Under the pieces are notes generated by a model that had not been told where the DNA came from, did not search any database, and saw only the letters and a list, made by a program, of their open reading frames with translations. Both the position numbers and the translations under genes were made by a program. A stretch of 64,000 nt of DNA from positions 8,226,501 to 8,290,500 of the forward strand of contig NZ_CP108514.1 in NCBI RefSeq assembly GCF_035989305.1, read 5' to 3'. Source of the DNA: Streptomyces sp. NBC_01233 (GTDB taxonomy: Bacteria; Actinomycetota; Actinomycetes; Streptomycetales; Streptomycetaceae). Below, piece after piece: positions 1 to 64,000 of this stretch; position 1 is the first letter of the stretch; each line of letters opens with the position of its first letter.

Positions 1-483
1 CACCGGGCCGGTGGGGCACTCCTCGGTGTTGAGGCGGGTGTTGATCCCGGCCTTGGTGAAGGCGGCCCGGCTGCGTCCCTCCTTCTCGTCGAAGGTGGAG
101 GTCCACCCGCCGTAGACGAAGTCGGGCTCGGCCTCCAGGAGTGCCTCGAAGGACGGGTACTCCTTGGAGAGGACCTTCACGCTGTCGTAGGCGGCCTGGT
201 ACTCGGGGAGGATCCTGTCGTCGAGATAGCCCGTCCCCACCATCGACTTCTCCAGGCCGAGCGCCAGCATCACCTCGGTCGCGTGCTGGTTCAGGGATAC
301 CGCGCGCTGCGGCGGGCGCTGATAGGTGCTCGTCACGCCGCAGTTGGTGACCGTGACCGGAAAGCCCTCGGCGGTCGTGCCCGGCGAGGGTGTGGCAAAG
401 GGCGTGGTGCCGCCTGCGCAGCCGGATGCCAGCAGGGCGACGGCGAGTGCGGACAGCACGGCTCTCGGGTGGTTGCGGGGCAT
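1..483 (-). CDS. ABC transporter substrate-binding lipoprotein, cobalamin/siderophore type (3' end outside window)
   Basis: Only the first 161 residues are present; the gene runs off the left edge. The ATG at 483 opens a signal peptide ending in a lipobox (LLASGC), followed by a Pro/Ser/Thr-rich linker. The body then has the start of a periplasmic-binding fold (AVSLNQHATEVMLALGLEKSM, then a YPSFEALLEAEPDFVYGGW segment), typical of the Fe-siderophore/vitamin B12 binding family (BtuF/FepB-like). A cobalamin riboswitch lies upstream on the same strand, which points to corrinoid uptake, although siderophore binding cannot be excluded from this fragment. It should act lipid-anchored outside the membrane and hand its ligand to a permease/ATPase encoded beyond the window edge. 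Confidence 0.8.
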   Translation of the reverse strand, partial: MPRNHPRAVLSALAVALLASGCAGGTTPFATPSPGTTAEGFPVTVTNCGVTSTYQRPPQRAVSLNQHATEVMLALGLEKSMVGTGYLDDRILPEYQAAYDSVKVLSKEYPSFEALLEAEPDFVYGGWTSTFDEKEGRSRAAFTKAGINTRLNTEECPTGPV

Positions 484-682
484 GGGTGGTCCTCTCACCG
501 CGGATGGATCGGATGTTCTTCACGCCCTGTCGGGGCGCAGGGCGCAGGAGCACACGGGCGCACGGGGCCGGGCGGGGTGAATCGCGCTGCGGCTCGCGGG
601 GACGGCAAGGCGACGTCCCCGTACGGCCGGTCACGGCGCCTGGGGGCGGGGCGTTTCACGGGGCGGGCAGGCGGCCCCGCGC

Positions 683-784
683 CTACGAGGGGATCGGCCC
701 CGGGACGTCGACGTCGACGGGGACGTCGGGGAAGCCGGTGTCGTGCTCAACGCACCCAGCGGTGGTGACGGTCTGGTCGGCCAC
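683..784 (-). CDS. 33-codon ORF between cobalamin riboswitch and binding-protein gene
   Basis: A GTG at 784 is preceded by a strong ribosome-binding site (GAAGGAGAGTTGAC). It opens a short peptide that begins MADQTVTTAGCVEHDTG, continues into a PDVPVDVDVPG segment and ends at TAG 683. It lies on the riboswitch transcript, about 80 nt after the aptamer and 200 nt before the binding-protein gene. I do not recognise the product. It could be a leader peptide or a small protein of the cobalamin regulon; chance is possible at this length, but the ribosome-binding site is better than expected at random. Confidence 0.4.
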   Translation of the reverse strand: MADQTVTTAGCVEHDTGFPDVPVDVDVPGPIPS

Positions 785-841
785 GTCAACTCTCCTTCGC
801 GAGTCGCGGCAGAAAGGCCCCGGGCAGGCGTGCCTCGGGAC

Positions 842-866
842 CCCGCACGACGCTTCGTCATGCGGG
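842..866 (-). promoter_or_regulatory. Hairpin directly after the B12 box (expression platform candidate)
   Basis: CCCGCA and TGCGGG form the outer stem and GACG/CGTC the inner stem, with one C-A mismatch and a 3-nt loop. The hairpin begins within a few bases of the B12 box GCCACTG, so it could compete with or report aptamer folding. There is no U-tract, so it may be structural rather than a terminator. Confidence 0.45.
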
Positions 867-867
867 C

Positions 868-1076
868 AGTGGCAGGTCTTCGGACTCGCGGGCGCGCCTG
901 CCGGTCTCCCGGCGGGCTCCTACTGGCCGTCGCTTCCCAGGACCGGTTCCGGTCCCAGTGCGTATGACGGCGGTCGTTCCCACTCACCGCTGCGGGGCAG
1001 TCCCGGATTCCCACCGGGTTCCCTCTTGCGACGCACCCCGTCCGGCTGACGGGGGCGAACCAGCTGCGCTCACAGC
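868..1076 (-). promoter_or_regulatory. Cobalamin riboswitch aptamer
   Basis: Read on the minus strand, the region has the conserved blocks of the AdoCbl aptamer in order. First comes GGGAACCCGGTGGGAATCC, then GGGACTGCCCCGCAGCGGT with GAGTGGGAACGACCGCC. A variable arm follows, and finally the B12 box around TCCGAAGACCTGCCACTG (about 869-890). It precedes the 33-codon ORF and the binding-lipoprotein gene, so B12 should shut both off. Confidence 0.88.
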
Positions 1077-1383
1077 CTACCCGCGAGGCCGGCACCCCCG
1101 GTCAGGCCGCCCTCGCACGCCCCGGGCCGACCGGGGGCGGGACGCCCTACCGCAACCAGGCCGGAAGCCGCAACTCCGCCTCCAGCCCGCCCTCTCAAAG
1201 GGCATACTCCTCACGCGTGTTCGGACCCACCGCACACCTCTCGACCGGCCCGCCGTCCTGGCCGAGGGGTGCGCGGGCTTTCACGTCCCGTGGTCTCGGG
1301 GGACGGTCCGGACCACTTCGCCCACGTCGTACGGAAAGAGGACGGGCACGCACCGAGGCCCCGCGGCGTGCCCGGACACCTCC
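1077..1383. other. Non-coding stretch between riboswitch and small membrane protein gene
   Basis: About 300 bp with no convincing gene on either strand. It should hold the promoter of the riboswitch transcript (minus) and that of the small gene at 1384 (plus), but no clear -35/-10 pair was found. Confidence 0.3.
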
Positions 1384-1569
1384 ATGTACGACCTGCTTCG
1401 CGCTTCGCTGCCCGAATTCCTCGGCAGCCTCGGCGCCGCCCTCTTCCTCGCCCTCTGCGGCTGGGTCGTCTCGTTGTTCCGGCACCGCACCGCCGGACCC
1501 CCGCCTGCAACCCCGGCCGGAGTTCAGGAGGTGGACCGGTCGGAGACCGGCGTGCTCTCCGAGGAGTAG
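1384..1569 (+). CDS. Small single-pass membrane protein (61 aa)
   Basis: The ATG at 1384 starts a 61-aa protein. A short N-terminal amphipathic stretch (MYDLLRASLPEFLGSLG) leads into one hydrophobic helix (about residues 14-31, ALFLALCGWVVSLF). A basic residue pair and a Pro/Ala-rich hydrophilic tail follow. This is the layout of the many small actinobacterial membrane proteins of unknown role. The codon usage is fully GC3-rich, which favours a real gene, but the ribosome-binding site is weak. No function can be assigned. Confidence 0.55.
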   Translation: MYDLLRASLPEFLGSLGAALFLALCGWVVSLFRHRTAGPPPATPAGVQEVDRSETGVLSEE

Positions 1570-1628
1570 GGAGGACGCAGACGGGCTGGAAGGGTTTCCG
1601 GACGGCCTCGTGCCTCGTGCCTCGTCCC

Positions 1629-4379
1629 TCAGGCCGCCGGCCGTGGGTGGCGGGGGCAGTCGGGGCTGCGGGCGGGTGGGACCGTCGGCGGCAGGCCGGC
1701 GGCCGGGCCGTCCGCGAGCCGCCACGCGGTTCGGATGGAGCCGATCAGCTGTCGCGCGCTGTACGGGGACACCTCCAGCTCCTGACGGGCCTGGCCCAGG
1801 AGGTCCAGGTCCCCTTCCGGGCCTCGTGACGCGGCCTCGTCCCGGCGGCGGGCCAGGTCACCCGCGCCGAAGATGTCGAGCAGGGTCAGGGAGAACAGGA
1901 CGTACGCCGACGCCTCGTCGATGAGATTCCGGGCCACGTCCGGAATCTCAGCAGCCGCTTCCTCGCCCAGGTGTCGGTGGAGATCGTGGAAGGCCACGTG
2001 TTCCAGGGCCCGCCGGAGCTCGGGGGAGACGCAGGGACAGCCGGCTCGCAGATGGCCCGTCAGGTTCCGGAACGCGATGAGGAGCGCGCTGGTTCGTGAC
2101 GTCCACTGTTGCTTGCTCAGGAGCGTGCGGAAGCCCGCGAGCGTGTCGGCGAGCTCTTCGAGGATCAACTGGCTTGAGATGTCCGTGAGTTCGATGAGCT
2201 GGGTCTTGGACGTGATCTCGTCCAGGCGCAGGCCGTAGCGGATCAGGTCCCTGGGTATTCCGCCCGAGAGGGCGTGCGTGAGCACCTTGTAGGGCTCGGA
2301 GAGACCGGACGCCCGGCGCCCGAGGATCTTCTTGGACTCCTCCAGCGTGCACGGCAGGACGTGCACGATGTCGTCCAGCGAGCTGTCGGTGACGCCGCGG
2401 TGCGGGAGCCCCCGGCGTACGAACGAGGCGCCGACGTCCTCCGCGACGGAGATCAGGCAGTGGACGTGGGGCACGCCCAGGATGGCCTTGATCTCGTTCA
2501 GGAACGCGAGCGCCTCGGTGTCCGAGCCCAGCCGGTCCAGCTCGTCGATCGCGATCACGACCCGCTCCCCCTGCCGGTGCTGTTCGGCGGCGATGTCCGT
2601 GAGCAGGTCACGGAAGTCGGAGACCAGCTCGGGGAAGTTCGGCGGCAGGGTCGACAGCGAGGCCGTCTGCGTGGTGAGGAGCTGAGGAGCACCCGCGGTG
2701 ACCGCGGAGGACGCCGTCTGCATGGTCTGCAGCCGGTACAGCTCGTCGCGGCAGGCGGTCACGAGGGGCGGTGTCGGGTCCGGAGGGGTCCAGGAGCCCG
2801 CCTTGACCAGCAGCAGTCCCGCGAGAACGCAGGCGAGCCGGAGGGGGTTCTCGGGGTCGGTCGCGACCGCCAGCGGTGTGGGCCGGGTGAGGAGCAGCGC
2901 GAGCGAGACGAGGAGCACCCCGAGCGCGATCCGGCTGCGGCCGACGGTGGCGACGAGTACACGCCCCCGGAACTCCCACGGCTGTTCGGGCGCCAGATTC
3001 GCCACTGCGGCCAGCGCCACGAGCAGCAGCAGGAGGCTCTCCGGGTCTTCGCCGATGTTCCCCACGACGCTCCGGACACCGGTGTCGAAGAACAGCGAGA
3101 CGAACGCGGCCAGGCCCAGCAGCCCGCCGATCGCGACCACCCCGTATCGGCCACCCCGGAGGAGGTCCGCCCACCGGCTCCACCGCCGCAGGCTCCACAG
3201 GGCGACGCCGGCGAGGACGACGAGAACGGCCGTCCCGATCCGCTCGCCCCGCCAGACGTCCCCCACCACGTCGGCCGCCCGGTGTCCGTACTCCGCCGCG
3301 TGCGCACGCAAGGGACGTTCGTACCGGGTCGCGAGGGAGCGCGTGCTCGCGGCCAGGCCGAGGACGACGAGCGCACCCGCCGTGATCCCGAAGGCCAGCA
3401 GGGTGAGCGCGTTGCGCAGGGCCGGGAACAGCCGGCGCGCCGCCCTGCGGAAGGTCGAGAGCCGGATGAACGCGGGAGGGACGTAGCCGTGATGGATGAG
3501 GTACCTCTCGCACGTCCTGACGTAGAGGGACAGCAGGAAGTCGTACGGGGAGTAGGTGGCCGGTGCCTGCACGACGACAGCGAACTCGGCGTCGTTCGCG
3601 CAGGTTTCCAGGAGCGTCGACTTGCCCACGCCCCGGGAACCGCTGACCGCGATGGTCCCGCCGCTCTCCAGTTGGGTGATCTTGCGAGCGAGGCTCCGGG
3701 CCGCCGGGCTGTCGATCACGTACTGCGGATTGCGCGGGGAGCGCAGGCCGTCGTAGCTGTCGGCGAGGAGCAGCGAGTCGGGGTCCTCACCGAGCAGCGC
3801 TTCCACCACACGGGCGACCAGGGGGCGCACTCCGTTCTCCTGGAGGTCCCGGCTCCAGGCGGCTTCGGCCCATGCGGTCCTCCTGCTCAAGAGGAGGAGG
3901 ACCGGTCTCAGACGCCATTCCCGGAGGTTCAGCAGGACGCTCATGCGCCACACCGGGTGCCGCCACACCGCGGTGGCGGTCAGGAGCGGGATCACGGCGC
4001 CGGCGAGGGCCGTGGCCCACGACGCGAAGATGAGGAACAGGAGCGTCAGCAGGGTGGTCGAGCAGAGCACCACGGTGGCCGGATGCGTCCCGTTGCGCAG
4101 GTAGTCGAGCCGTCGACGAAGCCGTTCCCTCTCTTCGAGCTGGGAACGGAAGCGCTCCTGGGTGTCCCGGCAGGGGTCGACGGCCCGTGCGACGTTGGCC
4201 TCGGTGAGCATGGCCGCACGGGTGCTTTCGGCGGTCGCCTGCGGGCGGACGCGCAGGCGCCGTGCGGCGGCGGGCTCGGCCACGCAGGCGTCCACCGCGG
4301 CCAGGTACACCTCTGCTTCCTGCTCCAGGGCGAAGAAGTCGGCGACCTGCCATGCGGGGCGCGGGCGGGGTCGGGGCAT
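1629..4379 (-). CDS. Membrane-embedded KAP-like P-loop NTPase (916 aa)
   Basis: The 916-aa protein has a Pro/Arg-rich start, a basic coiled segment (about 70-95) and a paired hydrophobic segment (about 101-138). A Walker A motif (GSRGVGKST, about 247-255) follows, and then a long insert with at least four membrane segments (about 320-520). The Walker B block RVVIAIDELDRLG (about 606-618) comes after the insert, and a helical C-terminal part ends the protein. Transmembrane segments inserted between Walker A and Walker B are the hallmark of KAP-type NTPases, which are thought to organise membrane complexes and occur in some defence loci. The substrate is unknown. The gene is followed on the same strand by nothing in the window and preceded by the unknown gene at 4453, with a short gap suggesting an operon. 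Confidence 0.75.
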   Translation of the reverse strand: MPRPRPRPAWQVADFFALEQEAEVYLAAVDACVAEPAAARRLRVRPQATAESTRAAMLTEANVARAVDPCRDTQERFRSQLEERERLRRRLDYLRNGTHPATVVLCSTTLLTLLFLIFASWATALAGAVIPLLTATAVWRHPVWRMSVLLNLREWRLRPVLLLLSRRTAWAEAAWSRDLQENGVRPLVARVVEALLGEDPDSLLLADSYDGLRSPRNPQYVIDSPAARSLARKITQLESGGTIAVSGSRGVGKSTLLETCANDAEFAVVVQAPATYSPYDFLLSLYVRTCERYLIHHGYVPPAFIRLSTFRRAARRLFPALRNALTLLAFGITAGALVVLGLAASTRSLATRYERPLRAHAAEYGHRAADVVGDVWRGERIGTAVLVVLAGVALWSLRRWSRWADLLRGGRYGVVAIGGLLGLAAFVSLFFDTGVRSVVGNIGEDPESLLLLLVALAAVANLAPEQPWEFRGRVLVATVGRSRIALGVLLVSLALLLTRPTPLAVATDPENPLRLACVLAGLLLVKAGSWTPPDPTPPLVTACRDELYRLQTMQTASSAVTAGAPQLLTTQTASLSTLPPNFPELVSDFRDLLTDIAAEQHRQGERVVIAIDELDRLGSDTEALAFLNEIKAILGVPHVHCLISVAEDVGASFVRRGLPHRGVTDSSLDDIVHVLPCTLEESKKILGRRASGLSEPYKVLTHALSGGIPRDLIRYGLRLDEITSKTQLIELTDISSQLILEELADTLAGFRTLLSKQQWTSRTSALLIAFRNLTGHLRAGCPCVSPELRRALEHVAFHDLHRHLGEEAAAEIPDVARNLIDEASAYVLFSLTLLDIFGAGDLARRRDEAASRGPEGDLDLLGQARQELEVSPYSARQLIGSIRTAWRLADGPAAGLPPTVPPARSPDCPRHPRPAA

Positions 4380-4452
4380 GGACGCATGGCCTTTCGGGAG
4401 GGGCGCCGGTCAGCACGGCCGGGGTGGGATGGGCGGGGTGGGGACGGGCCGG

Positions 4453-5973
4453 TCAGGACGAGTTGCGCGCGCGTACGAGCTCCCGCCGAGAGATGCGCGT
4501 GCCCTGCTTGTGCTTGATCCGGAACAACTCTCCGAGTCCGGGTTCGTCCTTCGAGTCGTCGTCGTACGTGACGGCGTGGGCGCCCCCGTCGTCGAGCAGC
4601 CGCCCGACGCACTCGGCGAGCCACGTGGGACCCGAGCCGTTGTATCCCCAGGACAGCCCGGGGGCGTCCATGGCGGGGGCCGGGTACAGCACGCCGTCAC
4701 CGGTGCGCACCCAGATCGGTTCGTCGAGGATGACCTCTTTGAGGACGGAGCCGGCGGGAAGGCGCTTGGGGGCTCGTCCGATGTAGGTGATCTCCCGGGC
4801 GTCACGGGATCGGTACCTCCCCTTGACGGCGACCACGGGGCTTCCGGTCGCCGGATCGACGAAGGTGCCCACGGTGTCGTAGTCCTCCTCCCACACCCGA
4901 TGGAGTGCGGTCGGCGGCACGGCACGCAGCCGGTTGATCCACTCGGCCGCGGATCGGGTGACCTTCGTCCGCGTCAAGTGGAACGTGCCGCCGTACGGAA
5001 GGTCCTCGGCGCCGCTCCACCCACTGACCTGTTCCAGACACTCCACCGCCAGGTCGTCGGTGCGTGCGCAGAGCTCGGCGAGTCCGGCGCCGACGACGTC
5101 GTCCGTCGCGAGCTGCGCGAGGCCGGGATCAGCGGTGTCCGGCACGGCCGGGAACACCATCGAGTCCATCGCCGACCGCTCCCAGGCGCGGAGGCGCTCC
5201 ATCTCCCCGGTGGCGCTGTCCGCGGCCGAGGCCCGGATCCGGTGGCCGATGGTGAAACAGGCGTGCCGGAGCGTGGAGCCTTCGGGCTCTTGCCGCGCCA
5301 GCGCGTAGAGCGGCTCCCAGGAGGGGAAGGTGATCACCTCCACCGGCCGGGGCTCGTCTCCGGGCCGCCACGCGGTCAGGTGCTCCTCGCGGCGCAGCGA
5401 GCGCGGCCACCACGGGACGCGGGTCCCCACATGGGCGGCCAGCTGGGCCCAGGACGGGGCATAGACGAGTTCGGGCCGGTCCCGGTCCACGGCCCGCAGC
5501 CCGGGCCCGTCGAGGTCGTAGGCGTAATCGACGACGACGAAGGTGTCGGCGTCGTCGTGGACGCCGAGGAGCTCGCTCCCCGCGGCGCCGATGCCGTGCA
5601 GGGGATAGACGACGGCGACCACGCCCGCGTGCGTCCGCCACAAGCCTGCGAAGAGATCGCTGTCAACGGCCGTGTCGTCCTCGGGAGTCCGGTACGAACC
5701 GCCGAGGTAGCGGGGTTCTACCGGAGGCGCCGGGCGCAGCAGGACGGGACCCTTGCCCGCGAGGCCGGGATGCTCGGTGGCGAGCCACCGGCCGAAATTG
5801 CGCCCGGACCACATCGTCTCGCCGCCGGTGTATGCGGGATTGATGGGGGCGATCATGCCGGTCGCGATGCGTGACCAGACCGCCTCCGACAGGCGGAACA
5901 CGTCCTTCAGCTCCGCCGCGGTGAGCTTCTCCAATGCGCCCCTCCTCCATGCCCCCTTGAAGCTCTCCATCAT
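4453..5973 (-). CDS. Hypothetical protein (about 506 aa), upstream of the KAP-like NTPase
   Basis: The family is not recognised. The protein is soluble, acidic to neutral and lacks a signal peptide or membrane helix. Notable features are a Gly/Trp-rich middle (GGTFHLTRTKV, SAAEWINRL) and an Asp-rich tract near residue 140. The start is uncertain: the ATG pair at 5973/5970 has no good ribosome-binding site, whereas an in-frame TTG at 5934 follows a strong GGAGGAGGGG, so the protein may be about 13 residues shorter. It reads toward the NTPase gene with about 70 bp between, so the two are probably co-expressed. Confidence 0.6.
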   Translation of the reverse strand: MMESFKGAWRRGALEKLTAAELKDVFRLSEAVWSRIATGMIAPINPAYTGGETMWSGRNFGRWLATEHPGLAGKGPVLLRPAPPVEPRYLGGSYRTPEDDTAVDSDLFAGLWRTHAGVVAVVYPLHGIGAAGSELLGVHDDADTFVVVDYAYDLDGPGLRAVDRDRPELVYAPSWAQLAAHVGTRVPWWPRSLRREEHLTAWRPGDEPRPVEVITFPSWEPLYALARQEPEGSTLRHACFTIGHRIRASAADSATGEMERLRAWERSAMDSMVFPAVPDTADPGLAQLATDDVVGAGLAELCARTDDLAVECLEQVSGWSGAEDLPYGGTFHLTRTKVTRSAAEWINRLRAVPPTALHRVWEEDYDTVGTFVDPATGSPVVAVKGRYRSRDAREITYIGRAPKRLPAGSVLKEVILDEPIWVRTGDGVLYPAPAMDAPGLSWGYNGSGPTWLAECVGRLLDDGGAHAVTYDDDSKDEPGLGELFRIKHKQGTRISRRELVRARNSS

Positions 5974-6029
5974 GGGGGAGGGGTCTGACAACGGTTGCCG
6001 CGGGCCTGTCGTTCTCCTCGGTCCCGTGG

Positions 6030-7181
6030 TCAGGCGGCGGGCTTCCCGGGCTGGTCGTGGGTCGAGCAGTGGATGCCGCCGCCGCCCGAGGCGATCGTGT
6101 CGATCGCGACCGGCACGACGTCCCGCTCGGGGAAGTGCTCCTGCAGGATCCCGCGGGCCTTGTCGTCGGCCTTGCGGTCGCCGAACTTGGGCATGAAGAC
6201 GGCGTCGTTGGCGATGTAGAAGTTGGCGTAGGTCGACACGAAGTCGTCGCCCTCGCCCGTGATCCTGTTCAGGTCGGGCTGCGGCAGGTCGATGACGTCG
6301 AAGCGCCGCCCGCGTGCGTCCGTCGCCTTCGACAGGACGGACTTGGCCTGGTCGGCGGAGCGTGACCAGGAGTCCGCCGGGGTGCTGGGGTGCGCGCGGT
6401 CCAGCAGGACCACACCGGGCGCGGTGAAGCGCACCAGGCTGTCGACGTGGGCGTCGGTGATGTCCTCACCGCGCACGCCGGCCAGCCACACCACCGTCTC
6501 GACGCCCAGGGTCTGCTTGAGCTCGGCCTCGATCGTGTCGCGGTTCTTGCCCCGGTTGCGGTTGTCGTTGACGATCGAGCTCTCGGTGATCAGCAGGGTG
6601 CCCTCGCCGTCGGGCTCGAAGGAACCTCCCTCGGCGACGAGCGGCGCCTCGGCCCGGGGGATCCCGTACTTCTGGAGCAGGGCGCGAGCGACCATCCCGT
6701 CGTTCTCGTGCTCCTGCTTGTTGCCCCAGCCGTTGAAGTTGAAGTCGACGCCGACGACCTTTCCGCCTTCCTCGACGAAGACGGGAACGGTGTCGCGGGC
6801 CCACAGGTCGTCCACGGCGAGCGGGATCACCTCGACCTGTGATCCGCAGGCCCGCTGGGCCGCGTCCGCCTGATCGGGCCGGGCCATCATGACGACCGCC
6901 TCGTACTCCCCGACGGCCCGCGCGATCCGCGCGATGTCCTCGCGTACGTAGGGCAGGTCTCCCTCCCAGACCGACGACAGGTCCGGCCAGGACATGAAGG
7001 TGCGGGTGTGGCTCTCCCACTCGGCGCCGAGACGCCGCTTGCCGCCCGTCGTGGCGGGCTGGGAGGAGCCGACGGGGGCTCCGGTCGCCGAGGGACCACA
7101 GGCCGACGCGCCCGCGACGACGGCGCCGATTCCGGCGAGGGTGCGAAGGACGGTCCGACGGGTGGGGGGCAGGAAGGACAC
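6030..7181 (-). CDS. Agmatine deiminase family enzyme 1, Tat-type lipoprotein (383 aa)
   Basis: The product belongs to the porphyromonas-type peptidylarginine deiminase/agmatine deiminase fold, which turns agmatine into N-carbamoylputrescine plus ammonia. The GTG at 7181 (ribosome-binding site GGAG) opens a twin-arginine signal (RRTVLRTLAGIG) ending in a lipobox-like GASAC. Family motifs are all visible: WARDTVPVF, NFNGWGNKQ, EGGSFEPDGEGTLL, NRNRGKNRDTIEAEL, DAHVDSLVRF and the terminal active-site GGGGIHCSTH. The enzyme is therefore probably exported folded and lipid-anchored, which is unusual for a polyamine enzyme. The operator/promoter at 7340-7369 lies upstream and the gene is monocistronic. 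The true substrate could be agmatine or another guanidino compound. Confidence 0.85.
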   Translation of the reverse strand: MSFLPPTRRTVLRTLAGIGAVVAGASACGPSATGAPVGSSQPATTGGKRRLGAEWESHTRTFMSWPDLSSVWEGDLPYVREDIARIARAVGEYEAVVMMARPDQADAAQRACGSQVEVIPLAVDDLWARDTVPVFVEEGGKVVGVDFNFNGWGNKQEHENDGMVARALLQKYGIPRAEAPLVAEGGSFEPDGEGTLLITESSIVNDNRNRGKNRDTIEAELKQTLGVETVVWLAGVRGEDITDAHVDSLVRFTAPGVVLLDRAHPSTPADSWSRSADQAKSVLSKATDARGRRFDVIDLPQPDLNRITGEGDDFVSTYANFYIANDAVFMPKFGDRKADDKARGILQEHFPERDVVPVAIDTIASGGGGIHCSTHDQPGKPAA

Positions 7182-7339
7182 GGGGAACTCCGATCGTGGA
7201 CTGGCGGAAGCGGCGCATCCGGCCAGGGCGGGCGCGAAAGAGTGACGTAGGACGACAAACCGGGCCCTATGGGCAAGAGTGCGCGCGCCGCGCCGCGAAC
7301 GGCCGCTCGGCACGGTGGGTGATGCGGCCTCGTGGCGCC

Positions 7340-7369
7340 ACTGTCCCACTGACTGGAAATTCAGTCAAT
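7340..7369 (-). promoter_or_regulatory. Operator i and promoter for agmatine deiminase 1
   Basis: On the minus strand TTGACT (7368-7363), a 17-nt spacer and GACAGT (7345-7340) form a promoter. The imperfect palindrome 7348-7369 (GACTGAA-TT-TCCAGTC core) covers the -35 and spacer. The site overlaps the last codons and stop of the neighbouring TetR gene. It matches four other sites in the window, so TetR binding would block RNA polymerase. Confidence 0.75.
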
Positions 7370-7985
7370 TCACAGACGGTGTGGAACCCAGCCGGCCTGT
7401 TTCCACTCCGATCGCCTCGCGCAGCAGTCCGCGGGCGTGCCCGACGGGGAGCAGGCCGCTGAGCCAGCGGACGCTCAGCCCCTCCAGCAGGGCGGTCAGC
7501 CGCTCCGCGGCGGCCGTGACGGCGCCGGGCGGCGCGGCCGGGCACAGCTCGGCGAGGTGGCCCGCGACCTCCGCCGCCCAGGCCGCGCCCGCCGCGGCGA
7601 GTTCGTCCCGGAGCTCCGGATCGAAGACCGAGTGGGCCCGCAGCTCTCCCCAGGCCGTACTGTTCTCGCGCACCTCGGGCAGGTCCTGGAACGCCGGCAG
7701 CAGGGTCTGCTCCAGGAGTTGCCGCGGGCCGGACGGATGCGCCGCGGCCTGGCTGTTCTCCGTCGCGGCCCGGCCGTTCTCCGTCGCGGTGTAGCGGTCC
7801 GCCCGGTCCCCGATGAAGGCCAGGGCGTGCCGCAGGATGCCGGGCCGGTCCTTGAAGTGGTAGTAGATCAGGGCGGTGGACACGCCGGCCTCGGCCGCCA
7901 GGTCCGCCACCCGCAACCCCCGGACGCCCTGGCGCGCGATGACCCGCGCGGCGCCCGTGAGGATTGCTCGTCTGCGGTCGGTCAC
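7365..7985 (-). CDS. TetR-family regulator 1 (206 aa)
   Basis: The GTG at 7985 follows AGGAGGG at good spacing. The N-terminal helix-turn-helix is typical (residues about 5-50: AARVIARQGVRGLRVADLAA, then GVSTALIYYHFKDRPG). The ligand domain ends in a block (AAERLTALLEGLSVRWLSG) shared almost word for word with the second TetR at 8994, so the two are recent paralogues and should read the same DNA. The gene ends inside operator i and starts next to operator ii, implying autorepression and repression of the adjacent deiminase gene. The ligand is unknown; a polyamine or guanidino metabolite fits the context. Confidence 0.88.
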   Translation of the reverse strand: MTDRRRAILTGAARVIARQGVRGLRVADLAAEAGVSTALIYYHFKDRPGILRHALAFIGDRADRYTATENGRAATENSQAAAHPSGPRQLLEQTLLPAFQDLPEVRENSTAWGELRAHSVFDPELRDELAAAGAAWAAEVAGHLAELCPAAPPGAVTAAAERLTALLEGLSVRWLSGLLPVGHARGLLREAIGVETGRLGSTPSVN

Positions 7986-8027
7986 TGTGTGATCCCTCCT
8001 GGCCGTGTGCGTCTCGCATTGTCACAC

Positions 8028-8057
8028 ATTGACTGAAAGTTTAGTTAGCGGCACGAT
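8028..8057 (+). promoter_or_regulatory. Operator ii and promoter in the TetR1/8097 divergent gap
   Basis: TTGACT (8029-8034), a 17-nt spacer and CACGAT (8052-8057) form a plus-strand promoter. The degenerate palindrome ATTGACTGAA-AG-TTTAGTTAGC (8028-8049) is the weakest of the five related sites. It lies 43 bp upstream of the TetR1 start on the other strand and can control both directions. Confidence 0.7.
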
Positions 8058-8096
8058 GCGCGCAGGTCATTGCCGCAACGTCGAAAGAGCCACCGC

Positions 8097-8579
8097 ATGC
8101 CCGAGCAGCCAGGGGGCCCCGATGGGGGACCCACCGTCGGATCGACCCCGCCCGTCGACGCCGGGTCGGCACCTCCCGCCGCCGGGGGGACGACGCCGCC
8201 CACCGGCCCCGCCTATCTGCCCGGCTATGCGAAGTCCCAGCTCACCGCCCCCGACTCCGGCTACGAGTTCGATCTGAGGGCGGGCAGGGTGGTCCCGGCC
8301 GAGACGGTCACCTGGTACCTGGCCCGCGACGGTCATGCCTTCCTGCCGTCCGAGGAGTCGGACGCCTTCGTCGCCGAGGGCAGTGCACCGACCCCGGCAG
8401 ACTGCGTGCGGGGCATCGAGTCGCGTCCTGCCGCCACGCTGCCGTTCGGCGCGCTCGCGAACGCGCGGCCGTTCTGCGTGCGCAGTCCGGACCGGAACGA
8501 GATCGCCATCGTGCGGCTGGTCGCTGCGCCCGCCGACGGCTCGGTCACGATCGCGGTCGACCAGTACCGACGGAACTGA
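8097..8579 (+). CDS. Hypothetical protein of the TetR regulon (160 aa)
   Basis: The ATG at 8097 is preceded by a GAAAGAG ribosome-binding site; an in-frame TTG at 8070 is an alternative start. The first 45 residues are Pro/Gly/Thr-rich and probably disordered. A compact domain follows (LTAPDSGYEFDLRAG, AETVTWYLARDGHAFL, and a C-terminal strand pair ending TIAVDQYRRN). No family is recognised and there is no signal peptide. Its promoter carries operator ii, so it is co-regulated with the deiminase and urease genes; the role is unknown. Confidence 0.6.
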   Translation: MPEQPGGPDGGPTVGSTPPVDAGSAPPAAGGTTPPTGPAYLPGYAKSQLTAPDSGYEFDLRAGRVVPAETVTWYLARDGHAFLPSEESDAFVAEGSAPTPADCVRGIESRPAATLPFGALANARPFCVRSPDRNEIAIVRLVAAPADGSVTIAVDQYRRN

Positions 8580-8636
8580 GGCCCAGGGCGCGGGCCGGAT
8601 TCCGGGCGCAGGAGCCCACTCAGTGGCCGCACTGGC

Positions 8637-8665
8637 TTGACTGAATTTTCAGTTCACGTGAGGAT
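8637..8665 (+). promoter_or_regulatory. Operator iii and promoter upstream of TetR2
   Basis: TTGACT (8637-8642), a 17-nt spacer and GAGGAT (8660-8665) form the promoter. The palindrome core GACTGAATTTTCAGTT (8639-8654) overlaps the -35 and spacer. It should drive the transcript carrying the TetR2 gene. Confidence 0.72.
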
Positions 8666-8993
8666 GTCGAGTCATCCCGTCCGTTCACCCCTCAGGGAGG
8701 CCCGTGGACACCCGCTGCTCCGGTTCGGAGCGGCGGCCGTGCCGCTCGCCGCCCTCGGCCCGGCCCTCCCCTCCGCCGCGCACGCGGCCCCCGCCCCCGA
8801 AGGAGGTTCCGCAGGCCTGCGGATGCCCGAGGAGAGCGACCGCCCCGTCCGCCTGATGCCCGCCGCGCCCCGGCGGCCGCAGAAGCGGCAGGAGGAAGCC
8901 CCATCCGGCGGAGGGGCGGCGCCGGCGCCGGTCCGAACTCCCGGTGACGGGCCGTGTGCACCTGCCCCGGTAGGCCCCGGTAAGGTGCGGGTC
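8666..8993 (+). other. Open stretch between operator iii and TetR2; possible remnant of a secreted-protein gene
   Basis: The reading frame is open from 8664 straight into TetR2. It would encode a signal-peptide-like segment (LRFGAAAVPLAALGPALP then SAAHAAPAPEGG) followed by a Pro/Arg-rich tract. No TetR carries such an N terminus. I read it as a long leader or the 5' remnant of a deleted exported-protein gene fused in frame to the regulator, rather than as coding sequence of the regulator. Confidence 0.35.
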
Positions 8994-9575
8994 ATGGCGT
9001 CTCGCAGCACTCAGATCCTCGAAGCGGCCGCACGGGTGATCGCCCGGCGCGGGGTCCGCGGGCTGCGCGTGGAAGAACTCGCGGCCGAGGCCGGCGTCTC
9101 CACGGCCCTGATCTACTACCACTTCAAGGACCGCACGGGGGTCCTGCGCCAGACCCTCGAATTCATCAACGACCGCGCCGAGCGCTACACCACCGACCGC
9201 GACCCGGACGACCCTCCGCTCACCCCTCGGGAAGAGCTGGAGGAAACCTTGCTGCTGGAGCTCCAGGACACCGCGGAGGTACGGGAGAACAGCTCGGCGT
9301 GGGGCGAACTGCGGGCGAGCGCCGTCTTCGACGAGGTGCTCCGCGAGGACCTCGCCAGGGCCACCCTGGTGTGGGTCCAGGAGGTCGCCGCGCTATTGGG
9401 TCAGGTCCAGCCGATGGCGCCCGCCTCGTCGCTCGCAGCCGCCGCCGAGCGGCTCACCGCCCTCCTTGAGGGGCTCAGTATGCGCTGGCTCAGCGGTGGC
9501 ACCAAGATCGGCCACGCGCGGGAGCTCATGCGCGGCGCCATCGACGCCGAACTGGCCGGGCTCCGGCAGAACTGA
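8994..9575 (+). CDS. TetR-family regulator 2 (193 aa)
   Basis: The start at ATG 8994 was chosen because the helix-turn-helix begins almost at once (SRSTQILEAAARVIARRGVR, then GVSTALIYYHFKDR at about 35-48), matching the start of TetR1. The ligand domain shares long blocks with TetR1, such as EVRENSSAWGELRASAVF and ERLTALLEGLSMRWLSGG. It is encoded opposite TetR1, between operators iii and iv. It probably represses its own promoter and the urease operon, alone or as a heterodimer with TetR1. The inducer is unknown. Confidence 0.87.
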   Translation: MASRSTQILEAAARVIARRGVRGLRVEELAAEAGVSTALIYYHFKDRTGVLRQTLEFINDRAERYTTDRDPDDPPLTPREELEETLLLELQDTAEVRENSSAWGELRASAVFDEVLREDLARATLVWVQEVAALLGQVQPMAPASSLAAAAERLTALLEGLSMRWLSGGTKIGHARELMRGAIDAELAGLRQN

Positions 9576-9682
9576 CGTACCCGCCGACGCCCCCGCGAAG
9601 GGGGCTGCCGGGGACGGACGCCGGTGTTTCGGGTGCTGTCCCTTCCCTCTTCTCAGGGCCGGGACCTTTCGCTGCCCCATCT

Positions 9683-9712
9683 ATTGACTGAATTTTCAGT
9701 CAATGCCAGAGT
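9683..9712 (+). promoter_or_regulatory. Operator iv and promoter of the urease operon
   Basis: This is the best copy of the operator: ATTGACTGAA-TT-TTCAGTCAAT (9683-9704), a perfect palindrome with 10-bp arms. TTGACT (9684-9689), a 17-nt spacer and CAGAGT (9707-9712) give the promoter. A roughly 190-bp untranslated leader runs to the first ribosome-binding site at about 9896. Confidence 0.8.
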
Positions 9713-9910
9713 GGGCATCGAGCCGCCCGGCAACCGAAGGGCCCCGCTCCGGCCCGCCCCGCAGACCCCGAACCGCCCCAAGGGTCGCGTCTGGCCTCGT
9801 TCCTCGCTGCGCCACCGGCATCCCCTCCCGTGCACCCGTACACCCGGACGGGACGGCGGGTTCCGGCTCCGATGGTCCACCCCGCTCGCCTTCCGAAGGA
9901 GCCAACGATC
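9713..9910 (+). other. Untranslated leader of the urease operon
   Basis: No gene is supported here. The leader is GC-rich with several short inverted repeats but no recognised riboswitch; it ends with a strong ribosome-binding site (GAAGGAG) just before the 23-codon ORF. Confidence 0.35.
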
Positions 9911-9982
9911 ATGAAGGTATCGACAGGCCCGGGTACCCGCCCGGCTGCCTGGGCGGACGCCCGGTGGACGTCATGCACCTGA
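9911..9982 (+). CDS. 23-codon leader ORF overlapping the urease gamma/beta start
   Basis: An ATG with an excellent GAAGGAG ribosome-binding site opens MKVSTGPGTRPAAWADARW plus four residues and stops at TGA 9980-9982. The urease ATG at 9973 lies inside its last codons in another frame. The urease start itself has only a weak ribosome-binding site. This arrangement suggests translational coupling, with ribosomes loaded at the leader re-initiating on urease. No amino-acid run suggests classical attenuation. Confidence 0.5.
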   Translation: MKVSTGPGTRPAAWADARWTSCT

Positions 9983-10677
9983 CGCCCACCGAACGTGACC
10001 GACTCCTCCTGTTCAGCGCCGCCGAACTGGCCCGGGCGCGCCACGCGCGGGGCCTGCGGCTCAACGTTCCCGAGGCGACCGCGGTGATCGCCGACACGGT
10101 GTGCGAGGCGGCCCGCGACGGCCTCCGCCTGGCCGATGCCCTCGCACGCGGCCGTGGCGTCCTCGGCCCGGACGACGTCCTGCCGGGCGTCGTGGACATC
10201 GTGACCGAGGTGATGGTCGAGGCGGTGTTCGAGGACGGCACCCGGCTCGCGGCGGTCAGCGAACCCTTCGGGGGGTGCCCGCGCGACGACGGGGCGCCGG
10301 GCGCCGTACTGCCCGCCACGGACACCGCCCCGGCCGCCGCGCCGGCGCTGATCCTCGCGGTGCGCAACACCGCGACGGTCCCGGTGAGCGTGACCTCGCA
10401 CTTCCACTTCTTCGAGGCCAATCCGCGCCTAGACTTCGACCGCGCAGCCGCGTACGGCATGCGCCTGGCCGTCCCCGCAGGATCGTCCACCCGCTTCGAC
10501 GCGGGCTCCACCGTCGAGGTGGGCCTCGTCCCCATCGGCGGCGCTCGCATCGCGATCGGCTTCGCCGGCCTGGTGGACGGCCCGCTCGACGCTCCCGGCG
10601 CGCAGGAAGAAGCCCTCCACAAGGCCGTGGCCTGCGGCTACCTGGGCGCGGCCGCCCCAGAAGGAGCCCCGTCATGA
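9973..10677 (+). CDS. ureAB: Urease gamma/beta fusion subunit (234 aa)
   Basis: The N-terminal about 100 residues are urease gamma (MHLTPTERDRLLLFSAAELA, then RLNVPEATAVIADTVCEAAR and the DVLPGVVDIVTEVMVEAVF block). The C-terminal part is urease beta (LAVRNTATVPVSVTSHFHFF, ANPRLDFDRAAAYGMRLAVP and ALHKAVACGYLG). The fused form occurs in one actinobacterial urease type. It forms the holoenzyme with the alpha subunit encoded immediately downstream (4-bp overlap). The upstream ORF and operator iv control its expression. No ureD/E/F/G accessory genes are in the window, so nickel loading must rely on genes elsewhere. Confidence 0.9.
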   Translation: MHLTPTERDRLLLFSAAELARARHARGLRLNVPEATAVIADTVCEAARDGLRLADALARGRGVLGPDDVLPGVVDIVTEVMVEAVFEDGTRLAAVSEPFGGCPRDDGAPGAVLPATDTAPAAAPALILAVRNTATVPVSVTSHFHFFEANPRLDFDRAAAYGMRLAVPAGSSTRFDAGSTVEVGLVPIGGARIAIGFAGLVDGPLDAPGAQEEALHKAVACGYLGAAAPEGAPS

Positions 10678-12422
10678 GCAGACCGACCCGGCACGGCGAC
10701 CACTGTGCGCCGGGCAGCCGGCACATCGACCCGCACGAGTACGCCTCCGTCTTCGGCCCCCGGGCCGGGGACCGGGTCCGGCTCGGCGACTCCGGGCTGA
10801 CCGTCCGGGTGGAGTCCGATGCGCAGAAGCCCGGTGACGAGTTCCTGGCCGGTTTCGGGAAGACGGCCCGTGACGGTCTGCACCTGAAGGCGGCCGCGGT
10901 CCGCGAGACCTGTGACGTGGTGATCAGCAATGTCCTGGTGATCGATGCCGTTCTGGGCATCCGCAAGGTGTCGATCGGTATTCGTGAGGGCCGGATCCAC
11001 GCGATCGGCCGGGCCGGCAACCCCGACACCCTCGACGGCGTGGACGTCGTCGTCGGCACCGGCACGTCGATCGTCTCCGGCGAGGGCCTGATCGCGACCG
11101 CCGGCGCCGTGGACACGCATGTCCACCTGCTTTCCCCGCGGATCATGGAGGCGTCCCTCGCCGCGGGCGTGACCACGGTCATCGGCCAGGAGTTCGGCCC
11201 GGTCTGGGGTGTCGGTGTCAACTCGCCCTGGGCGCTGAAGCACGCCTTCAACGCCTTCGACGCCTGGCCCGTCAACATCGGTTTCCTGGCCCGGGGTTCT
11301 TCCTCGGACGCGGCTCCGCTGGTGGAGGCGCTGGCCGAGGGCGGGGCGTCCGGTTTCAAGGTCCACGAGGACATGGGTGCGCACACCCGTGCCCTGGACA
11401 CCGCCCTGCGGGTGGCCGAGGAGCACGACGTGCAGGTCGCCCTGCACTCGGACGGCCTCAACGAGTGCCTCTCCGTCGAGGACACCCTGCGCGTGCTGGA
11501 CGGCCGGACCATCCACGCCTTCCACATCGAGGGCTGCGGCGGCGGGCACGTTCCCAACGTGCTGAAGATGGCGGGCGTGGCGAACGTCATCGGCTCCTCC
11601 ACGAACCCGACGCTGCCCTTCGGCCGGGACGCGGTGGCCGAGCACTACGGCATGATCGTCTCCGTCCACGACCTCAAGCCGGACCTGCCGGGTGACGCGG
11701 CCATGGCCCGTGACCGGATCCGCGCCGGCACGATGGGCGCGGAGGACGTGCTCCACGACCTCGGGGCGATCGGCATCACCTCCTCCGACGCGCAGGGCAT
11801 GGGCCGGGCGGGGGAGACCATCCGCCGCACCTTCGCCATGGCCGCCAAGATGAAGGGCGAGCTCGGCCCGCTCGCCGGTGACGGCGAGGGCGACGACAAC
11901 GCCCGCGTGCTGCGCTATATGGCCAAGCTGACCATCAACCCGGCCATCGCCCACGGTCTGGCCCACGAGATCGGCTCCATCGAGGTCGGCAAGCTCGCCG
12001 ACATCGTGCTGTGGCGCCCCCCGTTCTTCGGCGCCAAGCCCCAGCTCGTCCTCAAGTCGGGCTTCCCCGCGTACGGAGTCACCGGCGACCCCAACGCCGC
12101 CACCGACTGCTGTGAGCCGCTCGTCCTGGGCCCGCTGTTCGGGGCCCACGGCGCCGCACCCGCGGACCTCTCCGTGGCGTTCGTCAGCCGTGCCGCGGCC
12201 GAGTCGGGCTCCTTCGGAGCCCCCTACGACACCCTGGGCACCCGGCGCCGCCGGGTCGCCGTGCGGGGGACCCGGGGCATCGGCCCGGAGGACATGGTCG
12301 GCAACACCCGTCTGGGGGAGGTCGACGTCGACCCCCGCACCGGGCTCGTCACGCTCGACGGGGAACCCCTGCGCTCCGAGCCGGCGCAGCAGGTCTCGCT
12401 CAACCGCCTCTACTTCCTCTGA
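10674..12422 (+). CDS. ureC: Divergent urease alpha subunit (582 aa)
   Basis: This is a full-length urease alpha subunit, the nickel amidohydrolase chain that splits urea. The metal site is complete: THVH, the carbamylated lysine in GFKVHEDMG, the histidine of VALHSDGLNE, HIEGCGGGH, and Asp and Met in TSSDAQGMGR. The mobile flap differs. Where canonical enzymes read MVCHHLDPD, the ungapped alignment here gives VSVHDLKPD: the flap cysteine is valine and the second histidine aspartate, while the catalytic histidine is kept. Activity on urea may be altered or directed at a substituted urea. Context with agmatine deiminases makes N-carbamoylputrescine a candidate, which is inference only. Confidence 0.9.
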   Translation: MSRPTRHGDHCAPGSRHIDPHEYASVFGPRAGDRVRLGDSGLTVRVESDAQKPGDEFLAGFGKTARDGLHLKAAAVRETCDVVISNVLVIDAVLGIRKVSIGIREGRIHAIGRAGNPDTLDGVDVVVGTGTSIVSGEGLIATAGAVDTHVHLLSPRIMEASLAAGVTTVIGQEFGPVWGVGVNSPWALKHAFNAFDAWPVNIGFLARGSSSDAAPLVEALAEGGASGFKVHEDMGAHTRALDTALRVAEEHDVQVALHSDGLNECLSVEDTLRVLDGRTIHAFHIEGCGGGHVPNVLKMAGVANVIGSSTNPTLPFGRDAVAEHYGMIVSVHDLKPDLPGDAAMARDRIRAGTMGAEDVLHDLGAIGITSSDAQGMGRAGETIRRTFAMAAKMKGELGPLAGDGEGDDNARVLRYMAKLTINPAIAHGLAHEIGSIEVGKLADIVLWRPPFFGAKPQLVLKSGFPAYGVTGDPNAATDCCEPLVLGPLFGAHGAAPADLSVAFVSRAAAESGSFGAPYDTLGTRRRRVAVRGTRGIGPEDMVGNTRLGEVDVDPRTGLVTLDGEPLRSEPAQQVSLNRLYFL

Positions 12423-12459
12423 GGGCGCCTCCTGCCCGTTCCCTCTCGCACGGATCGAC

Positions 12460-12490
12460 TCTTGACTGAATTTTCAGTCGGTGAAAGGCT
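12460..12490 (+). promoter_or_regulatory. Operator v and promoter of the deiminase 2/ABC importer operon
   Basis: TTGACT (12462-12467), a 17-nt spacer and AAGGCT (12485-12490) form the promoter. The perfect core palindrome GACTGAA-TT-TTCAGTC spans 12464-12479. The predicted transcription start falls only a few bases before the ATG at 12503, so the mRNA may be almost leaderless or use the ATG at 12515. Confidence 0.77.
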
Positions 12491-12502
12491 CCCACAAAAG
12501 AA

Positions 12503-13549
12503 ATGAGACAGCTGATGTCCGAATACCGCATGCCTGCCGAGTGGACAGAGCACGAGGGCTGCCTGATGGCCTGGCCCACCCGCGAGGACCTGTGGGGAAG
12601 CGTGCTGGCCGACGTCAAGGAGGAGTACGCCAACGTCGCCCGCGCCATCGCGGCCTTCGAGCACGTGACGGTGGTCGCTCCGCCCGGCCACGGCGAGGAC
12701 GCCCGCGCCCGCTGCGGCCAGGACACCGCCGGCATCACCGTCATCGAGATGCCGCTCGACGACTCCTGGTTCCGCGACTGCGCCCCGCTCTTCGTCCTCG
12801 ACGCCGACGGCAACCGCGCCGGCGTGGACTTCCGCTTCAACGCCTGGGGCGGCAAGCACCACCCGTTCGACGCCGACGACCGGGTCAGTGCCCTGCTGCT
12901 GGAGCACCTCGGGGTCGACCGCATCACCTCCGACATGATCCTCGAAGGCGGTGCGATCACCGTCGACGGCGAAGGCACCCTGATCACCACCGAGCAGTGC
13001 CTGCTGCACCCCAACCGGAACCCCGACAAGAGCCGTGACGAGATCGAGGCCGAGCTGAAGTCCCGGCTCGGCGTCACCAAGGTGATCTGGCTGCCGTACG
13101 GCGGCCTGCTCGACACCGAGACCGACGGCCACGTCGACGGCGTCTGCGCCTTCGCCGCGCCCGGCACGGTCGTCGTCTCCCTGCCCGACAACCCCAACCA
13201 CCCCGACTACGCCCGGATGCGCGCCAACCGTGCGGTGCTCGAAGCCGCCACCGACGCCCAGGGCCGCCGACTGGAGATCATCGACGTGCCGCAGACGGCC
13301 TTCGCCGATCTCGCCGACGGCGAGATCGAGGTGTCCTACCTGAACTACTACGTGGCCAACGGCGGCGTCGTCGTCCCGGTGGCCGGGCTGGCCCAGGACG
13401 AGGACGCCCTCGCCGTCATCGCCTCCGCCCACCCCGGCCGCAAGGTCGTCGGCGTACGGGCGCTCGCCATCGCGTTCGGCGGCGGCGGAGTCCACTGCAT
13501 CACCCAGCAGATCCCCGCCGCACGCACCGGCGTGCACGCCGCCGGCTGA
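12503..13549 (+). CDS. aguA: Agmatine deiminase 2, cytosolic (348 aa)
   Basis: This is a complete agmatine deiminase without a signal peptide. Motifs in order are PAEWTEHEGCLMAWPTRED, DDSWFRDCAPLFV, FNAWGGKHHPF, ILEGGAITVDGEGTL, HPNRNPDKSRDEIEAEL, TDGHVDGVCAF and the catalytic GGGGVHCITQQIP. It converts agmatine to N-carbamoylputrescine and ammonia in the cytoplasm. It is the first gene of an operon with a five-gene ABC importer and is controlled by operator v. An N-carbamoylputrescine amidohydrolase gene, the usual partner, is absent from the window. The start could be ATG 12503 or 12515. Confidence 0.9.
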   Translation: MRQLMSEYRMPAEWTEHEGCLMAWPTREDLWGSVLADVKEEYANVARAIAAFEHVTVVAPPGHGEDARARCGQDTAGITVIEMPLDDSWFRDCAPLFVLDADGNRAGVDFRFNAWGGKHHPFDADDRVSALLLEHLGVDRITSDMILEGGAITVDGEGTLITTEQCLLHPNRNPDKSRDEIEAELKSRLGVTKVIWLPYGGLLDTETDGHVDGVCAFAAPGTVVVSLPDNPNHPDYARMRANRAVLEAATDAQGRRLEIIDVPQTAFADLADGEIEVSYLNYYVANGGVVVPVAGLAQDEDALAVIASAHPGRKVVGVRALAIAFGGGGVHCITQQIPAARTGVHAAG

Positions 13550-13644
13550 CCCGGACACCGGCCGTTCCCCGCGGACCGACCCGAGGCCCCCCGGCGGTCC
13601 GCTCCCTCCTCCCCCGCATCCCTCACGGAAAAGAGAGCGCGACG

Positions 13645-15321
13645 ATGACCACCTCCCCACCCCGCACGGCAAGACGCCCCCACCGCCCCCACCGCCCCCA
13701 CCTCCGCCGCAGCGCGGTCCTCACCAGCGCCGTCCTGACCTCCCTCGCCCTGCTCGCGGCCTGCTCCGGTCCGCCCAAGGGCGACGCGGGCGAGGTCACC
13801 GACGTCCACCTCTCCGCCTCCACGCCCCCGGCCCGCGGCGAGATCGACTCCTTCAGCTGGGCCGTCTACGCCGAACCGCCGACCCTCGACTACACGGTGG
13901 CGTTCGACTACCCGCAGAACACCATCCTGTCCAACGTGTGCGAGAGCCTGATGCGCTGGACCCCGGCGCTCACCACCGAGCCCGGGCTCGCCCAGAAGGC
14001 GTCCAACCCCGATCCCACCACCTGGGTCTACGACCTGCGCCCCGGCGTGCGCTTCCACGACGGCAAGGAGATGACCGCCGACGACGTGGTCTTCAGCCTC
14101 GGCCGGCAGATGGACCCCGACAACGCCGCCGCCTGGGCCCAGGTCTTCCAGAACGTCTCCGCCGTCACCAAGAGCGGCCCGCTCCAGGTCACCGTCAAGC
14201 TCAAGAAGCCCGACTCCCAGTTCCCGCAGTACATGGCGACCGCTGCCGGAGCGGTGGCTTCCCAGGCCGGCGTCGAGGCGGCGGGCAAGGACTACGGCAC
14301 GACCGGCGGGCTCGCCTGCACCGGCCCCTTCGAACTCGGCACGTGGAACAAGGGCCAGTCGGTCGAACTCAACCGCTTCGACGGCTACTGGGGCGCCAAG
14401 GCCAAGTCGAAGAAGGCCGTCTTCCGCGTACTGACCGACCCGTCCGCCCGCACCAACGCGATGCTCAGCGGGGAGGTCGACGGCGGCTACCTGATCCCCA
14501 CCGAGAGCTACGCCCGCCTGCGCGGCAGCGGCAGCGGCACCCTCTACTTCGGCGAGGGCCTGAGCACGGTCAACGTCAACGTCACCAACATGGAGGGGCC
14601 CCTCGGTGACGTCCGCGTCCGAAGGGCCCTGTCCCTGGCGCTCGACCGCACCGGATTCGTCAAGGCCGGACTCGGGGGCGCGGGCACCGTCACCAACTCC
14701 CTGACCACCCGCGCCGCCTGGGCCGCCGCACCCGAGAACACCCTGAAGACCGCCCTCGACGGGCTGCCGCCCACCGGCCAGGACATCGACAAGGCCAAGG
14801 CGCTGGTCCAGGAGGCCGGGGCCACCGGCAAGACCCTGACCATGGCCACCAGTTCCATAGGCCAGGACGTCTCCCTCCTCGCCACCGCGGTCCAGGCGGC
14901 CGGTACGCAGATCGGCCTGGACATCCGGCTGAAGACCATCGCCCCCAACGCCTTCACCGCACTCTTCACCGACCCCCGGGCGCGCGAGGGCATCGACATG
15001 TTCCCGCTCACCTACTACGACTCGATCACCGACCCGCTCGACCTCCTGGCGAACTTCAAGACCGGCGCGTACATGAACTTCGCCGGCTACAGCGACCCCC
15101 AGTACGACCAGCTCGTCGACCAGGCCACCGCCGTCTACCCGGTCCAGCAGCGGATGGAGATCGAGGCGAAACTCCAGCACCACGCCTGCGAGCAACTGCT
15201 GTGGATCCCCGTCGCCGAGTGGCCGACCGCGCTGTTCCAGGGCAAGCGCATCACGGGAGCGCCCACCACCATCTCGTACATGTACCACCCGTGGGCCGCC
15301 GACGTGGGGGCCGCGCAGTGA
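13645..15321 (+). CDS. Family-5 ABC substrate-binding lipoprotein (558 aa)
   Basis: The N terminus has a basic His/Arg/Pro-rich stretch, a hydrophobic core and a lipobox (LALLAAC). The mature part carries family-5 hallmarks: PPTLDYTVAFDYPQNTILSN, DLRPGVRFHDGKEMTADDVV, GPFELGTWNKGQSVELNRF and a C-terminal EIEAKLQHHACEQLLWIPV. This family binds peptides, opines, nickel chelates and similar ligands. The gene is the second of the deiminase 2 operon, so guanidino or peptide nutrients fit. A nickel ligand serving urease is an equally testable alternative. The downstream permease start overlaps its stop codon. Confidence 0.88.
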   Translation: MTTSPPRTARRPHRPHRPHLRRSAVLTSAVLTSLALLAACSGPPKGDAGEVTDVHLSASTPPARGEIDSFSWAVYAEPPTLDYTVAFDYPQNTILSNVCESLMRWTPALTTEPGLAQKASNPDPTTWVYDLRPGVRFHDGKEMTADDVVFSLGRQMDPDNAAAWAQVFQNVSAVTKSGPLQVTVKLKKPDSQFPQYMATAAGAVASQAGVEAAGKDYGTTGGLACTGPFELGTWNKGQSVELNRFDGYWGAKAKSKKAVFRVLTDPSARTNAMLSGEVDGGYLIPTESYARLRGSGSGTLYFGEGLSTVNVNVTNMEGPLGDVRVRRALSLALDRTGFVKAGLGGAGTVTNSLTTRAAWAAAPENTLKTALDGLPPTGQDIDKAKALVQEAGATGKTLTMATSSIGQDVSLLATAVQAAGTQIGLDIRLKTIAPNAFTALFTDPRAREGIDMFPLTYYDSITDPLDLLANFKTGAYMNFAGYSDPQYDQLVDQATAVYPVQQRMEIEAKLQHHACEQLLWIPVAEWPTALFQGKRITGAPTTISYMYHPWAADVGAAQ

Positions 15322-16277
15322 GCTTCGCCCGATTCGCCGTACGACGGGTGGCGGAAATGGCCGCCACCCTCCTCGCCGCCTCGTTCGTGGTCTTCGGCGC
15401 CATGTACACGGCGCCGGGCAACCCGGCGAGCTTCCTGCTCGCCGGCCGGTCGGCCTCCCCGGAGGCCCTCGCCTCGATCAACGCCCAGTACCACCTGGAC
15501 GATCCTTTCCTCACCCGCTACTTCCACTGGCTCGGGGACGTGCTCCAAGGCGACTTCGGGCGCTCGATCACCTACCGCACCGATGTCTCGCGCCTCCTGG
15601 CGGACCGGCTTCCCGTGACGCTGCTGCTGATCACCATGGCTCTCGTCGTGGTCGTGGCGGTCGGCCTGCTGCTGGGCCGGACCGCCGCCGTCCGGGGCGG
15701 GGCCACCGATTCCGCGATCCTGGTCACCACGACGTTCGCCGTCGGCACTCCGTCCTTCGTCGCGGCCGTCCTGCTCCAGGGGCTGTTCGCCGTCCAGCTG
15801 GGGTGGTTCCCCAGCAGCGGCGCCGGCGAGGGCTTCGCGGACATGCTCTGGCACCTCGCGCTCCCCGCGGTCGCCCTCGCGCTCTACCTGATCGGCATGC
15901 TCGCCCGCGTCACCCGCTCCGCCATGCTCGAAGCCCTCGACAGCGAGCACGTCACCGTCGCCCGCAGCCGGGGCGTCCCCGAACGCCAGGTCATCCGCCG
16001 CCACGTCTTCCGCAACTCCCTCGGGACCGTCCTGACCACCGGCGGACTGATCGTCTCCACCCTCCTGGTGTGCACCATCCTGGTCGAGACCGCCTTCAGC
16101 ATCGGCGGCATCGGCCAGCTCCTCGAACTGTCCACCACCACCAAGGACTTCCCGACCGTCCAGGCGATCTCCCTGATCATCGTCGCCCTCTTCATGATCG
16201 TGAACCTGCTCGTGGACCTGCTGCTGCCCCTGGTCGACCCCCGGGTCACCCTCGGAACGAGGGGAGCCGCCACGTGA
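15318..16277 (+). CDS. ABC permease, DppB/NikB type (319 aa)
   Basis: The GTG at 15318 overlaps the TGA of the binding-protein gene. The product has an N-terminal membrane helix, then the TM segments of the DppB/OppB fold. The EAA-type loop is clear (LDSEHVTVARSRGVPERQVI, then HVFRNSL), and the end matches the family (LVDLLLPLVDPRVTLG). It forms the membrane channel with the next gene product. A 4-bp overlap with both neighbours indicates strict co-translation. Confidence 0.9.
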   Translation: MSFARFAVRRVAEMAATLLAASFVVFGAMYTAPGNPASFLLAGRSASPEALASINAQYHLDDPFLTRYFHWLGDVLQGDFGRSITYRTDVSRLLADRLPVTLLLITMALVVVVAVGLLLGRTAAVRGGATDSAILVTTTFAVGTPSFVAAVLLQGLFAVQLGWFPSSGAGEGFADMLWHLALPAVALALYLIGMLARVTRSAMLEALDSEHVTVARSRGVPERQVIRRHVFRNSLGTVLTTGGLIVSTLLVCTILVETAFSIGGIGQLLELSTTTKDFPTVQAISLIIVALFMIVNLLVDLLLPLVDPRVTLGTRGAAT

Positions 16278-17128
16278 GCGCCGTACTCGTCCGCCGCCCC
16301 GGCCTCTCCCGGATCCGTGCCACCGGTTCCCCGCTCCACCTCCTCTGCCTGGGCCTCGTCGCCCTCGTCGTCCTCGCCGCACTGCTCGCGCCCTGGGCGG
16401 CGCCCCAAGACCCCAACGCCGTGGACCTCGGCAACGCCCTCGCCGAGCCCTCCGCCGCACACCCGCTCGGCGTGGACGCCGCCGGCCGCGACACCCTCTC
16501 CCGGCTGCTGTTGGGCGCGCGCACCTCGCTCCTCGGACCGCTGGGCGTCGTCGCCTTCTCCACCGTGGCGGGCATCGCCATCGGCATGGCCGCCGCCTGG
16601 CGGGGCGGCTGGATCGACTCCGTCCTGTCCCGCAGCACGGAGCTGGTCTTCGCCTTCCCCGGCATGCTGCTGGCCATCCTGATCATCTCCGTCTACGGAG
16701 AGGGCCTGCTCGCCCCCGTCATCGCGCTGGCCGTCGCCTACCTGCCCTACGTCAGCCGCCTCACCCGCTCCCTCGTGCTCGCCGAGCGCAGCCGCCCGTA
16801 CGTGAGCGCCTATCAGGTCCAGGGCCACTCGGCCGTACAGATCTGCCTGCGCCACGTCCTGCCGAACATCGCCCCCGTCGTCCTCGCCCAGTCCACCATC
16901 AACTTCGGCTACGCCCTGATGGACCTCGCCGGACTGTCGTTCCTCGGGCTCGGAGTTCCGGCCCTCACCCCCGACTGGGGCCGCATGGTCTTCGACGGGC
17001 AGACCGCCATCCAGCACGGCTACCCGCTCTCCGCGATCCTGCCCTGCGCCTTCATCGTGCTGACCGTGGTCGCCTTCAACGTGGTGGGCGAGCGGTGGGC
17101 CGACCGTGTAGCCGGGAGAACCCCATGA
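16274..17128 (+). CDS. ABC permease, DppC/NikC type (284 aa)
   Basis: A GTG at 16274 overlaps the upstream stop. Family features are an N-terminal helix, the segment HPLGVDAAGRDTLSRLLLGA that follows it in DppC proteins, several TM helices and the EAA loop YQVQGHSAVQICLRHVLPN. The sequence LAGLSFLGLGVPALTPDWG is the conserved C-terminal signature. It pairs with the preceding permease. Its stop overlaps the ATG of the first ATPase gene. Confidence 0.9.
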   Translation: MSAVLVRRPGLSRIRATGSPLHLLCLGLVALVVLAALLAPWAAPQDPNAVDLGNALAEPSAAHPLGVDAAGRDTLSRLLLGARTSLLGPLGVVAFSTVAGIAIGMAAAWRGGWIDSVLSRSTELVFAFPGMLLAILIISVYGEGLLAPVIALAVAYLPYVSRLTRSLVLAERSRPYVSAYQVQGHSAVQICLRHVLPNIAPVVLAQSTINFGYALMDLAGLSFLGLGVPALTPDWGRMVFDGQTAIQHGYPLSAILPCAFIVLTVVAFNVVGERWADRVAGRTP

Positions 17129-18165
17129 AACAGGCGCGACTGACACGAGCGACGCGACCGACACGAGCGATGCGACCGGCGCGATCGGCCGACACGCTCG
17201 ACATCCAAGGGCTGAGAGTCACCCTGCCCGGCACCGCCCGGCCCGTCCTCGACGGCGTCGACCTCACCGTCGCCGCCGGCGAGACCGTCGCCCTCGTCGG
17301 CGAGTCCGGATCCGGCAAGACCATCACCTCCCGCAGCGCACTGCGTCTGCTGCCGCCCGGCGCCGTCGTCGAAGGCACGGTCCGGGTCGACGGCCAGGAC
17401 GTGCTCGCCATGGACACCGACCGCCTGCGCGCGGTACGGGCCGGCACGGTCGCCATGGTCTTCCAGGACCCGCGCGCCGCGGTCAACCCGCTGCGGCGCA
17501 TCGGCGACTTCCTCACCGAGAGCGTCACCCTCACCGGGGCCATGAGCCGGACGGAGGCCACCGCCCGGGCGGTCGAACTCCTCCGGGCGGTCGGCCTGGA
17601 CGAGTCCCTCCTGCGCACGTACCCCGGCCAGGTCTCCGGCGGCATGCTCCAGCGCGTCGTGATCGCGGCGGCCCTGATGGGGGACCCCGTGCTCCTGCTG
17701 GCCGACGAGCCCACCACGGCCCTGGACGTCAGCAGCCAGGCCGAGGTCATCGCCCTCCTGACCACGCTCCGCGAACGCTTCGGCACCGGGCTGCTGTTCG
17801 TCACCCACGACCTCGACCTCGCCGCCGCCATCAGCGACCGCGTCTACGTCATGTACGCCGGCCGGATCGCGGAGTCCGGCCGGGCCGAGGTCCTCTTCTC
17901 CCGCCCCCGGCACCCGTACACGGCAGCCCTCCTCGCCTCCACCCCGCGGATGGAGGGCCCCCGGGGCAGGCTCGCCGCCATCGAGGGCCGGCCGCCGGAC
18001 CTGCGGGAACCGCTGCACGGCTGCGCCTTCGCAGCCCGCTGTCCGCTCGCCACGGAGGTCTGCGACCAGCAGGCCCCGCTGCTGTCCGCAGCCCCGGACC
18101 GGCCGGACCACCGGGCCGCGTGTCACCACGGCGACCTGCTCGAAGGGAGCGCCGTCGATGCCTGA
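17125..18165 (+). CDS. ABC ATPase, DppD/NikD type (346 aa)
   Basis: An ATG at 17125 overlaps the previous stop (ATGA). The first 30 residues are a basic Arg/Thr/Ala repeat with no known role. The nucleotide-binding domain has Walker A GESGSGKT, the signature VSGGMLQRV, Walker B LLLADEPTTALD and the H-loop FVTHDLDL. The C-terminal oligopeptide-transporter extension is present (HPYTAALLAS..., with a cysteine-rich CAFAARCPLATEVCDQQ). It energises the importer. Confidence 0.9.
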   Translation: MKQARLTRATRPTRAMRPARSADTLDIQGLRVTLPGTARPVLDGVDLTVAAGETVALVGESGSGKTITSRSALRLLPPGAVVEGTVRVDGQDVLAMDTDRLRAVRAGTVAMVFQDPRAAVNPLRRIGDFLTESVTLTGAMSRTEATARAVELLRAVGLDESLLRTYPGQVSGGMLQRVVIAAALMGDPVLLLADEPTTALDVSSQAEVIALLTTLRERFGTGLLFVTHDLDLAAAISDRVYVMYAGRIAESGRAEVLFSRPRHPYTAALLASTPRMEGPRGRLAAIEGRPPDLREPLHGCAFAARCPLATEVCDQQAPLLSAAPDRPDHRAACHHGDLLEGSAVDA

Positions 18166-18955
18166 GAACGTACTGGAGGTCCAAGGGCTGAGCCGCTCCT
18201 TCGGAGCCGTCAGGGCGGTGGACGACGTGTCCTTCGCACTCCCCGAAGGCGGATCGCTGGGCATCGTCGGCGAGTCCGGATCCGGCAAGACGACCGCCGC
18301 CCGCATCGTCGTCGGCCTGGAGCGCGCGGACGAAGGAGAGGTCCTGGTCCGCGGCCGGTCCCGGACCGCGCACGCCCGGGGCCGGGCCGCGGGCCTCGCC
18401 CGTGCCCGCGAGATCCAGATGGTCTTCCAGGACCCGTACCTCTCCCTCGACCCGCGCACCAGCGTCGAAGCGGCCCTGCGGGAGACCCTGAGCCTGCACT
18501 TCCCCGGCCGCGACCACGCGAAGCGCGTACGCGAACTGCTCGACCAGGTGGGCCTGGGCACCCGGGCCGCGGACGCCCTGCCGCGCCGTCTGTCCGGCGG
18601 TCAGCGCCAGCGCGTCGCCATCGCCAGGGCCCTCGCCGTCGAACCGGCCGTCCTCGTCCTGGACGAGGCCGTCGCCGCGCTCGACGTCTCCGTGCAGGCG
18701 CAGATCCTCAACCTGCTGGCCGATGTCAGGGAGCAGACCGGGATCGCGTTCCTCTTCATCACCCACGACCTCGGGGTCGTGCGGTGCGTGACCGACGAGA
18801 TCGTCGTGATGCGGCACGGGGCCGTGGTCGAACAGGGCGGCACGCAGGAGGTGCTCGCCGCGCCCGGGCATCCGTACACCCGGCTGCTGCTGGAGTCCGT
18901 GCCCCGCCCCGGCTGGGATCCGGCGGCGATCGCCGCGGCCCGGCGGGCGCTGTAG
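18158..18955 (+). CDS. ABC ATPase, DppF/NikE type (265 aa)
   Basis: This overlaps the preceding ATPase gene by 8 bp and is the last gene of the operon. Walker A GESGSGKTTA, signature LSGGQRQRV, Walker B VLVLDEAVAALDVS and the H-loop FITHDLGVV are all intact. The C terminus ends HPYTRLLLESVPRPG and is shorter than in the first ATPase, lacking the cysteine cluster. It is the second ATPase of the heterodimer. Twenty-odd bases separate it from the convergent TetR gene. Confidence 0.9.
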   Translation: MPENVLEVQGLSRSFGAVRAVDDVSFALPEGGSLGIVGESGSGKTTAARIVVGLERADEGEVLVRGRSRTAHARGRAAGLARAREIQMVFQDPYLSLDPRTSVEAALRETLSLHFPGRDHAKRVRELLDQVGLGTRAADALPRRLSGGQRQRVAIARALAVEPAVLVLDEAVAALDVSVQAQILNLLADVREQTGIAFLFITHDLGVVRCVTDEIVVMRHGAVVEQGGTQEVLAAPGHPYTRLLLESVPRPGWDPAAIAAARRAL

Positions 18956-18977
18956 CGGGCGCTCCGCGGTCCCCGGA

Positions 18978-19613
18978 TCAGGCACCGGCGGCGAGCGTAC
19001 GGATCAGGGTGCGCAGCACCGGCCCTGAGTCGACCTCGGAGCCCAGTGACTCCGCCGCGGCCAGGCCGTCCACGGCGGCGGCCACCGCTTCGCCCAGCAG
19101 GACCGGGTCGACGTCACCGTCCCGTTCCTCGGCCAGGACCTGGAACAGGGTGACGAAACAGCCGCGCCAGCGCCGGAACTCCGCCTCCAGGCACTCCCGG
19201 ACCCGCGTGTCGTTGAGGGCGTGCCAGTGCAACGCCGAGTGGAGGTGGGAGAGTTCCGCGCCCTCGGGCCGGCCCAGCAGTTCGACCATCCGCTCGGCGC
19301 GCTCCGCGAACGACCCCGGAGCGGCGGCCGCCTGCTCCAGGGGGAGGATCCACTCGGGGCGGATGTCCGCGATGACCGCCAGGACGAGGTCGGTCCGGTC
19401 CTGGAAGTGGTAGTGGCACATCCCGTGTGAAACGCCGGACAAAGCCGCCACGTTGCGGGTGGTGAACCGTTCGCTCATCCCGCCCGCCAGCAGGGTCCGT
19501 GCGGCGGCGATCAGTCGTGCCCGGGTCTGCTCGCCCTTCGCCGAGACCCTGGGGCGCCCCGCGCGGGCAGGAGGGACGGGCGGGTTCGGGGAGTCCTTCG
19601 CGGAAGCGGCCAT
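18978..19613 (-). CDS. TetR-family regulator 3 (211 aa)
   Basis: The helix-turn-helix lies at about residues 28-70 (GEQTRARLIAAARTLLAGG, then SGVSHGMCHYHFQDRTDLV). The ligand domain differs from TetR1 and TetR2, so it probably senses a different signal. The gene is divergent from agmatine deiminase 3 and the gap contains an 18-bp palindrome on the deiminase promoter. It should repress that gene and perhaps itself. A basic N-terminal extension precedes the domain. Confidence 0.87.
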   Translation of the reverse strand: MAASAKDSPNPPVPPARAGRPRVSAKGEQTRARLIAAARTLLAGGMSERFTTRNVAALSGVSHGMCHYHFQDRTDLVLAVIADIRPEWILPLEQAAAAPGSFAERAERMVELLGRPEGAELSHLHSALHWHALNDTRVRECLEAEFRRWRGCFVTLFQVLAEERDGDVDPVLLGEAVAAAVDGLAAAESLGSEVDSGPVLRTLIRTLAAGA

Positions 19614-19687
19614 GGCGTCACTCTAACGAGCCCGCGCACTGCCACCTGCGGCTTTCCGTGATCCACCGGAATGACCTCGTCCAGACT

Positions 19688-19716
19688 ATTGACCGAGCGC
19701 TTGGCCAGTTTTAGCT
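19688..19716 (+). promoter_or_regulatory. TetR3 operator and promoter of agmatine deiminase 3
   Basis: TTGACC (19688-19693), a 17-nt spacer and TAGCTT (19711-19716) form the promoter. The palindrome TGACCGAGCGCTTGGCCA (19689-19706, two mismatched pairs) covers the -35 and spacer. Geometry equals the five TTGACTGAA sites, but the sequence is distinct. Confidence 0.65.
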
Positions 19717-19769
19717 TTCCGGTCAACCCCGCAGTCGGCGCGGGAAGTTGAATCCCCAAGGAGCCCCTC

Positions 19770-20921
19770 ATGAACGAGCATGCGACGAACCCGCCCGGCG
19801 CGGGCCTGGACAGGCGCAGATTCCTGGCGGCGGCGGGACTCACGGCCGCGGCCGCCGCGCTCGCGGTGACCGAGGGGCGGGCGGGGGCGGCGGTCCGCCC
19901 CGCCGCCGCGGCGGGCCCGTTCCGGGTGCCGATCGAGGACGTCCACCACACCCGCACCTGGATGGCCTGGCCGGACAGCACCTCCATCTGGGGCAACACG
20001 CTCAGCGGCGTCCAGTCGGACATCGCGCTCATCGCCCGCACCATCGCCAAGTACGAGCCGGTCTACATCTGTGCCAACTCGGGCAGCGCCGCCAAGGCCC
20101 GTTCCATGTGCGGTTCCACCGTCACCGTCGTCACCACCATCCCCGTGGACGACTGCTGGATGCGCGACACCGGACCCGTCTTCCGCACGGACGGGGCCGG
20201 CGGGCTGGACGCGGTCGGCCTGAACTTCAACGGCTGGGGCGGGAAGCAGGCCCACTCCAAGGACGCCCTGGTCGCCGCCCGCGTCGCCGCCCACCTCGGC
20301 GTCCCCTTCACCGGCGCCGGGCTGGTGGGCGAGGGCGGCGCGGTCGAGCAGGACGGCGCGGGCACGCTGATGGCCACCCGCAGCAGCCTGGTGAACCGCA
20401 ACCGCAACCCCACCATGTCGCAGAGCCAGATCGAGGCCGCGCTGCGCACCGCCTACGGCGCGTCCAAGGTGATCTGGTTCGACGGCGTGGTCGGCCAGGA
20501 CATCACCGACGACCACGTCGACGCGACCTCCCGCTTCCTCGCCCCCGGGAAGGCCCTGGTCCAGATGCCACTGGCCTCGGACAACGACGTCTACGCCAAG
20601 GACGCGCGCCGGCAGTACCAGATCCTGTCCGCGGCCACGACCGCGGGCGGAGCCCGGATGACGGTCGAGAAGCTCCAGGGCCCCGACTACTACAAGATCC
20701 GCTCCACCAACCCGGACTTCCTCGCCTCCTATGCCAACTACTACGTGTGCAACGGCGCCGTGATCAGCGGTCAGTTCGGCGACACCCGGGCCGATGCCGC
20801 GGCGCGCGCCACGCTGACCCGCCTCTTCCCCGGCCGTGTCGTCGAACGCCTCAACATCGACCGCCTCGGTGCCGGTGGCGGCGGCGTCCACTGCGTCACC
20901 CAGCAGCAGCCGGTGCCGTAG
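19770..20921 (+). CDS. Agmatine deiminase family enzyme 3, Tat-exported (383 aa)
   Basis: An ATG with AAGGAG upstream opens a Tat signal (DRRRFLAAAGLTAAAAALAV) without a lipobox cysteine, so the protein is likely secreted or surface-retained. The deiminase domain is complete: TRTWMAWPDSTSIWG, DDCWMRDTGPVF, NFNGWGGKQAHS, VGEGGAVEQDGAG, NRNRNPTMSQSQIEAAL, DDHVDATSRF and the catalytic GGGGVHCVTQQQP. It has the same length as enzyme 1 but a different sequence and its own TetR. Extracellular agmatine or arginine derivatives are plausible substrates. Confidence 0.88.
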   Translation: MNEHATNPPGAGLDRRRFLAAAGLTAAAAALAVTEGRAGAAVRPAAAAGPFRVPIEDVHHTRTWMAWPDSTSIWGNTLSGVQSDIALIARTIAKYEPVYICANSGSAAKARSMCGSTVTVVTTIPVDDCWMRDTGPVFRTDGAGGLDAVGLNFNGWGGKQAHSKDALVAARVAAHLGVPFTGAGLVGEGGAVEQDGAGTLMATRSSLVNRNRNPTMSQSQIEAALRTAYGASKVIWFDGVVGQDITDDHVDATSRFLAPGKALVQMPLASDNDVYAKDARRQYQILSAATTAGGARMTVEKLQGPDYYKIRSTNPDFLASYANYYVCNGAVISGQFGDTRADAAARATLTRLFPGRVVERLNIDRLGAGGGGVHCVTQQQPVP

Positions 20922-20930
20922 GCCCCCGGC

Positions 20931-20964
20931 GGCAGGCCGGCGCCCGCGCGGCCGCCGGCCTGCC
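20931..20964 (+). terminator. Hairpin terminator after agmatine deiminase 3
   Basis: The 12-bp arms GGCAGGCCGGCG and CGCCGGCCTGCC are perfectly complementary around a 10-nt loop, ten bases after the stop codon. No U-tract follows, as is common in Streptomyces. Confidence 0.7.
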
Positions 20965-21090
20965 ACCGCCCCGTGAGTGCCGACGGGCCCCTTCCGCCCG
21001 GATATCGCGCATCGATGGTGATCGACACTCTTTCGCGATGGAATGCGCGCCATCGTCGTTGGGCGTCACGGCGCCAGGCAGGAGCGCCCA

Positions 21091-21426
21091 TGGACAGGCC
21101 CGCGCAACCTCGGACCGTCGCCGCACTCGACGCCGTCGGCGTACGCCGTTTCACCACCGGGCCGGTGATCCTCGACCGGATCGACTGGACCGTGCGCTCC
21201 GGTGAGCACGGGGCGCTGCTCGGCGCGAACGGCGCGGGCAAGACGACCGTGCTGCGCCTCGTCGGCGCCCTGGTGCACCCCACCGACGGGCCCGGTCGCG
21301 GCCGTCCTGACCGGAGACTCGCTCACCACGTGCTTCGGCCGCCCGATCGAGGTCGGCCGCCACGACGGCCGCTGGGCGGCCCGGTCCGGCCGCGGGCGAC
21401 GGCCACCGGGCGCCGAGGCGCGCTGA
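21091..21426 (+). pseudogene. ABC ATPase remnant, internally deleted
   Basis: The first about 60 residues are a normal ATPase start with Walker A (LLGANGAGKTTVLRLVGALV). After HPTDG the reading continues sensibly only in another frame as VLTGDSLTTCFGRPIEVGRH plus DGRWAARS, which resembles the extreme C terminus of this family. The signature, Walker B and H-loop are missing. The gene therefore has a large internal deletion plus frameshift and cannot make a working ATPase. Confidence 0.75.
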
Positions 21427-21542
21427 CCACCGGCCCGTGCTGACCTGGCCGTAGGCGGAGAAGCGGCCCGGCGGGGGCGTGCCGCGGGTCGCCGGGTCCT
21501 CCGTCCGGGACGATACTGAAAGTCACGGTGCGTGGAGGCGAC

Positions 21543-23612
21543 ATGCGTGAACCGGAGCGGCGTGGCCCGAGGCCGGCCTCGGTGCCCGTCAGCGAAACGG
21601 CAGCCGTCGTACTGGACGACGCAGGCGTGGTCGTCGCCCGTTCGGAACGGGCGGCAACGCTGCTGGAATGCTCACCGGGCCGGCCCTGTGCTCCCCTGCT
21701 GGGGCTGCTGCCGCGTGCCGGAGCGGAGACGGGACCGGTAGGGCGCACGGTGACCATCCCCGGCAGCGACGAAGCGGGTCGAAACGTCCCTCTGGTCTGC
21801 ACGGTCGTCCGCCTCGCCGCGCGCACTCCGGGCGATCGCGACGCCGAGGCTCAGTGGCTCGTCCTGGTCACCGTGGAGGACACCGCGGCGGAGGCGGTAG
21901 AGCCCGACTCGGAGCGACGCCGGAAGAGGCTGTCCCACGCGGCCGCCGCGAGCATCGGGGCCTCCCTGGACGTGACGGACATGGCCCAGGTCCTCGTCAA
22001 CCTGCTCGTCCCCGACTTCGCCGACCTGGCGACCGTGGACCTCGCCGAGCCGGTGCTGGTCGGCGACGAGCCGCTGCCCCTCGACACCAGCGGTGAGGTC
22101 CGCCTGCGCCGGACCGCCGCCGCGCAGAGCCCCGGGGTTTCCGCGGAGGACCTCCTGCCGGTCGGCGAGGCACTCCCTCCCGTACCGGACACGGACGTGA
22201 TGCGCCCGCTCATGGCGGGACGGCCCGTGCTGGTGTCGGACGTCGGCGTACTGCGGGCGGCGCTCGGGGTGGACACCGGAACCCTGCGCCTGTTCGTCCC
22301 GAGCGGGGCGCACTCCTCCGTGGCGGTGCCGCTGTACGCACGAGGTCTGATCCTCGGCTGCGTCACGGTCTGGCGCAGCCAGTTGCCGTCCGCCTTCAGC
22401 GAGGAGGACGCGGCGCTCCTGCAGGACGTCGCCTCCAGGGCCGCGCTCGGCGTGGACAACGCGCGCCGCTTCACGAAGGAACACCGGTCGGTGGTGGCAC
22501 TGCAGCGAAGCCTGCTGCCGCACTCCCTCGTGAACACGGCGGCCGCGGAGACGGCGGGGGTCTACCAGCCGGCGTGCGGCGGCGTCGGGGTCGGCGGGGA
22601 CTGGTTCGACGTGATCCCCCTGCCGTCGTTGCGCGTGGCGTTCGTCGTCGGGGACGTCGTCGGCCACGGCCTCGAAGCCACCGCGGCCATGGCGCGACTG
22701 CGGACCGCGGTGCAGACCCTGGCCGACCTCGATCTGGATCCGGGCGAGCTCCTCACGCACCTGGACGACCTGGTGCTCGGCTTCTCCAGCGAGCAGATGA
22801 CCGGCGAATCCCGCGCGGAACCCGCGGTGCTCGGAGCGACGTGCCTGTACGCCGTCTACGACCCGGTGACGAGTCGATGCGTCGCCGCGACCGCAGGACA
22901 TCCGCCGCCGGCCCTGCTGCCCCCGGGGGAGGAGCCGTTCTTCCTGGGCATGGTGCCGGGACCGCCGCTGGGCGTCGGCGGAATGCCTTTCGAAGTAACG
23001 GAGTTCGGCGTACCACCCGGCAGCACGATGGCGTTCTTCACGGACGGACTCGTGGCGCGCCGCGGCGGCGACATCGAGGAGGGGATGGAAAGACTGCGGA
23101 GCTCCCTCGCCGGCGCCGGATCGAGCCGGCCCCTGGGCGAGGTCAGCCGGAGCATGTTCGACAAGGTGCTGCCCCAGGAGCCCGCCGACGACGTCGCTCT
23201 GCTGCTCGCCCGCACCCGCGCCCTCTCGTCCGATCAGGTCGCCGAGTGGGAACTCGAAGCCGACCTCTCCCTCGTCGCGCACGCCCGTGAGCTGGTGTTG
23301 GACCAGCTGTCGGGTTGGCAGTTGGACGAACTGAGCTTCGTGACGGAGCTCGTCGTCAGCGAACTCGTCACGAACGCGATCCGCTACGCGGGCGGCCCGG
23401 TCGGGCTCCGGCTGATCCGCGACCGGGTGCTCGTCTGCGAGGTGTCCGACCCCAGTAGTACTCAGCCGCGCCTGCGCCGTGCGCGGGAGACGGACGAGGG
23501 CGGGCGCGGCCTGTTCCTCGTCGCCCAGCTCACCGACCGGTGGGGCTGCCGGTTCACCAGCAGAGGGAAGACCATCTGGACGGAGCAGCCCGTAGACGGG
23601 TCCCTCGGCTAG
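21543..23612 (+). CDS. SpoIIE-type PP2C phosphatase with GAF and anti-sigma-like kinase domain (689 aa)
   Basis: The start at ATG 21543 follows GGAGG. An N-terminal PAS-like sensor (about 1-110) precedes a GAF domain (about 130-300). The SpoIIE/RsbU phosphatase domain follows (about 300-545; GVGVGGDWFDVIPLPS, VVGDVVGHGLEATAAMARLR, FFTDGLVARRGGD, DDVALLLAR). A C-terminal HATPase_c domain of the RsbW type ends the protein (ELVVSELVTNAIRYAGGPVG, GRGLFLVAQL). Such proteins control anti-anti-sigma factors and are numerous in Streptomyces. There is no membrane segment, so it senses a cytoplasmic cue. It is monocistronic and flanked by decayed genes. Confidence 0.9.
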   Translation: MREPERRGPRPASVPVSETAAVVLDDAGVVVARSERAATLLECSPGRPCAPLLGLLPRAGAETGPVGRTVTIPGSDEAGRNVPLVCTVVRLAARTPGDRDAEAQWLVLVTVEDTAAEAVEPDSERRRKRLSHAAAASIGASLDVTDMAQVLVNLLVPDFADLATVDLAEPVLVGDEPLPLDTSGEVRLRRTAAAQSPGVSAEDLLPVGEALPPVPDTDVMRPLMAGRPVLVSDVGVLRAALGVDTGTLRLFVPSGAHSSVAVPLYARGLILGCVTVWRSQLPSAFSEEDAALLQDVASRAALGVDNARRFTKEHRSVVALQRSLLPHSLVNTAAAETAGVYQPACGGVGVGGDWFDVIPLPSLRVAFVVGDVVGHGLEATAAMARLRTAVQTLADLDLDPGELLTHLDDLVLGFSSEQMTGESRAEPAVLGATCLYAVYDPVTSRCVAATAGHPPPALLPPGEEPFFLGMVPGPPLGVGGMPFEVTEFGVPPGSTMAFFTDGLVARRGGDIEEGMERLRSSLAGAGSSRPLGEVSRSMFDKVLPQEPADDVALLLARTRALSSDQVAEWELEADLSLVAHARELVLDQLSGWQLDELSFVTELVVSELVTNAIRYAGGPVGLRLIRDRVLVCEVSDPSSTQPRLRRARETDEGGRGLFLVAQLTDRWGCRFTSRGKTIWTEQPVDGSLG

Positions 23613-23649
23613 GTTCACGCGACCGGACCCCGGGTGCCGTGGTCCTCCG

Positions 23650-24024
23650 TCAGTGCGGCGCGGGATGGGAAACGGCCGTGGTGACGGTGTCGAAGCGCAT
23701 GGTGGTGCGGGACCGCAGGTCGTACCGGTCCCAGCGCGGCACGGCCGGGTGGTTGGGGTCGCCGGTGCGTATGAACGAGATCCACGCCCGGTGCATGGTC
23801 CTCGCGAGGCCGTCCCTGACCCTCGTGTCCATTCCCGCCAGGAACGGTGCGTGCGACCAGGCGCCGAAGTGTGCGGGTCATCGGCCGTTCCTCCGTGAAC
23901 GGGGTCCATCCGGGATCCCCCGTGGCGGCGAAGGAGATCCACGAGGCGCGAAGCCGCTCGGACAGGCGGGTGAAGTCCCGGGACGGGGCCTTGCCGCCGA
24001 ACAGGAAGGCCGCCAGGGGCCCCC
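23650..24024 (-). pseudogene. Two fused C-terminal fragments of carboxylesterase genes
   Basis: On the minus strand, two frames each carry the end of a type-B carboxylesterase. One, nearer 24 kb, reads PLAAFLFGGKAPSRDF then LRASWISFAATGDPGWTPF. The other, ending at 23650, reads HFGAWSHAPFLAGMDTRV then HRAWISFIRTGDPNHPAVPR and TTMRFDTV. They repeat the same homologous region, so they derive from two paralogues or a duplication. The catalytic N-terminal two-thirds is absent. Confidence 0.65.
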
Positions 24025-24720
24025 GTGCGTGGCTGGGACTTCAGCTGGCTCACGGGCCGGGCGGACGGCGGGGGCCCCTCCTGGGACCACGAACGACTCG
24101 CCCGCGCCCGGCTCTCGCGCGCGAAGCCTCCTGGACATCGACACCGGCGGCGGCGAGTTCCTCGCCTCGCTTGCCCCGCTGCCGCCCGCCTCCGTGGCCA
24201 CCGAGAACTGGGCGCCCAGCCTTCCCCTGGCCCGGCGACGCCTCTCCCCGCCGGGGGTGGAGGCCACCGGGCGTCGGGGCTGGACCTGCCCTCCGGACGC
24301 TTCGACCTGATCCTCAACCGGCACGGTCTGCTGGATGCGGCGAGCATCCGCGCCGCGCTCGCGCCGGGCGGCCGGCTCCTCACCCGGCAAGTGGGCAGCC
24401 GGAACCAGCTGGAACTGAACGAAGCCGTCGGCATCCCCTCACCGGCGGATCCCGACGGTTGGACCCTGGACGTCGCCGTACGGGCGCTGGAGGGCGCGGG
24501 CCTTCGCGTGACCACGGCGCGAGAGGAGACGAGCCCCTACACCTTCCACGACATCGGAGCGGTGATCTTCCAGCTGCGCGCCATCCCCTGGCAGTTCCCC
24601 GGATTCGAGCCGTCCGTCCACGAGTCCGCGCTACGCCGACTCGACCGGCACATCAGGAGCACGGGTGGATTCACCGCGCACGACCACCGGTTCCTGATCG
24701 AAGCGCGGGCGCGAGGCTGA
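24025..24720 (+). pseudogene. SAM-dependent methyltransferase, truncated and frameshifted
   Basis: The start WDFSWLTGRADGG lies in one frame, while the SAM motif SLLDIDTGGGEFLASLAPLP and ATENWAPSLPLARRRL lie in another. The rest returns to the first frame (SGRFDLILNRHGLLDAA, LAPGGRLLTRQVGSRNQLEL, then to ARARG). Two compensating frameshifts (around 24120 and 24280) and a missing 5' end mark it as a pseudogene. A sequencing error at both places is the alternative. Confidence 0.72.
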
Positions 24721-25161
24721 ACGCGAGATCGGAAGCGAACCGCCCGGGGGACTCGTACCGTCGCGAACACCAGGTGTGACGGGCCCGTCACCCCGTGCTC
24801 CTTCCGGAAACCTGCACATCGTGTCCGCGAGCGCTCCCGCCGGCCTCCTTCACCTGACGGTGCGGCGGATATGTCCCATCTGCTTAGTGGGGGCTTGTCC
24901 CGTTTGGTTCTGTGTAAGCAAGGGGCGGCCCATATCTGTTACTCGATCTTGTGAAGAAGCGGTCACCATTCCGTGAATCAAGCTGCACGTCGCTCCTCAG
25001 AGGTGAGCATCCGCCCGTGACGAGGGGTCAACGGGATTGGGTGGGCGGCCCGTTCGCATGCTTTCATCTTGCGCATTGCGGCAGTCGGGAATGGCGCCCG
25101 AGTTTCGGGCCGCCCGGCCGCCGCGGCTGTGAATTCCTCCCCCCAATGAAAGGTGCGCGTC
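24721..25161 (+). other. Gene-free, relatively AT-rich upstream region of the peptide-export cassette
   Basis: About 440 bp without a convincing gene. Base composition is lower in GC than the surroundings (for example CATATCTGTTACTCGATCTT near 24930-24950). It must hold the promoter and leader of the precursor gene. No -35/-10 pair stands out. Confidence 0.4.
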
Positions 25162-25401
25162 ATGCGTAACGACATCGAGACCCGTGAGATCGACGACACC
25201 GAGCTGGACGCCGTCTCCGGCGGCATCATCAGCGTGTCCGGCGGCCTCGCCGGCGCCGTGACCAGTGATGTCAGCGACGTCGTGGGCGTCGTGGGCTCCC
25301 TCCACACCGTCCAGGCCGCGCAGGGCATCGTCTCCCACGTCCCCGGTCTCGTCACGGGCATCACCGGCGTTTCGCTGAACACCGGTCGCGCCGGTCTCTG
25401 A
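25162..25401 (+). CDS. Double-glycine-leader peptide precursor (79 aa), bacteriocin-like
   Basis: The ATG at 25162 follows GAAAGG. Residues 1-21 form a leader whose end, DDTELDAVSGG, fits the EL-x2-V-x-GG pattern cut by C39 peptidases. The 58-residue core is Gly/Val/Ser-rich and hydrophobic (IISVSGGLAGAVTSDVSDVV, then GSLHTVQAAQGIVSH). It contains no cysteine, so lanthionine rings are impossible. HlyD, C39-ABC and NHLM-ABC genes follow on the same strand. It is most likely an unmodified hydrophobic bacteriocin or signalling peptide. Modification by an enzyme encoded elsewhere is possible. Confidence 0.82.
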   Translation: MRNDIETREIDDTELDAVSGGIISVSGGLAGAVTSDVSDVVGVVGSLHTVQAAQGIVSHVPGLVTGITGVSLNTGRAGL

Positions 25402-25413
25402 TCGGAAAATCCC

Positions 25414-25453
25414 CATGAACCCCGGAGCGTCCCCCACGGCTCCGGGGTTCATG
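25414..25453 (+). terminator. 15-bp perfect hairpin between precursor and transporter genes
   Basis: CATGAACCCCGGAGC and its exact complement GCTCCGGGGTTCATG flank a 10-nt loop, 12 nt after the precursor stop. It can terminate or stall most transcripts, or protect the 3' end of the precursor mRNA. Either would give far more precursor than transporter. Confidence 0.75.
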
Positions 25454-25500
25454 GCTGCCCGTTTGCCCGGCCGATACGAATGCAGTGGAAGGAATGATCC

Positions 25501-26307
25501 GTGCAGTTTCGCCAAAAGGCTCTTTCCAAGCTGCAATCGCCCGAAGAACTCGACCTGCCCGTTCGCTTTGCGCGCCCGCAGGGGCGGTTCGTCCTGGCCG
25601 TCACGGTCGTCGTCATGGCCGCGGCGGGCTTCTGGGCCTTCACGGGCACCGTGTCCTCCAAGCTGAGCGCCCCCGGCATCCTCACCCGGGCCGAGGGCAG
25701 TTACGTGCTGCAGACCCCGGTCGCGGGACAGGTGACCGGAGTCCTCGCCGAGGAGGGCCAACTACTGGCCGCCGGTGCGCCCCTGCTCAACGTCCGTACG
25801 GACCAGGGGGACCGCCCCGTGCGCGTGGTGACCGCCGGCCGGCTGACGACGCTGGTGGCCAAGGTGGGATCGGTCGTCGCCACGGGCGCGGACGTGGCGA
25901 CCGTGGAACGCGTGAAGGATCCGGAGGACCCGCTCGTGGCCGTCCTGTACGTGCCGGGCGGTAGCGGCTCGGCGATCCCCGTGGGCGCCCCGGTCGACCT
26001 GAGCGTCCAGTCCGCCCCGCAGCAGCAGTTCGGCATGCTGCGCGGCCGCGTCAAGGCGGTCGGCCGTGCGCCCCAGACGCCGGCGCAGATCGGCGGCTTC
26101 CTCGGCGACAGCGGCCTCGCCGAGCAGTTCTCCGGCCACGGCAACCCGGTCGCCGTCCTCGTACAGCTGGAGCTCTCCTCCTCCACCGAGTCCGGCTACC
26201 GGTGGTCCTCCGCGGACGGGCCCCCGTACGCCGTCGACTCGCGGACGCCGGTCACCGGCGCCGTCCACCTCGCCGCGCGGCGCCCCGTCGACTGGCTGCT
26301 GCCATGA
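25501..26307 (+). CDS. HlyD-like membrane-fusion protein of NHLM peptide export (268 aa)
   Basis: A GTG start follows GGAAGGAA. After a basic N terminus that matches NHLM secretion proteins (QKALSKLQSPEELDLPVRFA) comes one membrane helix (about 33-53). Biotinyl-lipoyl-like halves follow (LQTPVAGQVTGVLAEEGQLL and TTLVAKVGSVVATGADVATV), then a C-terminal beta-barrel part. It should bridge the ABC exporter across the thick cell wall or scaffold the complex. The ATG of the next gene overlaps its stop. It is shorter than Gram-negative HlyD proteins, lacking the long coiled coil. Confidence 0.85.
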   Translation: MQFRQKALSKLQSPEELDLPVRFARPQGRFVLAVTVVVMAAAGFWAFTGTVSSKLSAPGILTRAEGSYVLQTPVAGQVTGVLAEEGQLLAAGAPLLNVRTDQGDRPVRVVTAGRLTTLVAKVGSVVATGADVATVERVKDPEDPLVAVLYVPGGSGSAIPVGAPVDLSVQSAPQQQFGMLRGRVKAVGRAPQTPAQIGGFLGDSGLAEQFSGHGNPVAVLVQLELSSSTESGYRWSSADGPPYAVDSRTPVTGAVHLAARRPVDWLLP

Positions 26308-28616
26308 CCGCGCCCCAGACCTCGCACCAGACCGGGGCACCGCCGCAGGCCCCTCAGCTCCCTCCCGCCGGACGCCGGCGCCACCGTCCCGAGACCAAGG
26401 GGGGCGGCTCTCGCCGCAGGTCCGCGTCCGCCCGTACGGTCCCCGGGGCCCCCAGGGGCAAAACGCCCCGCCCCGTACGCACCCCCACCGTGCTGCAGAT
26501 GGAAGCGGTGGAGTGCGGCGCCGCCGCCCTGGCCATGGTGCTCGGCCACTACGGCCGCTTCGTCCCCCTCGAGGAACTGCGCATCGCCTGCGGCGTCTCC
26601 CGCGACGGCTCCCGCGCCAGCAACCTCCTCAAGGCGGCCCGCGGATACGGGCTGAAGGCCAAGGGCATGCAGATGGACCTGGCCGCGCTCGCCGAGGTGC
26701 GCGCACCGGCCGTCCTCTTCTGGGAGTTCAACCACTACGTCGTCTACGACGGCACGGGCCGCCGGCTCGGCCGCAGGGGCGTGTACGTCAACGACCCCGG
26801 CAAGGGCCGCCGGTTCGTCCCCATGGACGAGTTCGACACCAGCTTCACCGGTGTCGTCCTCACCTTCGAGCCCGGCGACGGCTTCCGTCGCGGCGGCCGC
26901 AAGCCGGGCGTCCTGGGCGCCATGCCGGCCCGTCTGCGCGGCACTTCGGGCACCATGGCCGCCGCCGTGGTCTCCAGCCTGCTCCTGGTCGCCGTCGGCG
27001 CGTCCGTGCCGGCCCTGAGCCGCACGTACATCGACATGTTCCTCATCGGGGAGCAGACGTCCCTGCTGGGGGTGCTGTTCGCCTCGATGGGCGTCGCCCT
27101 CGTCCTCACCGCGACACTCACCGCGCTGCAGCAGGCCAATCTGCTGCGCGGGCGCATCATCTCCTCGACCCTCGGCAGTTCCCGCTTCTTCCGGCACCTG
27201 CTCAGACTTCCGGTCGCCTTCTACTCCCAGCGCAACCCGGCCGACCTGGTCCAGCGCCTGCAGTCCAACGACGCGGTCGCCGAGACCCTCGCCCGGGACC
27301 TGGCCGCAGCGGGCGTGGACGCCGTGGTGGTCGTGCTCTACGCGGTGCTGCTGTGGACGTACGATCCGCAGCTCACCCTCGTCGGCGTGGCCGTGGCGCT
27401 GCTCAACGTGCTGGCGATGCGGATCGTGATCCGGCTGAGGGCCACCGGTACCCAGAAGCTGCGCGCCGAGAGCGCCCGGCTCACCAACACCTCGTACAGC
27501 GGTCTCCAGCTCATCGAGACGATGAAGGCCACGGGCGGGGAGAACGGCTTCTTCCGCCGCTGGGCCGGCCAGCACGCCGTCACCCTCGACGTGCAGCAGC
27601 GGCTCGGCGTGCCCAGCGCGTGGCTGGCGATCGTGGCGCCCACACTGGCGGCGTTCAACAGCGCGCTGATCCTGATGATCGGCGGCCTGCGGGCGGTGGA
27701 GGGGCACCTCACCGTGGGCCTGCTCGTCGCCTTCCAGGCCCTGGTGACCAGCTTCACCGCTCCGATCTCCCGACTGGGCGGCGTCGCCGGCCGGATCCAG
27801 GACTTCGCGGCCGACGTCGCCCGTCTCAAGGACGTCGAGAACTTTCCCGTCGCACCGGTCCACGCGCGGCGCGAGCCCGCCGCCGGCACCCGCCGCCTCA
27901 AGGGCCAAGTGGAGCTGGACCACGTCACCTTCGGCTACAGCCCACTGGACGCCCCGCTGCTCAAGGGCTTCTCGCTCTCGGTCGGCCCCGGTCAGCAGGT
28001 CGCGCTCGTCGGCGGCTCCGGCAGCGGCAAGTCCACCGTCTCCCGGCTGATCTCCGGCCTCTACACGCCCTGGGAGGGGGCCATCCGCATCGACGGGATG
28101 CGCCTGGAGGACATCCCGCGCGGCGCGCTGGCCGCTTCCGTCTCCTTCGTCGACCAGGACGTCTTCCTCTTCGAAGGCACCGTCCGCGACAACGTCACGC
28201 TGTGGGACCCCACCATCGCGGACGAGGCCGTCATCGCCGCGCTCGAGGACGCCGCCGTGCACGACGTGGTCGCCCGCCGGCCCGGCGGCATCCACAGCCG
28301 CGTCGAGCAGGACGGCCGCAACTTCTCCGGCGGCCAGCGCCAGCGGCTGGAGATCGCACGGGCGCTGGTGCGCCGCCCCAGCGTCATGGTCCTCGACGAG
28401 GTGACCAGCGCCCTGGACGCGGTGACCGAGCAGGTCGTCATCGACAACCTGCGCCGACGCGGCTGTGCCTGTGTGGTCATCGCCCACCGGCTGAGCACGG
28501 TGCGCGACAGCGACGAGATCGTCGTACTCGACCGGGGCACGGTCGTGGAACGCGGGCGGCACGAGCACCTGGTCGCGGCGCAGGGGCCGTACGCCGCACT
28601 GGTCAAGGAGCACTGA
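26304..28616 (+). CDS. C39-peptidase ABC transporter, NHLM type (770 aa)
   Basis: The transporter both cleaves and exports the precursor. After a disordered Pro/Arg-rich N terminus, the C39 domain (about 58-190) shows the catalytic Cys71 in LQMEAVECGAAALAMVLGHY, His144 in FNHYVVYDG and Asp in YVNDPGKG. Six TM helices (about 215-480) and an ATPase domain follow, with Walker A GGSGSGKST (about 570-578), signature FSGGQRQRL and Walker B VMVLDEVTSALD. All catalytic residues are intact. The start overlaps the HlyD stop; the stop is 1 nt before the next start. Confidence 0.92.
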   Translation: MTAPQTSHQTGAPPQAPQLPPAGRRRHRPETKGGGSRRRSASARTVPGAPRGKTPRPVRTPTVLQMEAVECGAAALAMVLGHYGRFVPLEELRIACGVSRDGSRASNLLKAARGYGLKAKGMQMDLAALAEVRAPAVLFWEFNHYVVYDGTGRRLGRRGVYVNDPGKGRRFVPMDEFDTSFTGVVLTFEPGDGFRRGGRKPGVLGAMPARLRGTSGTMAAAVVSSLLLVAVGASVPALSRTYIDMFLIGEQTSLLGVLFASMGVALVLTATLTALQQANLLRGRIISSTLGSSRFFRHLLRLPVAFYSQRNPADLVQRLQSNDAVAETLARDLAAAGVDAVVVVLYAVLLWTYDPQLTLVGVAVALLNVLAMRIVIRLRATGTQKLRAESARLTNTSYSGLQLIETMKATGGENGFFRRWAGQHAVTLDVQQRLGVPSAWLAIVAPTLAAFNSALILMIGGLRAVEGHLTVGLLVAFQALVTSFTAPISRLGGVAGRIQDFAADVARLKDVENFPVAPVHARREPAAGTRRLKGQVELDHVTFGYSPLDAPLLKGFSLSVGPGQQVALVGGSGSGKSTVSRLISGLYTPWEGAIRIDGMRLEDIPRGALAASVSFVDQDVFLFEGTVRDNVTLWDPTIADEAVIAALEDAAVHDVVARRPGGIHSRVEQDGRNFSGGQRQRLEIARALVRRPSVMVLDEVTSALDAVTEQVVIDNLRRRGCACVVIAHRLSTVRDSDEIVVLDRGTVVERGRHEHLVAAQGPYAALVKEH

Positions 28617-28617
28617 G

Positions 28618-31614
28618 GTGACGCACGCGCACCACGCCGCCGTCCCCGCCGCCGTCCCCGCCGCCGCCGTCCCCGCCGCCGTCCCCGCCACCGCGGGCAC
28701 CGCCGCCCCCGCCGTCCGGCCGGACGGGGCCCCGGACCCGGTCGTCGCGGCCCTGGGCGCCCTGGGCTCGCCCGTCGACTGCACGGGCCTGCGCAGCCTG
28801 TCCCTGGAGGGCCCGCTCGTCCTGTGGCTCGTCGTGCAGGGCGAGCTGGACCTGTTCGCCGTCGACGCCGCGCAGGCCGGCCACTGGCACTTCCTGGGCA
28901 GGCTGGAGCAGGGCACCCTGCTGCTGGGCCCGGCCGAGGGCCCTGACCACACCCTGGTCGGCCGGCCCTTGCAGGGGTGCCGGCTGCGCCGCATCGAACT
29001 GCGGGAGCTGTACCGCCCGGAGTACGGCGACCAGTTCCACGGCGACCAGTTCCATGCAGGCCAGTTCCATGCAGGCCAGTTCCATGCAGGCCAGTTCCAC
29101 GGCGGACCGTGGTATGCCGGTCAAGGGCACCACGGCGCCCCCGCCGCAGGACGGCTGAGCCCCCTCGAGGACGCCTTCGCCCGCGGCATCGGCCGCGGCC
29201 TGCGCGTGCTCTACCAGGCACCGCTGGACGGCAGTGCCACCACCGGGCACGGTGGCGCCGACGACGACATCCTGTGGATGCAGATCACCCCCGGCAGCGT
29301 GCAGTACGGCGCCGTGTACGAGACGGAGGCGGTCGGCACCCTCCTCGTCGACGCGGCGATGTGGCAGGGCATGGTCGACCAGCAGTACCGGCTGCTCTAC
29401 GCCCTGGACGGCTGGATCGAACAGCTGGAGCGCGCGCACGAGGACCGCACGGCGGCCGGCATCGAGGCCGGCCGTGCAGCCCGTACCCAGGCGGACCGGA
29501 CGCTGCTGGCGTCCATCGGCCGCTCCGGCCGCCGCCCCCACCGCGGCGGGAGCGCCGACGCGACCTTCGCCGTGTGCCGCCTCGTCGCCGGCGCGGCCCG
29601 CATCACCCTGTCCGAACCGGGCGGGGCCGGTGCCACGTCCGGGCACACGGACCCCGTCGAACGCATCGCGCTCGCCTCGCGGATCCGCACCCGCGAGGTC
29701 AGGCTCGGCGGGCGCTGGTGGCGGGAGAACAGCGGTCCGCTGGTGGGCCGTCGCGAGAGGGACGGCACGCCGGTCGCCCTGCTGTGGCGGCGCGGCGGTT
29801 ACGAGGCGGTCGACCCGGCCACCGGCACGCGCGAGCGCGTCGCCAAGACCAACGAGACCGCCTTCGAACCGCGCGCCGTCATGCTGTACCGCCCCCTGCC
29901 CGACGGACGGGTGGGCCTGCCGGCGCTGCTCCGGTTCAGTGTGCGCGGCACCTTCCCGGAGCTGCGCAGCCTCCTGCTGGGCGGGCTGGTCGCGGTGTTC
30001 CTGGGCGCACTCGTGCCGATCGCCACGGGCCAGGTGCTCGGCAGGTACGTTCCGCAAGGCGAGAACGGCCTCATCGTGCAGACCGGGCTGGCACTGATCG
30101 CGACCGGCATCGTCTCGGCCTCCTTCATGCTCCTGCAGAACACCTCGCTCCTGCGCATGGAGGGCCGGATCGAGGCCACCCTGCAGCCTGCGGTGTGGGA
30201 CAGGCTGCTGCGGCTGCCGACGAAGTTCTTCGCCGGCCGCTCCACGGGCGAACTGGCCGGCGCGGCCATGGGGATCAGCACCATCCGCCGCGTGCTGTCC
30301 GGCATCGGCCCGGTCTGCGTGCAGGCGGGCGCGGTCGGCGCGATGAACCTCGTGCTGCTGCTCGTCTACAGCGTGCCGCTGGCGATGGCGGCGCTCGCCA
30401 TGCTGGTCGTCATCGCAGCCGTCTTCCTGGGCCTGGGCCTGTGGCAACTGCGCTACCAGCGCCGGCTGATCAAGCTCGGCCACCAGCTCGACAACCAGGC
30501 CTTCCAGACCCTGCGCGGCCTGCCCAAGCTCCGCGTCGCAGCGGCCGAGAGCTTCGCGTACGCGGCCTGGGCACGCGAGTTCGCCCGTACCCGCGATCTG
30601 CAGCAGCGCATCGGCCGGATCCAGAACGTCATCACGGTCCTGGGCGCCGTCTACCTGCCGCTGTGCACGCTGGTGATGTTCGTGCTGCTGGCCGGACCGG
30701 CCCGCGGCGCCATGTCCGCCAGCGAGTTCCTCACCTTCAGCGCCGCCCTGACGATGCTGCTGTCCTCGGTCACACAGCTGACCGGTGCGCTCATCTCGGC
30801 CGCCGCCGTGCTGCCGATGTTCGAGCAGATCAAGCCGGTCCTGCAGGAGACCCCCGAGGTGGTCCGCTCCAGTACCCGGCCCGGCGAGCTGACCGGCGCC
30901 GTCGAAGCCAAGAGCCTGTCCTACCGCTACGCCGACGACGGCCCGCTCGTCCTCGACGACATCGACTTCCAGGTACGGCCGGGCGAGTTCGTCGCGATCG
31001 TCGGGGCCAGCGGCTGCGGCAAATCCACCCTGCTCCGCCTGCTCATCGGCTTCGACAAGCCCGTCTCCGGCAGCGTGCTGTACGACGGCCAGGACCTGGC
31101 GGCGCTCGACCAGGCGGCCGTGCGCCGCCAGTGCGGCGTCGTCCTGCAGAACGCCCAGCCCTTCACCGGCTCGATCCTCGACTGCATCTGCGGCGCCGGG
31201 ACGTTCTCGCCGGAGGAGGCGTGGGAAGCCGCCGCGATGGCGGGCCTGGCGCAGGACATCAAGGCCATGCCGATGGGCATGCACACCATGCTGTCCGACG
31301 GCGGCGGCACCGTCTCGGGCGGCCAGCGCCAACGGCTGGTGATCGCCCAGGCCCTCATCCGCAAGCCGCGCATCCTGTTCTTCGACGAGGCCACGAGCGC
31401 CCTGGACAACGAAGCCCAGCGCGTGGTCATCGAATCCACCCGCGCCCTGCGGGCCACCCGCATCGTGATCGCCCACCGGCTCTCCACGATCATGGACGCC
31501 GACCGTGTGATCGCCATGTCGGAGGGCCGCATCGTCCAGCAGGGCCCACCCGCCGAACTGCTCGCCGACACGACCGGTCTCTTCCACACCCTGGTCCACC
31601 GCCAACTGCGCTGA
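28618..31614 (+). CDS. NHLM-type ABC transporter permease/ATPase with N-terminal regulatory domain (998 aa)
   Basis: The GTG start lies 1 nt after the preceding stop. The N terminus has an Ala/Val/Pro repeat, a cupin-like or cyclic-nucleotide-binding-like domain (about 40-130) and five QFH-containing pentapeptides (about 137-161). A second regulatory part follows, then six TM helices (about 440-730). The ATPase domain has Walker A GASGCGKST, signature VSGGQRQRL, Walker B ILFFDEATSALD and the H-loop IVIAHRLST. It lacks a C39 peptidase, so it partners the previous transporter. This pairing is diagnostic of the NHLM export system. Confidence 0.88.
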   Translation: MTHAHHAAVPAAVPAAAVPAAVPATAGTAAPAVRPDGAPDPVVAALGALGSPVDCTGLRSLSLEGPLVLWLVVQGELDLFAVDAAQAGHWHFLGRLEQGTLLLGPAEGPDHTLVGRPLQGCRLRRIELRELYRPEYGDQFHGDQFHAGQFHAGQFHAGQFHGGPWYAGQGHHGAPAAGRLSPLEDAFARGIGRGLRVLYQAPLDGSATTGHGGADDDILWMQITPGSVQYGAVYETEAVGTLLVDAAMWQGMVDQQYRLLYALDGWIEQLERAHEDRTAAGIEAGRAARTQADRTLLASIGRSGRRPHRGGSADATFAVCRLVAGAARITLSEPGGAGATSGHTDPVERIALASRIRTREVRLGGRWWRENSGPLVGRRERDGTPVALLWRRGGYEAVDPATGTRERVAKTNETAFEPRAVMLYRPLPDGRVGLPALLRFSVRGTFPELRSLLLGGLVAVFLGALVPIATGQVLGRYVPQGENGLIVQTGLALIATGIVSASFMLLQNTSLLRMEGRIEATLQPAVWDRLLRLPTKFFAGRSTGELAGAAMGISTIRRVLSGIGPVCVQAGAVGAMNLVLLLVYSVPLAMAALAMLVVIAAVFLGLGLWQLRYQRRLIKLGHQLDNQAFQTLRGLPKLRVAAAESFAYAAWAREFARTRDLQQRIGRIQNVITVLGAVYLPLCTLVMFVLLAGPARGAMSASEFLTFSAALTMLLSSVTQLTGALISAAAVLPMFEQIKPVLQETPEVVRSSTRPGELTGAVEAKSLSYRYADDGPLVLDDIDFQVRPGEFVAIVGASGCGKSTLLRLLIGFDKPVSGSVLYDGQDLAALDQAAVRRQCGVVLQNAQPFTGSILDCICGAGTFSPEEAWEAAAMAGLAQDIKAMPMGMHTMLSDGGGTVSGGQRQRLVIAQALIRKPRILFFDEATSALDNEAQRVVIESTRALRATRIVIAHRLSTIMDADRVIAMSEGRIVQQGPPAELLADTTGLFHTLVHRQLR
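29026..29100 (+). repeat. Five tandem 15-bp units encoding QFH pentapeptides
   Basis: Units begin at 29026, 29041, 29056, 29071 and 29086. The first two read GDQFH and the last three AGQFH; the last three are nearly identical at DNA level, showing recent slippage. The repeat is in frame and adds a His/Phe-rich strip. Confidence 0.85.
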
Positions 31615-31645
31615 CGGGCCGTGCGGCCTGCTCGTGCGGGGGCGG

Positions 31646-32045
31646 TCACGGAGCAGGGGATGCGGTCAACGCGTTGACCAGTTGGGCGAATTCGCCGCGT
31701 TGCCCGTCGGTCGGCGTGGCGTAGAGCGGCGCCTGCAGCTCATCGGTGAGCCGCTCGGCACGCTGCCATCGGGGTATCCGGGCTGCGGCGACAGGCTGTG
31801 GCTCCTGCCAGCCGTGGCGGGTGGCCCGTTCGACGCCCAGGTTGATGACCACGGCCGCTCGGACGCTCAGCCCACACTGGCGCACCGCCACCAGATGGCA
31901 GGCGCCACGGTGTTCCCGCAGTACGTGTATGCGCTGCATGGCCGCACCGACCGGGTCGTCGCCCGGGCAGGGTTGTGCGCGCCAGCCCGCGAACAGGGGC
32001 AGCGCGTCGGCGTCGGCGGCGTCGATCAGCTGCTGTGCCAAGCGG
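31646..32045 (-). pseudogene. C-terminal remnant of an SCO6745/HTH_67-like protein gene
   Basis: About 115 residues are recognisable: LFAGWRAQPCPGDDPVGAAM, QRIHVLREHRGACHLVAVRQ, ATRHGWQEPQP, WQRAERLTDELQAPLYA. These match the end of a Streptomyces family of about 280 residues. The N-terminal half is absent, and upstream the frame reads into unrelated sequence at the junction near 32045, where a LysR remnant begins on the other strand. Confidence 0.6.
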
Positions 32046-32255
32046 CAGCTCACCCTCGCACGGGCAGGCCTCGCCACCGCACTCGTCCCCCGGACGGCCA
32101 TCGACCCGGCCGCGCCGGGAATCCGCACGGCGCCCATCGGGGATCGCCCGATCCTGCGCCTCCTGTTCGCCGCGACGCGTCACACCGAGACCGCGAATCC
32201 GACGCACGCCGCCGTCATCGCGGCACTGCGCACAGCCGCGCGGAGCGAAAGTTGA
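32046..32255 (+). pseudogene. C-terminal remnant of a LysR-family regulator gene
   Basis: The frame encodes LTLARAGLATALVPRTAIDP, then RLLFAATRHTETANPTHAAV and ends IAALRTAARSES. This is the usual end of a LysR effector domain. The helix-turn-helix and most of the effector domain are missing. It abuts the neighbouring remnant head to head. Confidence 0.6.
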
Positions 32256-32281
32256 CATCGTCAACGGTTGCGAATTACCGT
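32251..32281 (+). promoter_or_regulatory. Promoter with overlapping inverted repeat upstream of the mycothiol-dependent enzyme
   Basis: TTGACA (32252-32257), an 18-nt spacer and TACCGT (32276-32281) form a good promoter. The repeat GTTGAC-ATC-GTCAAC (32251-32265) covers the -35 box and may bind a repressor. Confidence 0.55.
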
Positions 32282-32310
32282 CATATTACTTAAAGACATA
32301 AACCATCCAT

Positions 32311-32322
32311 ATGCTTAAGCAT
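32311..32322. promoter_or_regulatory. 12-bp palindrome in an AT-rich leader
   Basis: ATGCTTAAGCAT is a perfect palindrome within a stretch (about 32270-32325) that is much richer in A+T than the rest of the window. It lies between the promoter and the start codon and could be an operator or an mRNA hairpin. Confidence 0.4.
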
Positions 32323-32364
32323 CCTTGCCGCCTGCGGCAGCACCATCGGAGGAAGGGCACCGAC

Positions 32365-33126
32365 ATGAACCCCGCCCAGCACGGAGCGGCCGTCGCAGCC
32401 GAGACCGCCGGATTCGTCGCCGCGGTCAGGGCGGCCGACCTCTCCACCCCGGTGCCGACCTGCCCCGGCTGGACGCTCGAGGACCTCACGCGGCACGTCG
32501 GCAGCGTGCACCGCTGGTTCACCGAGCTGCTCCGCCGGCGCATCCAGCAACCGCCGACCAGCCGTGCGGTCGACCTGCGCCTCCCGGAGCATCCCGACGC
32601 CCTCCCCGACTGGCTGGCGGCGAGCGCGGAGGAGGCCGCCGAGGTGTTCGCCGCCACCGACCTGGACGCACCGATGTGGGCTTGGGGGGTCGACCAGCAC
32701 GCCCGGTTCTGGGTGCGGCGCATGCTCTTCGAGACCCTCGTCCACCGGGTCGACGCCCAACTGGCCCTCGGGCTCCCGCCGCACGTCGACCGCGCACTGG
32801 CGGTCGACGGCATCGACGAGTTCCTCACCAACCTGCCGTTCGCCTCCTCCTTCGCGCCGCTGACGGCCCAACTGCGCGCCCCTGACCGGACCGTTCGCTT
32901 CAGCTGCACGGACGGCGACGGCGACTGGCTGGTCGCCTTGCGTGCCGACGGCTTCGCCCTGGTGGCCGACCGGACCGCCGCCCGCGCGGCGGACGCCACG
33001 GTCCAAGGAGCGGCCGCCGACCTCCTGTTGCTCCTCTACGGCCGCCTGGACCACCGGAGCGACGACTTTCACCTGCTCGGCGACCCGGACCTGCTCGCCC
33101 ACTGGTTCGCCCACTCGGCCTTCTGA
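32365..33126 (+). CDS. Maleylpyruvate isomerase family, mycothiol-dependent enzyme (253 aa)
   Basis: The ATG at 32365 follows GGAGGAAGGG. The protein has the DinB-like four-helix fold with family motifs VPTCPGWTLEDLTRHVGSVH, then FWVRRMLFETLVHRVDAQLA and a C-terminal domain ending LLLLLYGRLDH. Candidate metal ligands are the histidines in RHVGSVH and ETLVHR. These enzymes use mycothiol for isomerisation, ring cleavage or detoxification; the substrate cannot be told from sequence. It stands alone behind its own promoter. Confidence 0.85.
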   Translation: MNPAQHGAAVAAETAGFVAAVRAADLSTPVPTCPGWTLEDLTRHVGSVHRWFTELLRRRIQQPPTSRAVDLRLPEHPDALPDWLAASAEEAAEVFAATDLDAPMWAWGVDQHARFWVRRMLFETLVHRVDAQLALGLPPHVDRALAVDGIDEFLTNLPFASSFAPLTAQLRAPDRTVRFSCTDGDGDWLVALRADGFALVADRTAARAADATVQGAAADLLLLLYGRLDHRSDDFHLLGDPDLLAHWFAHSAF

Positions 33127-33204
33127 CCGCGGGGCCGGGGAAGGGAAGGGCCCGCCCCGGGCACCCGCCCCCGACTATGCTCGCGACAGGAGTGCAGGAC
33201 GGGC

Positions 33205-34140
33205 ATGAGGGGGAGCATGAGCCGGGTCGTCGTGGTGCACGGGGTGGGGCGGCAACTCGACACCGCAGAGACCCTGTTGGCGGAGGTGGGGTCCGCACTG
33301 CGCGGCGGCGTCGCACTGGCGCTGCGCCGCGATCCCACGCTCGGACGGCTCGCGGACGGCGACATCGCCTGCGCGGGATACGGGGACCTCTACCGGCAGC
33401 CCGGCACCCGCGGCGAGCCGTACTACCGGGCCGAGGACGTGGAACCGGGGTTCGAGACCGAGCTGCTGGAGGCCTGGTGGCGGGAGGCCGCCCGGCTGGA
33501 CCCCCGTATCCCCGGACCGGACAACGCCGGTCCGCACGCCGCGGGCCCCGGCCCCGCCGCCCGTGGTGCCGTCGGCCGTCTCGCCTCCCGCCCCCTCGCC
33601 GTGGACCGGGTCCGCCGCGCCCTGCAGGCCCTCACCCGCACCCGCTTCTTCGGCGCCGTCTCCGACCGGCTGCTCATCTCGGACCTCAAGCAGGTGCGCC
33701 GCTACTTCACCGAACCCGAGCTGCGTGCCGCCGTACGGGCCCGGGCCGCGGAGCTGATCACCCCCGAGACCCGGGTGGTCGTGGCTCACTCGCTCGGCTC
33801 GGTGGTCGCGTACGAGGCGCTGTGCGCGCTCGGACCGGACCGGCCGCCGCTGAACCTGGTCACCCTCGGCTCCCCGCTGGGCCTGGCCGGACTGGTCTAC
33901 GACCGACTGCAGCCCGCACCGCGGCAGGACGGTTCGGGGGTCTGGCCGGCCCCCGTCAAGGAGTGGACCAACCTGGCCGACCGCGGTGACGCGGTCGCCC
34001 TCGTCCGCGAACTCGCGCCCCGGTTCGGCCCGGAGGTCCGGGACCTGCTCGTGGACAACGGCTCCGAGATGCACAGCATGCGCGCCTACCTGACGGCGGT
34101 GGAGACCGGGACGGCGATCGCCACCGGGCTGGCCCGGTGA
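33205..34140 (+). CDS. Alpha/beta hydrolase, partner of the caspase-STAND protein (311 aa)
   Basis: The start at ATG 33205 has AGGA upstream; ATG 33217 is an alternative. After a first strand and oxyanion loop (VVVVHGVGRQL), the nucleophile elbow reads VVVAHSLGSVVAYEALCALG. A later segment GSPLGLAGLVYDRL and an Asp and His near the C terminus (WTNLADRGDAVALV, NGSEMHSMRAYL) complete a likely lipase/esterase triad. The stop overlaps the next start by 4 bp, so both proteins are made together. In bacterial conflict systems such hydrolases act as effectors on membranes or nucleotides; this role is inference. Confidence 0.7.
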   Translation: MRGSMSRVVVVHGVGRQLDTAETLLAEVGSALRGGVALALRRDPTLGRLADGDIACAGYGDLYRQPGTRGEPYYRAEDVEPGFETELLEAWWREAARLDPRIPGPDNAGPHAAGPGPAARGAVGRLASRPLAVDRVRRALQALTRTRFFGAVSDRLLISDLKQVRRYFTEPELRAAVRARAAELITPETRVVVAHSLGSVVAYEALCALGPDRPPLNLVTLGSPLGLAGLVYDRLQPAPRQDGSGVWPAPVKEWTNLADRGDAVALVRELAPRFGPEVRDLLVDNGSEMHSMRAYLTAVETGTAIATGLAR

Positions 34141-37100
34141 CGCACGGCCCGCACACGGGCGCCCCCGCACCGGAGGCAGCGAACGGTCCGGCCCCCGACG
34201 GCCTCAACCGGTACGTCTTCGCCTTCGGCACCGGCACGTTCACCGCCGACCCGCACCTCGAGAACCTGCCCGGCGTGCCCGAGGACCTGAGCCGGGTCAA
34301 GGCCCTCTTCTCCTCCCTCGGGTACGCGGAGATCCTCCCGGAACTCGCCGGCGCACCCGATGCCCAGCAGGTGCGCGCCGGGTTGGAGGACTGGCTCAAG
34401 GCGGACGAGCGCTGCAAGGAGGACGTGCTCGTCGTGTACTACGCGGGGCACGGCCTGCGCGACGACCGCTCCCACCGGCTCACCTGTCGCAACAGCCGCC
34501 ACGACCGGATGAGCACCACCCTCGCCTCCCGCGAACTCGCCGACCTGCTGGCCGACACCCGGGTCGGGCACGTCCTGCTGCTGCTCGACACCTGTTACGC
34601 CGAACTGGGCGCGGCCGAGATCGCGAACGTCACCGGCCAGCTGGTGGACTACCGGCCCGCCGGGTCCGACGGGCTGTGGCTGGTGGCCTCGGCCCGCTCC
34701 CGCGAGCTCGCGTACGACCACGCCTTCGTCACCGCACTGGAGGCCGCGGTGCGCGCGGGCACGGCCGGGATGCGGCAGCCGTACCTGGACATCCCCACGG
34801 TGACCGACCAGGTCAACGGCCATTTCCGGGAGCACCGGCCGGATCAGTGCGCCAACTATCACGCGGTGTCCGGCCATGCGGTCCCGCCGTTCCTGCCCAA
34901 TCCGAAGTACCGGCCCGGCCTTCCCGACGGGGCGATGGACGTGGAGTCGCAGGGGGAGTGGACCGCGCACTTCGGTCCGCGGGGCCGCGGGGTGGAGTAC
35001 GCGAGCGAGCCGGGCGACTGGTTCACCGGGCGCCGGCAGGCCCTGGCCGCGCTGGCGGGCTGGCTGCGCGATCCCGCCCACGACGCCCGGGCCCGCGTGG
35101 TGACCGGGGATCCGGGGTCCGGCAAATCGGCCGTCCTGGGCCGGCTGCTCGCGCTGGGCCGCCCGGACCACCCGGAGGCCCCCGCGCACCTGCTGCCGCC
35201 GCCCGGTTCGGTGACGCTCTCCGTGCACGCGCACGGCACCACCCTCGAACGGCTCACCGCCCGGCTGGCCGCCGCGCTGGACGTGGAGGCGGACGGCCCG
35301 CCGCAGCTGCTGGCCCGGCTCGCCGAGTACGACGGCCCCCTGCGGACCGTGCTGATCGACGCGCTGGAGGAGGCGGGTACGGGCGTCGGCGGGCGGGAAC
35401 CGCAGCGCATCGCCCGTGAGCTGCTCCGGCCGATGTCCGTCCTGCACAACCTGCGCCTGCTGGTCGGCACCCGGCGGACGATGATCCCCGAGCTGGGCCG
35501 GGCCGTCGAGGTCATCGACCTGGACACCGACGCGTACACCGGCCGAGACGACATCGAGCAGTACGCGCGGCGCACCCTGGCCGGGATGCCCGGCGGGCTG
35601 ACGGAGCCGGCCCGCGAGGCCGTGGCAGCCGCGGTGGCCCGACGGGCGGGCCGCTCCTTCCTGGTCGCCCGGATGGCCGTACGGGCCCTGCTGCACGGGG
35701 ACTTGAACCCGGACGTGTCCCGGCCGGGCTGGGAGGAGGAGCTGCCCTCGGAGGTCGGGCAGGCCTTCGACGCCTACCTGGCCCGGTACGGGGAGAACGA
35801 GGACCGGGTACGGCGGCTGCTGCGGCCCCTCGCGTACGCGGAGGGCTCCGGCCTGCCGTGGGATTCGCTGTGGGCCCCGCTGGCGGAGGCCCTGTCGGGC
35901 GAGAAGTGCACCAACGACGATGTGGACTGGCTGTGGCGGCAGGCGGGGGCGTACGTGGTGGAGGTGCCGGCCGGCGAGGACCGGTCGGTCTTCCGGCTGT
36001 ACCACGAGGCGCTGGCCGAGCACCTGCGCGATCCGCGGCGCAGCCGCGAGGACCAGCGCCGGATGACGGCTGCGCTGATCGCCTCGGTGCCGCCGCGGAC
36101 CGACGGCGACGGCCCGGACTGGGAGCGCGCGCACCCGTACGTCCACGCCCACCTGGCGGGCCACGCGGCGGCCTCGGGAGACCTCGAACGCCTGCTGCAG
36201 GACCCGTGGTTCCTGGTGCACGCGGATCCGGACGGGCTGCTGGCCGCGATGGACGGCGTACGGGGCGCTGACGCGCAGCGCGTCCGCACGATGTACCGGA
36301 CCTCGGCCCACCACTACCGAGATCAGTGCGTCCACGAACGGGCCCAGGTGATGGCGGTGGACGCGGCCCGGTACCGGCTGGAGGAGCACCGGAGCAGGCT
36401 GGGGCGGCGGCTCGAGTGGACACCGCGGTGGGCGACGGGATCCCAGACGAGCAGCCTGTTCCGGGGTGAGCTGAGCTCGTGGTCGCCCCATCCGCTGGTC
36501 GCGGCGGAGCTGCAGGGCATGCCGGTGCTGCTCAGTGCGCAGTACGAGGGGCCGGTGCAGGTATGGGATCCGGCGCAGCAGACCTGCGTGGCCACGCTGG
36601 ACGGGCACACCGACACGGTAACGGCGATGGACTGCATCGAGGTGGCAGGTGTCACGCTCGTCGTGACCGCATCCCACGACGGAACGCTGCGCGTCTGGGA
36701 CCTCGCACGCAGCACCGAACTCCGGAGGTTCGTGGTGCGGACCGGCGCCGAAGAACAGGAGAGGGAGGTCGTGGTTGCGGGCCTGGCCTGCACCCGGGTC
36801 CAGGGTGAGGTGTTGATCGTCGGCTGTGCCCCGGACGGTTCGGCCTGGAGCCGGGAGCTGATGTCCGGCGAGATCCGCCGGACCCTTCCGGGGCGGACCG
36901 GGTACAGCCGGTACGAGCTTTCCGTCATCTGCCCGGGGAGTCAGCAGGCGGCAACCGCCCTGATCGGTCTGCCTTCCGGCCCGCTGCGGCGGTGGAATCT
37001 GGAGACGGGGGAGTGGGACGACCTCCACGACTCCGCCGACTGCTGGGCGGTGGCGGTCCTCGTCCAGAACGGCCGTGAGCTCGTGTGCCTCGGCGGTCAC

Positions 37101-38312
37101 GAGGGGAACATTCAGTTCCGCGACCCGGCCACGGACACCGTCGTGGTCTCCTGCCGTGTCGGGCACGGCTGGATCACGGCCATCGCCTCCACGGAACTCG
37201 ACGGCCGGGCGGTCATGGCGGTGGGCTACGGGGACGGCTCGATCGAGCTGAGGGAACGGCCGAGCGGCCGGTTGCTCGCCCGGCTGAACGGCCATACGGA
37301 CTGGGTGCATTCCATCGTGATCACCAACGTGTGCGGCCGACCCGTGGCCGCCAGCGCCGGCAGCGACGGCTCCGTCCGCCTGTGGAACCTGGAGGAGCAA
37401 CCCGAGGAGATCGAGCCCCCCGGCCATTCCAGCCGGGTGTCGGCGGTCGCGTGCACCGTGCTGGACGGCGCCCCCGTCGCGGTGTCGGCGAGTCACGACC
37501 GCACGGCCCGGGTATGGGACCTGTCCTCCGGACGGGAGCTGCGGCGCCTCGAAGGGCACACCCATTGGGTGGCCAGCGTGGCCTGCGCGACGGTCTCCGG
37601 CGCACCGGTCGCGGTGACCGGCGGACACGACTACACCGTGCGGATGTGGAACCTCGCGGACGGGTCGGAGACCGGAAGGACCGAGGCGGGTTACGCGGCA
37701 CAGCTTGCGTGCGGATACGTCGGCGGTGGGCCGGTCGCCCTGTTCGGGCAGCAAGGCCCCGACGGGACCCGTATGGGCATGTGGCACCTGGAAACCCTGC
37801 AGATCAGTGAAACCTTCGAGTCCACCGGATACCAAGGTGGCGTGGTCTCGACTCTCGCGGACGGACGGCTTCTGGCCGTGATCGCGGGGAACGACCGGCA
37901 CGGGACGGGCGAGCGGCAGGTGACACTCTGCGATCTCACCGACCGGACCCGGGTGGGCCACTTGGAGGGCCTCACCGACCAGGTCAACGCCATGGCCTGC
38001 GGCACCGACGGACGCAACCCCGTGGTCCTGGTGGCCACCGCCCACCTGGGAGCCCAGATGTGGGACCTGCGGACCGGGCAACTGCGCCGCCGGCTCGGTG
38101 ACGGCTGGGTGTCCGATGTGGAGATCGGCCGGCTGGACGGGGCGCCGGTGGCCGTCACCACCCACCACGACGCCGTACGCATCTGGGACCTCGGCAACGG
38201 CTCGCCCCTGCACGAGATCCACATGCCCATCGATCCCTGCGCCGTCGCCTTCGCCCCCGGCGGCGAGCTCGTCGTCGGCGCCGGCTACGAGGTGATCGTC
38301 CTGGAGCGCTGA
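34137..38312 (+). CDS. Caspase-like / STAND NTPase / WD40-repeat protein (1391 aa)
   Basis: The GTG at 34137 overlaps the hydrolase stop. Residues about 22-240 form a caspase-like peptidase domain with His105 (VVYYAGHGLRD) and Cys153 (LLLLDTCYAELG), the expected dyad. A STAND-type NTPase follows (about 290-600; Walker A GDPGSGKS at about 324-331, then a VLIDALEEAG block). A helical region leads to a WD40 domain from about 785 to the end, with repeated GHTDTVTAM, RVWDL and SASHDRT units. This is the layout of a sensor (WD40)-switch (STAND)-effector (protease) protein. All catalytic residues are intact. Targets are unknown; cell-death or phage defence is a reasonable inference. Confidence 0.88.
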   Translation: MTHGPHTGAPAPEAANGPAPDGLNRYVFAFGTGTFTADPHLENLPGVPEDLSRVKALFSSLGYAEILPELAGAPDAQQVRAGLEDWLKADERCKEDVLVVYYAGHGLRDDRSHRLTCRNSRHDRMSTTLASRELADLLADTRVGHVLLLLDTCYAELGAAEIANVTGQLVDYRPAGSDGLWLVASARSRELAYDHAFVTALEAAVRAGTAGMRQPYLDIPTVTDQVNGHFREHRPDQCANYHAVSGHAVPPFLPNPKYRPGLPDGAMDVESQGEWTAHFGPRGRGVEYASEPGDWFTGRRQALAALAGWLRDPAHDARARVVTGDPGSGKSAVLGRLLALGRPDHPEAPAHLLPPPGSVTLSVHAHGTTLERLTARLAAALDVEADGPPQLLARLAEYDGPLRTVLIDALEEAGTGVGGREPQRIARELLRPMSVLHNLRLLVGTRRTMIPELGRAVEVIDLDTDAYTGRDDIEQYARRTLAGMPGGLTEPAREAVAAAVARRAGRSFLVARMAVRALLHGDLNPDVSRPGWEEELPSEVGQAFDAYLARYGENEDRVRRLLRPLAYAEGSGLPWDSLWAPLAEALSGEKCTNDDVDWLWRQAGAYVVEVPAGEDRSVFRLYHEALAEHLRDPRRSREDQRRMTAALIASVPPRTDGDGPDWERAHPYVHAHLAGHAAASGDLERLLQDPWFLVHADPDGLLAAMDGVRGADAQRVRTMYRTSAHHYRDQCVHERAQVMAVDAARYRLEEHRSRLGRRLEWTPRWATGSQTSSLFRGELSSWSPHPLVAAELQGMPVLLSAQYEGPVQVWDPAQQTCVATLDGHTDTVTAMDCIEVAGVTLVVTASHDGTLRVWDLARSTELRRFVVRTGAEEQEREVVVAGLACTRVQGEVLIVGCAPDGSAWSRELMSGEIRRTLPGRTGYSRYELSVICPGSQQAATALIGLPSGPLRRWNLETGEWDDLHDSADCWAVAVLVQNGRELVCLGGHEGNIQFRDPATDTVVVSCRVGHGWITAIASTELDGRAVMAVGYGDGSIELRERPSGRLLARLNGHTDWVHSIVITNVCGRPVAASAGSDGSVRLWNLEEQPEEIEPPGHSSRVSAVACTVLDGAPVAVSASHDRTARVWDLSSGRELRRLEGHTHWVASVACATVSGAPVAVTGGHDYTVRMWNLADGSETGRTEAGYAAQLACGYVGGGPVALFGQQGPDGTRMGMWHLETLQISETFESTGYQGGVVSTLADGRLLAVIAGNDRHGTGERQVTLCDLTDRTRVGHLEGLTDQVNAMACGTDGRNPVVLVATAHLGAQMWDLRTGQLRRRLGDGWVSDVEIGRLDGAPVAVTTHHDAVRIWDLGNGSPLHEIHMPIDPCAVAFAPGGELVVGAGYEVIVLER

Positions 38313-38333
38313 GGTACGGCGCGTCAGCCCGTG

Positions 38334-38702
38334 ATGCACGGTTCCGTCCACCACCTACGCGGCTGGACCCCCACGCCCGTCGACGTCACCCAATCGGAAG
38401 CAGGCGACAACGATTCCAGCCTCGGACCGGTCTTCGTCACGAGGGCCGGACAGGTGGTGCGCGCACTGTCCGCGCAGAACGAGCCCGCCACCATGAGCGG
38501 AGCACTTCCGGAGTCGGTGGGACGCCTGAACAGCCGTGGTGTTCGAGAGCTTTTGGAAGCCCTCGACGCCGAGAACGGCGACATCGACACGTCCGCGATG
38601 ATGACGGGGTACGCGCGCGTCAGCGCCCTGCTCCCAGAGAGCGGTGACGGGCCCGGTTGCCTCGTGGCAAGCCCGCTGACCGTACAGTTCGCCCACCAAT
38701 AG
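38334..38702 (+). CDS. Small hypothetical protein (122 aa)
   Basis: The frame from ATG 38334 to TAG 38702 is open and GC3-biased over most of its length. It encodes a soluble protein with a helical middle (LNSRGVRELLEALDAENGDI) and no recognised motif. It starts about 20 bp after the WD40 protein gene and might belong to that operon. The opposite strand is also open, so reality is uncertain. Confidence 0.4.
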   Translation: MHGSVHHLRGWTPTPVDVTQSEAGDNDSSLGPVFVTRAGQVVRALSAQNEPATMSGALPESVGRLNSRGVRELLEALDAENGDIDTSAMMTGYARVSALLPESGDGPGCLVASPLTVQFAHQ

Positions 38703-39238
38703 CTCTGATCTTCGGCTGCCGGCCGTAAGGGCATCTCGTCGAATAGGCCTTCGAAGCTGTTGAGTTTCAGGAGACTTGCGACGGGAGAGCCGGTGGCCGC
38801 GCCCGCCGGGCCCCTGCCGCCGGCCACCGGGCTCCCCGCGTCGCGCTGATCGCTGAACTCGCGGAACAGAGCGCGCCCCAGCAGCCGGGCAGCGTGAAGC
38901 GGAGCACCTGGCGGCGCTTCCCGGAGCCGGGGGACGGCTCGGCGGTGGCCGGGGCCGTGCCGCCGGGCTGTTCCACTCCGCCGTCCGCCGTCCGCCGTCC
39001 GCCGTCCGCCGTCCGCCGTCCGCCGTCCGCGGTGCCGGCCCATCCGACGGTGAATCCGGCGGTTCGTGGCTCATGGCTCTCCTTCAGGGCCATCGTCGCG
39101 AGGCCCGGCTGGTCGTGCCGTCCGGTTCCCGGGTGGCACCACGCGGCGTGTCCTTGCCGACGTCGGTTCCTCCCGCTCCGTCGCCGTGTAGGAACGAGGT
39201 CACGCGTGGTGCGGCGGGTGGACCTGGAGGGCTGGCAC
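38703..39238. other. Gene-poor interval with a heptanucleotide repeat
   Basis: About 535 bp in which no gene is supported. The minus-strand frames read into the repeat and into the antiporter gene antisense. The repeat at 38977-39030 is the only distinct element; the ribosome-binding site GGAGGG for the antiporter closes the interval. Confidence 0.4.
38977..39030. repeat. Heptanucleotide tandem repeat TCCGCCG, about 7.7 copies
   Basis: Seven exact TCCGCCG units plus TCCGC run from 38977. The unit is not a multiple of three, so it shifts any frame that crosses it. It lies 209 bp before the antiporter start. Confidence 0.9.
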
Positions 39239-40552
39239 ATGAGCAGTGGCGCCTGGGCCGGTGCGGCGGTGGCGACCGTCACGGCCGCGTACGCGCTCGG
39301 CTCGCGTCGGCTGTCCTCGACGCCGTTGTCGTCGGCGATCGTGTTCGTCGGCTGCGGCGTTCTCCTCGGGCCGGCCGTGCTCGGCGTCATCGACCTGCAG
39401 CAGGACGCAGCGCCGATCGTGGCGCTCCTCGAAGCCACACTGGCGCTCGTGCTGTTCACCGATGCCATGGCGGTGCGCAGACAGGACCTTCGGACCGGCG
39501 GCTTTCTGCCCGGCCGTCTGCTCGGAATCGGACTGCCCCTGAACATCGGCGCAGGCTGGCTCCTTGCGTGGCCCCTCCTGCCGGGACTGACGATGTGGGA
39601 GCTCGCACTGGTCGGTGCCATCCTGGCCCCGACCGACGCCGCCCTCGGCAAGACCGCGATGTCCCACCCCCGGGTACCGGCGCTCGTACGTCACGGACTG
39701 AACGTCGAGAGCGGCCTGAACGACGGCATGGTGCTGCCCTTCTTCATCCTCTTCCTTGCGGCCATTCCCGGCACGCACTACGCGCAGGAGGGCGCCGAGG
39801 GCGTCTTCTGGCGTGCCCTGGTGCTGAGCACCGCCATCGGTCTGCTGATCGGTTGGCTGGGAGGCCGGCTGCTGCAGTGGTCCCGGGCCCGTGGGTGGGT
39901 CGAGCAGGAGTGGCGGCAGGTCTTTCCGCTGGCCGTCGCGGCAGGGGCGTACGAACTCGCCGTGGTGACGGACGGCAGCGGGTTCATCGCCGCCTGGGTG
40001 GCCGGCTTCGCCTGCGGGTTCGCCCTGCGCCACTCCCCGGTCGCAGGCGAGCAGGAGCACGCGGCCCGCACGGGCGAGTTCACCGAAACCCTCGGAGGAC
40101 TCCTGGCGGCGATCAGCCTCCTCGTCTTCGGAGCGGTGCTGCTCGGTCCCGCACTGGAGCATCTGAGCTGGCGGCTCGTTCTGTACGCGGTGCTGAGCCT
40201 CACCGTCGTCAGGATGCTGCCGGTGATCCTCGCACTTGCCGGGAGCGGACTGCGGCCCTACACGGTCGCGTACATCGGCTGGTTCGGGCCGCGCGGTCTC
40301 GCGTCCGTGGTGCTCGCGCTGCTCGTCGTGGAGGAACCCGTTCCGGGCGTGGAACTCGTGGGAAGGGTGGTCGCGATCACCGTCGGCCTCAGCGTCCTCC
40401 TGCACGGCGTCTCCGCCGTACCCCTCGCGGAGCGGTACGGCCGCTGGCACGAGAAGGCCGCGGCCGCCAACCCTGATCTGCGCGAGGGCACCCCCGTGCC
40501 CGAACCCCCCGCGCGTCGCGGGCTCGGCCTCCCGGACCGGCCCGAGACGTGA
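39239..40552 (+). CDS. Cation/proton antiporter, CPA family (437 aa)
   Basis: The start at ATG 39239 follows GGAGGG at good spacing. The protein is almost entirely membrane helices (about 12), with the antiporter core motifs GAILAPTDAALGKTAMSHP and GLNVESGLNDGMVLPFF, the ND pair being the ion site. The sequence YIGWFGPRGLASVVLALLV is a further family block. It exchanges Na+ or K+ for protons. The C-terminal tail is short (about 40 residues, Pro/Arg-rich) with no regulatory domain. It is monocistronic. Confidence 0.88.
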   Translation: MSSGAWAGAAVATVTAAYALGSRRLSSTPLSSAIVFVGCGVLLGPAVLGVIDLQQDAAPIVALLEATLALVLFTDAMAVRRQDLRTGGFLPGRLLGIGLPLNIGAGWLLAWPLLPGLTMWELALVGAILAPTDAALGKTAMSHPRVPALVRHGLNVESGLNDGMVLPFFILFLAAIPGTHYAQEGAEGVFWRALVLSTAIGLLIGWLGGRLLQWSRARGWVEQEWRQVFPLAVAAGAYELAVVTDGSGFIAAWVAGFACGFALRHSPVAGEQEHAARTGEFTETLGGLLAAISLLVFGAVLLGPALEHLSWRLVLYAVLSLTVVRMLPVILALAGSGLRPYTVAYIGWFGPRGLASVVLALLVVEEPVPGVELVGRVVAITVGLSVLLHGVSAVPLAERYGRWHEKAAAANPDLREGTPVPEPPARRGLGLPDRPET

Positions 40553-40717
40553 CCCGGCGCCACCCCGCCCGGCGGTGGACATGCTGCGCAGGGGGGTGAC
40601 CGCCCCTAGCCTGAAGTGGAGGCCGCGGACGTCCACGTCCACGGGAAGACGGCCCACCGGGTGCGCAGGGATCGAGATTCCTGGCCGGCAGCCGGTGGAG
40701 CGGTGGGAGGTTGCCCC

Positions 40718-42058
40718 ATGAGCAGGCGCTGGGCCGCGCGTCTGGCCTTGGCGGCCGGCGTGGCGGCGGTTGCGGTGCTGGTGGTCTTCGCCGGGCTCGG
40801 CAGCCTCGTGCTCATGGCCGTGGGGTGGGCGGGCCTGGTGCTCACGGCTGCCGGTGGGTGGTGGATGCTGACCCACACCGGCTGGATCAGGGTGCTGGCC
40901 GTGCTGCTGGTCGTCGCCGCGCCGCTCGGCGTCCTGATCCTCTACGCGGCCGCCGGGCTGCTGTGGGTCGTGCTGGTCTCGCTCGGCCTGTGGGCGCTGG
41001 CCGTTTCCGCAGGGAAGGCCGCGCTGGCCGAAGACACCCCGCCCGGCATGCCGGAACGCTCCGTCGGCCGGGCCGAGCGGCCGTTCCTGATCATGAATCC
41101 GCGCTCGGGCGGCGGAAAGGTCGAGAAGTTCCACCTCGCGGAGCGCGCCAGGGCCCTGGGGGCCGAGGTCGTCGTGCTGGACCCGGCCCGGCAGCAGGAT
41201 GTGGCCGAGCTGGCGCGGAGGGCCGTCCGGGGCGGCGCCGACCTGCTCGGCGTCGCTGGCGGCGACGGTACGCAGGCCCTGGTCGCCGGTATCGCCGCAG
41301 AGCACGACCTTCCCTTCATGGTGATCAGCGCAGGCACCCGCAACCACTTCGCCATGGACCTGGGCCTGGACCGGCAGGATCCCTCCACCTGTCTGGAGGC
41401 GCTGACCGACGGCGTCGAACTGCGCATCGACCTCGGCTACCTCCATGCGGGAGAGCCCGCGGGCGGGAGCGAAGGACGCGTCTTCATCAACAACGCCTCG
41501 TTCGGCGTGTACGCGGAAGTCGTGCAGAGTCCCGCCTATCGCGACGACAAGGCCCGCACCATCCTGGAGATGCTGCCGGATCTGCTGACCCACCACAGCG
41601 GCGCGCGACTGACCGTCCGTGCCGGCTCGCTGACCAAGGACGGGCCCCAGGCCGTACTCGTGAGCAACAACCCCTACGAGAGGGGCGACTCGGCCGGACT
41701 GGGACGCCGAGGGCGTCTGGACTCCGGCCGGCTGGGGGTGCTGTGTGTCGGAGTCGGCAACGCCGCCGAAGCGACGGAGCTCCTGTTGCGCGGCGGGCAG
41801 GGCCGCGGGCTGACCGAGGCCACCGCCCGGGAGGTCGTCATCGATGCCGACGCGCCCGTCATCCCGGTCGGTATCGACGGTGAGGCCCTGACGCTGCCCA
41901 CTCCGGTGCGCTGCCGTCTCGCCCCCGGCGCTCTGCGCGTGCGCGTGCCCCGGCACCGGCCCGGCGTGCCGCACGTCGCGCCGCCGATGGACTGGCGCCG
42001 GGTGCGACGTCTGGCGCTGACGATGGGGCGGGTCGCGGCAGGACGCGAGGCCGCGTGA
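40718..42058 (+). CDS. Diacylglycerol kinase-family lipid kinase with membrane N terminus (446 aa)
   Basis: An ATG follows GGGAGG. Four hydrophobic helices (about 8-100) anchor the protein. The kinase domain begins at FLIMNPRSGGGKVEKFHLAE and includes the nucleotide site LLGVAGGDGTQALVAGIA and the lid ISAGTRNHFAMDLGLDR. The C-terminal beta-sandwich holds FINNASFGVYAEVV and IPVGIDGEALTLPTPV. It should phosphorylate a lipid such as diacylglycerol or a related alcohol. The membrane-fused form is less usual than the soluble enzymes. No partner genes are adjacent. Confidence 0.87.
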   Translation: MSRRWAARLALAAGVAAVAVLVVFAGLGSLVLMAVGWAGLVLTAAGGWWMLTHTGWIRVLAVLLVVAAPLGVLILYAAAGLLWVVLVSLGLWALAVSAGKAALAEDTPPGMPERSVGRAERPFLIMNPRSGGGKVEKFHLAERARALGAEVVVLDPARQQDVAELARRAVRGGADLLGVAGGDGTQALVAGIAAEHDLPFMVISAGTRNHFAMDLGLDRQDPSTCLEALTDGVELRIDLGYLHAGEPAGGSEGRVFINNASFGVYAEVVQSPAYRDDKARTILEMLPDLLTHHSGARLTVRAGSLTKDGPQAVLVSNNPYERGDSAGLGRRGRLDSGRLGVLCVGVGNAAEATELLLRGGQGRGLTEATAREVVIDADAPVIPVGIDGEALTLPTPVRCRLAPGALRVRVPRHRPGVPHVAPPMDWRRVRRLALTMGRVAAGREAA

Positions 42059-42292
42059 CCCGTGCTGCCGCGTGACCGATGGCTGGTGCCGGTCCGGCGG
42101 AGACACCGACGATGCCGAGGCCACGGCGGACCCGGCCTGCCCGGCGCCGCCCGGCGGGCCCCGGCCGCCGCTGATCGCTCCGCGTGCGCGCGTACGGTCC
42201 ACCTAGTAGCGTCGAGAGCGAGCGTTCCGTCCCAACCGCTGCGGCCCGGCCCGGCGGGGCAGCCGCCGATGTCGGCAGAGGAACGAGACCAC

Positions 42293-43846
42293 ATGCCCCA
42301 GCACAGCATCCACGCGGCGGCCGCCGCGGCCGCTCTGCTCTGCCTGACAGCATTCGGCCCCACACCGAGCGGCGCGTCACCGCCCGCCCAGTCCGCCGGC
42401 CGGCCCGGTTCCGCAGCCCCGTCCCGGTTCGTGCCCGGTCCCTGTCCGAAGCCGCCCGAGCCGATCGAGGCTCTGAGCGATGCGCGGTGCGGCTTCCTCG
42501 AGGTCCCCGAGAACCGCTCCCGCCCCGGCGGCCGGACCATCAAGCTGGCCGTGGCGGTCATTCCGGCCGTCAACGCGGCGAAGCCCGCACAGGATCCTGT
42601 GGTGTTCATGGCGGGCGGCCCCGGTGGCGACACGTTCGACGACATTCCGTTCCTCGTCGACTCCGGCCTCAACAAGGACCGCGAACTGATCGTCATGGCC
42701 CAGCGCGGCAACCTCTACGACCAGCCGAACCTCGCCTGCCCCGAGATCGACCGGTTCAACGCGCAGGCCGTGGGCCTGGGCTATGACGCACAGCAGGCGC
42801 AGCAGCTCATGCTGAAGGCGGTGACGGAGTGCCGGGGCCGCCTGACGGCCGACGGAATCGACCTGAGCGCGTACAACACCACGGAGAACGCCGCCGACTT
42901 CGCCGACCTGCGCAAGGCGCTGGACGTTCCCCGGTGGAACGTCTACGGGTACTCCTACGGCAGCGACCTGGCCCTCACGTACCTGCGCCTGCACCCCGAG
43001 GGAATCCGCGCCGTGGCGCTCGACTCGATCACACCTCCCCAGTCCGCGGCCCTGCCGTGGGGATGGAGCAGCGCCGCTGAGGGGATCGGCAACATCTTCG
43101 AGGCGTGCGCGGCGCAGCCCGCCTGCAAGAGCCGGTACCCGGACCTCCCCCGTACGCTGACGGAACAGGTGCGCAGGCTGGAGGCGCAGCCCCTGACGCT
43201 GAACGTCCCGCCGCCGAGCGGAGGAAAGCCGGTCAAGGTCGTCCTCGACGGTGGCGCGCTGCTGAACCTGATCGTCGCCTTCACCCCCCGGCCCAAGGAC
43301 CTCCCGGCGGCGCTCGACGAACTCGGCCGCGGAAATCCGGAGCGCTTCGCGCAGGCCCGCGCGGGCGGCTCGGTCCAGAACGTCGGCGCGTTCGCGCACG
43401 GCCTGACCAACTCGGTGGCGTGCGGCGAGTGGGCGCCGGGGTACTCGGAGTCCGACGTGCTGAAGGCGGGGCGCAAGGTCTTCCCCGGGTGGCCGGACAC
43501 GGTCCTGGCCCAGGTGCCGCAACTTCCCTTCCAGTACCCGGTGTGCCGGATCTGGGACGTTCCGGACCGCGCGTCCGTCCAGCGGGTGGCCACGGTCAGC
43601 GCAGTGCCGGCGCTCCTCATCTCCGGCACGTTCGACGCGAAGACCGGGGCGAGTTGGGCGAAGGGCGTGGCCCGCGACCTGTCCCGCTCGACCGCCGTGC
43701 AGGTCCCCGGGATCGGCCACTGGGTGGTCCCGCAGTCGCCTTGCGCCCAGCGCGTGCTGGCCTCGTTCCTCGTCCGCCCGACCGCGCCCGACACCGCTTG
43801 CGTGGACGACCTCGAGCCCGCACCGTTCACGATCATCCCGAAATGA
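42293..43846 (+). CDS. Secreted alpha/beta hydrolase, tripeptidyl aminopeptidase type (517 aa)
   Basis: An N-terminal signal peptide (about 1-30, ending near GASPPAQS) is followed by a hydrolase domain. Visible motifs are VVFMAGGPGGDTFDDIPFLV (oxyanion), the acidic IVMAQRGNLYDQPNLACPE loop, nucleophile VYGYSYGSDLALTYLRLHP and the C-terminal TAP-like block ALLISGTFDAKTGASW with the final His in PGIGHWVVP. Paired cysteines suit an exported protein. It probably trims N-terminal peptides outside the cell. An in-frame ATG at 42269 is an alternative start. The gene stands alone. Confidence 0.87.
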   Translation: MPQHSIHAAAAAAALLCLTAFGPTPSGASPPAQSAGRPGSAAPSRFVPGPCPKPPEPIEALSDARCGFLEVPENRSRPGGRTIKLAVAVIPAVNAAKPAQDPVVFMAGGPGGDTFDDIPFLVDSGLNKDRELIVMAQRGNLYDQPNLACPEIDRFNAQAVGLGYDAQQAQQLMLKAVTECRGRLTADGIDLSAYNTTENAADFADLRKALDVPRWNVYGYSYGSDLALTYLRLHPEGIRAVALDSITPPQSAALPWGWSSAAEGIGNIFEACAAQPACKSRYPDLPRTLTEQVRRLEAQPLTLNVPPPSGGKPVKVVLDGGALLNLIVAFTPRPKDLPAALDELGRGNPERFAQARAGGSVQNVGAFAHGLTNSVACGEWAPGYSESDVLKAGRKVFPGWPDTVLAQVPQLPFQYPVCRIWDVPDRASVQRVATVSAVPALLISGTFDAKTGASWAKGVARDLSRSTAVQVPGIGHWVVPQSPCAQRVLASFLVRPTAPDTACVDDLEPAPFTIIPK

Positions 43847-43953
43847 CCGGGAGGCCAGAGGGCACGCCACGAAGCGCCCCGCCGTCTCCGCACCGCACGA
43901 CGACTCCAGGCCACTTCGGCCGGCATGGCGGCCGGGAAGCCGCCTGACCGGGG

Positions 43954-44892
43954 TCAGGACTTCGGCACGGTGTTGATGTAGTTGGTGCCGGCATTGTAGA
44001 AGCCGTCCACCGTCTTCTGGACGTCCGCCTGGGAAACAGCCTCATCGGCCTTGTAGTAGAACCAGTTGACCTTCATGTCCCATGTGCGCGGACCGCCGGT
44101 GAAGGGAAGGTCGATGAACCAGTTGCTGAAGTGGATGTCCATCTTCTCGTGCGGGACGTACTTGCCGGAGCTGGTGAACAGCTCCTTGCCGTCCAGGGAG
44201 TAGGTGACCTTTCCGTTCACGGCGGTGATCATCAAGATGTGCCAGCCCTCGAGGCGCTGCTTGAGCGTGTGGTTGACCCGGTCCGGCGGATCGGCCTTGT
44301 ACCAGCTGACGTTGTCGAGTTGCGGACCCACCGAACCCCAGCCGCCGTTCGGCAGGTACTCGTGGTCGAGTTCGCTGTAGTTCGCCGAGGAATCCGAGGG
44401 GGAGATCGGAAAGAAGGTCTGGACGACGTGGTCGCCGTTGCGGCCGCTCGTGGGCTTGTCGCTGAAGTGGACCCGAGCGGCGAAGGTCCCCGTGAAGAGG
44501 GTGGTACCGGTGCTCTGCACCTCGACCTGCCGGGTGCCCTGCTTGGTGCCGTCGGTGGAGGACTGCAGCTGCAGGACCCTGCCCCCCTGGGCGGTCGTGT
44601 CGGAGGGGAAGCCGGCACCAGCGGTGGACCAGGTGTCCTTGATCCCCGGGCCACCCCCACCGGTACGGACCTCCCAGCCGTGGGCGGTGAGCGAGGGGTC
44701 GTCGGGGCCGCTGTAGTGGAAGCCGTCGAACAGGGTTCCCGGCGGTCCGGACGGGGTCGGCGAGGCGCTGGGGGCGGGCGCGGCGGCATCGTCACCGGGG
44801 CCGCCGGAACACGCGGCGAGTACGCACAGGAGGGCGGGCAGCGTGAGCGCGGTCCACGCGCGGCGACGAGAGGTACGGCGGGGCTGGCTCAC
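43954..44892 (-). CDS. GH16-like lipoprotein next to the exopolysaccharide operon (312 aa)
   Basis: The GTG at 44892 follows AAGGAG. A signal peptide with lipobox (LLCVLAAC) and a Ser/Pro linker precede a concanavalin-like domain. The GH16 catalytic pattern E-x-D-x-E is visible in SELDHEYLPNGGWG, and GRNGDHVVQTFFPI, WHILMITAVNGKVTYSLDG and KVNWFYYK are typical sandwich strands. It may cut a glucan or the polymer made by the divergent mat-like operon, or act as a binding protein. Location outside the membrane is supported by the lipobox. Confidence 0.75.
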   Translation of the reverse strand: MSQPRRTSRRRAWTALTLPALLCVLAACSGGPGDDAAAPAPSASPTPSGPPGTLFDGFHYSGPDDPSLTAHGWEVRTGGGGPGIKDTWSTAGAGFPSDTTAQGGRVLQLQSSTDGTKQGTRQVEVQSTGTTLFTGTFAARVHFSDKPTSGRNGDHVVQTFFPISPSDSSANYSELDHEYLPNGGWGSVGPQLDNVSWYKADPPDRVNHTLKQRLEGWHILMITAVNGKVTYSLDGKELFTSSGKYVPHEKMDIHFSNWFIDLPFTGGPRTWDMKVNWFYYKADEAVSQADVQKTVDGFYNAGTNYINTVPKS

Positions 44893-45259
44893 GCGGGGCT
44901 CCTTGGGGCGTAGAGGCGGTACCTGGACACGCCCTGTGCATGAGGATCAAACGGCTGATCCCATGAGGGGGGCATCCTAAGGTTCGGGGTCACTGCCGGG
45001 TGACCGCCGGGGTGACCTTAGCGACCGCGTCCCGCGGTCCCGGGGTCGCGTCTCCGGCTGAACACGCACCGATCAGCGCCGGGCGACCGTGTGGGCAGGC
45101 CTACTAACCGGTATCACTGATTCCATTTCGATCCGGTCACAAGGCCTGAACGGATCATTCCAAATGCGCACATCGAGCCCAAGTCGACTCAGGCCGGTGC
45201 ACTAGCGTTCGCCCAGCGATCCCGCGCTCTACGTACCCTGCACTGAAAGGCCCCGCAAG
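44893..45259. other. Divergent promoter region with a large inverted repeat
   Basis: About 370 bp without genes between the GH16-like gene and the exopolysaccharide operon. CTAAGGT (44977-44983) and ACCTTAG (45015-45021), with nested GGTCAC/GTGACC, make an interrupted inverted repeat that could be an operator or hairpin. No confident -35/-10 was assigned. Confidence 0.4.
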
Positions 45260-45751
45260 GTGCGCTCAGTCATCACTTCCATCGAACGCGGATCGACGCA
45301 CCAGTCACAGCCTGACATGTCTGAGTCAAGTCTTGAGGAGCCCGCGCCCGCACCGGTCTTCGTCGACCAGTCGGGTCTGCGCGGCCGTCTGCTGCGGGGC
45401 TTCGGCTGGCCGGTCTCCGTGGTCGGCGCGATCCTGGCGGTCGCCATGGGCAGCAGCCTGATCGGTGTGCAGGCGGACGCTCCGGCGATGGGCGTACCCG
45501 CGCAGCCCTCGTGGCCGCCCGCCCCGTCGCCCTCACCCGAGCCGTCGCGGTCGCCCACTCCGTCGTCCGCGTCGACTTCGTCGTCCTCACCTCGGACGGC
45601 CGCGCGGTCCGCCACACTCCGGACGAAGGCCTCGGCCACCACACCGAAGACCTCGGTCACCACATCGAAGCTCACGGCCAACACATCGAAGCCCACGACC
45701 ACCGCGTCGCGCGGGGCAAAGCCTTCTGGCCCACCGGTCAAGCACCCCTGA
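45260..45751 (+). CDS. Single-pass membrane protein with Ser/Thr/Pro-rich tail, first gene of the mat-like operon (163 aa)
   Basis: The GTG at 45260 follows GAAAGG. One membrane helix (about 52-70, WPVSVVGAILAVAMGSSLIG) is followed by a roughly 85-residue low-complexity tail of Ser, Thr, Pro, Ala and Lys, probably outside the membrane and possibly glycosylated or wall-spanning. No enzymatic domain is seen. It ends 31 bp before the deacetylase-glycosyltransferase gene, so a role as accessory or anchor for that complex is likely. Confidence 0.65.
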   Translation: MRSVITSIERGSTHQSQPDMSESSLEEPAPAPVFVDQSGLRGRLLRGFGWPVSVVGAILAVAMGSSLIGVQADAPAMGVPAQPSWPPAPSPSPEPSRSPTPSSASTSSSSPRTAARSATLRTKASATTPKTSVTTSKLTANTSKPTTTASRGAKPSGPPVKHP

Positions 45752-45782
45752 TCACCCGCACCACCCATCTCCAGGAGCGTCA

Positions 45783-47933
45783 TTGTCCCGCCACCAGCGC
45801 CGCCGGCAGTCCCTGCTGAGGCCGCGCCGACTGGCCGCGCCGCCGCTGCGCTTCTTCATGCCGCTGTCCCTGCTGGCCTGCCTGCTCGCGCTCCTCGTCC
45901 TGCGCGGCCTCGCCACCAACGAGGCGTTCCACGACTCCCGGATCGCGATCTCGGTCGACAAGACGACCGTGCCGGACAACCTGCTCAAGGGCGGTCCGGT
46001 CATCGACGCGCGCGGCGCCAAGAACGCGCACCCCGTGAGCTATCACATCCCCGACCGCACCGCGGTTCTGAGCTTCGACGACGGTCCCTCACCGGAGTGG
46101 ACTCCGAAGATCCTGGAGGTGCTCGCGGCCCGCGACGTCCGTGCGGACTTCTTCGTGACCGGCGCGATGACCACGCGCAACCCGGAGCTGATCCGGCAGA
46201 TCGTCGCGGGCGGCCACGAACTCGGGGTGCACACCTTCACCCACCCCGACCTGGTGTACCAGTCCCACGCCCGGACCAGCTGGGAGCTGGCGCAGACGCA
46301 GCTGGCGCTGGCCGGAGTCGCGGGCGTCCACAGCGCGCTGTTCCGCCCGCCGTACTCCTCCGACGCCACCGCGATGGACGACTGGAACTACCCGGTGATC
46401 AAGTACGTGGGAGCGCGCGGCTACCTCACCGCGTTCATCGACCGCGACACCGACGACTGGAAGCGTCCCGGAGTCGAGGCGATCGTCAAGGCGGCGATGC
46501 CGTCCAAGCCCGGTGCGGGCGCGCTGATCCTGCTGCACGACGCGGGTGGCGACCGCACCCAGACCATCACCGCGCTCGAGCAGATCATCGACAGGCTGCA
46601 GGCCCAGGGCTACCGCTTCACCACCATCTCCGAGGCACTCGGCGCCTCCAGCGCCACTGTGCCGGTGCACGGATTCCAGCTGTGGGCGGGCAAGGGATTC
46701 GTCTGGGCCACCCACGTCGCCGTGCTCACCCTGCCGGTGCTGGTCGGGCTGCTGGCCGTCGTCGGCTTCCTCAACTTCGGCCGGTTCGCGCTGATGCTCG
46801 TTCTCGCACCGATCCACGCCCGCCGCTCCAAGCGGCGGGACGCCTGGGGACCGCCCGTCACCGAGCCGGTCACCGTACTGGTCCCGGCCTACAACGAACG
46901 CGAGTGCATAGCCAACACCCTCCACTCCCTGGCCGCCAGTGACCATCCGATCGAGGTGATCGTCATCGACGACGGATCCACGGACGGCACCGCGGACATC
47001 GTCGAGGAGATGGACCTGCCCTTCGTCCGGTTGATCCGCCAGGTCAACGGCGGCAAGTCCAGCGCGCTCAACACCGGTATCGCGGCCGCCTCGCACGACA
47101 TCATCGTGATGATGGACGGCGACACCGTTTTCGAGCCGTCCACCGTGCGCGAGCTGATCCAGCCCTTCGGCGACCCGGCGATGGGCGCGGTCGCGGGCAA
47201 CGCCAAGGTCGGCAACCGCGAGAGCCTGATCGGCGCCTGGCAGCACATCGAGTACGTCCTCGGCCACAACCTGGACCGCCGGATGTACGACATGCTGGGC
47301 GTCATCCCGACCATCCCCGGCGCGGTCGGTGCCTTCCGCAAGGAGGCCCTGCAGCGGGTCGGCGGGATGAGCGACGACACCCTCGCCGAGGACACCGACA
47401 TCACCATCGCGGTGCTCTGCGACGGCTGGCGGATCGTCTACGCCGAGTACGCCCGCGCCTGGACCGAGGCTCCTGCCAGCCTCCAGCAGCTCTGGTCCCA
47501 GAGGTACCGCTGGAGCTACGGCAGCATGCAGGCGATGTGGAAGCACCGCGGCGCGGTGACCTCCCGCGGCCCGGCCGGGCGCTTCGGCCGAATCGGGCTG
47601 CCGCTCGTCGTGCTGTTCGGCGTGGTCGCCCCGCTGCTGGCGCCGCTGGTCGACTTGTTCCTGCTGTACGGCGTGCTGTTCGGGGACGCCCCGATCACCC
47701 TCACCAGCTGGGGCGGCTTCATCCTGCTCCAGGCCGCACTGTCCTGGTACGCCTTTCGGCTCGACCGCGAGAAGCCCTGGCATCTGATCAGCCTGCCGAT
47801 CCAGCAGCTGGTCTACCGGCAGCTGATGTACATCGTCCTGTTGCAGTCCGCGATCACGGCGATGACCGGTGGCCGACTGCGCTGGCAGAAGCTCCGCCGC
47901 ACCGGCGAGGTCGCTGTACCGGTGGAGGCCTGA
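45783..47933 (+). CDS. matB: Bifunctional polysaccharide deacetylase/glycosyltransferase, MatB-like (716 aa)
   Basis: The TTG at 45783 follows CAGGAG and was chosen because the frame upstream is antisense-like. After one membrane helix, a NodB deacetylase domain (about 95-290) shows TAVLSFDDGPSPEWTPKIL, GGHELGVHTFTHPDL and ALFRPPYSS. A further helix leads to a family-2 glycosyltransferase (about 360-620; VLVPAYNERECIANTL, IVIDDGSTDGTAD, VMMDGDTV, LAEDTDITI, QRYRWSYG), with C-terminal membrane helices. This fusion matches Streptomyces MatB, known to make poly-beta-1,6-GlcNAc for hyphal aggregation; the symbol is by resemblance. Confidence 0.85.
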   Translation: MSRHQRRRQSLLRPRRLAAPPLRFFMPLSLLACLLALLVLRGLATNEAFHDSRIAISVDKTTVPDNLLKGGPVIDARGAKNAHPVSYHIPDRTAVLSFDDGPSPEWTPKILEVLAARDVRADFFVTGAMTTRNPELIRQIVAGGHELGVHTFTHPDLVYQSHARTSWELAQTQLALAGVAGVHSALFRPPYSSDATAMDDWNYPVIKYVGARGYLTAFIDRDTDDWKRPGVEAIVKAAMPSKPGAGALILLHDAGGDRTQTITALEQIIDRLQAQGYRFTTISEALGASSATVPVHGFQLWAGKGFVWATHVAVLTLPVLVGLLAVVGFLNFGRFALMLVLAPIHARRSKRRDAWGPPVTEPVTVLVPAYNERECIANTLHSLAASDHPIEVIVIDDGSTDGTADIVEEMDLPFVRLIRQVNGGKSSALNTGIAAASHDIIVMMDGDTVFEPSTVRELIQPFGDPAMGAVAGNAKVGNRESLIGAWQHIEYVLGHNLDRRMYDMLGVIPTIPGAVGAFRKEALQRVGGMSDDTLAEDTDITIAVLCDGWRIVYAEYARAWTEAPASLQQLWSQRYRWSYGSMQAMWKHRGAVTSRGPAGRFGRIGLPLVVLFGVVAPLLAPLVDLFLLYGVLFGDAPITLTSWGGFILLQAALSWYAFRLDREKPWHLISLPIQQLVYRQLMYIVLLQSAITAMTGGRLRWQKLRRTGEVAVPVEA

Positions 47934-47935
47934 CC

Positions 47936-49189
47936 ATGACTGCATCCATCGATTTCGGGCGCGCTCAGGACACCGTCCAGTTGAGGGTCCCCGCCGTTCT
48001 GCGACAGCAGCCGGAGCCGGAACCGGAGGCGCCGTCCGAACGCAAGGGCGGCCGGGACCGCTATCTCGACCTGCTGCGCGCGCTGGCGCTGGGTCGTGTG
48101 GTGCTCTACCACCAGTTCGGCTGGTTCTGGCTGCCCCTCGTCTTCCCGTCGATGGGCGTGATGTTCGCGCTGGCCGGCTCGCTGATGGCCCGCTCGCTCA
48201 GCCGCCCGCCTCTCGGCGTGATCCGCGGCCGACTGCGCCGGCTGCTGCCGCCGATGTGGCTGTTCGGCGCCGTCATGATCGCCCTCCAGATCCTCGACGG
48301 CTGGGGCCCCCGCTCCGACGGCCACCCCACCTGGTGGTGGGGCAAGCTGGCGTTCTGGATCCTGCCGCTGAGCACTCCGCCGTACGCGGACGAACTGCCC
48401 GGTTTCCATCATCTCGTGGAACACACCTGGGCCGCGCAGGTCATCGTCCCGCTCTGGTACCTCCGGGCCTACCTGTGGTACGTCCTGCTCTCACCGCTGA
48501 TGCTCCGGGCACTGCGACGATTTCCGGTGGTGACGCTGTTCGCTCCCCTGGCGCTGTTGATCGTCATGAACACGTTCTTCGCCGACCAGGAGTTCATCTA
48601 CAGCCGGGTGTGGGAGACCGCCAACGACTTCACCATGTTCGGCTCCTGCTGGATCCTCGGCATGGCCCACCAGGAGGGGCTGCTCAAGAAGATCCCGCAG
48701 TACGTACTGCCGTCCATCGCGCCGCTGGTCATGGTGGCCGGCCTCTGGTACCTGCAGACCCGGCCGGTCGATCCGACCGAACCGACCGACATCGAGTCCT
48801 GGCCGATCGCCCAGGCCCTGTGGTCCCTCGGCTTCGTAGCCATCCTGCTCCACATCAGCCCGTCCTGGGAGCGGTGGCCCAGGCCGCTGGAACGCTGGAA
48901 CGGCCTGGTCAGCCTGCTCAACGCCCGCGCTGTCAGCGTCTACCTCTGGCACGAGATCGCGCTGGTGGTCGCCGTCCCGCTGATCGACCCCCTCTGGAGC
49001 GTCCCCTTCTTCTACAAGAACCTCCAGTGGCTGCTGGCCAGCCCGTGGTTCACGCTGCTGGTGGCGATCCCGCTGCTCGGCCTCCTGGTGCTGACCTTCG
49101 GATGGGTAGAGGACGTGGCCGCCAAACGCTCGCCGCGGCTCCTGCCGTACCCGCGCCGCCGACGGGGCAGGCGCCGGGCCGCCGACTGA
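47936..49189 (+). CDS. Membrane acyltransferase of the exopolysaccharide operon (417 aa)
   Basis: The ATG at 47936 (tgaccATGAC) lies 3 nt after the MatB-like stop. An N-terminal cytoplasmic tail is followed by an acyltransferase-3-type membrane domain: RYLDLLRALALGRVVLYHQF contains the conserved Arg and His, and LIPL-like helices follow. About ten TM segments are present. It probably O-acylates the exopolysaccharide or its precursor. The close spacing indicates co-expression with the deacetylase/glycosyltransferase. Confidence 0.8.
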   Translation: MTASIDFGRAQDTVQLRVPAVLRQQPEPEPEAPSERKGGRDRYLDLLRALALGRVVLYHQFGWFWLPLVFPSMGVMFALAGSLMARSLSRPPLGVIRGRLRRLLPPMWLFGAVMIALQILDGWGPRSDGHPTWWWGKLAFWILPLSTPPYADELPGFHHLVEHTWAAQVIVPLWYLRAYLWYVLLSPLMLRALRRFPVVTLFAPLALLIVMNTFFADQEFIYSRVWETANDFTMFGSCWILGMAHQEGLLKKIPQYVLPSIAPLVMVAGLWYLQTRPVDPTEPTDIESWPIAQALWSLGFVAILLHISPSWERWPRPLERWNGLVSLLNARAVSVYLWHEIALVVAVPLIDPLWSVPFFYKNLQWLLASPWFTLLVAIPLLGLLVLTFGWVEDVAAKRSPRLLPYPRRRRGRRRAAD

Positions 49190-49208
49190 CGGGGGCTGCG
49201 ACTGGATC

Positions 49209-49244
49209 AAGGGGCCGTTTCAGAGCGATCCGAAACGGCCCCTT
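49209..49244. terminator. Bidirectional hairpin terminator between mat-like operon and effector gene
   Basis: The 13-bp arms AAGGGGCCGTTTC and GAAACGGCCCCTT are perfectly complementary around a 10-nt loop, 20 bp after the acyltransferase stop. It separates two convergent genes and can serve both. Confidence 0.85.
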
Positions 49245-49307
49245 GGCTTGACCGCGTCAGTGGGCGACACACATCAACCAACGATCCGATGGTCCGAAGG
49301 CGCCGGC

Positions 49308-52300
49308 CTAGTCGGGCAGGAACTCCCTGAACTTCGCCTCGACGGCTTCCCTGGCGAGGCGGTCGGCCTTGAGGAGCGCTTCGGCGACGTCCTTCGGCAG
49401 GGGGCGCTTCGCCGCCTGACGCCGGGTGATCCACTCTGCGACCGTCCAGTTGCTCTTGTCGAGATTGGCCTGCTCGGTCATCGGCAGATAGTTCTCGGGC
49501 ACGGCACGCAGCATGGCGTCCCGCTGGAGGGGCGTCAGCCGTGGGAACCGCGGATCCGCGGCGATCTCCGAGCGCGACATGAGGTGGTCGGTCTCCCATG
49601 CGGCGGTGGTCATCGGCTTGCCGGTCGTGACGTCCTTGGGGGCGCCGTTGACGGGCCGCAGCACCGGGTCGAGCCGGTTCGCGTTGCCCAGCGCGGGGGC
49701 ACGGCCGGCCTCGCGCGGCGTGCCGGCCTTGACCTGCTCCCGGAGGGTCCGGTCCAGCCCGCTGACCTCCTCGGTCAACTTGTTCCACGCGGAATTGAGT
49801 TCGGCTTCGAGAGAGGTGTACTTGGCCCCGCTCGGCTGCCCGGTGGGCGGCGTCACCCCGGGAATCCGGCTCTCGCGGTTGAGCTTGGCGCGAGCGCCCT
49901 CCCCCTGGGGATTGAGCTCGGCGGTGATCTCCCGCTCCAGCCTGACGATCTCCTTCTCCAGCCGGGCGATCTCGGCCTGGGCCCGGGCCGCGGCCGCCGC
50001 CTCGCCCTGCGCCCGGCCCTCGCTGGCCGACAGCCGGTTCAGCCGGTTCTCCGCCTGCCGCAGCGCCGTCTCCGACTGCTTGACGGTGGGGCCGCCGGGA
50101 CGGCGGCCCGCCTGCGCCATCCGGATCTCGCCGGTGGCGGCAGCCACCTCCGCGCGGGCCAGGGCGGTGTCCCGGGCGGCGGCCGAGAGGGCGGCCCGGG
50201 TCTCGGTCACCCGGAGGTCGGCGGCGGCGGTGCGCGGGGTGGCCGGCGTCGGTACGGGTGCGGCCGGCAGGGCGGGGACGTGGGGGCGGGGCGGCGCCAC
50301 GGTGGGGGCGGCCTTCGGGGCCGGTACCGGGGCGGCCGGGGCGGCTTGCGGTGCCGGGGCGGCCGGGGCGGCTTGCGGTGCCGGGGCGGCCGGGGCGGCC
50401 TGCGGTGCCGGGGCGGCCGGGGCGGCGGCCGCCTGCGCGGCGGGAGCCGCCGGTGCCTTCGTCATCGAGGCGGTCGACCGGTGCGCCCGCCAGGCCTTCT
50501 GCGCCGGGTCGTAGACCATCTCGACGGTCGTGGCCGGGGGCGGCCCCGGCGGACTGCTCAGGCCGGCGGCCGGTTTCACCACCACCTGGCCCTCCGGGGT
50601 GATGGCGACGATCCGGAGCTCCTCGCCGTACGACGTGGTGAACGTGGAGCCGATCAGCTTCTCGTTGCCGAGCTTGACGGCCCGCGCCCCGCCCACCGCC
50701 CCGAGGAGCAGCCCGAGGGGGATCGCCAGCGCCCACTCGCCGCCCGACGGCAGGGCCTTCTGCCAGATCTCGCGGCCGACCGGGCTGGAGAAGTGGCTCT
50801 GGAGGACCGTCGTCAGCAGGGCCTGGGTGCCGAGGCTCGCGGCGGCGGAGGCACCGCCGGCCACCCCGCCGGAGACCAGCCCCGCCCCGACGGACCGCGG
50901 CGCGAGTCCCACCGCACGCGCGGCGGTCGAGCCCAGCCTGCTGGTGGCCGCTCCGGCGCCGCGGGTGACGGCCGCGATGAGGAGGGCCCGCCAGGCCGCG
51001 CTCCACAGGATCTCCTCGCCCTCGTTCCACGAGAGGTCACCGCGGGTGTACGCCTCCGACACCGCCGTGGCCGCGTCGTGGAAGCCGAAGGACAGCATCT
51101 GCTCGCCCGCGTCGATCACGGCGATTCCGCCGGCGCCGATGAAGGCGGCGACACCCCGGACGTAGTACCAGCCGCCCCGGCTCCAGTCCGACAGTGCCGT
51201 GCCGGCCAGGGAGGTCCCCAGCGCCTCGTTGCGCATGCCGAGGCTCTTGCCCGCCGGATGCGCGGCGTGCCACGCCTCGGCCTGGGCGACGACCGGGGTG
51301 AGCTGCGTGATCACCCGCTCGACGCGCGCGAGGGCGGCCTTCGCGGGGGCCTCCGCCGGGCCGCCCTGCTGGACCGTCTGCCGGAGGAAGTCCCGGTCCG
51401 CCGCGGCGCGCCGGGCGACGCCCCGTACCGTGTTCAGCGCATGGTCGCGCGGGTGCGCCGGAACGGCGGCGACGAGCCGCGCGGCGAGCGGTTCGAGCTC
51501 GGCCAGCTCGGTGTCGATCTCGGCCGGTACCTCCGGTTTCACCGGCGGTGGCGCGAGCGACTGCCCCCTGGTGAGCTCGGTGTGGCGCTGCACCAGCCAG
51601 GTGTGCTCGCGAGTGAGTTCCGCGCGGTACTCCTCCGAGAGGGCCACCACCCTCATTTCCCGCTCGTTCTCGGCGATGCGTTCGATCAGTTGCGGCAGTA
51701 GGAGCTGCTGGATCTCCGCCTGTGACAGCGCGGCTGCCTGGATGCCGACCGCCGCGGGCAGTACGCCGGGCACCTGACGGCCACGGACCGGGGCGCCGGC
51801 ATCCGCCGTGCGGGCGGCGGCCTCCGCTGCGGCCTCGTGGCCGGCGTCGGCGGGCGCCGCTCCCGGCCGACCGGTCTGCTGCACGACATGGGTGAGCTCG
51901 TGAACGAGCAGGCCCCGCCCGGCCGGGGAGGCGGGCTGGTAGCGGCCCTCGCCGAAGACGATGTCCGGGCCCACCGTGAACGCCCTGGCCAGGTGCCGGC
52001 GGGCCAGGGCGTGGGCGGCGGGGTGGTCGTGGACCCGGACGTGCGCGAGCGGTACGCCGAACCTGGCCTCGTGCTGCGTGCGTACCTCGTCGGGCAGGGG
52101 CCTGCCGCTGCCCGAGGGCCCCCGCACGTCACCACCGGAGGAGTGGGCGGAACGGGTGGGGATCCGCGTGAAGTCGCCTCCCGCCCACGCCCCGGGCCCG
52201 GCGTCGGGTCCGGCATCGAGCCAGGCGGCAACGTCCCGGGCTGCCGTGGGGAAGTCGACGTGCTGCGGTGGACGCGAAGCGGCCGTCGGGCCGCTGACGC

Positions 52301-52379
52301 GGCTGCCCGGGCGGGCGACCGTGCCGTCCGCTCGTGCGGTGTGGGCTGCGCGGGCGTCGGGGCCCGGGGAAGCGGTCAC
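49308..52379 (-). CDS. DUF4157 protein with HNH-like C terminus, candidate injection-system cargo (1023 aa)
   Basis: The GTG at 52379 (GGAGGG upstream) was preferred; the frame is open to 52523. A Pro/Ala-rich N terminus leads to a DUF4157 domain (about 88-168) with the metallopeptidase motif HELTH at about 160-164. A helical middle with hydrophobic segments and an Ala/Pro repeat follows. The last about 100 residues read WETDHLMSRSEI, ENYLPMTEQANLDKS and WTVAEWITRRQ, a pattern of a DH-N-N beta-beta-alpha nuclease. DUF4157 is known as a marker of contractile-injection cargo, and the divergent system starts 360 bp away. Nuclease activity is inferred. Confidence 0.78.
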   Translation of the reverse strand: MTASPGPDARAAHTARADGTVARPGSRVSGPTAASRPPQHVDFPTAARDVAAWLDAGPDAGPGAWAGGDFTRIPTRSAHSSGGDVRGPSGSGRPLPDEVRTQHEARFGVPLAHVRVHDHPAAHALARRHLARAFTVGPDIVFGEGRYQPASPAGRGLLVHELTHVVQQTGRPGAAPADAGHEAAAEAAARTADAGAPVRGRQVPGVLPAAVGIQAAALSQAEIQQLLLPQLIERIAENEREMRVVALSEEYRAELTREHTWLVQRHTELTRGQSLAPPPVKPEVPAEIDTELAELEPLAARLVAAVPAHPRDHALNTVRGVARRAAADRDFLRQTVQQGGPAEAPAKAALARVERVITQLTPVVAQAEAWHAAHPAGKSLGMRNEALGTSLAGTALSDWSRGGWYYVRGVAAFIGAGGIAVIDAGEQMLSFGFHDAATAVSEAYTRGDLSWNEGEEILWSAAWRALLIAAVTRGAGAATSRLGSTAARAVGLAPRSVGAGLVSGGVAGGASAAASLGTQALLTTVLQSHFSSPVGREIWQKALPSGGEWALAIPLGLLLGAVGGARAVKLGNEKLIGSTFTTSYGEELRIVAITPEGQVVVKPAAGLSSPPGPPPATTVEMVYDPAQKAWRAHRSTASMTKAPAAPAAQAAAAPAAPAPQAAPAAPAPQAAPAAPAPQAAPAAPVPAPKAAPTVAPPRPHVPALPAAPVPTPATPRTAAADLRVTETRAALSAAARDTALARAEVAAATGEIRMAQAGRRPGGPTVKQSETALRQAENRLNRLSASEGRAQGEAAAAARAQAEIARLEKEIVRLEREITAELNPQGEGARAKLNRESRIPGVTPPTGQPSGAKYTSLEAELNSAWNKLTEEVSGLDRTLREQVKAGTPREAGRAPALGNANRLDPVLRPVNGAPKDVTTGKPMTTAAWETDHLMSRSEIAADPRFPRLTPLQRDAMLRAVPENYLPMTEQANLDKSNWTVAEWITRRQAAKRPLPKDVAEALLKADRLAREAVEAKFREFLPD
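50327..50427. repeat. 27-bp tandem repeat, about 3.7 copies, in the DUF4157 gene
   Basis: Units begin at 50327, 50354 and 50381, with a partial fourth at 50408. On the coding strand each gives a nine-residue Ala/Pro/Gln unit (PAPQAAPAA). It forms a flexible linker between the middle region and the C-terminal domain. Confidence 0.8.
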
Positions 52380-52740
52380 GGTCCCTCCAGCACGCGCGTG
52401 GGCCGGCGGGCAGCCGATGCCGCGTGAGCGAAGCAGTTCGTGTATCCGTTCGCTGCCAGCGTCCCCCGCCGCCCGGGGGCCCGCAACCGCGCCGTGCCGG
52501 GTGGCCGGGCCTGACGGCTGCACCGGGGGCGGCCCGCGCGAGGACCGTGGGTTCCGGCCCGGCCGCTCGCGCGGGGACCGGTCGGCCTGGGCGCCTCATC
52601 GCGTCGTACGCCGTACGGGGCAGTCGAACGGGGGTCGGCGGAGCGGCGGCCGCACGCGGACCGCTCTGTCTGCCTATGGTGCTGGGCGCCCGTCGTTCCC
52701 GTCCCGGAACCCGCGCCGACAGCTGGAGAGAGGGCTGCCC

Positions 52741-54477
52741 ATGCCTGTGAACGTCTCGTTCCCCGGCGTCTACATCCATGAAGTCAAGAGCCGGGTGCGA
52801 ACCATCACCGGCGTTCCGACGTCGGTGGCCGCATTCGTCGGGCTGGCCCCGCGCGGCCCGTCCGGCAGACCCGTGCACATCACCGGCTGGGCCGACTACG
52901 AGGCCCAGTTCGGTGGGCTCGATGCGAACGGCGAGATGGGCCACGCCGTCTACCAGTTCTTCCTGAACGGCGGCACCGACGCCGAGATCGTCCGGCTGGT
53001 CGCCGAGAACACTGAAAGGGCGAGGGTCCGGGTCGGCGCGAAGGCCCCGAGCGATGACGACAACCGCCCCATCCTCAAGGCCGCGAGTGGGGGAATCTGG
53101 GCGAAGAACCTGCGGGTCCGCGTCGACCACGACAACATCCCCACGCAGGACAAGTCCTTGTACAACCTGACCGTCCGGGACATGGGGACCGGTGTGCAGG
53201 AGAGCTACACCAACATCAGCTCCGACCCGGACAGCCCCTACAACCTGACGAAGGTGCTCAGCGAGTCCCGGCTGGTCCGAGTCGACCAGGCCGGAACAGG
53301 CGAACGACCGCTCGAACACGGCACCCCGAAGGACTCGTCCGACGATCTCCTGGCAGGCCCGCGTGAGGTGGTGCCGGCGAAGCCCGACGACGACGAGGGC
53401 AAGCCCGAGGAGCCGCACGGCGAGGCCGAAGGCGAAGAGGGCGAGGAGGAGGAAGAGGAGGGCGCCGGGAACGGCCGTGGCAACAGGGGCCGCGGCAACA
53501 GGAACGAGCGGGGCGGCGAGCCGAAGACGTTCATTGTCTACGAGGAGCCGGGACCGATGCGAGCGACCTCCGACGACGACCCTGCCCTGAAGGACTACCG
53601 GGGCAACGCCGCCGAGCAGACCGGCATCCACGCGCTCCTCAAGACGGACATCTTCAACCTGCTGTGCCTGCCGGGGGCCCCGGAAAAGGTCCTGCCCGAC
53701 GCCCTGCAGCTGTGCGTCGAACGGCGCGCGATCCTCCTCGTCGATCCGCCGAAAGAGTGGAACGGCCTGACTGCCTCCGCTGTCAAGGATCTCGCTCTCA
53801 ACGACCCCGTGCTCCCCGGCGACCCCGCCAAGAACGCCGCCCTCTACTTCCCCGAAGTCCTGGCCCCCGACCCCCTCCAGGACGGCAAGATCAGGGCCTT
53901 CCCGCCCTGCGGCGTCATGGCCGGCGTGCTGGCCCGTACCGATGCCCAGCGTGGGGTCTGGAAGGCGGCGGCCGGCACGGACGCCTCGCTCGCCGGAGTC
54001 ACCGGGCTCACCACGGTGCTCACCGACCGAGAGAACGGGCTGCTGAACCCGCTCGGTGTCAACTGCCTTCGTCAGCTCCCCCTGGTGGGGCCGGTGGCCT
54101 GGGGCGCGCGCACCCTGCGCGGTGCGGACCGGCTCGCCGACGAGTGGAAGTACCTGCCCGTCCGCCGCCTCGCGCTCTTCGTGGAGGAGAGCCTGTTCCG
54201 CGGCACCCAGTGGGTGGTGTTCGAGCCCAACGACGAACCCCTGTGGTCGTCGATCCGGCTGAACGTCGGGGCGTTCATGAACTCCCTGTTCCGCGAGGGC
54301 GCGTTCCAGGGGCGCACCCCCGACGAGGCGTACCTCGTCAAGTGCGACCGGGAGAACAACCCGCAGAACGACATCGACCGGGGCATCGTCAACATCCAGG
54401 TCGGCTTCGCACCGCTGAAGCCGGCCGAGTTCGTGATCATCCACATCGAGCAGCTCGCCGGCCAGATCCAGACCTAG
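52741..54477 (+). CDS. Contractile injection system sheath protein (578 aa)
   Basis: This is a full-length phage-tail-sheath protein. The N terminus VSFPGVYIHEVKSRVRTITG then TSVAAFVGLAPRGP is typical, as is the C-terminal RNNP-like part (LRGADRLADEWKYLPVRRLA, EESLFRGTQWVVFEPNDEPL, and the strand VNIQVGFAPLKPAEFVIIHI). Between them lies an insert (about residues 215-265) of runs of Glu and Gly/Arg/Asn, absent from most sheaths. It is the first gene of the operon and assembles around the tube, contracting to drive it out. Only one sheath gene is seen. Confidence 0.93.
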   Translation: MPVNVSFPGVYIHEVKSRVRTITGVPTSVAAFVGLAPRGPSGRPVHITGWADYEAQFGGLDANGEMGHAVYQFFLNGGTDAEIVRLVAENTERARVRVGAKAPSDDDNRPILKAASGGIWAKNLRVRVDHDNIPTQDKSLYNLTVRDMGTGVQESYTNISSDPDSPYNLTKVLSESRLVRVDQAGTGERPLEHGTPKDSSDDLLAGPREVVPAKPDDDEGKPEEPHGEAEGEEGEEEEEEGAGNGRGNRGRGNRNERGGEPKTFIVYEEPGPMRATSDDDPALKDYRGNAAEQTGIHALLKTDIFNLLCLPGAPEKVLPDALQLCVERRAILLVDPPKEWNGLTASAVKDLALNDPVLPGDPAKNAALYFPEVLAPDPLQDGKIRAFPPCGVMAGVLARTDAQRGVWKAAAGTDASLAGVTGLTTVLTDRENGLLNPLGVNCLRQLPLVGPVAWGARTLRGADRLADEWKYLPVRRLALFVEESLFRGTQWVVFEPNDEPLWSSIRLNVGAFMNSLFREGAFQGRTPDEAYLVKCDRENNPQNDIDRGIVNIQVGFAPLKPAEFVIIHIEQLAGQIQT

Positions 54478-54491
54478 CAGGAGGACGTCCG

Positions 54492-55016
54492 ATGCCGGAC
54501 ATCACGCGCAGGGACCCCTTCAAGAATTTCCGGTTCCGGGTGAAGTTCAGCGGGTCCACCGAGTACATCGCCGGGGTCAGCAAAGTCAGCGGCCTCAAGC
54601 GGACCACCGAGGTGATCAAACACCGCGACGGCGGCAGCCCCGGCACCAGCCGCAAGCTCCCGGGCCGTACCGAGTACGAGCCCGTCACCCTGGAGCGGGG
54701 CTGCACCACCGACCCCGTCTTCGAGGAGTGGGCCAACCGGGTCTGGAGCTTCCGCAACGCCACCGGATCGCTGGAGACCTCGCTGAAGGACTTCCGGCGG
54801 GACCTCATCGTCGACGTGTTCGACGAAGGCGGCCAGAAGGTGCTCTCGTACTCCGTGCACGACTGCTGGGTCTCGGAGTACCAGGCACTGCCGGACCTCG
54901 ACGCCAACGCCAACGCGGTCGCGTTCGAGCACATCAAGCTCGAACACCACGGCTGGGTGCGCGAGCGTACCGAGCCGCCGCAGCTGACGCAGTTCAGTGA
55001 CACGGCTTCGGGATGA
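54492..55016 (+). CDS. Contractile injection system inner tube protein (174 aa)
   Basis: This gp19/Hcp-like tube protein starts at ATG 54492 after AGGAGG. Family motifs are RDPFKNFRFRVKFSGSTEYI, AGVSKVSGLKRTTEVIKHRD, LPGRTEYEPVTLERGCTTDP and the C-terminal LDANANAVAFEHIKLEHHGW. Hexameric rings stack inside the sheath. It follows the sheath gene by 14 bp and precedes the baseplate genes. No second tube paralogue is in the window. Confidence 0.93.
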   Translation: MPDITRRDPFKNFRFRVKFSGSTEYIAGVSKVSGLKRTTEVIKHRDGGSPGTSRKLPGRTEYEPVTLERGCTTDPVFEEWANRVWSFRNATGSLETSLKDFRRDLIVDVFDEGGQKVLSYSVHDCWVSEYQALPDLDANANAVAFEHIKLEHHGWVRERTEPPQLTQFSDTASG

Positions 55017-55020
55017 CCCG

Positions 55021-55803
55021 GTGACGGCCGAACTGACCGAAGCCCGGCTCCTGGACATCTGGGAGACGGGCAACGGACAGGAACCGCCGGCCCGCGCCCT
55101 GCTGCTCGCTGCTGCCGCGGCGGCGCTGCCCGGGCCGGCCGGGAACGGGCAGCCGGGGCCGCAGTCCGGGGCGCAGCCGGACCCGCGGCCCGTGGCCGAA
55201 CGCACCCTGGCCGCCCGCAACGCACTCCTGCTCGACCTGCGCGAACGCTGCTTCGGTACGGCGCTTCCGTGCGTCGCCGACTGCCCGCACTGTGCCGAGC
55301 AGCTCGATGTCACCCTCACCACCGCCGAGCTGCGCCCGCCCGGCGACCGCACCGCCCCGCCCGGCGGGGCACCCGCCACCGGCCGCGTCCGCGTCGACGG
55401 GCACGAGGTGACCTACCGCGCCCTGACCGGGGGAGACCTGCTGGCCGTCGACCCCGGCGCGCCCGGGGCGCGCCGGGCCCTGCTGTGCCGGTGCGTGCTG
55501 GGCGCCGTACCGCCGGCCCCCGAAGGGCCGAACGATGCGGTGCTCGAAGCGGTGGCCGAGCGGCTGGGCGCCCTCGACCCGGGGGCCGACACCGCGGTGG
55601 CGCTCACCTGCCCGTACTGCCGCCACGGCTGGACGGCGGCCTTCGACCTCGCCGGATACCTGTGGGCCGAGGTTGAGGCCTACGCCCGTCGACTGCTCCA
55701 CGAGGTGCACCTGCTCGCCCGTGCGTACGGGTGGACGGAGGCCGATGTCCTGGGGGCGAGTCCGGTCCGACGGCGGTACTACCTGGAGGCGGCGACCGGA
55801 TGA
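55021..55803 (+). CDS. Baseplate-associated protein with two CxxC zinc ribbons (260 aa)
   Basis: The GTG at 55021 lies 4 nt after the tube stop. An N-terminal helix (LTEARLLDIWETG) is followed by cysteines 77, 84, 88 and 91 (ending CPHC), and a CPYC pair at 197-200. The C-terminal helix contains AYARRLLHEVHLLARAYGWT, which resembles T4-type baseplate proteins. Position between tube and Pvc16-like genes is standard for such clusters. Zn binding is likely; the exact structural role is inferred. Confidence 0.7.
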   Translation: MTAELTEARLLDIWETGNGQEPPARALLLAAAAAALPGPAGNGQPGPQSGAQPDPRPVAERTLAARNALLLDLRERCFGTALPCVADCPHCAEQLDVTLTTAELRPPGDRTAPPGGAPATGRVRVDGHEVTYRALTGGDLLAVDPGAPGARRALLCRCVLGAVPPAPEGPNDAVLEAVAERLGALDPGADTAVALTCPYCRHGWTAAFDLAGYLWAEVEAYARRLLHEVHLLARAYGWTEADVLGASPVRRRYYLEAATG

Positions 55804-56741
55804 GCGACTTCGTGGGCAGGCTGCTCGGCGCGCCGGGCCCCCGGCTGCGCCCCCAGCTGCCGACCCTGTTCGACCCGGGTGCGACACGGCTCCAGGCCCC
55901 GGACGAACCCCTTCCGGTGACGGAGGAGGAGACGGCACCGGCCCTGCCGTACGAGGCTCCGCACCCGGCCCCGCACGCGCTGCCCCCGGCGGCCCCGCCT
56001 CCGCCACCCCTTCCCCTCGCACCGCCCGAAGGCACGGAAGACCACGCAGGCCCCCCGGTCCGGGACCCCGCGGCCGCCTCCCGGCGGGCGGCCCCGTCCG
56101 CCGGGGACGCGCCGCAGGAGCGGGGCACGGCAGCGGGCGCGGGGCGTCCAGCACCCCGTTCTGCCGAGCGGGTGGCCGGCCCGACGGCCGAGTCCGCGCC
56201 CGCCGCCGTCGGCCCCTCCGACGCCCGGCCGCCGGGCGCGGGGCGTCCAGCACCCCGTACCGCCGAGCGGGTGGCCGGCCCGACGGCCGAGTCCGCGCCC
56301 GCCGCCGTCGGCCCCTCCGACGCCCGGCCGCCGGGCGCGGTGCACCGCTCGCCGCCGGCCGGCCCGGCTCCCGTGGCACCGGCTGCCGCGCCGGTTGCCC
56401 AACTCCCGCTTTATACAGGGGAGTTGCCGCGGCCCGACGCCGCCCCGGGGCCCCTCCCGCCGTCCGCCGCCCGCCCGGCCCCCGCGTACCCCGTACTCCC
56501 GACGGCACCACCAGGGCATCCGGGGCACCCCGTGCGCCCGGTGCGCACCACCCTGCCCGGCGGGCCGCCCCGCCCGGCGGCCGGGCCGTACGGGGCGCCG
56601 GCCGAGGCCGCGGAGCCGGTCGTGCGCATCACCATCGACCGGCTCGAAGTCCGGGCCGCCCCGCAGCCGGCGGCCCCCGCGCGCACCCCGCGCCGGCAGC
56701 CGCGGCTCGGCCTCGACGAATACCTCAAGGGGCGGTCGTGA
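55800..56741 (+). CDS. Pro/Ala-rich protein of the injection system (313 aa)
   Basis: The ATG overlaps the upstream stop. After a short conserved start (MSDFVGRLLGAPGPRLRPQL) almost everything is Pro/Ala/Gly-rich and disordered, including two exact 33-residue copies (GAGRPAPRSAERVAGPTAES in the first). The C terminus is conserved among such clusters (VVRITIDRLEVRAAP and LGLDEYLKG). I see no enzymatic domain. It may be a tether, chaperone or length-related part; the role is unknown. Confidence 0.7.
   Translation: MSDFVGRLLGAPGPRLRPQLPTLFDPGATRLQAPDEPLPVTEEETAPALPYEAPHPAPHALPPAAPPPPPLPLAPPEGTEDHAGPPVRDPAAASRRAAPSAGDAPQERGTAAGAGRPAPRSAERVAGPTAESAPAAVGPSDARPPGAGRPAPRTAERVAGPTAESAPAAVGPSDARPPGAVHRSPPAGPAPVAPAAAPVAQLPLYTGELPRPDAAPGPLPPSAARPAPAYPVLPTAPPGHPGHPVRPVRTTLPGGPPRPAAGPYGAPAEAAEPVVRITIDRLEVRAAPQPAAPARTPRRQPRLGLDEYLKGRS
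56135..56340 (+). repeat. 99-bp direct tandem repeat, two copies
   Basis: Copies begin at 56135 and 56234 and differ by a couple of bases (CCGTTCTGCC versus CCGTACCGCC). Each encodes 33 residues. The near identity implies recent duplication. Confidence 0.88.
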
Positions 56742-57934
56742 GCGACAGCTTCGCCGTGGCCGCCGTGACGGACACCCTGCGGGCGATCCTCCAGGGGGCC
56801 GTCGGCCGCCAGGTGCCCGGCGCCGTGGTCATCGCGCGCCCGCCCGACGAGGTCACCGCCGACCGGCCCACCGCCGCCCTCAACGTCTTCTTGTACCGGG
56901 CCTCCGTCGACGGGAGCTGGAGCAATCTCGACCCCGTCGGCACGCGCCCCGGCGAGACCGGGCGACCGGCGCTGCCCCTGGTCCTGCACTACCTCCTCAC
57001 CCCGTACGCCAGCGGCGACGCCCAGGAGTCCACGGCCCACCGCATCCTCGGCGCCGCCATGCTCGCGCTGCACGACCACGCCGAGCTGGGGCCGGAGGAG
57101 ATCAGACGGGCGGCGCCCTTCAGCGATCTGCACCTCCAGCCGGAGGCGGTGCGGATCACCCCGGTCGCCGTGTCGACCGACGACATCTCCAAGCTGTGGA
57201 CCGCCTTCCAGAGCCAGTACCGCACCTCGGTGGCCTACGAGGCGCGCATCGTGCTGATCGACAGCTCGCTGCCCGGCCGGGCACCCCTTCCCGTGCTGGG
57301 GCGCGGGGACCAGGACCGGGGCCCCGAGGCGGCCGCGAACACCGCCGGTGCGCTGCCGACGCTGACGGCCGTGGTCCCGGGGATCGTGCGGCCCGGCGGC
57401 ACGCTGACCCTCACCGGAACCCGGTTCGACGGCGGGGACGCCCTGCTGCGCCTCACCCACCCGCTGCTGGGCGGACCGGTGGACCGCCCCGCGCAAGAGG
57501 CCGGCGCCACCGAGGCCCGCTTCGAACTCCCCGAGGACCTGGCCGCGGGAACCTGGTCCGCAGCGGTGGTGCTCACCTCGGCAGACGGCACCCAACAGGC
57601 CACCCGGGCACTGCAGGTGGGCGTCGCGCCGCGCCTCACCGAACCGCTGCCGCTGACGGCGGAGCTCGGCGCCGACGGATCGGCACGGCTCGAGGTGCGC
57701 TGTGCCCCGCCGGTCCACCCCGGCCAGCGGGTCCAACTGATCGTGGGAGACAGGCCGTTGGACCCCGAGGACGCCTTTGCGAACACGACGGACCGGCTGC
57801 GGTTCCGCTGGCGGGACGCCCGGCCCGGTCGGCACGCCCTGCGACTGCGGGTCGACGACGTCGAGAGCCTGCCCGCCGTCGACGCGGCGGGGCGCCCGGA
57901 GTTCCCGGCCGATGCGGTGGTGGTGGTGGCATGA
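56738..57934 (+). CDS. Pvc16-family protein (DUF4255) of the injection system (398 aa)
   Basis: The GTG overlaps the previous stop. The N-terminal about 190 residues are DUF4255/Pvc16-like (VAAVTDTLRAILQGAVG, ALNVFLYRASVDGSWSNLDP, PLVLHYLLTPYASGDAQEST, HRILGAAMLALHDHAEL). An IPT/TIG-like Ig domain follows (VVPGIVRPGGTLTLTGTRFD), then further beta-sandwich. In Photorhabdus-type systems Pvc16 caps the tube-sheath end. The Ig extension is common in actinobacterial forms. It is probably the terminator/cap. Confidence 0.85.
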   Translation: MSDSFAVAAVTDTLRAILQGAVGRQVPGAVVIARPPDEVTADRPTAALNVFLYRASVDGSWSNLDPVGTRPGETGRPALPLVLHYLLTPYASGDAQESTAHRILGAAMLALHDHAELGPEEIRRAAPFSDLHLQPEAVRITPVAVSTDDISKLWTAFQSQYRTSVAYEARIVLIDSSLPGRAPLPVLGRGDQDRGPEAAANTAGALPTLTAVVPGIVRPGGTLTLTGTRFDGGDALLRLTHPLLGGPVDRPAQEAGATEARFELPEDLAAGTWSAAVVLTSADGTQQATRALQVGVAPRLTEPLPLTAELGADGSARLEVRCAPPVHPGQRVQLIVGDRPLDPEDAFANTTDRLRFRWRDARPGRHALRLRVDDVESLPAVDAAGRPEFPADAVVVVA

Positions 57935-60078
57935 GGGCCGACTCCTCGACAGCGCTGGGCGAGTGGGAGGAACACAACGACCGGCACCTGGCCGAGTCCC
58001 TGGCCCGCCTGCGCGCCCTCCTGCGTGAACGCATTGCAGCGGCCGCCGGCTCACCCGCCGAAGGGGCCGCGCATCCGGACCCGGGCGCGCATCCGGACCC
58101 GGCCGCGGATCCGGACGCCACAGCCACCCCTGCCGGGGGCCCGGACGCCGCCCCGACCCGGGCCGCGGCATCCGAAGGGACCACAGCACCCACCGGTACC
58201 GCCGACGACCTGCCCCCGCGCCCGTCGTCGAACGCGCCCCCGTCGGCGTACGCGCACCCCCCGGCGCTCGTCGGCCTGGGCGACCTGCTCGGCCTCTCCC
58301 CGTTCGAACGCGACACCCTCCTGCTATGCGCCGCACCGGAGTTCGCCCCCGGCATCGCCGACCTGTACGCCCGGGCCCAGGGCAATCCGCTCGCCCCCCA
58401 CCCCACCTTCGCCCTCGCCCTGTCCCTCTTCCCCGACCCGGCCTGGGACGTGCTGTCCCCGTACCGGGGGCTGCGCTACTGGCGGCTCGTGGACATCGAC
58501 CGGGCGCCCGGACAGCCGCTGGTGACCAGCCCCCTGCGGGCCGACGAGCGGATCGTCAACCACCTCAAGGGCCTCGACCACCTCGACGTACGCCTGCACG
58601 CCCTCCTGACCCCCCTCCGGTCCGCCCCGGCGGACACCGGCCTCCGGCCGGCGGCCGCCCGGCACGCGGCAGTGGCGGAAGCCCTCGGCCACTGGCTCGA
58701 CCCGGGGGCCGGCGCGGCCGACGGCCTGCCGGTGATCCAGCTGCTGGGCACGGACCGGGAGAGCAAGCGGACGGTGGCCGAGCAGTCCGCCGCCGACTGC
58801 GGCCTGCTGCTGTACGGGCTGCCGGCCCGGCTGCTCCCCGACCCGGCCGAGGAGCTCGACGCCCTCGCCCGCCTGTGGCAGCGCGAGGCCCGGCTGGCGC
58901 CGCTCGCGCTCTACCTCGACGCGGACGACGCTCCGGCCGCCGGCGAGGCCCCCGAGCGGACCGGACAGGTCGCCCGGTTCCTCGAACGCAGCGGCGGCCC
59001 CCGCTTCGTGGCCACCCGCGAGGCCCGGGTCGACGTACCCGCGCCGACGGTTGCCGTCGAGGTGGCGCCCCCGCCGGCCCTGGAGCGCGCCGCGGCCTGG
59101 GGCACCGTCCTGCCGCCGGCGGAAGCGGACCGGCTGGCCGGACAGTTCACCCTGGACCTGTCCGCCATCCACGAGGTGGCCACCGAGGCCGGCGGCGACC
59201 CCGAACAGGCCTGGCGCGGCTGCCTGGTGCGCACCCGGCCGCGACTCGGCTCCCTGGCGCAGCGGCTGGACTCCCGCGTCGGCTGGGAGGACATCGTGCT
59301 GCCGGAGGAGGAGACGGCCCTGCTCCGGCAGATCGCCGACCAGGTGGCACAGCGGGCCACCGTCCACGACCGGTGGGGCTTCGGGGAGCGGGTCAGCCGG
59401 GGGCTGGGCATCAGCGCCCTGTTCACCGGGCCCAGCGGCACCGGCAAGACCATGGCTGCCGAAGTGCTCGCCGGGCACCTGGGACTCGACCTGTACCGCG
59501 TGGATCTGTCGGCCGCGGTGAGCAAGTACATCGGCGAGACGGAGAAGAACCTACGGCGGCTGTTCGACGCCGCCGAGCCGGGCGGGGCGATCCTCTTCTT
59601 CGACGAGGCCGACGCCCTGTTCGGCAAGCGCAGCGAGGTCAAGGACTCCCACGACCGGTACGCCAACATCGAAGTCAGCTACCTGCTTCAGCAGATGGAG
59701 GCGTACCGGGGGCTGGCGATCCTCGCCACCAACCAGCGCCGGGCGCTGGACACGGCGTTCCTGCGCCGGCTGCGGTTCATCGTTCCGTTCGCGTTCCCCG
59801 GGGTCGGGGAGCGCCGCGAGATGTGGGCGCGCGCCTTCCCAGCGACCGCACCCGTCGAGCCGCTGGACCCGGACCGGCTGGCCGCCCTGCCGCTCAGCGG
59901 CGGCATGATCCGCAACATCGCGCTCAACGCCGCCTTCGCCGCCGCCGCGGCGGGCACCGCGATCGCGATGCCGGCCGTCCTGGCGGCCGTACGGGCGGAA
60001 CTGCGCAAGACGGAGACACCGGTGCCGGAACACGAGCTGACCTGGCCGGACCCGGTGCCGAAGGGGGCGGGCCTGTGA
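57931..60078 (+). CDS. Pvc15-like AAA+ ATPase of the injection system (715 aa)
   Basis: The start overlaps the cap gene stop. An N-terminal helical part and a Pro/Ala/Asp linker precede a winged-helix-like domain (SPFERDTLLLCAAPEFAPGI) and a second regulatory region. The AAA+ domain is C-terminal: Walker A FTGPSGTGKTMAAEVL (about 499-510), then VSKYIGETEKNLRRLF, Walker B ILFFDEADALFGKRSEV (about 553), sensor ILATNQRRALDTAFLRR and RNIALNAAFAAA. All catalytic residues are intact. It is thought to assist assembly or cargo loading. Confidence 0.9.
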   Translation: MRADSSTALGEWEEHNDRHLAESLARLRALLRERIAAAAGSPAEGAAHPDPGAHPDPAADPDATATPAGGPDAAPTRAAASEGTTAPTGTADDLPPRPSSNAPPSAYAHPPALVGLGDLLGLSPFERDTLLLCAAPEFAPGIADLYARAQGNPLAPHPTFALALSLFPDPAWDVLSPYRGLRYWRLVDIDRAPGQPLVTSPLRADERIVNHLKGLDHLDVRLHALLTPLRSAPADTGLRPAAARHAAVAEALGHWLDPGAGAADGLPVIQLLGTDRESKRTVAEQSAADCGLLLYGLPARLLPDPAEELDALARLWQREARLAPLALYLDADDAPAAGEAPERTGQVARFLERSGGPRFVATREARVDVPAPTVAVEVAPPPALERAAAWGTVLPPAEADRLAGQFTLDLSAIHEVATEAGGDPEQAWRGCLVRTRPRLGSLAQRLDSRVGWEDIVLPEEETALLRQIADQVAQRATVHDRWGFGERVSRGLGISALFTGPSGTGKTMAAEVLAGHLGLDLYRVDLSAAVSKYIGETEKNLRRLFDAAEPGGAILFFDEADALFGKRSEVKDSHDRYANIEVSYLLQQMEAYRGLAILATNQRRALDTAFLRRLRFIVPFAFPGVGERREMWARAFPATAPVEPLDPDRLAALPLSGGMIRNIALNAAFAAAAAGTAIAMPAVLAAVRAELRKTETPVPEHELTWPDPVPKGAGL

Positions 60079-60326
60079 GGATCGAGCTGCACATCGGCCG
60101 GATCGTGCTGGAAGGCGTCGCCCCCGCGGACGCCCCGGCCGTGCGCGCCGCCCTCACCTCCCGCCTGGGCGACCTCCTCGCCCAGACCCCACCCACGATC
60201 CCCCACCACACCCACCGCCTCACGCCCCCGACCCTCCCCGCACCCCCCGACCCCACGGCCTTCGGCCACGCCCTCGCAGGAGCCGTCCACGACGGCCTGA
60301 CCCGCCCGACGGGGGCCGCCCGGTGA
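60075..60326 (+). CDS. Small conserved injection-system protein (83 aa)
   Basis: The GTG overlaps the ATPase stop. The N terminus VRIELHIGRIVLEGVAPADA forms a strand-turn-strand, then a helix (AVRAALTSRLGDLLAQ) and a Pro/Thr/His-rich tail. Similar small proteins sit after the AAA gene in other such clusters. Function is unknown; tight coupling to the ATPase suggests a structural or assembly partner. Confidence 0.65.
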   Translation: MRIELHIGRIVLEGVAPADAPAVRAALTSRLGDLLAQTPPTIPHHTHRLTPPTLPAPPDPTAFGHALAGAVHDGLTRPTGAAR

Positions 60327-60418
60327 GCACGAGGGCCCCGCGGAGCACCGCCGCCACGCCGCCCCCCGCCGCCCCGTCCCAGCCTTGACGCCCCCTCGAC
60401 CCGAGCGGAGAACGCCTG

Positions 60419-61072
60419 ATGGCTCCCGTCACCCCCGCCGCGCTGCGTGGCGGCATCGTGTTCCTCGATCCCGAGCAGGGGCGGGTGCTGCGTGTCGTGC
60501 CGTTCCAGTACAACCCGGACACGGTGACCCGGACGCTCACCGCGCAGGGGGTCGGGGACGAGGCGGGGGCGCGGTTGGAGGCGCTGCGGCTCAAGGGGCC
60601 GCCGAAGGAGACGTTCAAGCTCGACGCCGAGTTCGACGCGGCCGACCAGCTCGACCCGATGGGGTGCCGGTCCTCGGAGGTGGGGCGGACCGGATTGTTC
60701 GGGGCGCTGGCGGCGCTGGAGAGCGCCGTGTACCCGCCCAGCGCGCAGCTGCTCGAAGAAGAGAGCCTCGCCTCGGCCGGGATGATCGAGATCGCGCCGA
60801 TGGAGGCGCCGCTGACCGTGCTGGTGCTCGGCACCCGGCGGGTGGTCCCCGTGCGCATCGTCGACCTGACCGTCACCGAGGAGGCGTACGACGGCGAACT
60901 CAACCCGATCCGGGCCAAGGTGGGGCTCTCCATGCGCACCCTCACCGTCGACGACGTCGGCTTCCGGCACAAGGCGGGCGTCCTGTACCTGCGCTACCAG
61001 CAGACCAAGGAGCGATTCGCCGACCTCGTCGGCACCGGGGGGCCTGAGGCGGTGGGCCTGACCGCCCTCTAG
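60419..61072 (+). CDS. CIS tube-initiator/baseplate hub protein, Pvc7-like N-terminal domain (217 aa)
   Basis: The ATG at 60419 starts a protein with GGIVFLDPEQGRVLRVVPFQ and YNPDTVTRTL, the block that defines CIS-tube N-terminal domains. FGALAALESAVYPPSAQLLE and VRIVDLTVTEEAYDGELNPI follow. It resembles the hub-to-tube adaptor of phage-tail-like systems. The LysM part, fused in some relatives, is encoded separately in the next gene. The 93-bp gap before it is the largest inside the operon. Confidence 0.85.
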   Translation: MAPVTPAALRGGIVFLDPEQGRVLRVVPFQYNPDTVTRTLTAQGVGDEAGARLEALRLKGPPKETFKLDAEFDAADQLDPMGCRSSEVGRTGLFGALAALESAVYPPSAQLLEEESLASAGMIEIAPMEAPLTVLVLGTRRVVPVRIVDLTVTEEAYDGELNPIRAKVGLSMRTLTVDDVGFRHKAGVLYLRYQQTKERFADLVGTGGPEAVGLTAL

Positions 61073-61116
61073 CCCCCTCCCCGGACGCCACCCCGAAAAC
61101 CCGAGAAAGGCAGCGG

Positions 61117-61443
61117 ATGTTCGAGCCCACCAGCCGGTACCACGCCCTCGCGACCGCGACCTGGACGGCGCCGGACGGGCGGACCGTCACCTACGTGCGC
61201 CGCCGCTTCCTGCCGCAGCCCGACGAGCTCGCACCGCTCGGCGAGCACGTCGTGGTGGGCGGCGACCGGCTGGACCTGATCGCCGCCCGGCACTTCGGCG
61301 ATCCGGACCAGGACTGGCGGATCGCCGACGCCCACCGGGTGCTGCGGCCCGACGACCTCACCGCCACCGCGGGCCGGCGCCTGCGCATCACCCTCCCCGC
61401 CGGGCTGCCCGGCATCCCGGTCACCGGAGCCGCCACCTCATGA
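61117..61443 (+). CDS. LysM-like baseplate protein, gp53 type (108 aa)
   Basis: This is a small protein with a mid-domain typical of phage LysM/gp53 baseplate pieces: GEHVVVGGDRLDLIAARHFG, then DQDWRIADAHRVLRPDDL and RRLRITLPAGLPG. The start is preceded by GAAAGG. Its stop overlaps the ATG of the spike hub gene (ATGA). It probably clamps the baseplate to the tube. Confidence 0.82.
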   Translation: MFEPTSRYHALATATWTAPDGRTVTYVRRRFLPQPDELAPLGEHVVVGGDRLDLIAARHFGDPDQDWRIADAHRVLRPDDLTATAGRRLRITLPAGLPGIPVTGAATS

Positions 61444-62561
61444 GTGCGAACCTGCGGCTGATGCTGCTCATGGGCCGGGTGGTGGCCGCGCCCGCCCCGG
61501 CCGTGCTGCTGGACGCCCTGCAGTCCGTCCAGGTCACCAGCTCCAGCGGATCGGCCAGCGGTTTCCAGCTGACCTTCGCCGTCGCCAAGCGTTCGCCGGT
61601 GATGCAGGTGCTGCTGCCCTCGGGGGCCCTCGACCCGAAGACCAGGGTGATCGTGGTCGCGGTGGTCGGCGGCGTCCCGCATGTGCTGACGGACGGCGTG
61701 GTCACAAGGCAAGAGCTCAACCCCGGTACCTCGCCCGGAACTTCGCAGCTCACGCTGACCGGCGAGGACCTCACGGTCCTGATGGACCTGAAACACGCCC
61801 AGCATCCGTACCCCGGCCTGCCGTTCAACCTGCGGGCGATGGCCGTGTGCGCCCGCTACGCCGAGTACGGCATCATCCCGGCCGCCGTGCCCACGGTGAT
61901 CAGCAACCTCCCGGATCCCACGAAGAAGATCCCCGTCCAGTCGTGCACCGATCTCGAGTACCTGCGGGGCATGGCGACCGACGCGGGTTACGTCTTCTTC
62001 CTCGAACCGGGGCCCGTGCCAGGCCTCAGCATCGCCTACTGGGGCCCCGAAGTGCGCGCCGGAATCCTCCAGCCCGCACTCACCGTCGACTCGGGGGCCG
62101 CGACCAACGTCGAGTCGCTCACCTTCGGCTACGACGGGCTCAGTCGGACCCAGTACACGATCCCCCTCACCGAACCCAACACCAAGATCACGTTCCAGCT
62201 GCCGGTACCGGACGTCAGCCTGCTCCGCCCGCCCCTGGCCCTCCGGCCGGCGATCGCCATGCGCGAGAAGCCGGTGCCCGACCTGACCGGCCGCACGATC
62301 CCCGAGGCCCTGCTGCTGGGGCTCAGCCGCACCTCCGCTTCCGCGGACGCGATCAGCGGCAGCGGCAAGCTCGACGTACTGCGCTACGGGCACGTGCTCA
62401 GCGCGCGCCACCTGGTCGGTGTCCGGGGCGCCGGGCTCGCGTACGACGGGGTGTACTACGTGCGCAGTGTCACCCATGACATCCGGCGCGGGGAGTACAA
62501 ACAGAGCTTCCAGCTCAGCCGGGACGGACTCGTCTCCAACACACCGGTGGTGATCCCATGA
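61440..62561 (+). CDS. Spike hub protein, VgrG/Pvc8/gpD-like (373 aa)
   Basis: This has the phage late-control-D fold. Notable blocks are LQSVQVTSSSGSASGFQLTF, SQLTLTGEDLTVLMDLKHAQ, YVFFLEPGPVPGLSIAYWGP and LVGVRGAGLAYDGVYYVRSV. The C-terminal strand SVTHDIRRGEYKQSFQL is typical. It forms the trimeric hub under the tube; the needle domain is encoded by the next gene (overlap 4 bp), so the spike is split in two proteins. Confidence 0.87.
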   Translation: MSANLRLMLLMGRVVAAPAPAVLLDALQSVQVTSSSGSASGFQLTFAVAKRSPVMQVLLPSGALDPKTRVIVVAVVGGVPHVLTDGVVTRQELNPGTSPGTSQLTLTGEDLTVLMDLKHAQHPYPGLPFNLRAMAVCARYAEYGIIPAAVPTVISNLPDPTKKIPVQSCTDLEYLRGMATDAGYVFFLEPGPVPGLSIAYWGPEVRAGILQPALTVDSGAATNVESLTFGYDGLSRTQYTIPLTEPNTKITFQLPVPDVSLLRPPLALRPAIAMREKPVPDLTGRTIPEALLLGLSRTSASADAISGSGKLDVLRYGHVLSARHLVGVRGAGLAYDGVYYVRSVTHDIRRGEYKQSFQLSRDGLVSNTPVVIP

Positions 62562-63097
62562 CCAAGACCGCCCCCGCCGCGACAAAGCGATGGGACGGCC
62601 TCTACCAGGGCGTGGTCGTCTCCAACGTGGACCCGACCCAGTGCGGCCGGCTCCTGGTGCGCGTGCCCGAGGTGCTCGGCAACTCTCCCAGCTTCTGGGT
62701 GGAACCGCTCACCCCGCTCGCCGGTCCGGGCTACGGGATGTACGTCGTCCCGACTCCCGAGTCCGGGGTGTGGGTGAAGTTCCTGGGCGGCGACCTCGAA
62801 CGGGGCGTCTACCTCGGCTTCTGGCGCGGCGGTCCGGCCGACGTCCCCCCGGCCGCCAAGCTCACCGCGCCCGGCATCCCGCAGATCGTCCTGGCGACTC
62901 CGAGCCAGAACGCACTGGTGATCAGCGACCAGAGCGCTCCGCTGGGCGGCATCACCCTGCAACTCCACGGCCCCGCCGGGCCGTTCATCAAGATCGACGA
63001 AAAGGGCATCGAGCTGTCCTGCGGTCCCGGCCTGGCCAGCATCAGGCTCATGGGCAAGCAGGTCATCGTCAACGACGGCGCCCTGATGGTGCAGTGA
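62558..63097 (+). CDS. Spike/baseplate V protein with OB fold (179 aa)
   Basis: An OB-fold start (GLYQGVVVSNVDPTQCGRLL) is followed by YVVPTPESGVWVKFLGGDLE and the beta-helix-like needle end (ITLQLHGPAGPFIKIDEKGI). This is the gpV/gp5-C counterpart that continues the hub into the puncturing spike. The start overlaps the hub stop. No lysozyme domain is seen. Confidence 0.86.
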   Translation: MTKTAPAATKRWDGLYQGVVVSNVDPTQCGRLLVRVPEVLGNSPSFWVEPLTPLAGPGYGMYVVPTPESGVWVKFLGGDLERGVYLGFWRGGPADVPPAAKLTAPGIPQIVLATPSQNALVISDQSAPLGGITLQLHGPAGPFIKIDEKGIELSCGPGLASIRLMGKQVIVNDGALMVQ

Positions 63098-63107
63098 GGA
63101 GTACGGG

Positions 63108-63449
63108 ATGCCGGGACTGCTGTTCCACTTCGGGGCGACCATGACCTGCGCCCATCCGCCGGGACTGGCGAACATCCCGGTGCCCGTCCAGCAGCGGGTG
63201 CTGGTCATGGCGCAACCGGTCGCCACCACCGCGGACACCTTCCTCGTCACCGGCTGCCTCCTGACCGGGACCGCCCCGCCCTGCACCACGATCCAGTGGC
63301 TGGGCGTGGCCGGCCGGGTGTTCGTGAACGGGCTGCCCGCCCTGCTCCAGCCCACCCCGCCGCCGTCCCCCGGCGCCGGGCTGAGCAATTCCGCGCCACC
63401 TGTGCCGCCCCTCGTGCAGGCCGCCCAGATCCGCGTGTGGGGGATGTGA
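63108..63449 (+). CDS. PAAR-like tip protein (113 aa)
   Basis: The start is GLLFHFGATMTCAHPPGLAN, followed by a repeat-like series of short strands (TFLVTGCLLTGTAPPCTTIQ, AGRVFVNGLPALLQ) and a Pro-rich loop before the final IRVWGM. This matches PAAR-like cone proteins that sharpen the spike. Cysteines and one His may bind a metal ion at the tip. It overlaps the next gene by 4 bp. Confidence 0.78.
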   Translation: MPGLLFHFGATMTCAHPPGLANIPVPVQQRVLVMAQPVATTADTFLVTGCLLTGTAPPCTTIQWLGVAGRVFVNGLPALLQPTPPPSPGAGLSNSAPPVPPLVQAAQIRVWGM

Positions 63450-63817
63450 GCGCCGTGAACATCGACTTCCCCTACCGCATCGACGCGCGCGGCCGGACCG
63501 CGGCCGTCGGACATGCGGAGCACGTGCGGAACATGGTGGAACAGGTGCTGTTCACCTCGCCCGGCGAACGGGTGCACCGGCCCGACTTCGGCTGCGGGCT
63601 GCTGGACCTGGTCTTCGGGCCGGCGGGGCGGGAGGTGGCCGCCACCGTCGAAATGACGGCCCAGGCCGCCCTGCAGCGCTGGCTCGGCGATCTGCTGACC
63701 GTCGAAACCCTCGAAGTAGCCGTGGAGGAGTCCGCGTTGAACGTGTTCGTCGCCTACCGGCTCCTCGCCACCGGCGAGCGGCAGAGCATCCGCATCGACG
63801 GAGGGACCGCGCGATGA
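63446..63817 (+). CDS. gp25-like baseplate wedge protein (123 aa)
   Basis: The GTG at 63446 overlaps the tip stop; GTG 63455 is possible. It encodes FPYRIDARGRTAAVGHAEHV, MVEQVLFTSPGERVHRPDFG and CGLLDLVFGPAG, the gp25 signature with the EPR-like ERVHRPDFG core, then VEMTAQAALQRWLGDLLTVE. It sits at the wedge/sheath-initiator interface in contractile tails. Its stop overlaps the next start. Confidence 0.88.
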   Translation: MSAVNIDFPYRIDARGRTAAVGHAEHVRNMVEQVLFTSPGERVHRPDFGCGLLDLVFGPAGREVAATVEMTAQAALQRWLGDLLTVETLEVAVEESALNVFVAYRLLATGERQSIRIDGGTAR

Positions 63818-64000
63818 CCGGAGCGGAGCACCGTCCGAAACAGGAACCCGCGGACGGACCCGCGGACGCCACCTCGTACAGCACCTCGTACGTGTCCGAC
63901 CACGTTCCGTCGCCCGCGTACGGGTCCGGGACGCCGGCGCTGGGCTGCGACAGCGAGCGGCGGCGGGCCGCCGTGCGCGCACACGGCCTGGGCGGCATCG
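63814..64000 (+). CDS. Putative baseplate J-like protein, 5' part only
   Basis: The first 62 codons are present, running off the right edge. After a low-complexity start the segment CDSERRRAAVRAHGLGGI matches the RRAAVR-x-GIDY start of large baseplate assembly (gp6/J-like, Pvc11-like) proteins. It overlaps the gp25-like gene, consistent with the wedge operon order. Its length and further domains are not visible. Confidence 0.65.
   Translation, partial: MTGAEHRPKQEPADGPADATSYSTSYVSDHVPSPAYGSGTPALGCDSERRRAAVRAHGLGGI

Follow-up and report, generated by a model that had tools for sequence, protein, structure and literature searches.

The window analysed here, a stretch of 64,000 nt from Streptomyces sp. 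NBC_01233, contains TetR-type regulator genes, deiminase genes, a divergent urease gene pair and an importer, interspersed with candidate operators (Table 1). Domain and profile matches bore out the gene families named in the first-pass annotation, which had listed two TetR regulators, deiminases, urease subunits and a five-gene importer; the deiminases are of the PAD_porph family. A Tat-type signal was recognised by eye in the sequence of AguTat1, and export of this deiminase is predicted.

Table 1 Genes, gene remnants and candidate operator elements of the locus, in window positions.
Feature	Position	Strand	Remarks
AguTat1, PAD_porph deiminase	6030..7181	-	383 aa from alternative start; longest ORF extends to 7349
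Operator 1 -10 hexamer	7345-7340	-	GACAGT; from flank geometry
Operator 1	7349..7368	-	2 mismatches; covers -35 and spacer of exported-deiminase promoter
TetR1	7365..7985	-	BetI-type C domain; domain search
Operator 2	8029..8048		3 mismatches; between TetR1 (-) and kinase remnant (+)
Operator 2 -10 hexamer, toward kinase remnant	8052-8057	+	CACGAT; spacing 17
Ser/Thr protein kinase gene remnant	8070..8579	+	C-terminal part left, kinase domain deleted
Operator 3	8637..8656	+	2 mismatches; -10 GAGGAT 8660-8665
5' remnant of deleted third deiminase gene	8700..8852 (approximate limits)	+	Comparison with relatives
TetR2	8994..9575	+	Domain search
Operator 4	9684..9703	+	0 mismatches (perfect); ureAB-ureC promoter, -10 CAGAGT 9707-9712
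UreAB, fused urease gamma/beta	9973..10677	+	Domain search
UreC, divergent urease alpha	10674..12422	+	Metal ligands present, substrate loops changed
Operator 5	12462..12481	+	2 mismatches; AguA/importer promoter, -10 AAGGCT 12485-12490
AguA, cytosolic agmatine-deiminase-like enzyme	12503..13549	+	Alternative ATG at 12515
Importer solute-binding protein, SBP_bac_5	13645..15321	+	Domain search
Importer permease 1	15315..16277	+	Importer gene 2 of 5
Importer permease 2	16274..17128	+	Importer gene 3 of 5
Importer ATPase 1	17125..18165	+	Importer gene 4 of 5
Importer ATPase 2	18158..18955	+	Importer gene 5 of 5

The palindrome TTGACTGAA-NN-TTCAGTCAA occurs five times in the window, each site lying zero to three mismatches from it, and no site appeared when the window was dinucleotide-shuffled 100 times. 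The first-pass annotation gave the positions of all five correctly; its description of them as near-identical suits four but not operator 2, the weakest match. At every one of the five, TTGACT is followed after 17 nt by NANNNT, and each such promoter points into a gene or gene remnant; because TTGACT lies within the palindrome itself, only the -10 hexamer counts as independent promoter evidence. The identical geometry claimed earlier thus holds at all sites, except from operator 2 toward TetR1 on the minus strand, where NANNNT stands at a spacing of 19 and the 17-nt promoter faces the opposite way. The importer genes have no site of their own and are located downstream of the cytosolic deiminase gene. 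An Rfam scan of the window at the gathering threshold returned a cobalamin riboswitch (854-1080) as its sole match, so no known leader RNA explains the long 5' regions.

The sites had also been said each to read into the regulators, enzymes and importer named above, which stands once two targets are reassigned by comparison with relatives. There, a third deiminase gene, its product probably exported, lies between site 3 and TetR2; it is gone in this genome, and the comparison indicates that site 3 ancestrally served this deiminase and not primarily TetR2. In relatives the plus side of site 2 looks onto a Ser/Thr kinase gene, of which only the C-terminal part survives here. The deiminase at 19770 was excluded from the regulon: it adjoins another TetR gene, whose palindrome is not the one described here, and we assign it to that regulator.

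Genome-wide (10.3 Mb, ≤3 mismatches), the palindrome has seven sites, the five in the window and two at an unlinked locus, and a reversed control pattern gave none in the same search. The unlinked locus holds a third TetR paralogue (TetR3, ~560 kb from TetR1 and TetR2), an operator-linked deiminase gene that is internally deleted and an AguB-like gene; the genome's three TetRs of this subfamily all sit in its two site-bearing loci. Weaker core matches at 3101204 and 6325020 were set aside, as none of the ORFs around them resembled a regulon gene on inspection by eye.

A scan of related genomes, proposed in the first-pass annotation, found the site recurring with the TetR subfamily and the regulon genes. 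Among 121 genomes of the genus, 20 carried site and TetR, three the site only, five the TetR only and 93 neither (Fisher p 2.3e-15, ignoring relatedness, with related genomes not being independent); TetRs were scored from at most 41 and at most 80 first-look candidates per genome, so some could be missed. In four of the five TetR-only genomes a three-mismatch site adjoins the TetR; one TetR-only locus (L069) has no site even at ≤6 mismatches. The sites in the three genomes lacking the TetR (G022, G023 and G100) differ at their centre and in the genes around them, and were assigned to another regulator.

Loci drawn by the TetR protein alone gave the same picture: 76 of 80 carry the site (≤3 mismatches), these being the best 80 of 277 confirmed loci, some from one genome and two overlapping. 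Named species that carry the cluster include Streptomyces virginiae and S. avidinii. In the same loci the reversed pattern was found in five and five shuffled palindromes in none. After removal of repeats, a regulon gene match follows within 700 bases downstream of 165 of the 171 sites in this protein-drawn set. NANNNT stands at spacing 17 in 137 of the 172 orientations facing non-TetR regulon genes, and no other spacing between 12 and 23 exceeds 10 of the 172. A motif-drawn set, with which 24 of the 171 sites are shared, comprised 66 loci: the window, L008, 39 site regions outside G000, the five TetR-only loci and 20 regions hand-picked from a longer list. It contains 108 sites near a regulon gene, of which one (L016) should be discounted, its importer match being weak only. 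Within 700 bases, no match to a regulon gene accompanies six of the protein-drawn sites and five of the motif-drawn ones; the frames downstream of the six protein-drawn sites had nothing in common on inspection. Downstream of two of these six lies a frame that resembles an M55-type peptidase (named by eye). In a genus of another family (g8), the order TetR-site-AguA-AguB-importer was present in all four genomes read, of five that bear the site.

TetR1 and TetR2 are 59% identical, and both exceed the cut-offs of TetR_N and TetR_C_6, corresponding to a helix-turn-helix and a ligand-type C domain. The recognition-helix stretch is mostly invariant across the 14 TetRs compared. The best solved relative of TetR2, over residues 1-187, is PDB 2g3b, itself annotated only as a putative TetR-family regulator.

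From these patterns we consider it highly likely that TetR repressors occlude the promoters of a regulon for guanidino and ureido nitrogen. In the proposed mechanism, the paralogous BetI-type TetR1, TetR2 and TetR3 would bind the single palindrome. Because its left end coincides with the -35 hexamer of the promoters under control, a bound repressor would block RNA polymerase. A guanidino or ureido ligand (agmatine, N-carbamoylputrescine or a relative) would then release the repressors, jointly switching on the exported deiminases, the cytosolic deiminase with the Opp-type importer, the AguB-like amidohydrolase and the urease-like UreAB-UreC, whose shared task would be uptake of guanidino compounds followed by removal of ammonia from them. 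Very probably one operator-regulator pair controls these genes together. That another regulator uses the palindromes, with the TetR genes as mere neighbours, is very improbable given the co-occurrence of site and subfamily across genomes, the site's frequency in TetR-drawn loci and the confinement of this genome's three paralogues to site-bearing loci. We also think it improbable that TetR1 and TetR2 are activators, or that one represses while the other modulates; the paralogue pair is indeed retained side by side in several loci, which would fit such roles, but operators lying over the -35 hexamer and spacer suit occlusion, not activation. The initial proposal of shared TetR control through promoter-overlapping operators, with a guanidino/ureido theme, is therefore strongly supported by conservation, with corrections at site 3, site 2 and 19770, and the operator-linked AguB-like gene outside the window adds to that support.

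The window deiminases pass the Pfam PF04371 (PAD_porph) cut-off, and all three fall below that of the agmatine-deiminase equivalog TIGR03380 (381.8), with scores of 342.8 for AguA, 251.8 for AguTat1 and 235.3 for AguTat2. The active-site segments of AguA and AguTat1 align with those of solved deiminases. These sub-threshold scores, the peptide/nickel type of the importer and the presence of at least four operator-linked deiminase genes in one relative (G004), which suggests several substrates, would fit a genuine regulon that is not for agmatine: the exported deiminases would act on other guanidino compounds, for instance arginine-terminated peptides or natural products bearing a guanidino group, with the products taken up by the Opp-type importer. 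We lean against this reading while giving it appreciable weight, since the best solved relative of AguA is an agmatine deiminase, that of the AguB-like protein, which has a CN_hydrolase domain, is a characterised N-carbamoylputrescine amidohydrolase, and in g8 AguA lies next to AguB.

AguB and UreC were surveyed in 45 of the 121 genomes, comprising every TetR-bearing genome (25) and, from the remaining 96, 20 picked in order of handle with G008, G010, G022 and G023 passed over. The AguB search gave ten matches in TetR-bearing genomes, three of them merely 64-65% identical, one of these three with an internal stop. Eight TetR-bearing genomes have two divergent UreC copies, and four of the eight lack an AguB relative at E 1e-60. 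The deiminase-importer operon of g8 includes AguB; Streptomyces clusters have UreAB-UreC adjoining instead.

The metal-ligand residues are conserved in the window UreC and 10 divergent homologues, and in all 11 sequences a substrate loop lacks four residues and Val or Ala takes the place of the flap cysteine, on the roles assigned to these residues. UreC scores 646.8 against the urease alpha equivalog TIGR01792, under its cut-off of 680, and 748.5 against the NCBIfam subfamily model PRK13207 ('urease subunit alpha'), over its cut-off of 354; UreAB scores 303.8 against PRK13192 (cut-off 243). UreAB-UreC could be an ordinary urease clearing urea made by agmatinase or arginase, as its intact metal ligands, its two subfamily matches and the ureases found as its nearest solved structures would suggest. 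To this we give somewhat less than an even chance: the altered loop and flap and the missed equivalog cut-off speak against it, as does the canonical urease that this genome also encodes. The AguA-AguB route, moreover, is described as giving putrescine with CO2 and ammonia and no urea (PMC9397018). More speculatively, and with rather low probability, UreAB-UreC may be a metal-dependent hydrolase acting on a substituted urea, for example deiminase-made N-carbamoylputrescine, and not on urea, which would make it the urease-fold counterpart of AguB; the four genomes with two divergent UreC copies and no AguB relative, and the place of AguB in the g8 operon, would fit this reading.

The proposed regulon offers a testable operator for conserved Streptomyces genes whose substrates have been guessed, among them those for the exported deiminases, the importer and a urease-like enzyme that is widely retained. 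The operator also predicts membership, having led to an AguB-like gene, an NCS1 permease and a kinase as further members. Should the urease homologue indeed act on ureido products, labelling every UreC a urease would fail. Among the matches listed in the open-licence literature, no title described a Streptomyces regulon of this kind.

In S. coelicolor, a urease pair and a homologue with neighbouring locus numbers, SCO5525-5526 (ureABC) and SCO5527, appear in a list for the arginine-decarboxylase pathway, and that paper reports that neither arginine nor ArgR affects them (PMC3293853). Their counterpart here is likely the core copy in L064, which differs from the window cluster in having no site with <6 mismatches within 19.5 kb. 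AguR of E. faecalis likewise controls an agmatine deiminase pathway, but is described as an activator (PMC3796520). The closest parallel is P. aeruginosa AguR, a TetR repressor that binds the aguBA promoter between -35 and -10 and is released by agmatine (PMC4287709). Here, too, TetR genes accompany candidate, motif-based operators inside the promoters of aguA/aguB-type genes, a likeness of gene context and operator position. Whereas P. aeruginosa has a single aguBA operon, the system proposed here would be larger, with several operators, TetR paralogues, exported deiminases, an importer and a urease homologue.

Five copies of the palindrome TTGACTGAA-NN-TTCAGTCAA lie in the window, as the first-pass annotation had claimed; they carry 0–3 mismatches, and none arose in 100 shuffles. 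The accompanying TTGACT, 17-nt spacer and NANNNT were recovered at all five sites, in one direction each. A whole-genome motif scan of the 10.3-Mb genome of Streptomyces sp. NBC_01233 (G000) at ≤3 mismatches found seven sites, and the reversed control pattern gave no match. The two sites outside the window (G000:C1:7676199–7676292) lie between the gene of a third TetR paralogue and an internally deleted deiminase gene, downstream of which is an N-carbamoylputrescine amidohydrolase-like (AguB-like) gene.

Candidate operators, operator-linked kinases and decay regions
Feature	Location	Position	Mismatches to TTGACTGAA-NN-TTCAGTCAA
Operator 1	window	7349-7368	2
Operator 2	window	8029-8048	3
Operator 3	window	8637-8656	2
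Operator 4	window	9684-9703	0
Operator 5	window	12462-12481	2
Ser/Thr protein kinase	L038	6313-8007	
Ser/Thr protein kinase	L032	7096-8838	
Decay region	window	8029-9000	
Decay region	L008 (unlinked locus)	8041-8571	

The site and the regulator mostly travel together. Among 121 genus genomes, a motif scan placed a site at ≤2 mismatches in 23, and a protein search (E 1e-30), scoring at most 41 and 80 first-look candidates per genome, placed a TetR2-like gene in at least 25. Among the candidates scored, 20 genomes had both, 3 the site alone, 5 TetR alone and 93 neither (Fisher p 2.3e-15, relatedness ignored). A 3-mismatch site adjoins TetR in four of the five TetR-only genomes; at the fifth locus (L069) no site at ≤3 mismatches lies beside TetR. 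A second draw, by TetR alignment alone against named genomes, confirmed 277 loci, of which the best 80 were kept; 76 of these 80 bear a site at ≤3 mismatches. The same 80 loci gave 5 sites in 5 loci for the reversed pattern and no matches for five shuffled palindromes. The four loci without a site (one Streptomyces, one Kitasatospora, both Streptacidiphilus) have best matches at 4 or 5 mismatches. Order-wide, 55 of 391 genomes carry sites, spread over 3 of 10 genera, with five of these genomes in another family (f3, genus g8).

Scanning relatives for the motif beside these families, as had been suggested, supported the proposal of shared control: a regulon gene match lies ≤700 bases downstream of 108 of 113 sites in 66 motif-drawn loci (one of the 108, in L016, doubtful) and of 165 of 171 distinct protein-drawn sites, 24 of which are shared with the motif-drawn set. 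Targets are putatively exported deiminases, the cytosolic deiminase AguA, UreAB, TetR genes and a Ser/Thr kinase, the last being frequent in relatives (32 of 226 protein-drawn site orientations). In four loci (L020, L030, L034, L049) the target is an NCS1 permease with a deiminase downstream, and in three (L015, L042, L047) it is an AguB-like gene. In all four g8 genomes read (5 site-bearing), one site separates TetR from AguA-AguB-SBP-permease-permease, SBP being the importer solute-binding protein.

Within the window, TetR1 and TetR2 share 59% identity and C domains of BetI type, and in the urease pair one protein fuses gamma and beta while the other is the alpha subunit. The two deiminases at 6030–7181 (with a Tat-type signal judged by eye) and 12503–13549 (AguA) belong to the PAD_porph family, and each has its best solved relative among the agmatine deiminases; the window's deiminases score under the agmatine-deiminase equivalog cut-off, and substrate names for regulon enzymes are putative, following family resemblance. 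The importer genes downstream of AguA have no separate operator. A cobalamin riboswitch occupies 854–1080 on the minus strand. Operator 3 is not primarily a TetR2 site: in L038 a third deiminase sits between the two. L038 also has an intact kinase gene; in the window the kinase domain is gone and no more than a short remnant of the third deiminase survives. These losses, together with the internal deletion in the unlinked-locus deiminase, mark this genome's regulon as decaying.

The genome has one canonical urease, two divergent ones and one further marginal match. In the divergent alpha subunits (window copy plus 10 distinct others) the metal-ligand residues are conserved, but a substrate loop is four residues shorter and the flap cysteine is replaced by Val or Ala; full loop and cysteine are both present in the canonical enzyme. 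We take these residue roles from the urease literature. At E 1e-200, divergent-type UreC occurs in 31 of the 45 genomes tested, among them 13 of the 20 that lack TetR; the gene is therefore widely conserved, and in some species one of its copies has been recruited to the regulon. Two copies occur in 8 of 25 TetR-bearing genomes, four of these eight lacking an AguB relative at E 1e-60; such relatives occur in 10 of 25 TetR-bearing genomes versus 1 of 20 others. A core locus elsewhere in the genome (L064, 7328–13068) holds an NCS1 permease, divergent ureAB-ureC, an AguA relative and another TetR; the regulon operator is absent from it. Its ureC and the window copy, 1.67 Mb apart, differ by one base in the first 1400 aligned (L064 9619–11018, window 10674–12073), beyond which identity falls to 67–81%, which points either to gene conversion of recent date or to an artefact of assembly. 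The G039 and G042 contigs likewise break in or at ureC.

The deiminase at 19770 belongs with another regulator: it adjoins a different TetR (18978–19613) and a different palindrome of TTGACCGAGC-GCTCGGTCAA type with TTGACC-17-TANNTT, found in 9 of 11 distinct upstream regions (of the exceptions, L046 is cut off and L017 lacks it). This promoter-operator of the same design (19689–19708, TTGACC-17-TAGCTT), between TetR4 and the third window deiminase, is conserved in relatives.

Toward non-TetR regulon genes, NANNNT stands at spacing 17 in 137 of 172 protein-drawn orientations (≤10 at each of the remaining spacings between 12 and 23) and in 74 of 110 motif-drawn ones (≤15 at other spacings); the operator therefore provides the −35 and occupies the spacer. 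Toward TetR genes the peak is at spacing 19 (19 of 54 protein-drawn, 12 of 48 motif-drawn). An operator so placed fits occlusion, in which the candidate repressor would block the promoter and a ligand would free it. AguR of P. aeruginosa is reported to bind between the −35 and −10 of aguBA and to be released by agmatine (PMC4287709).
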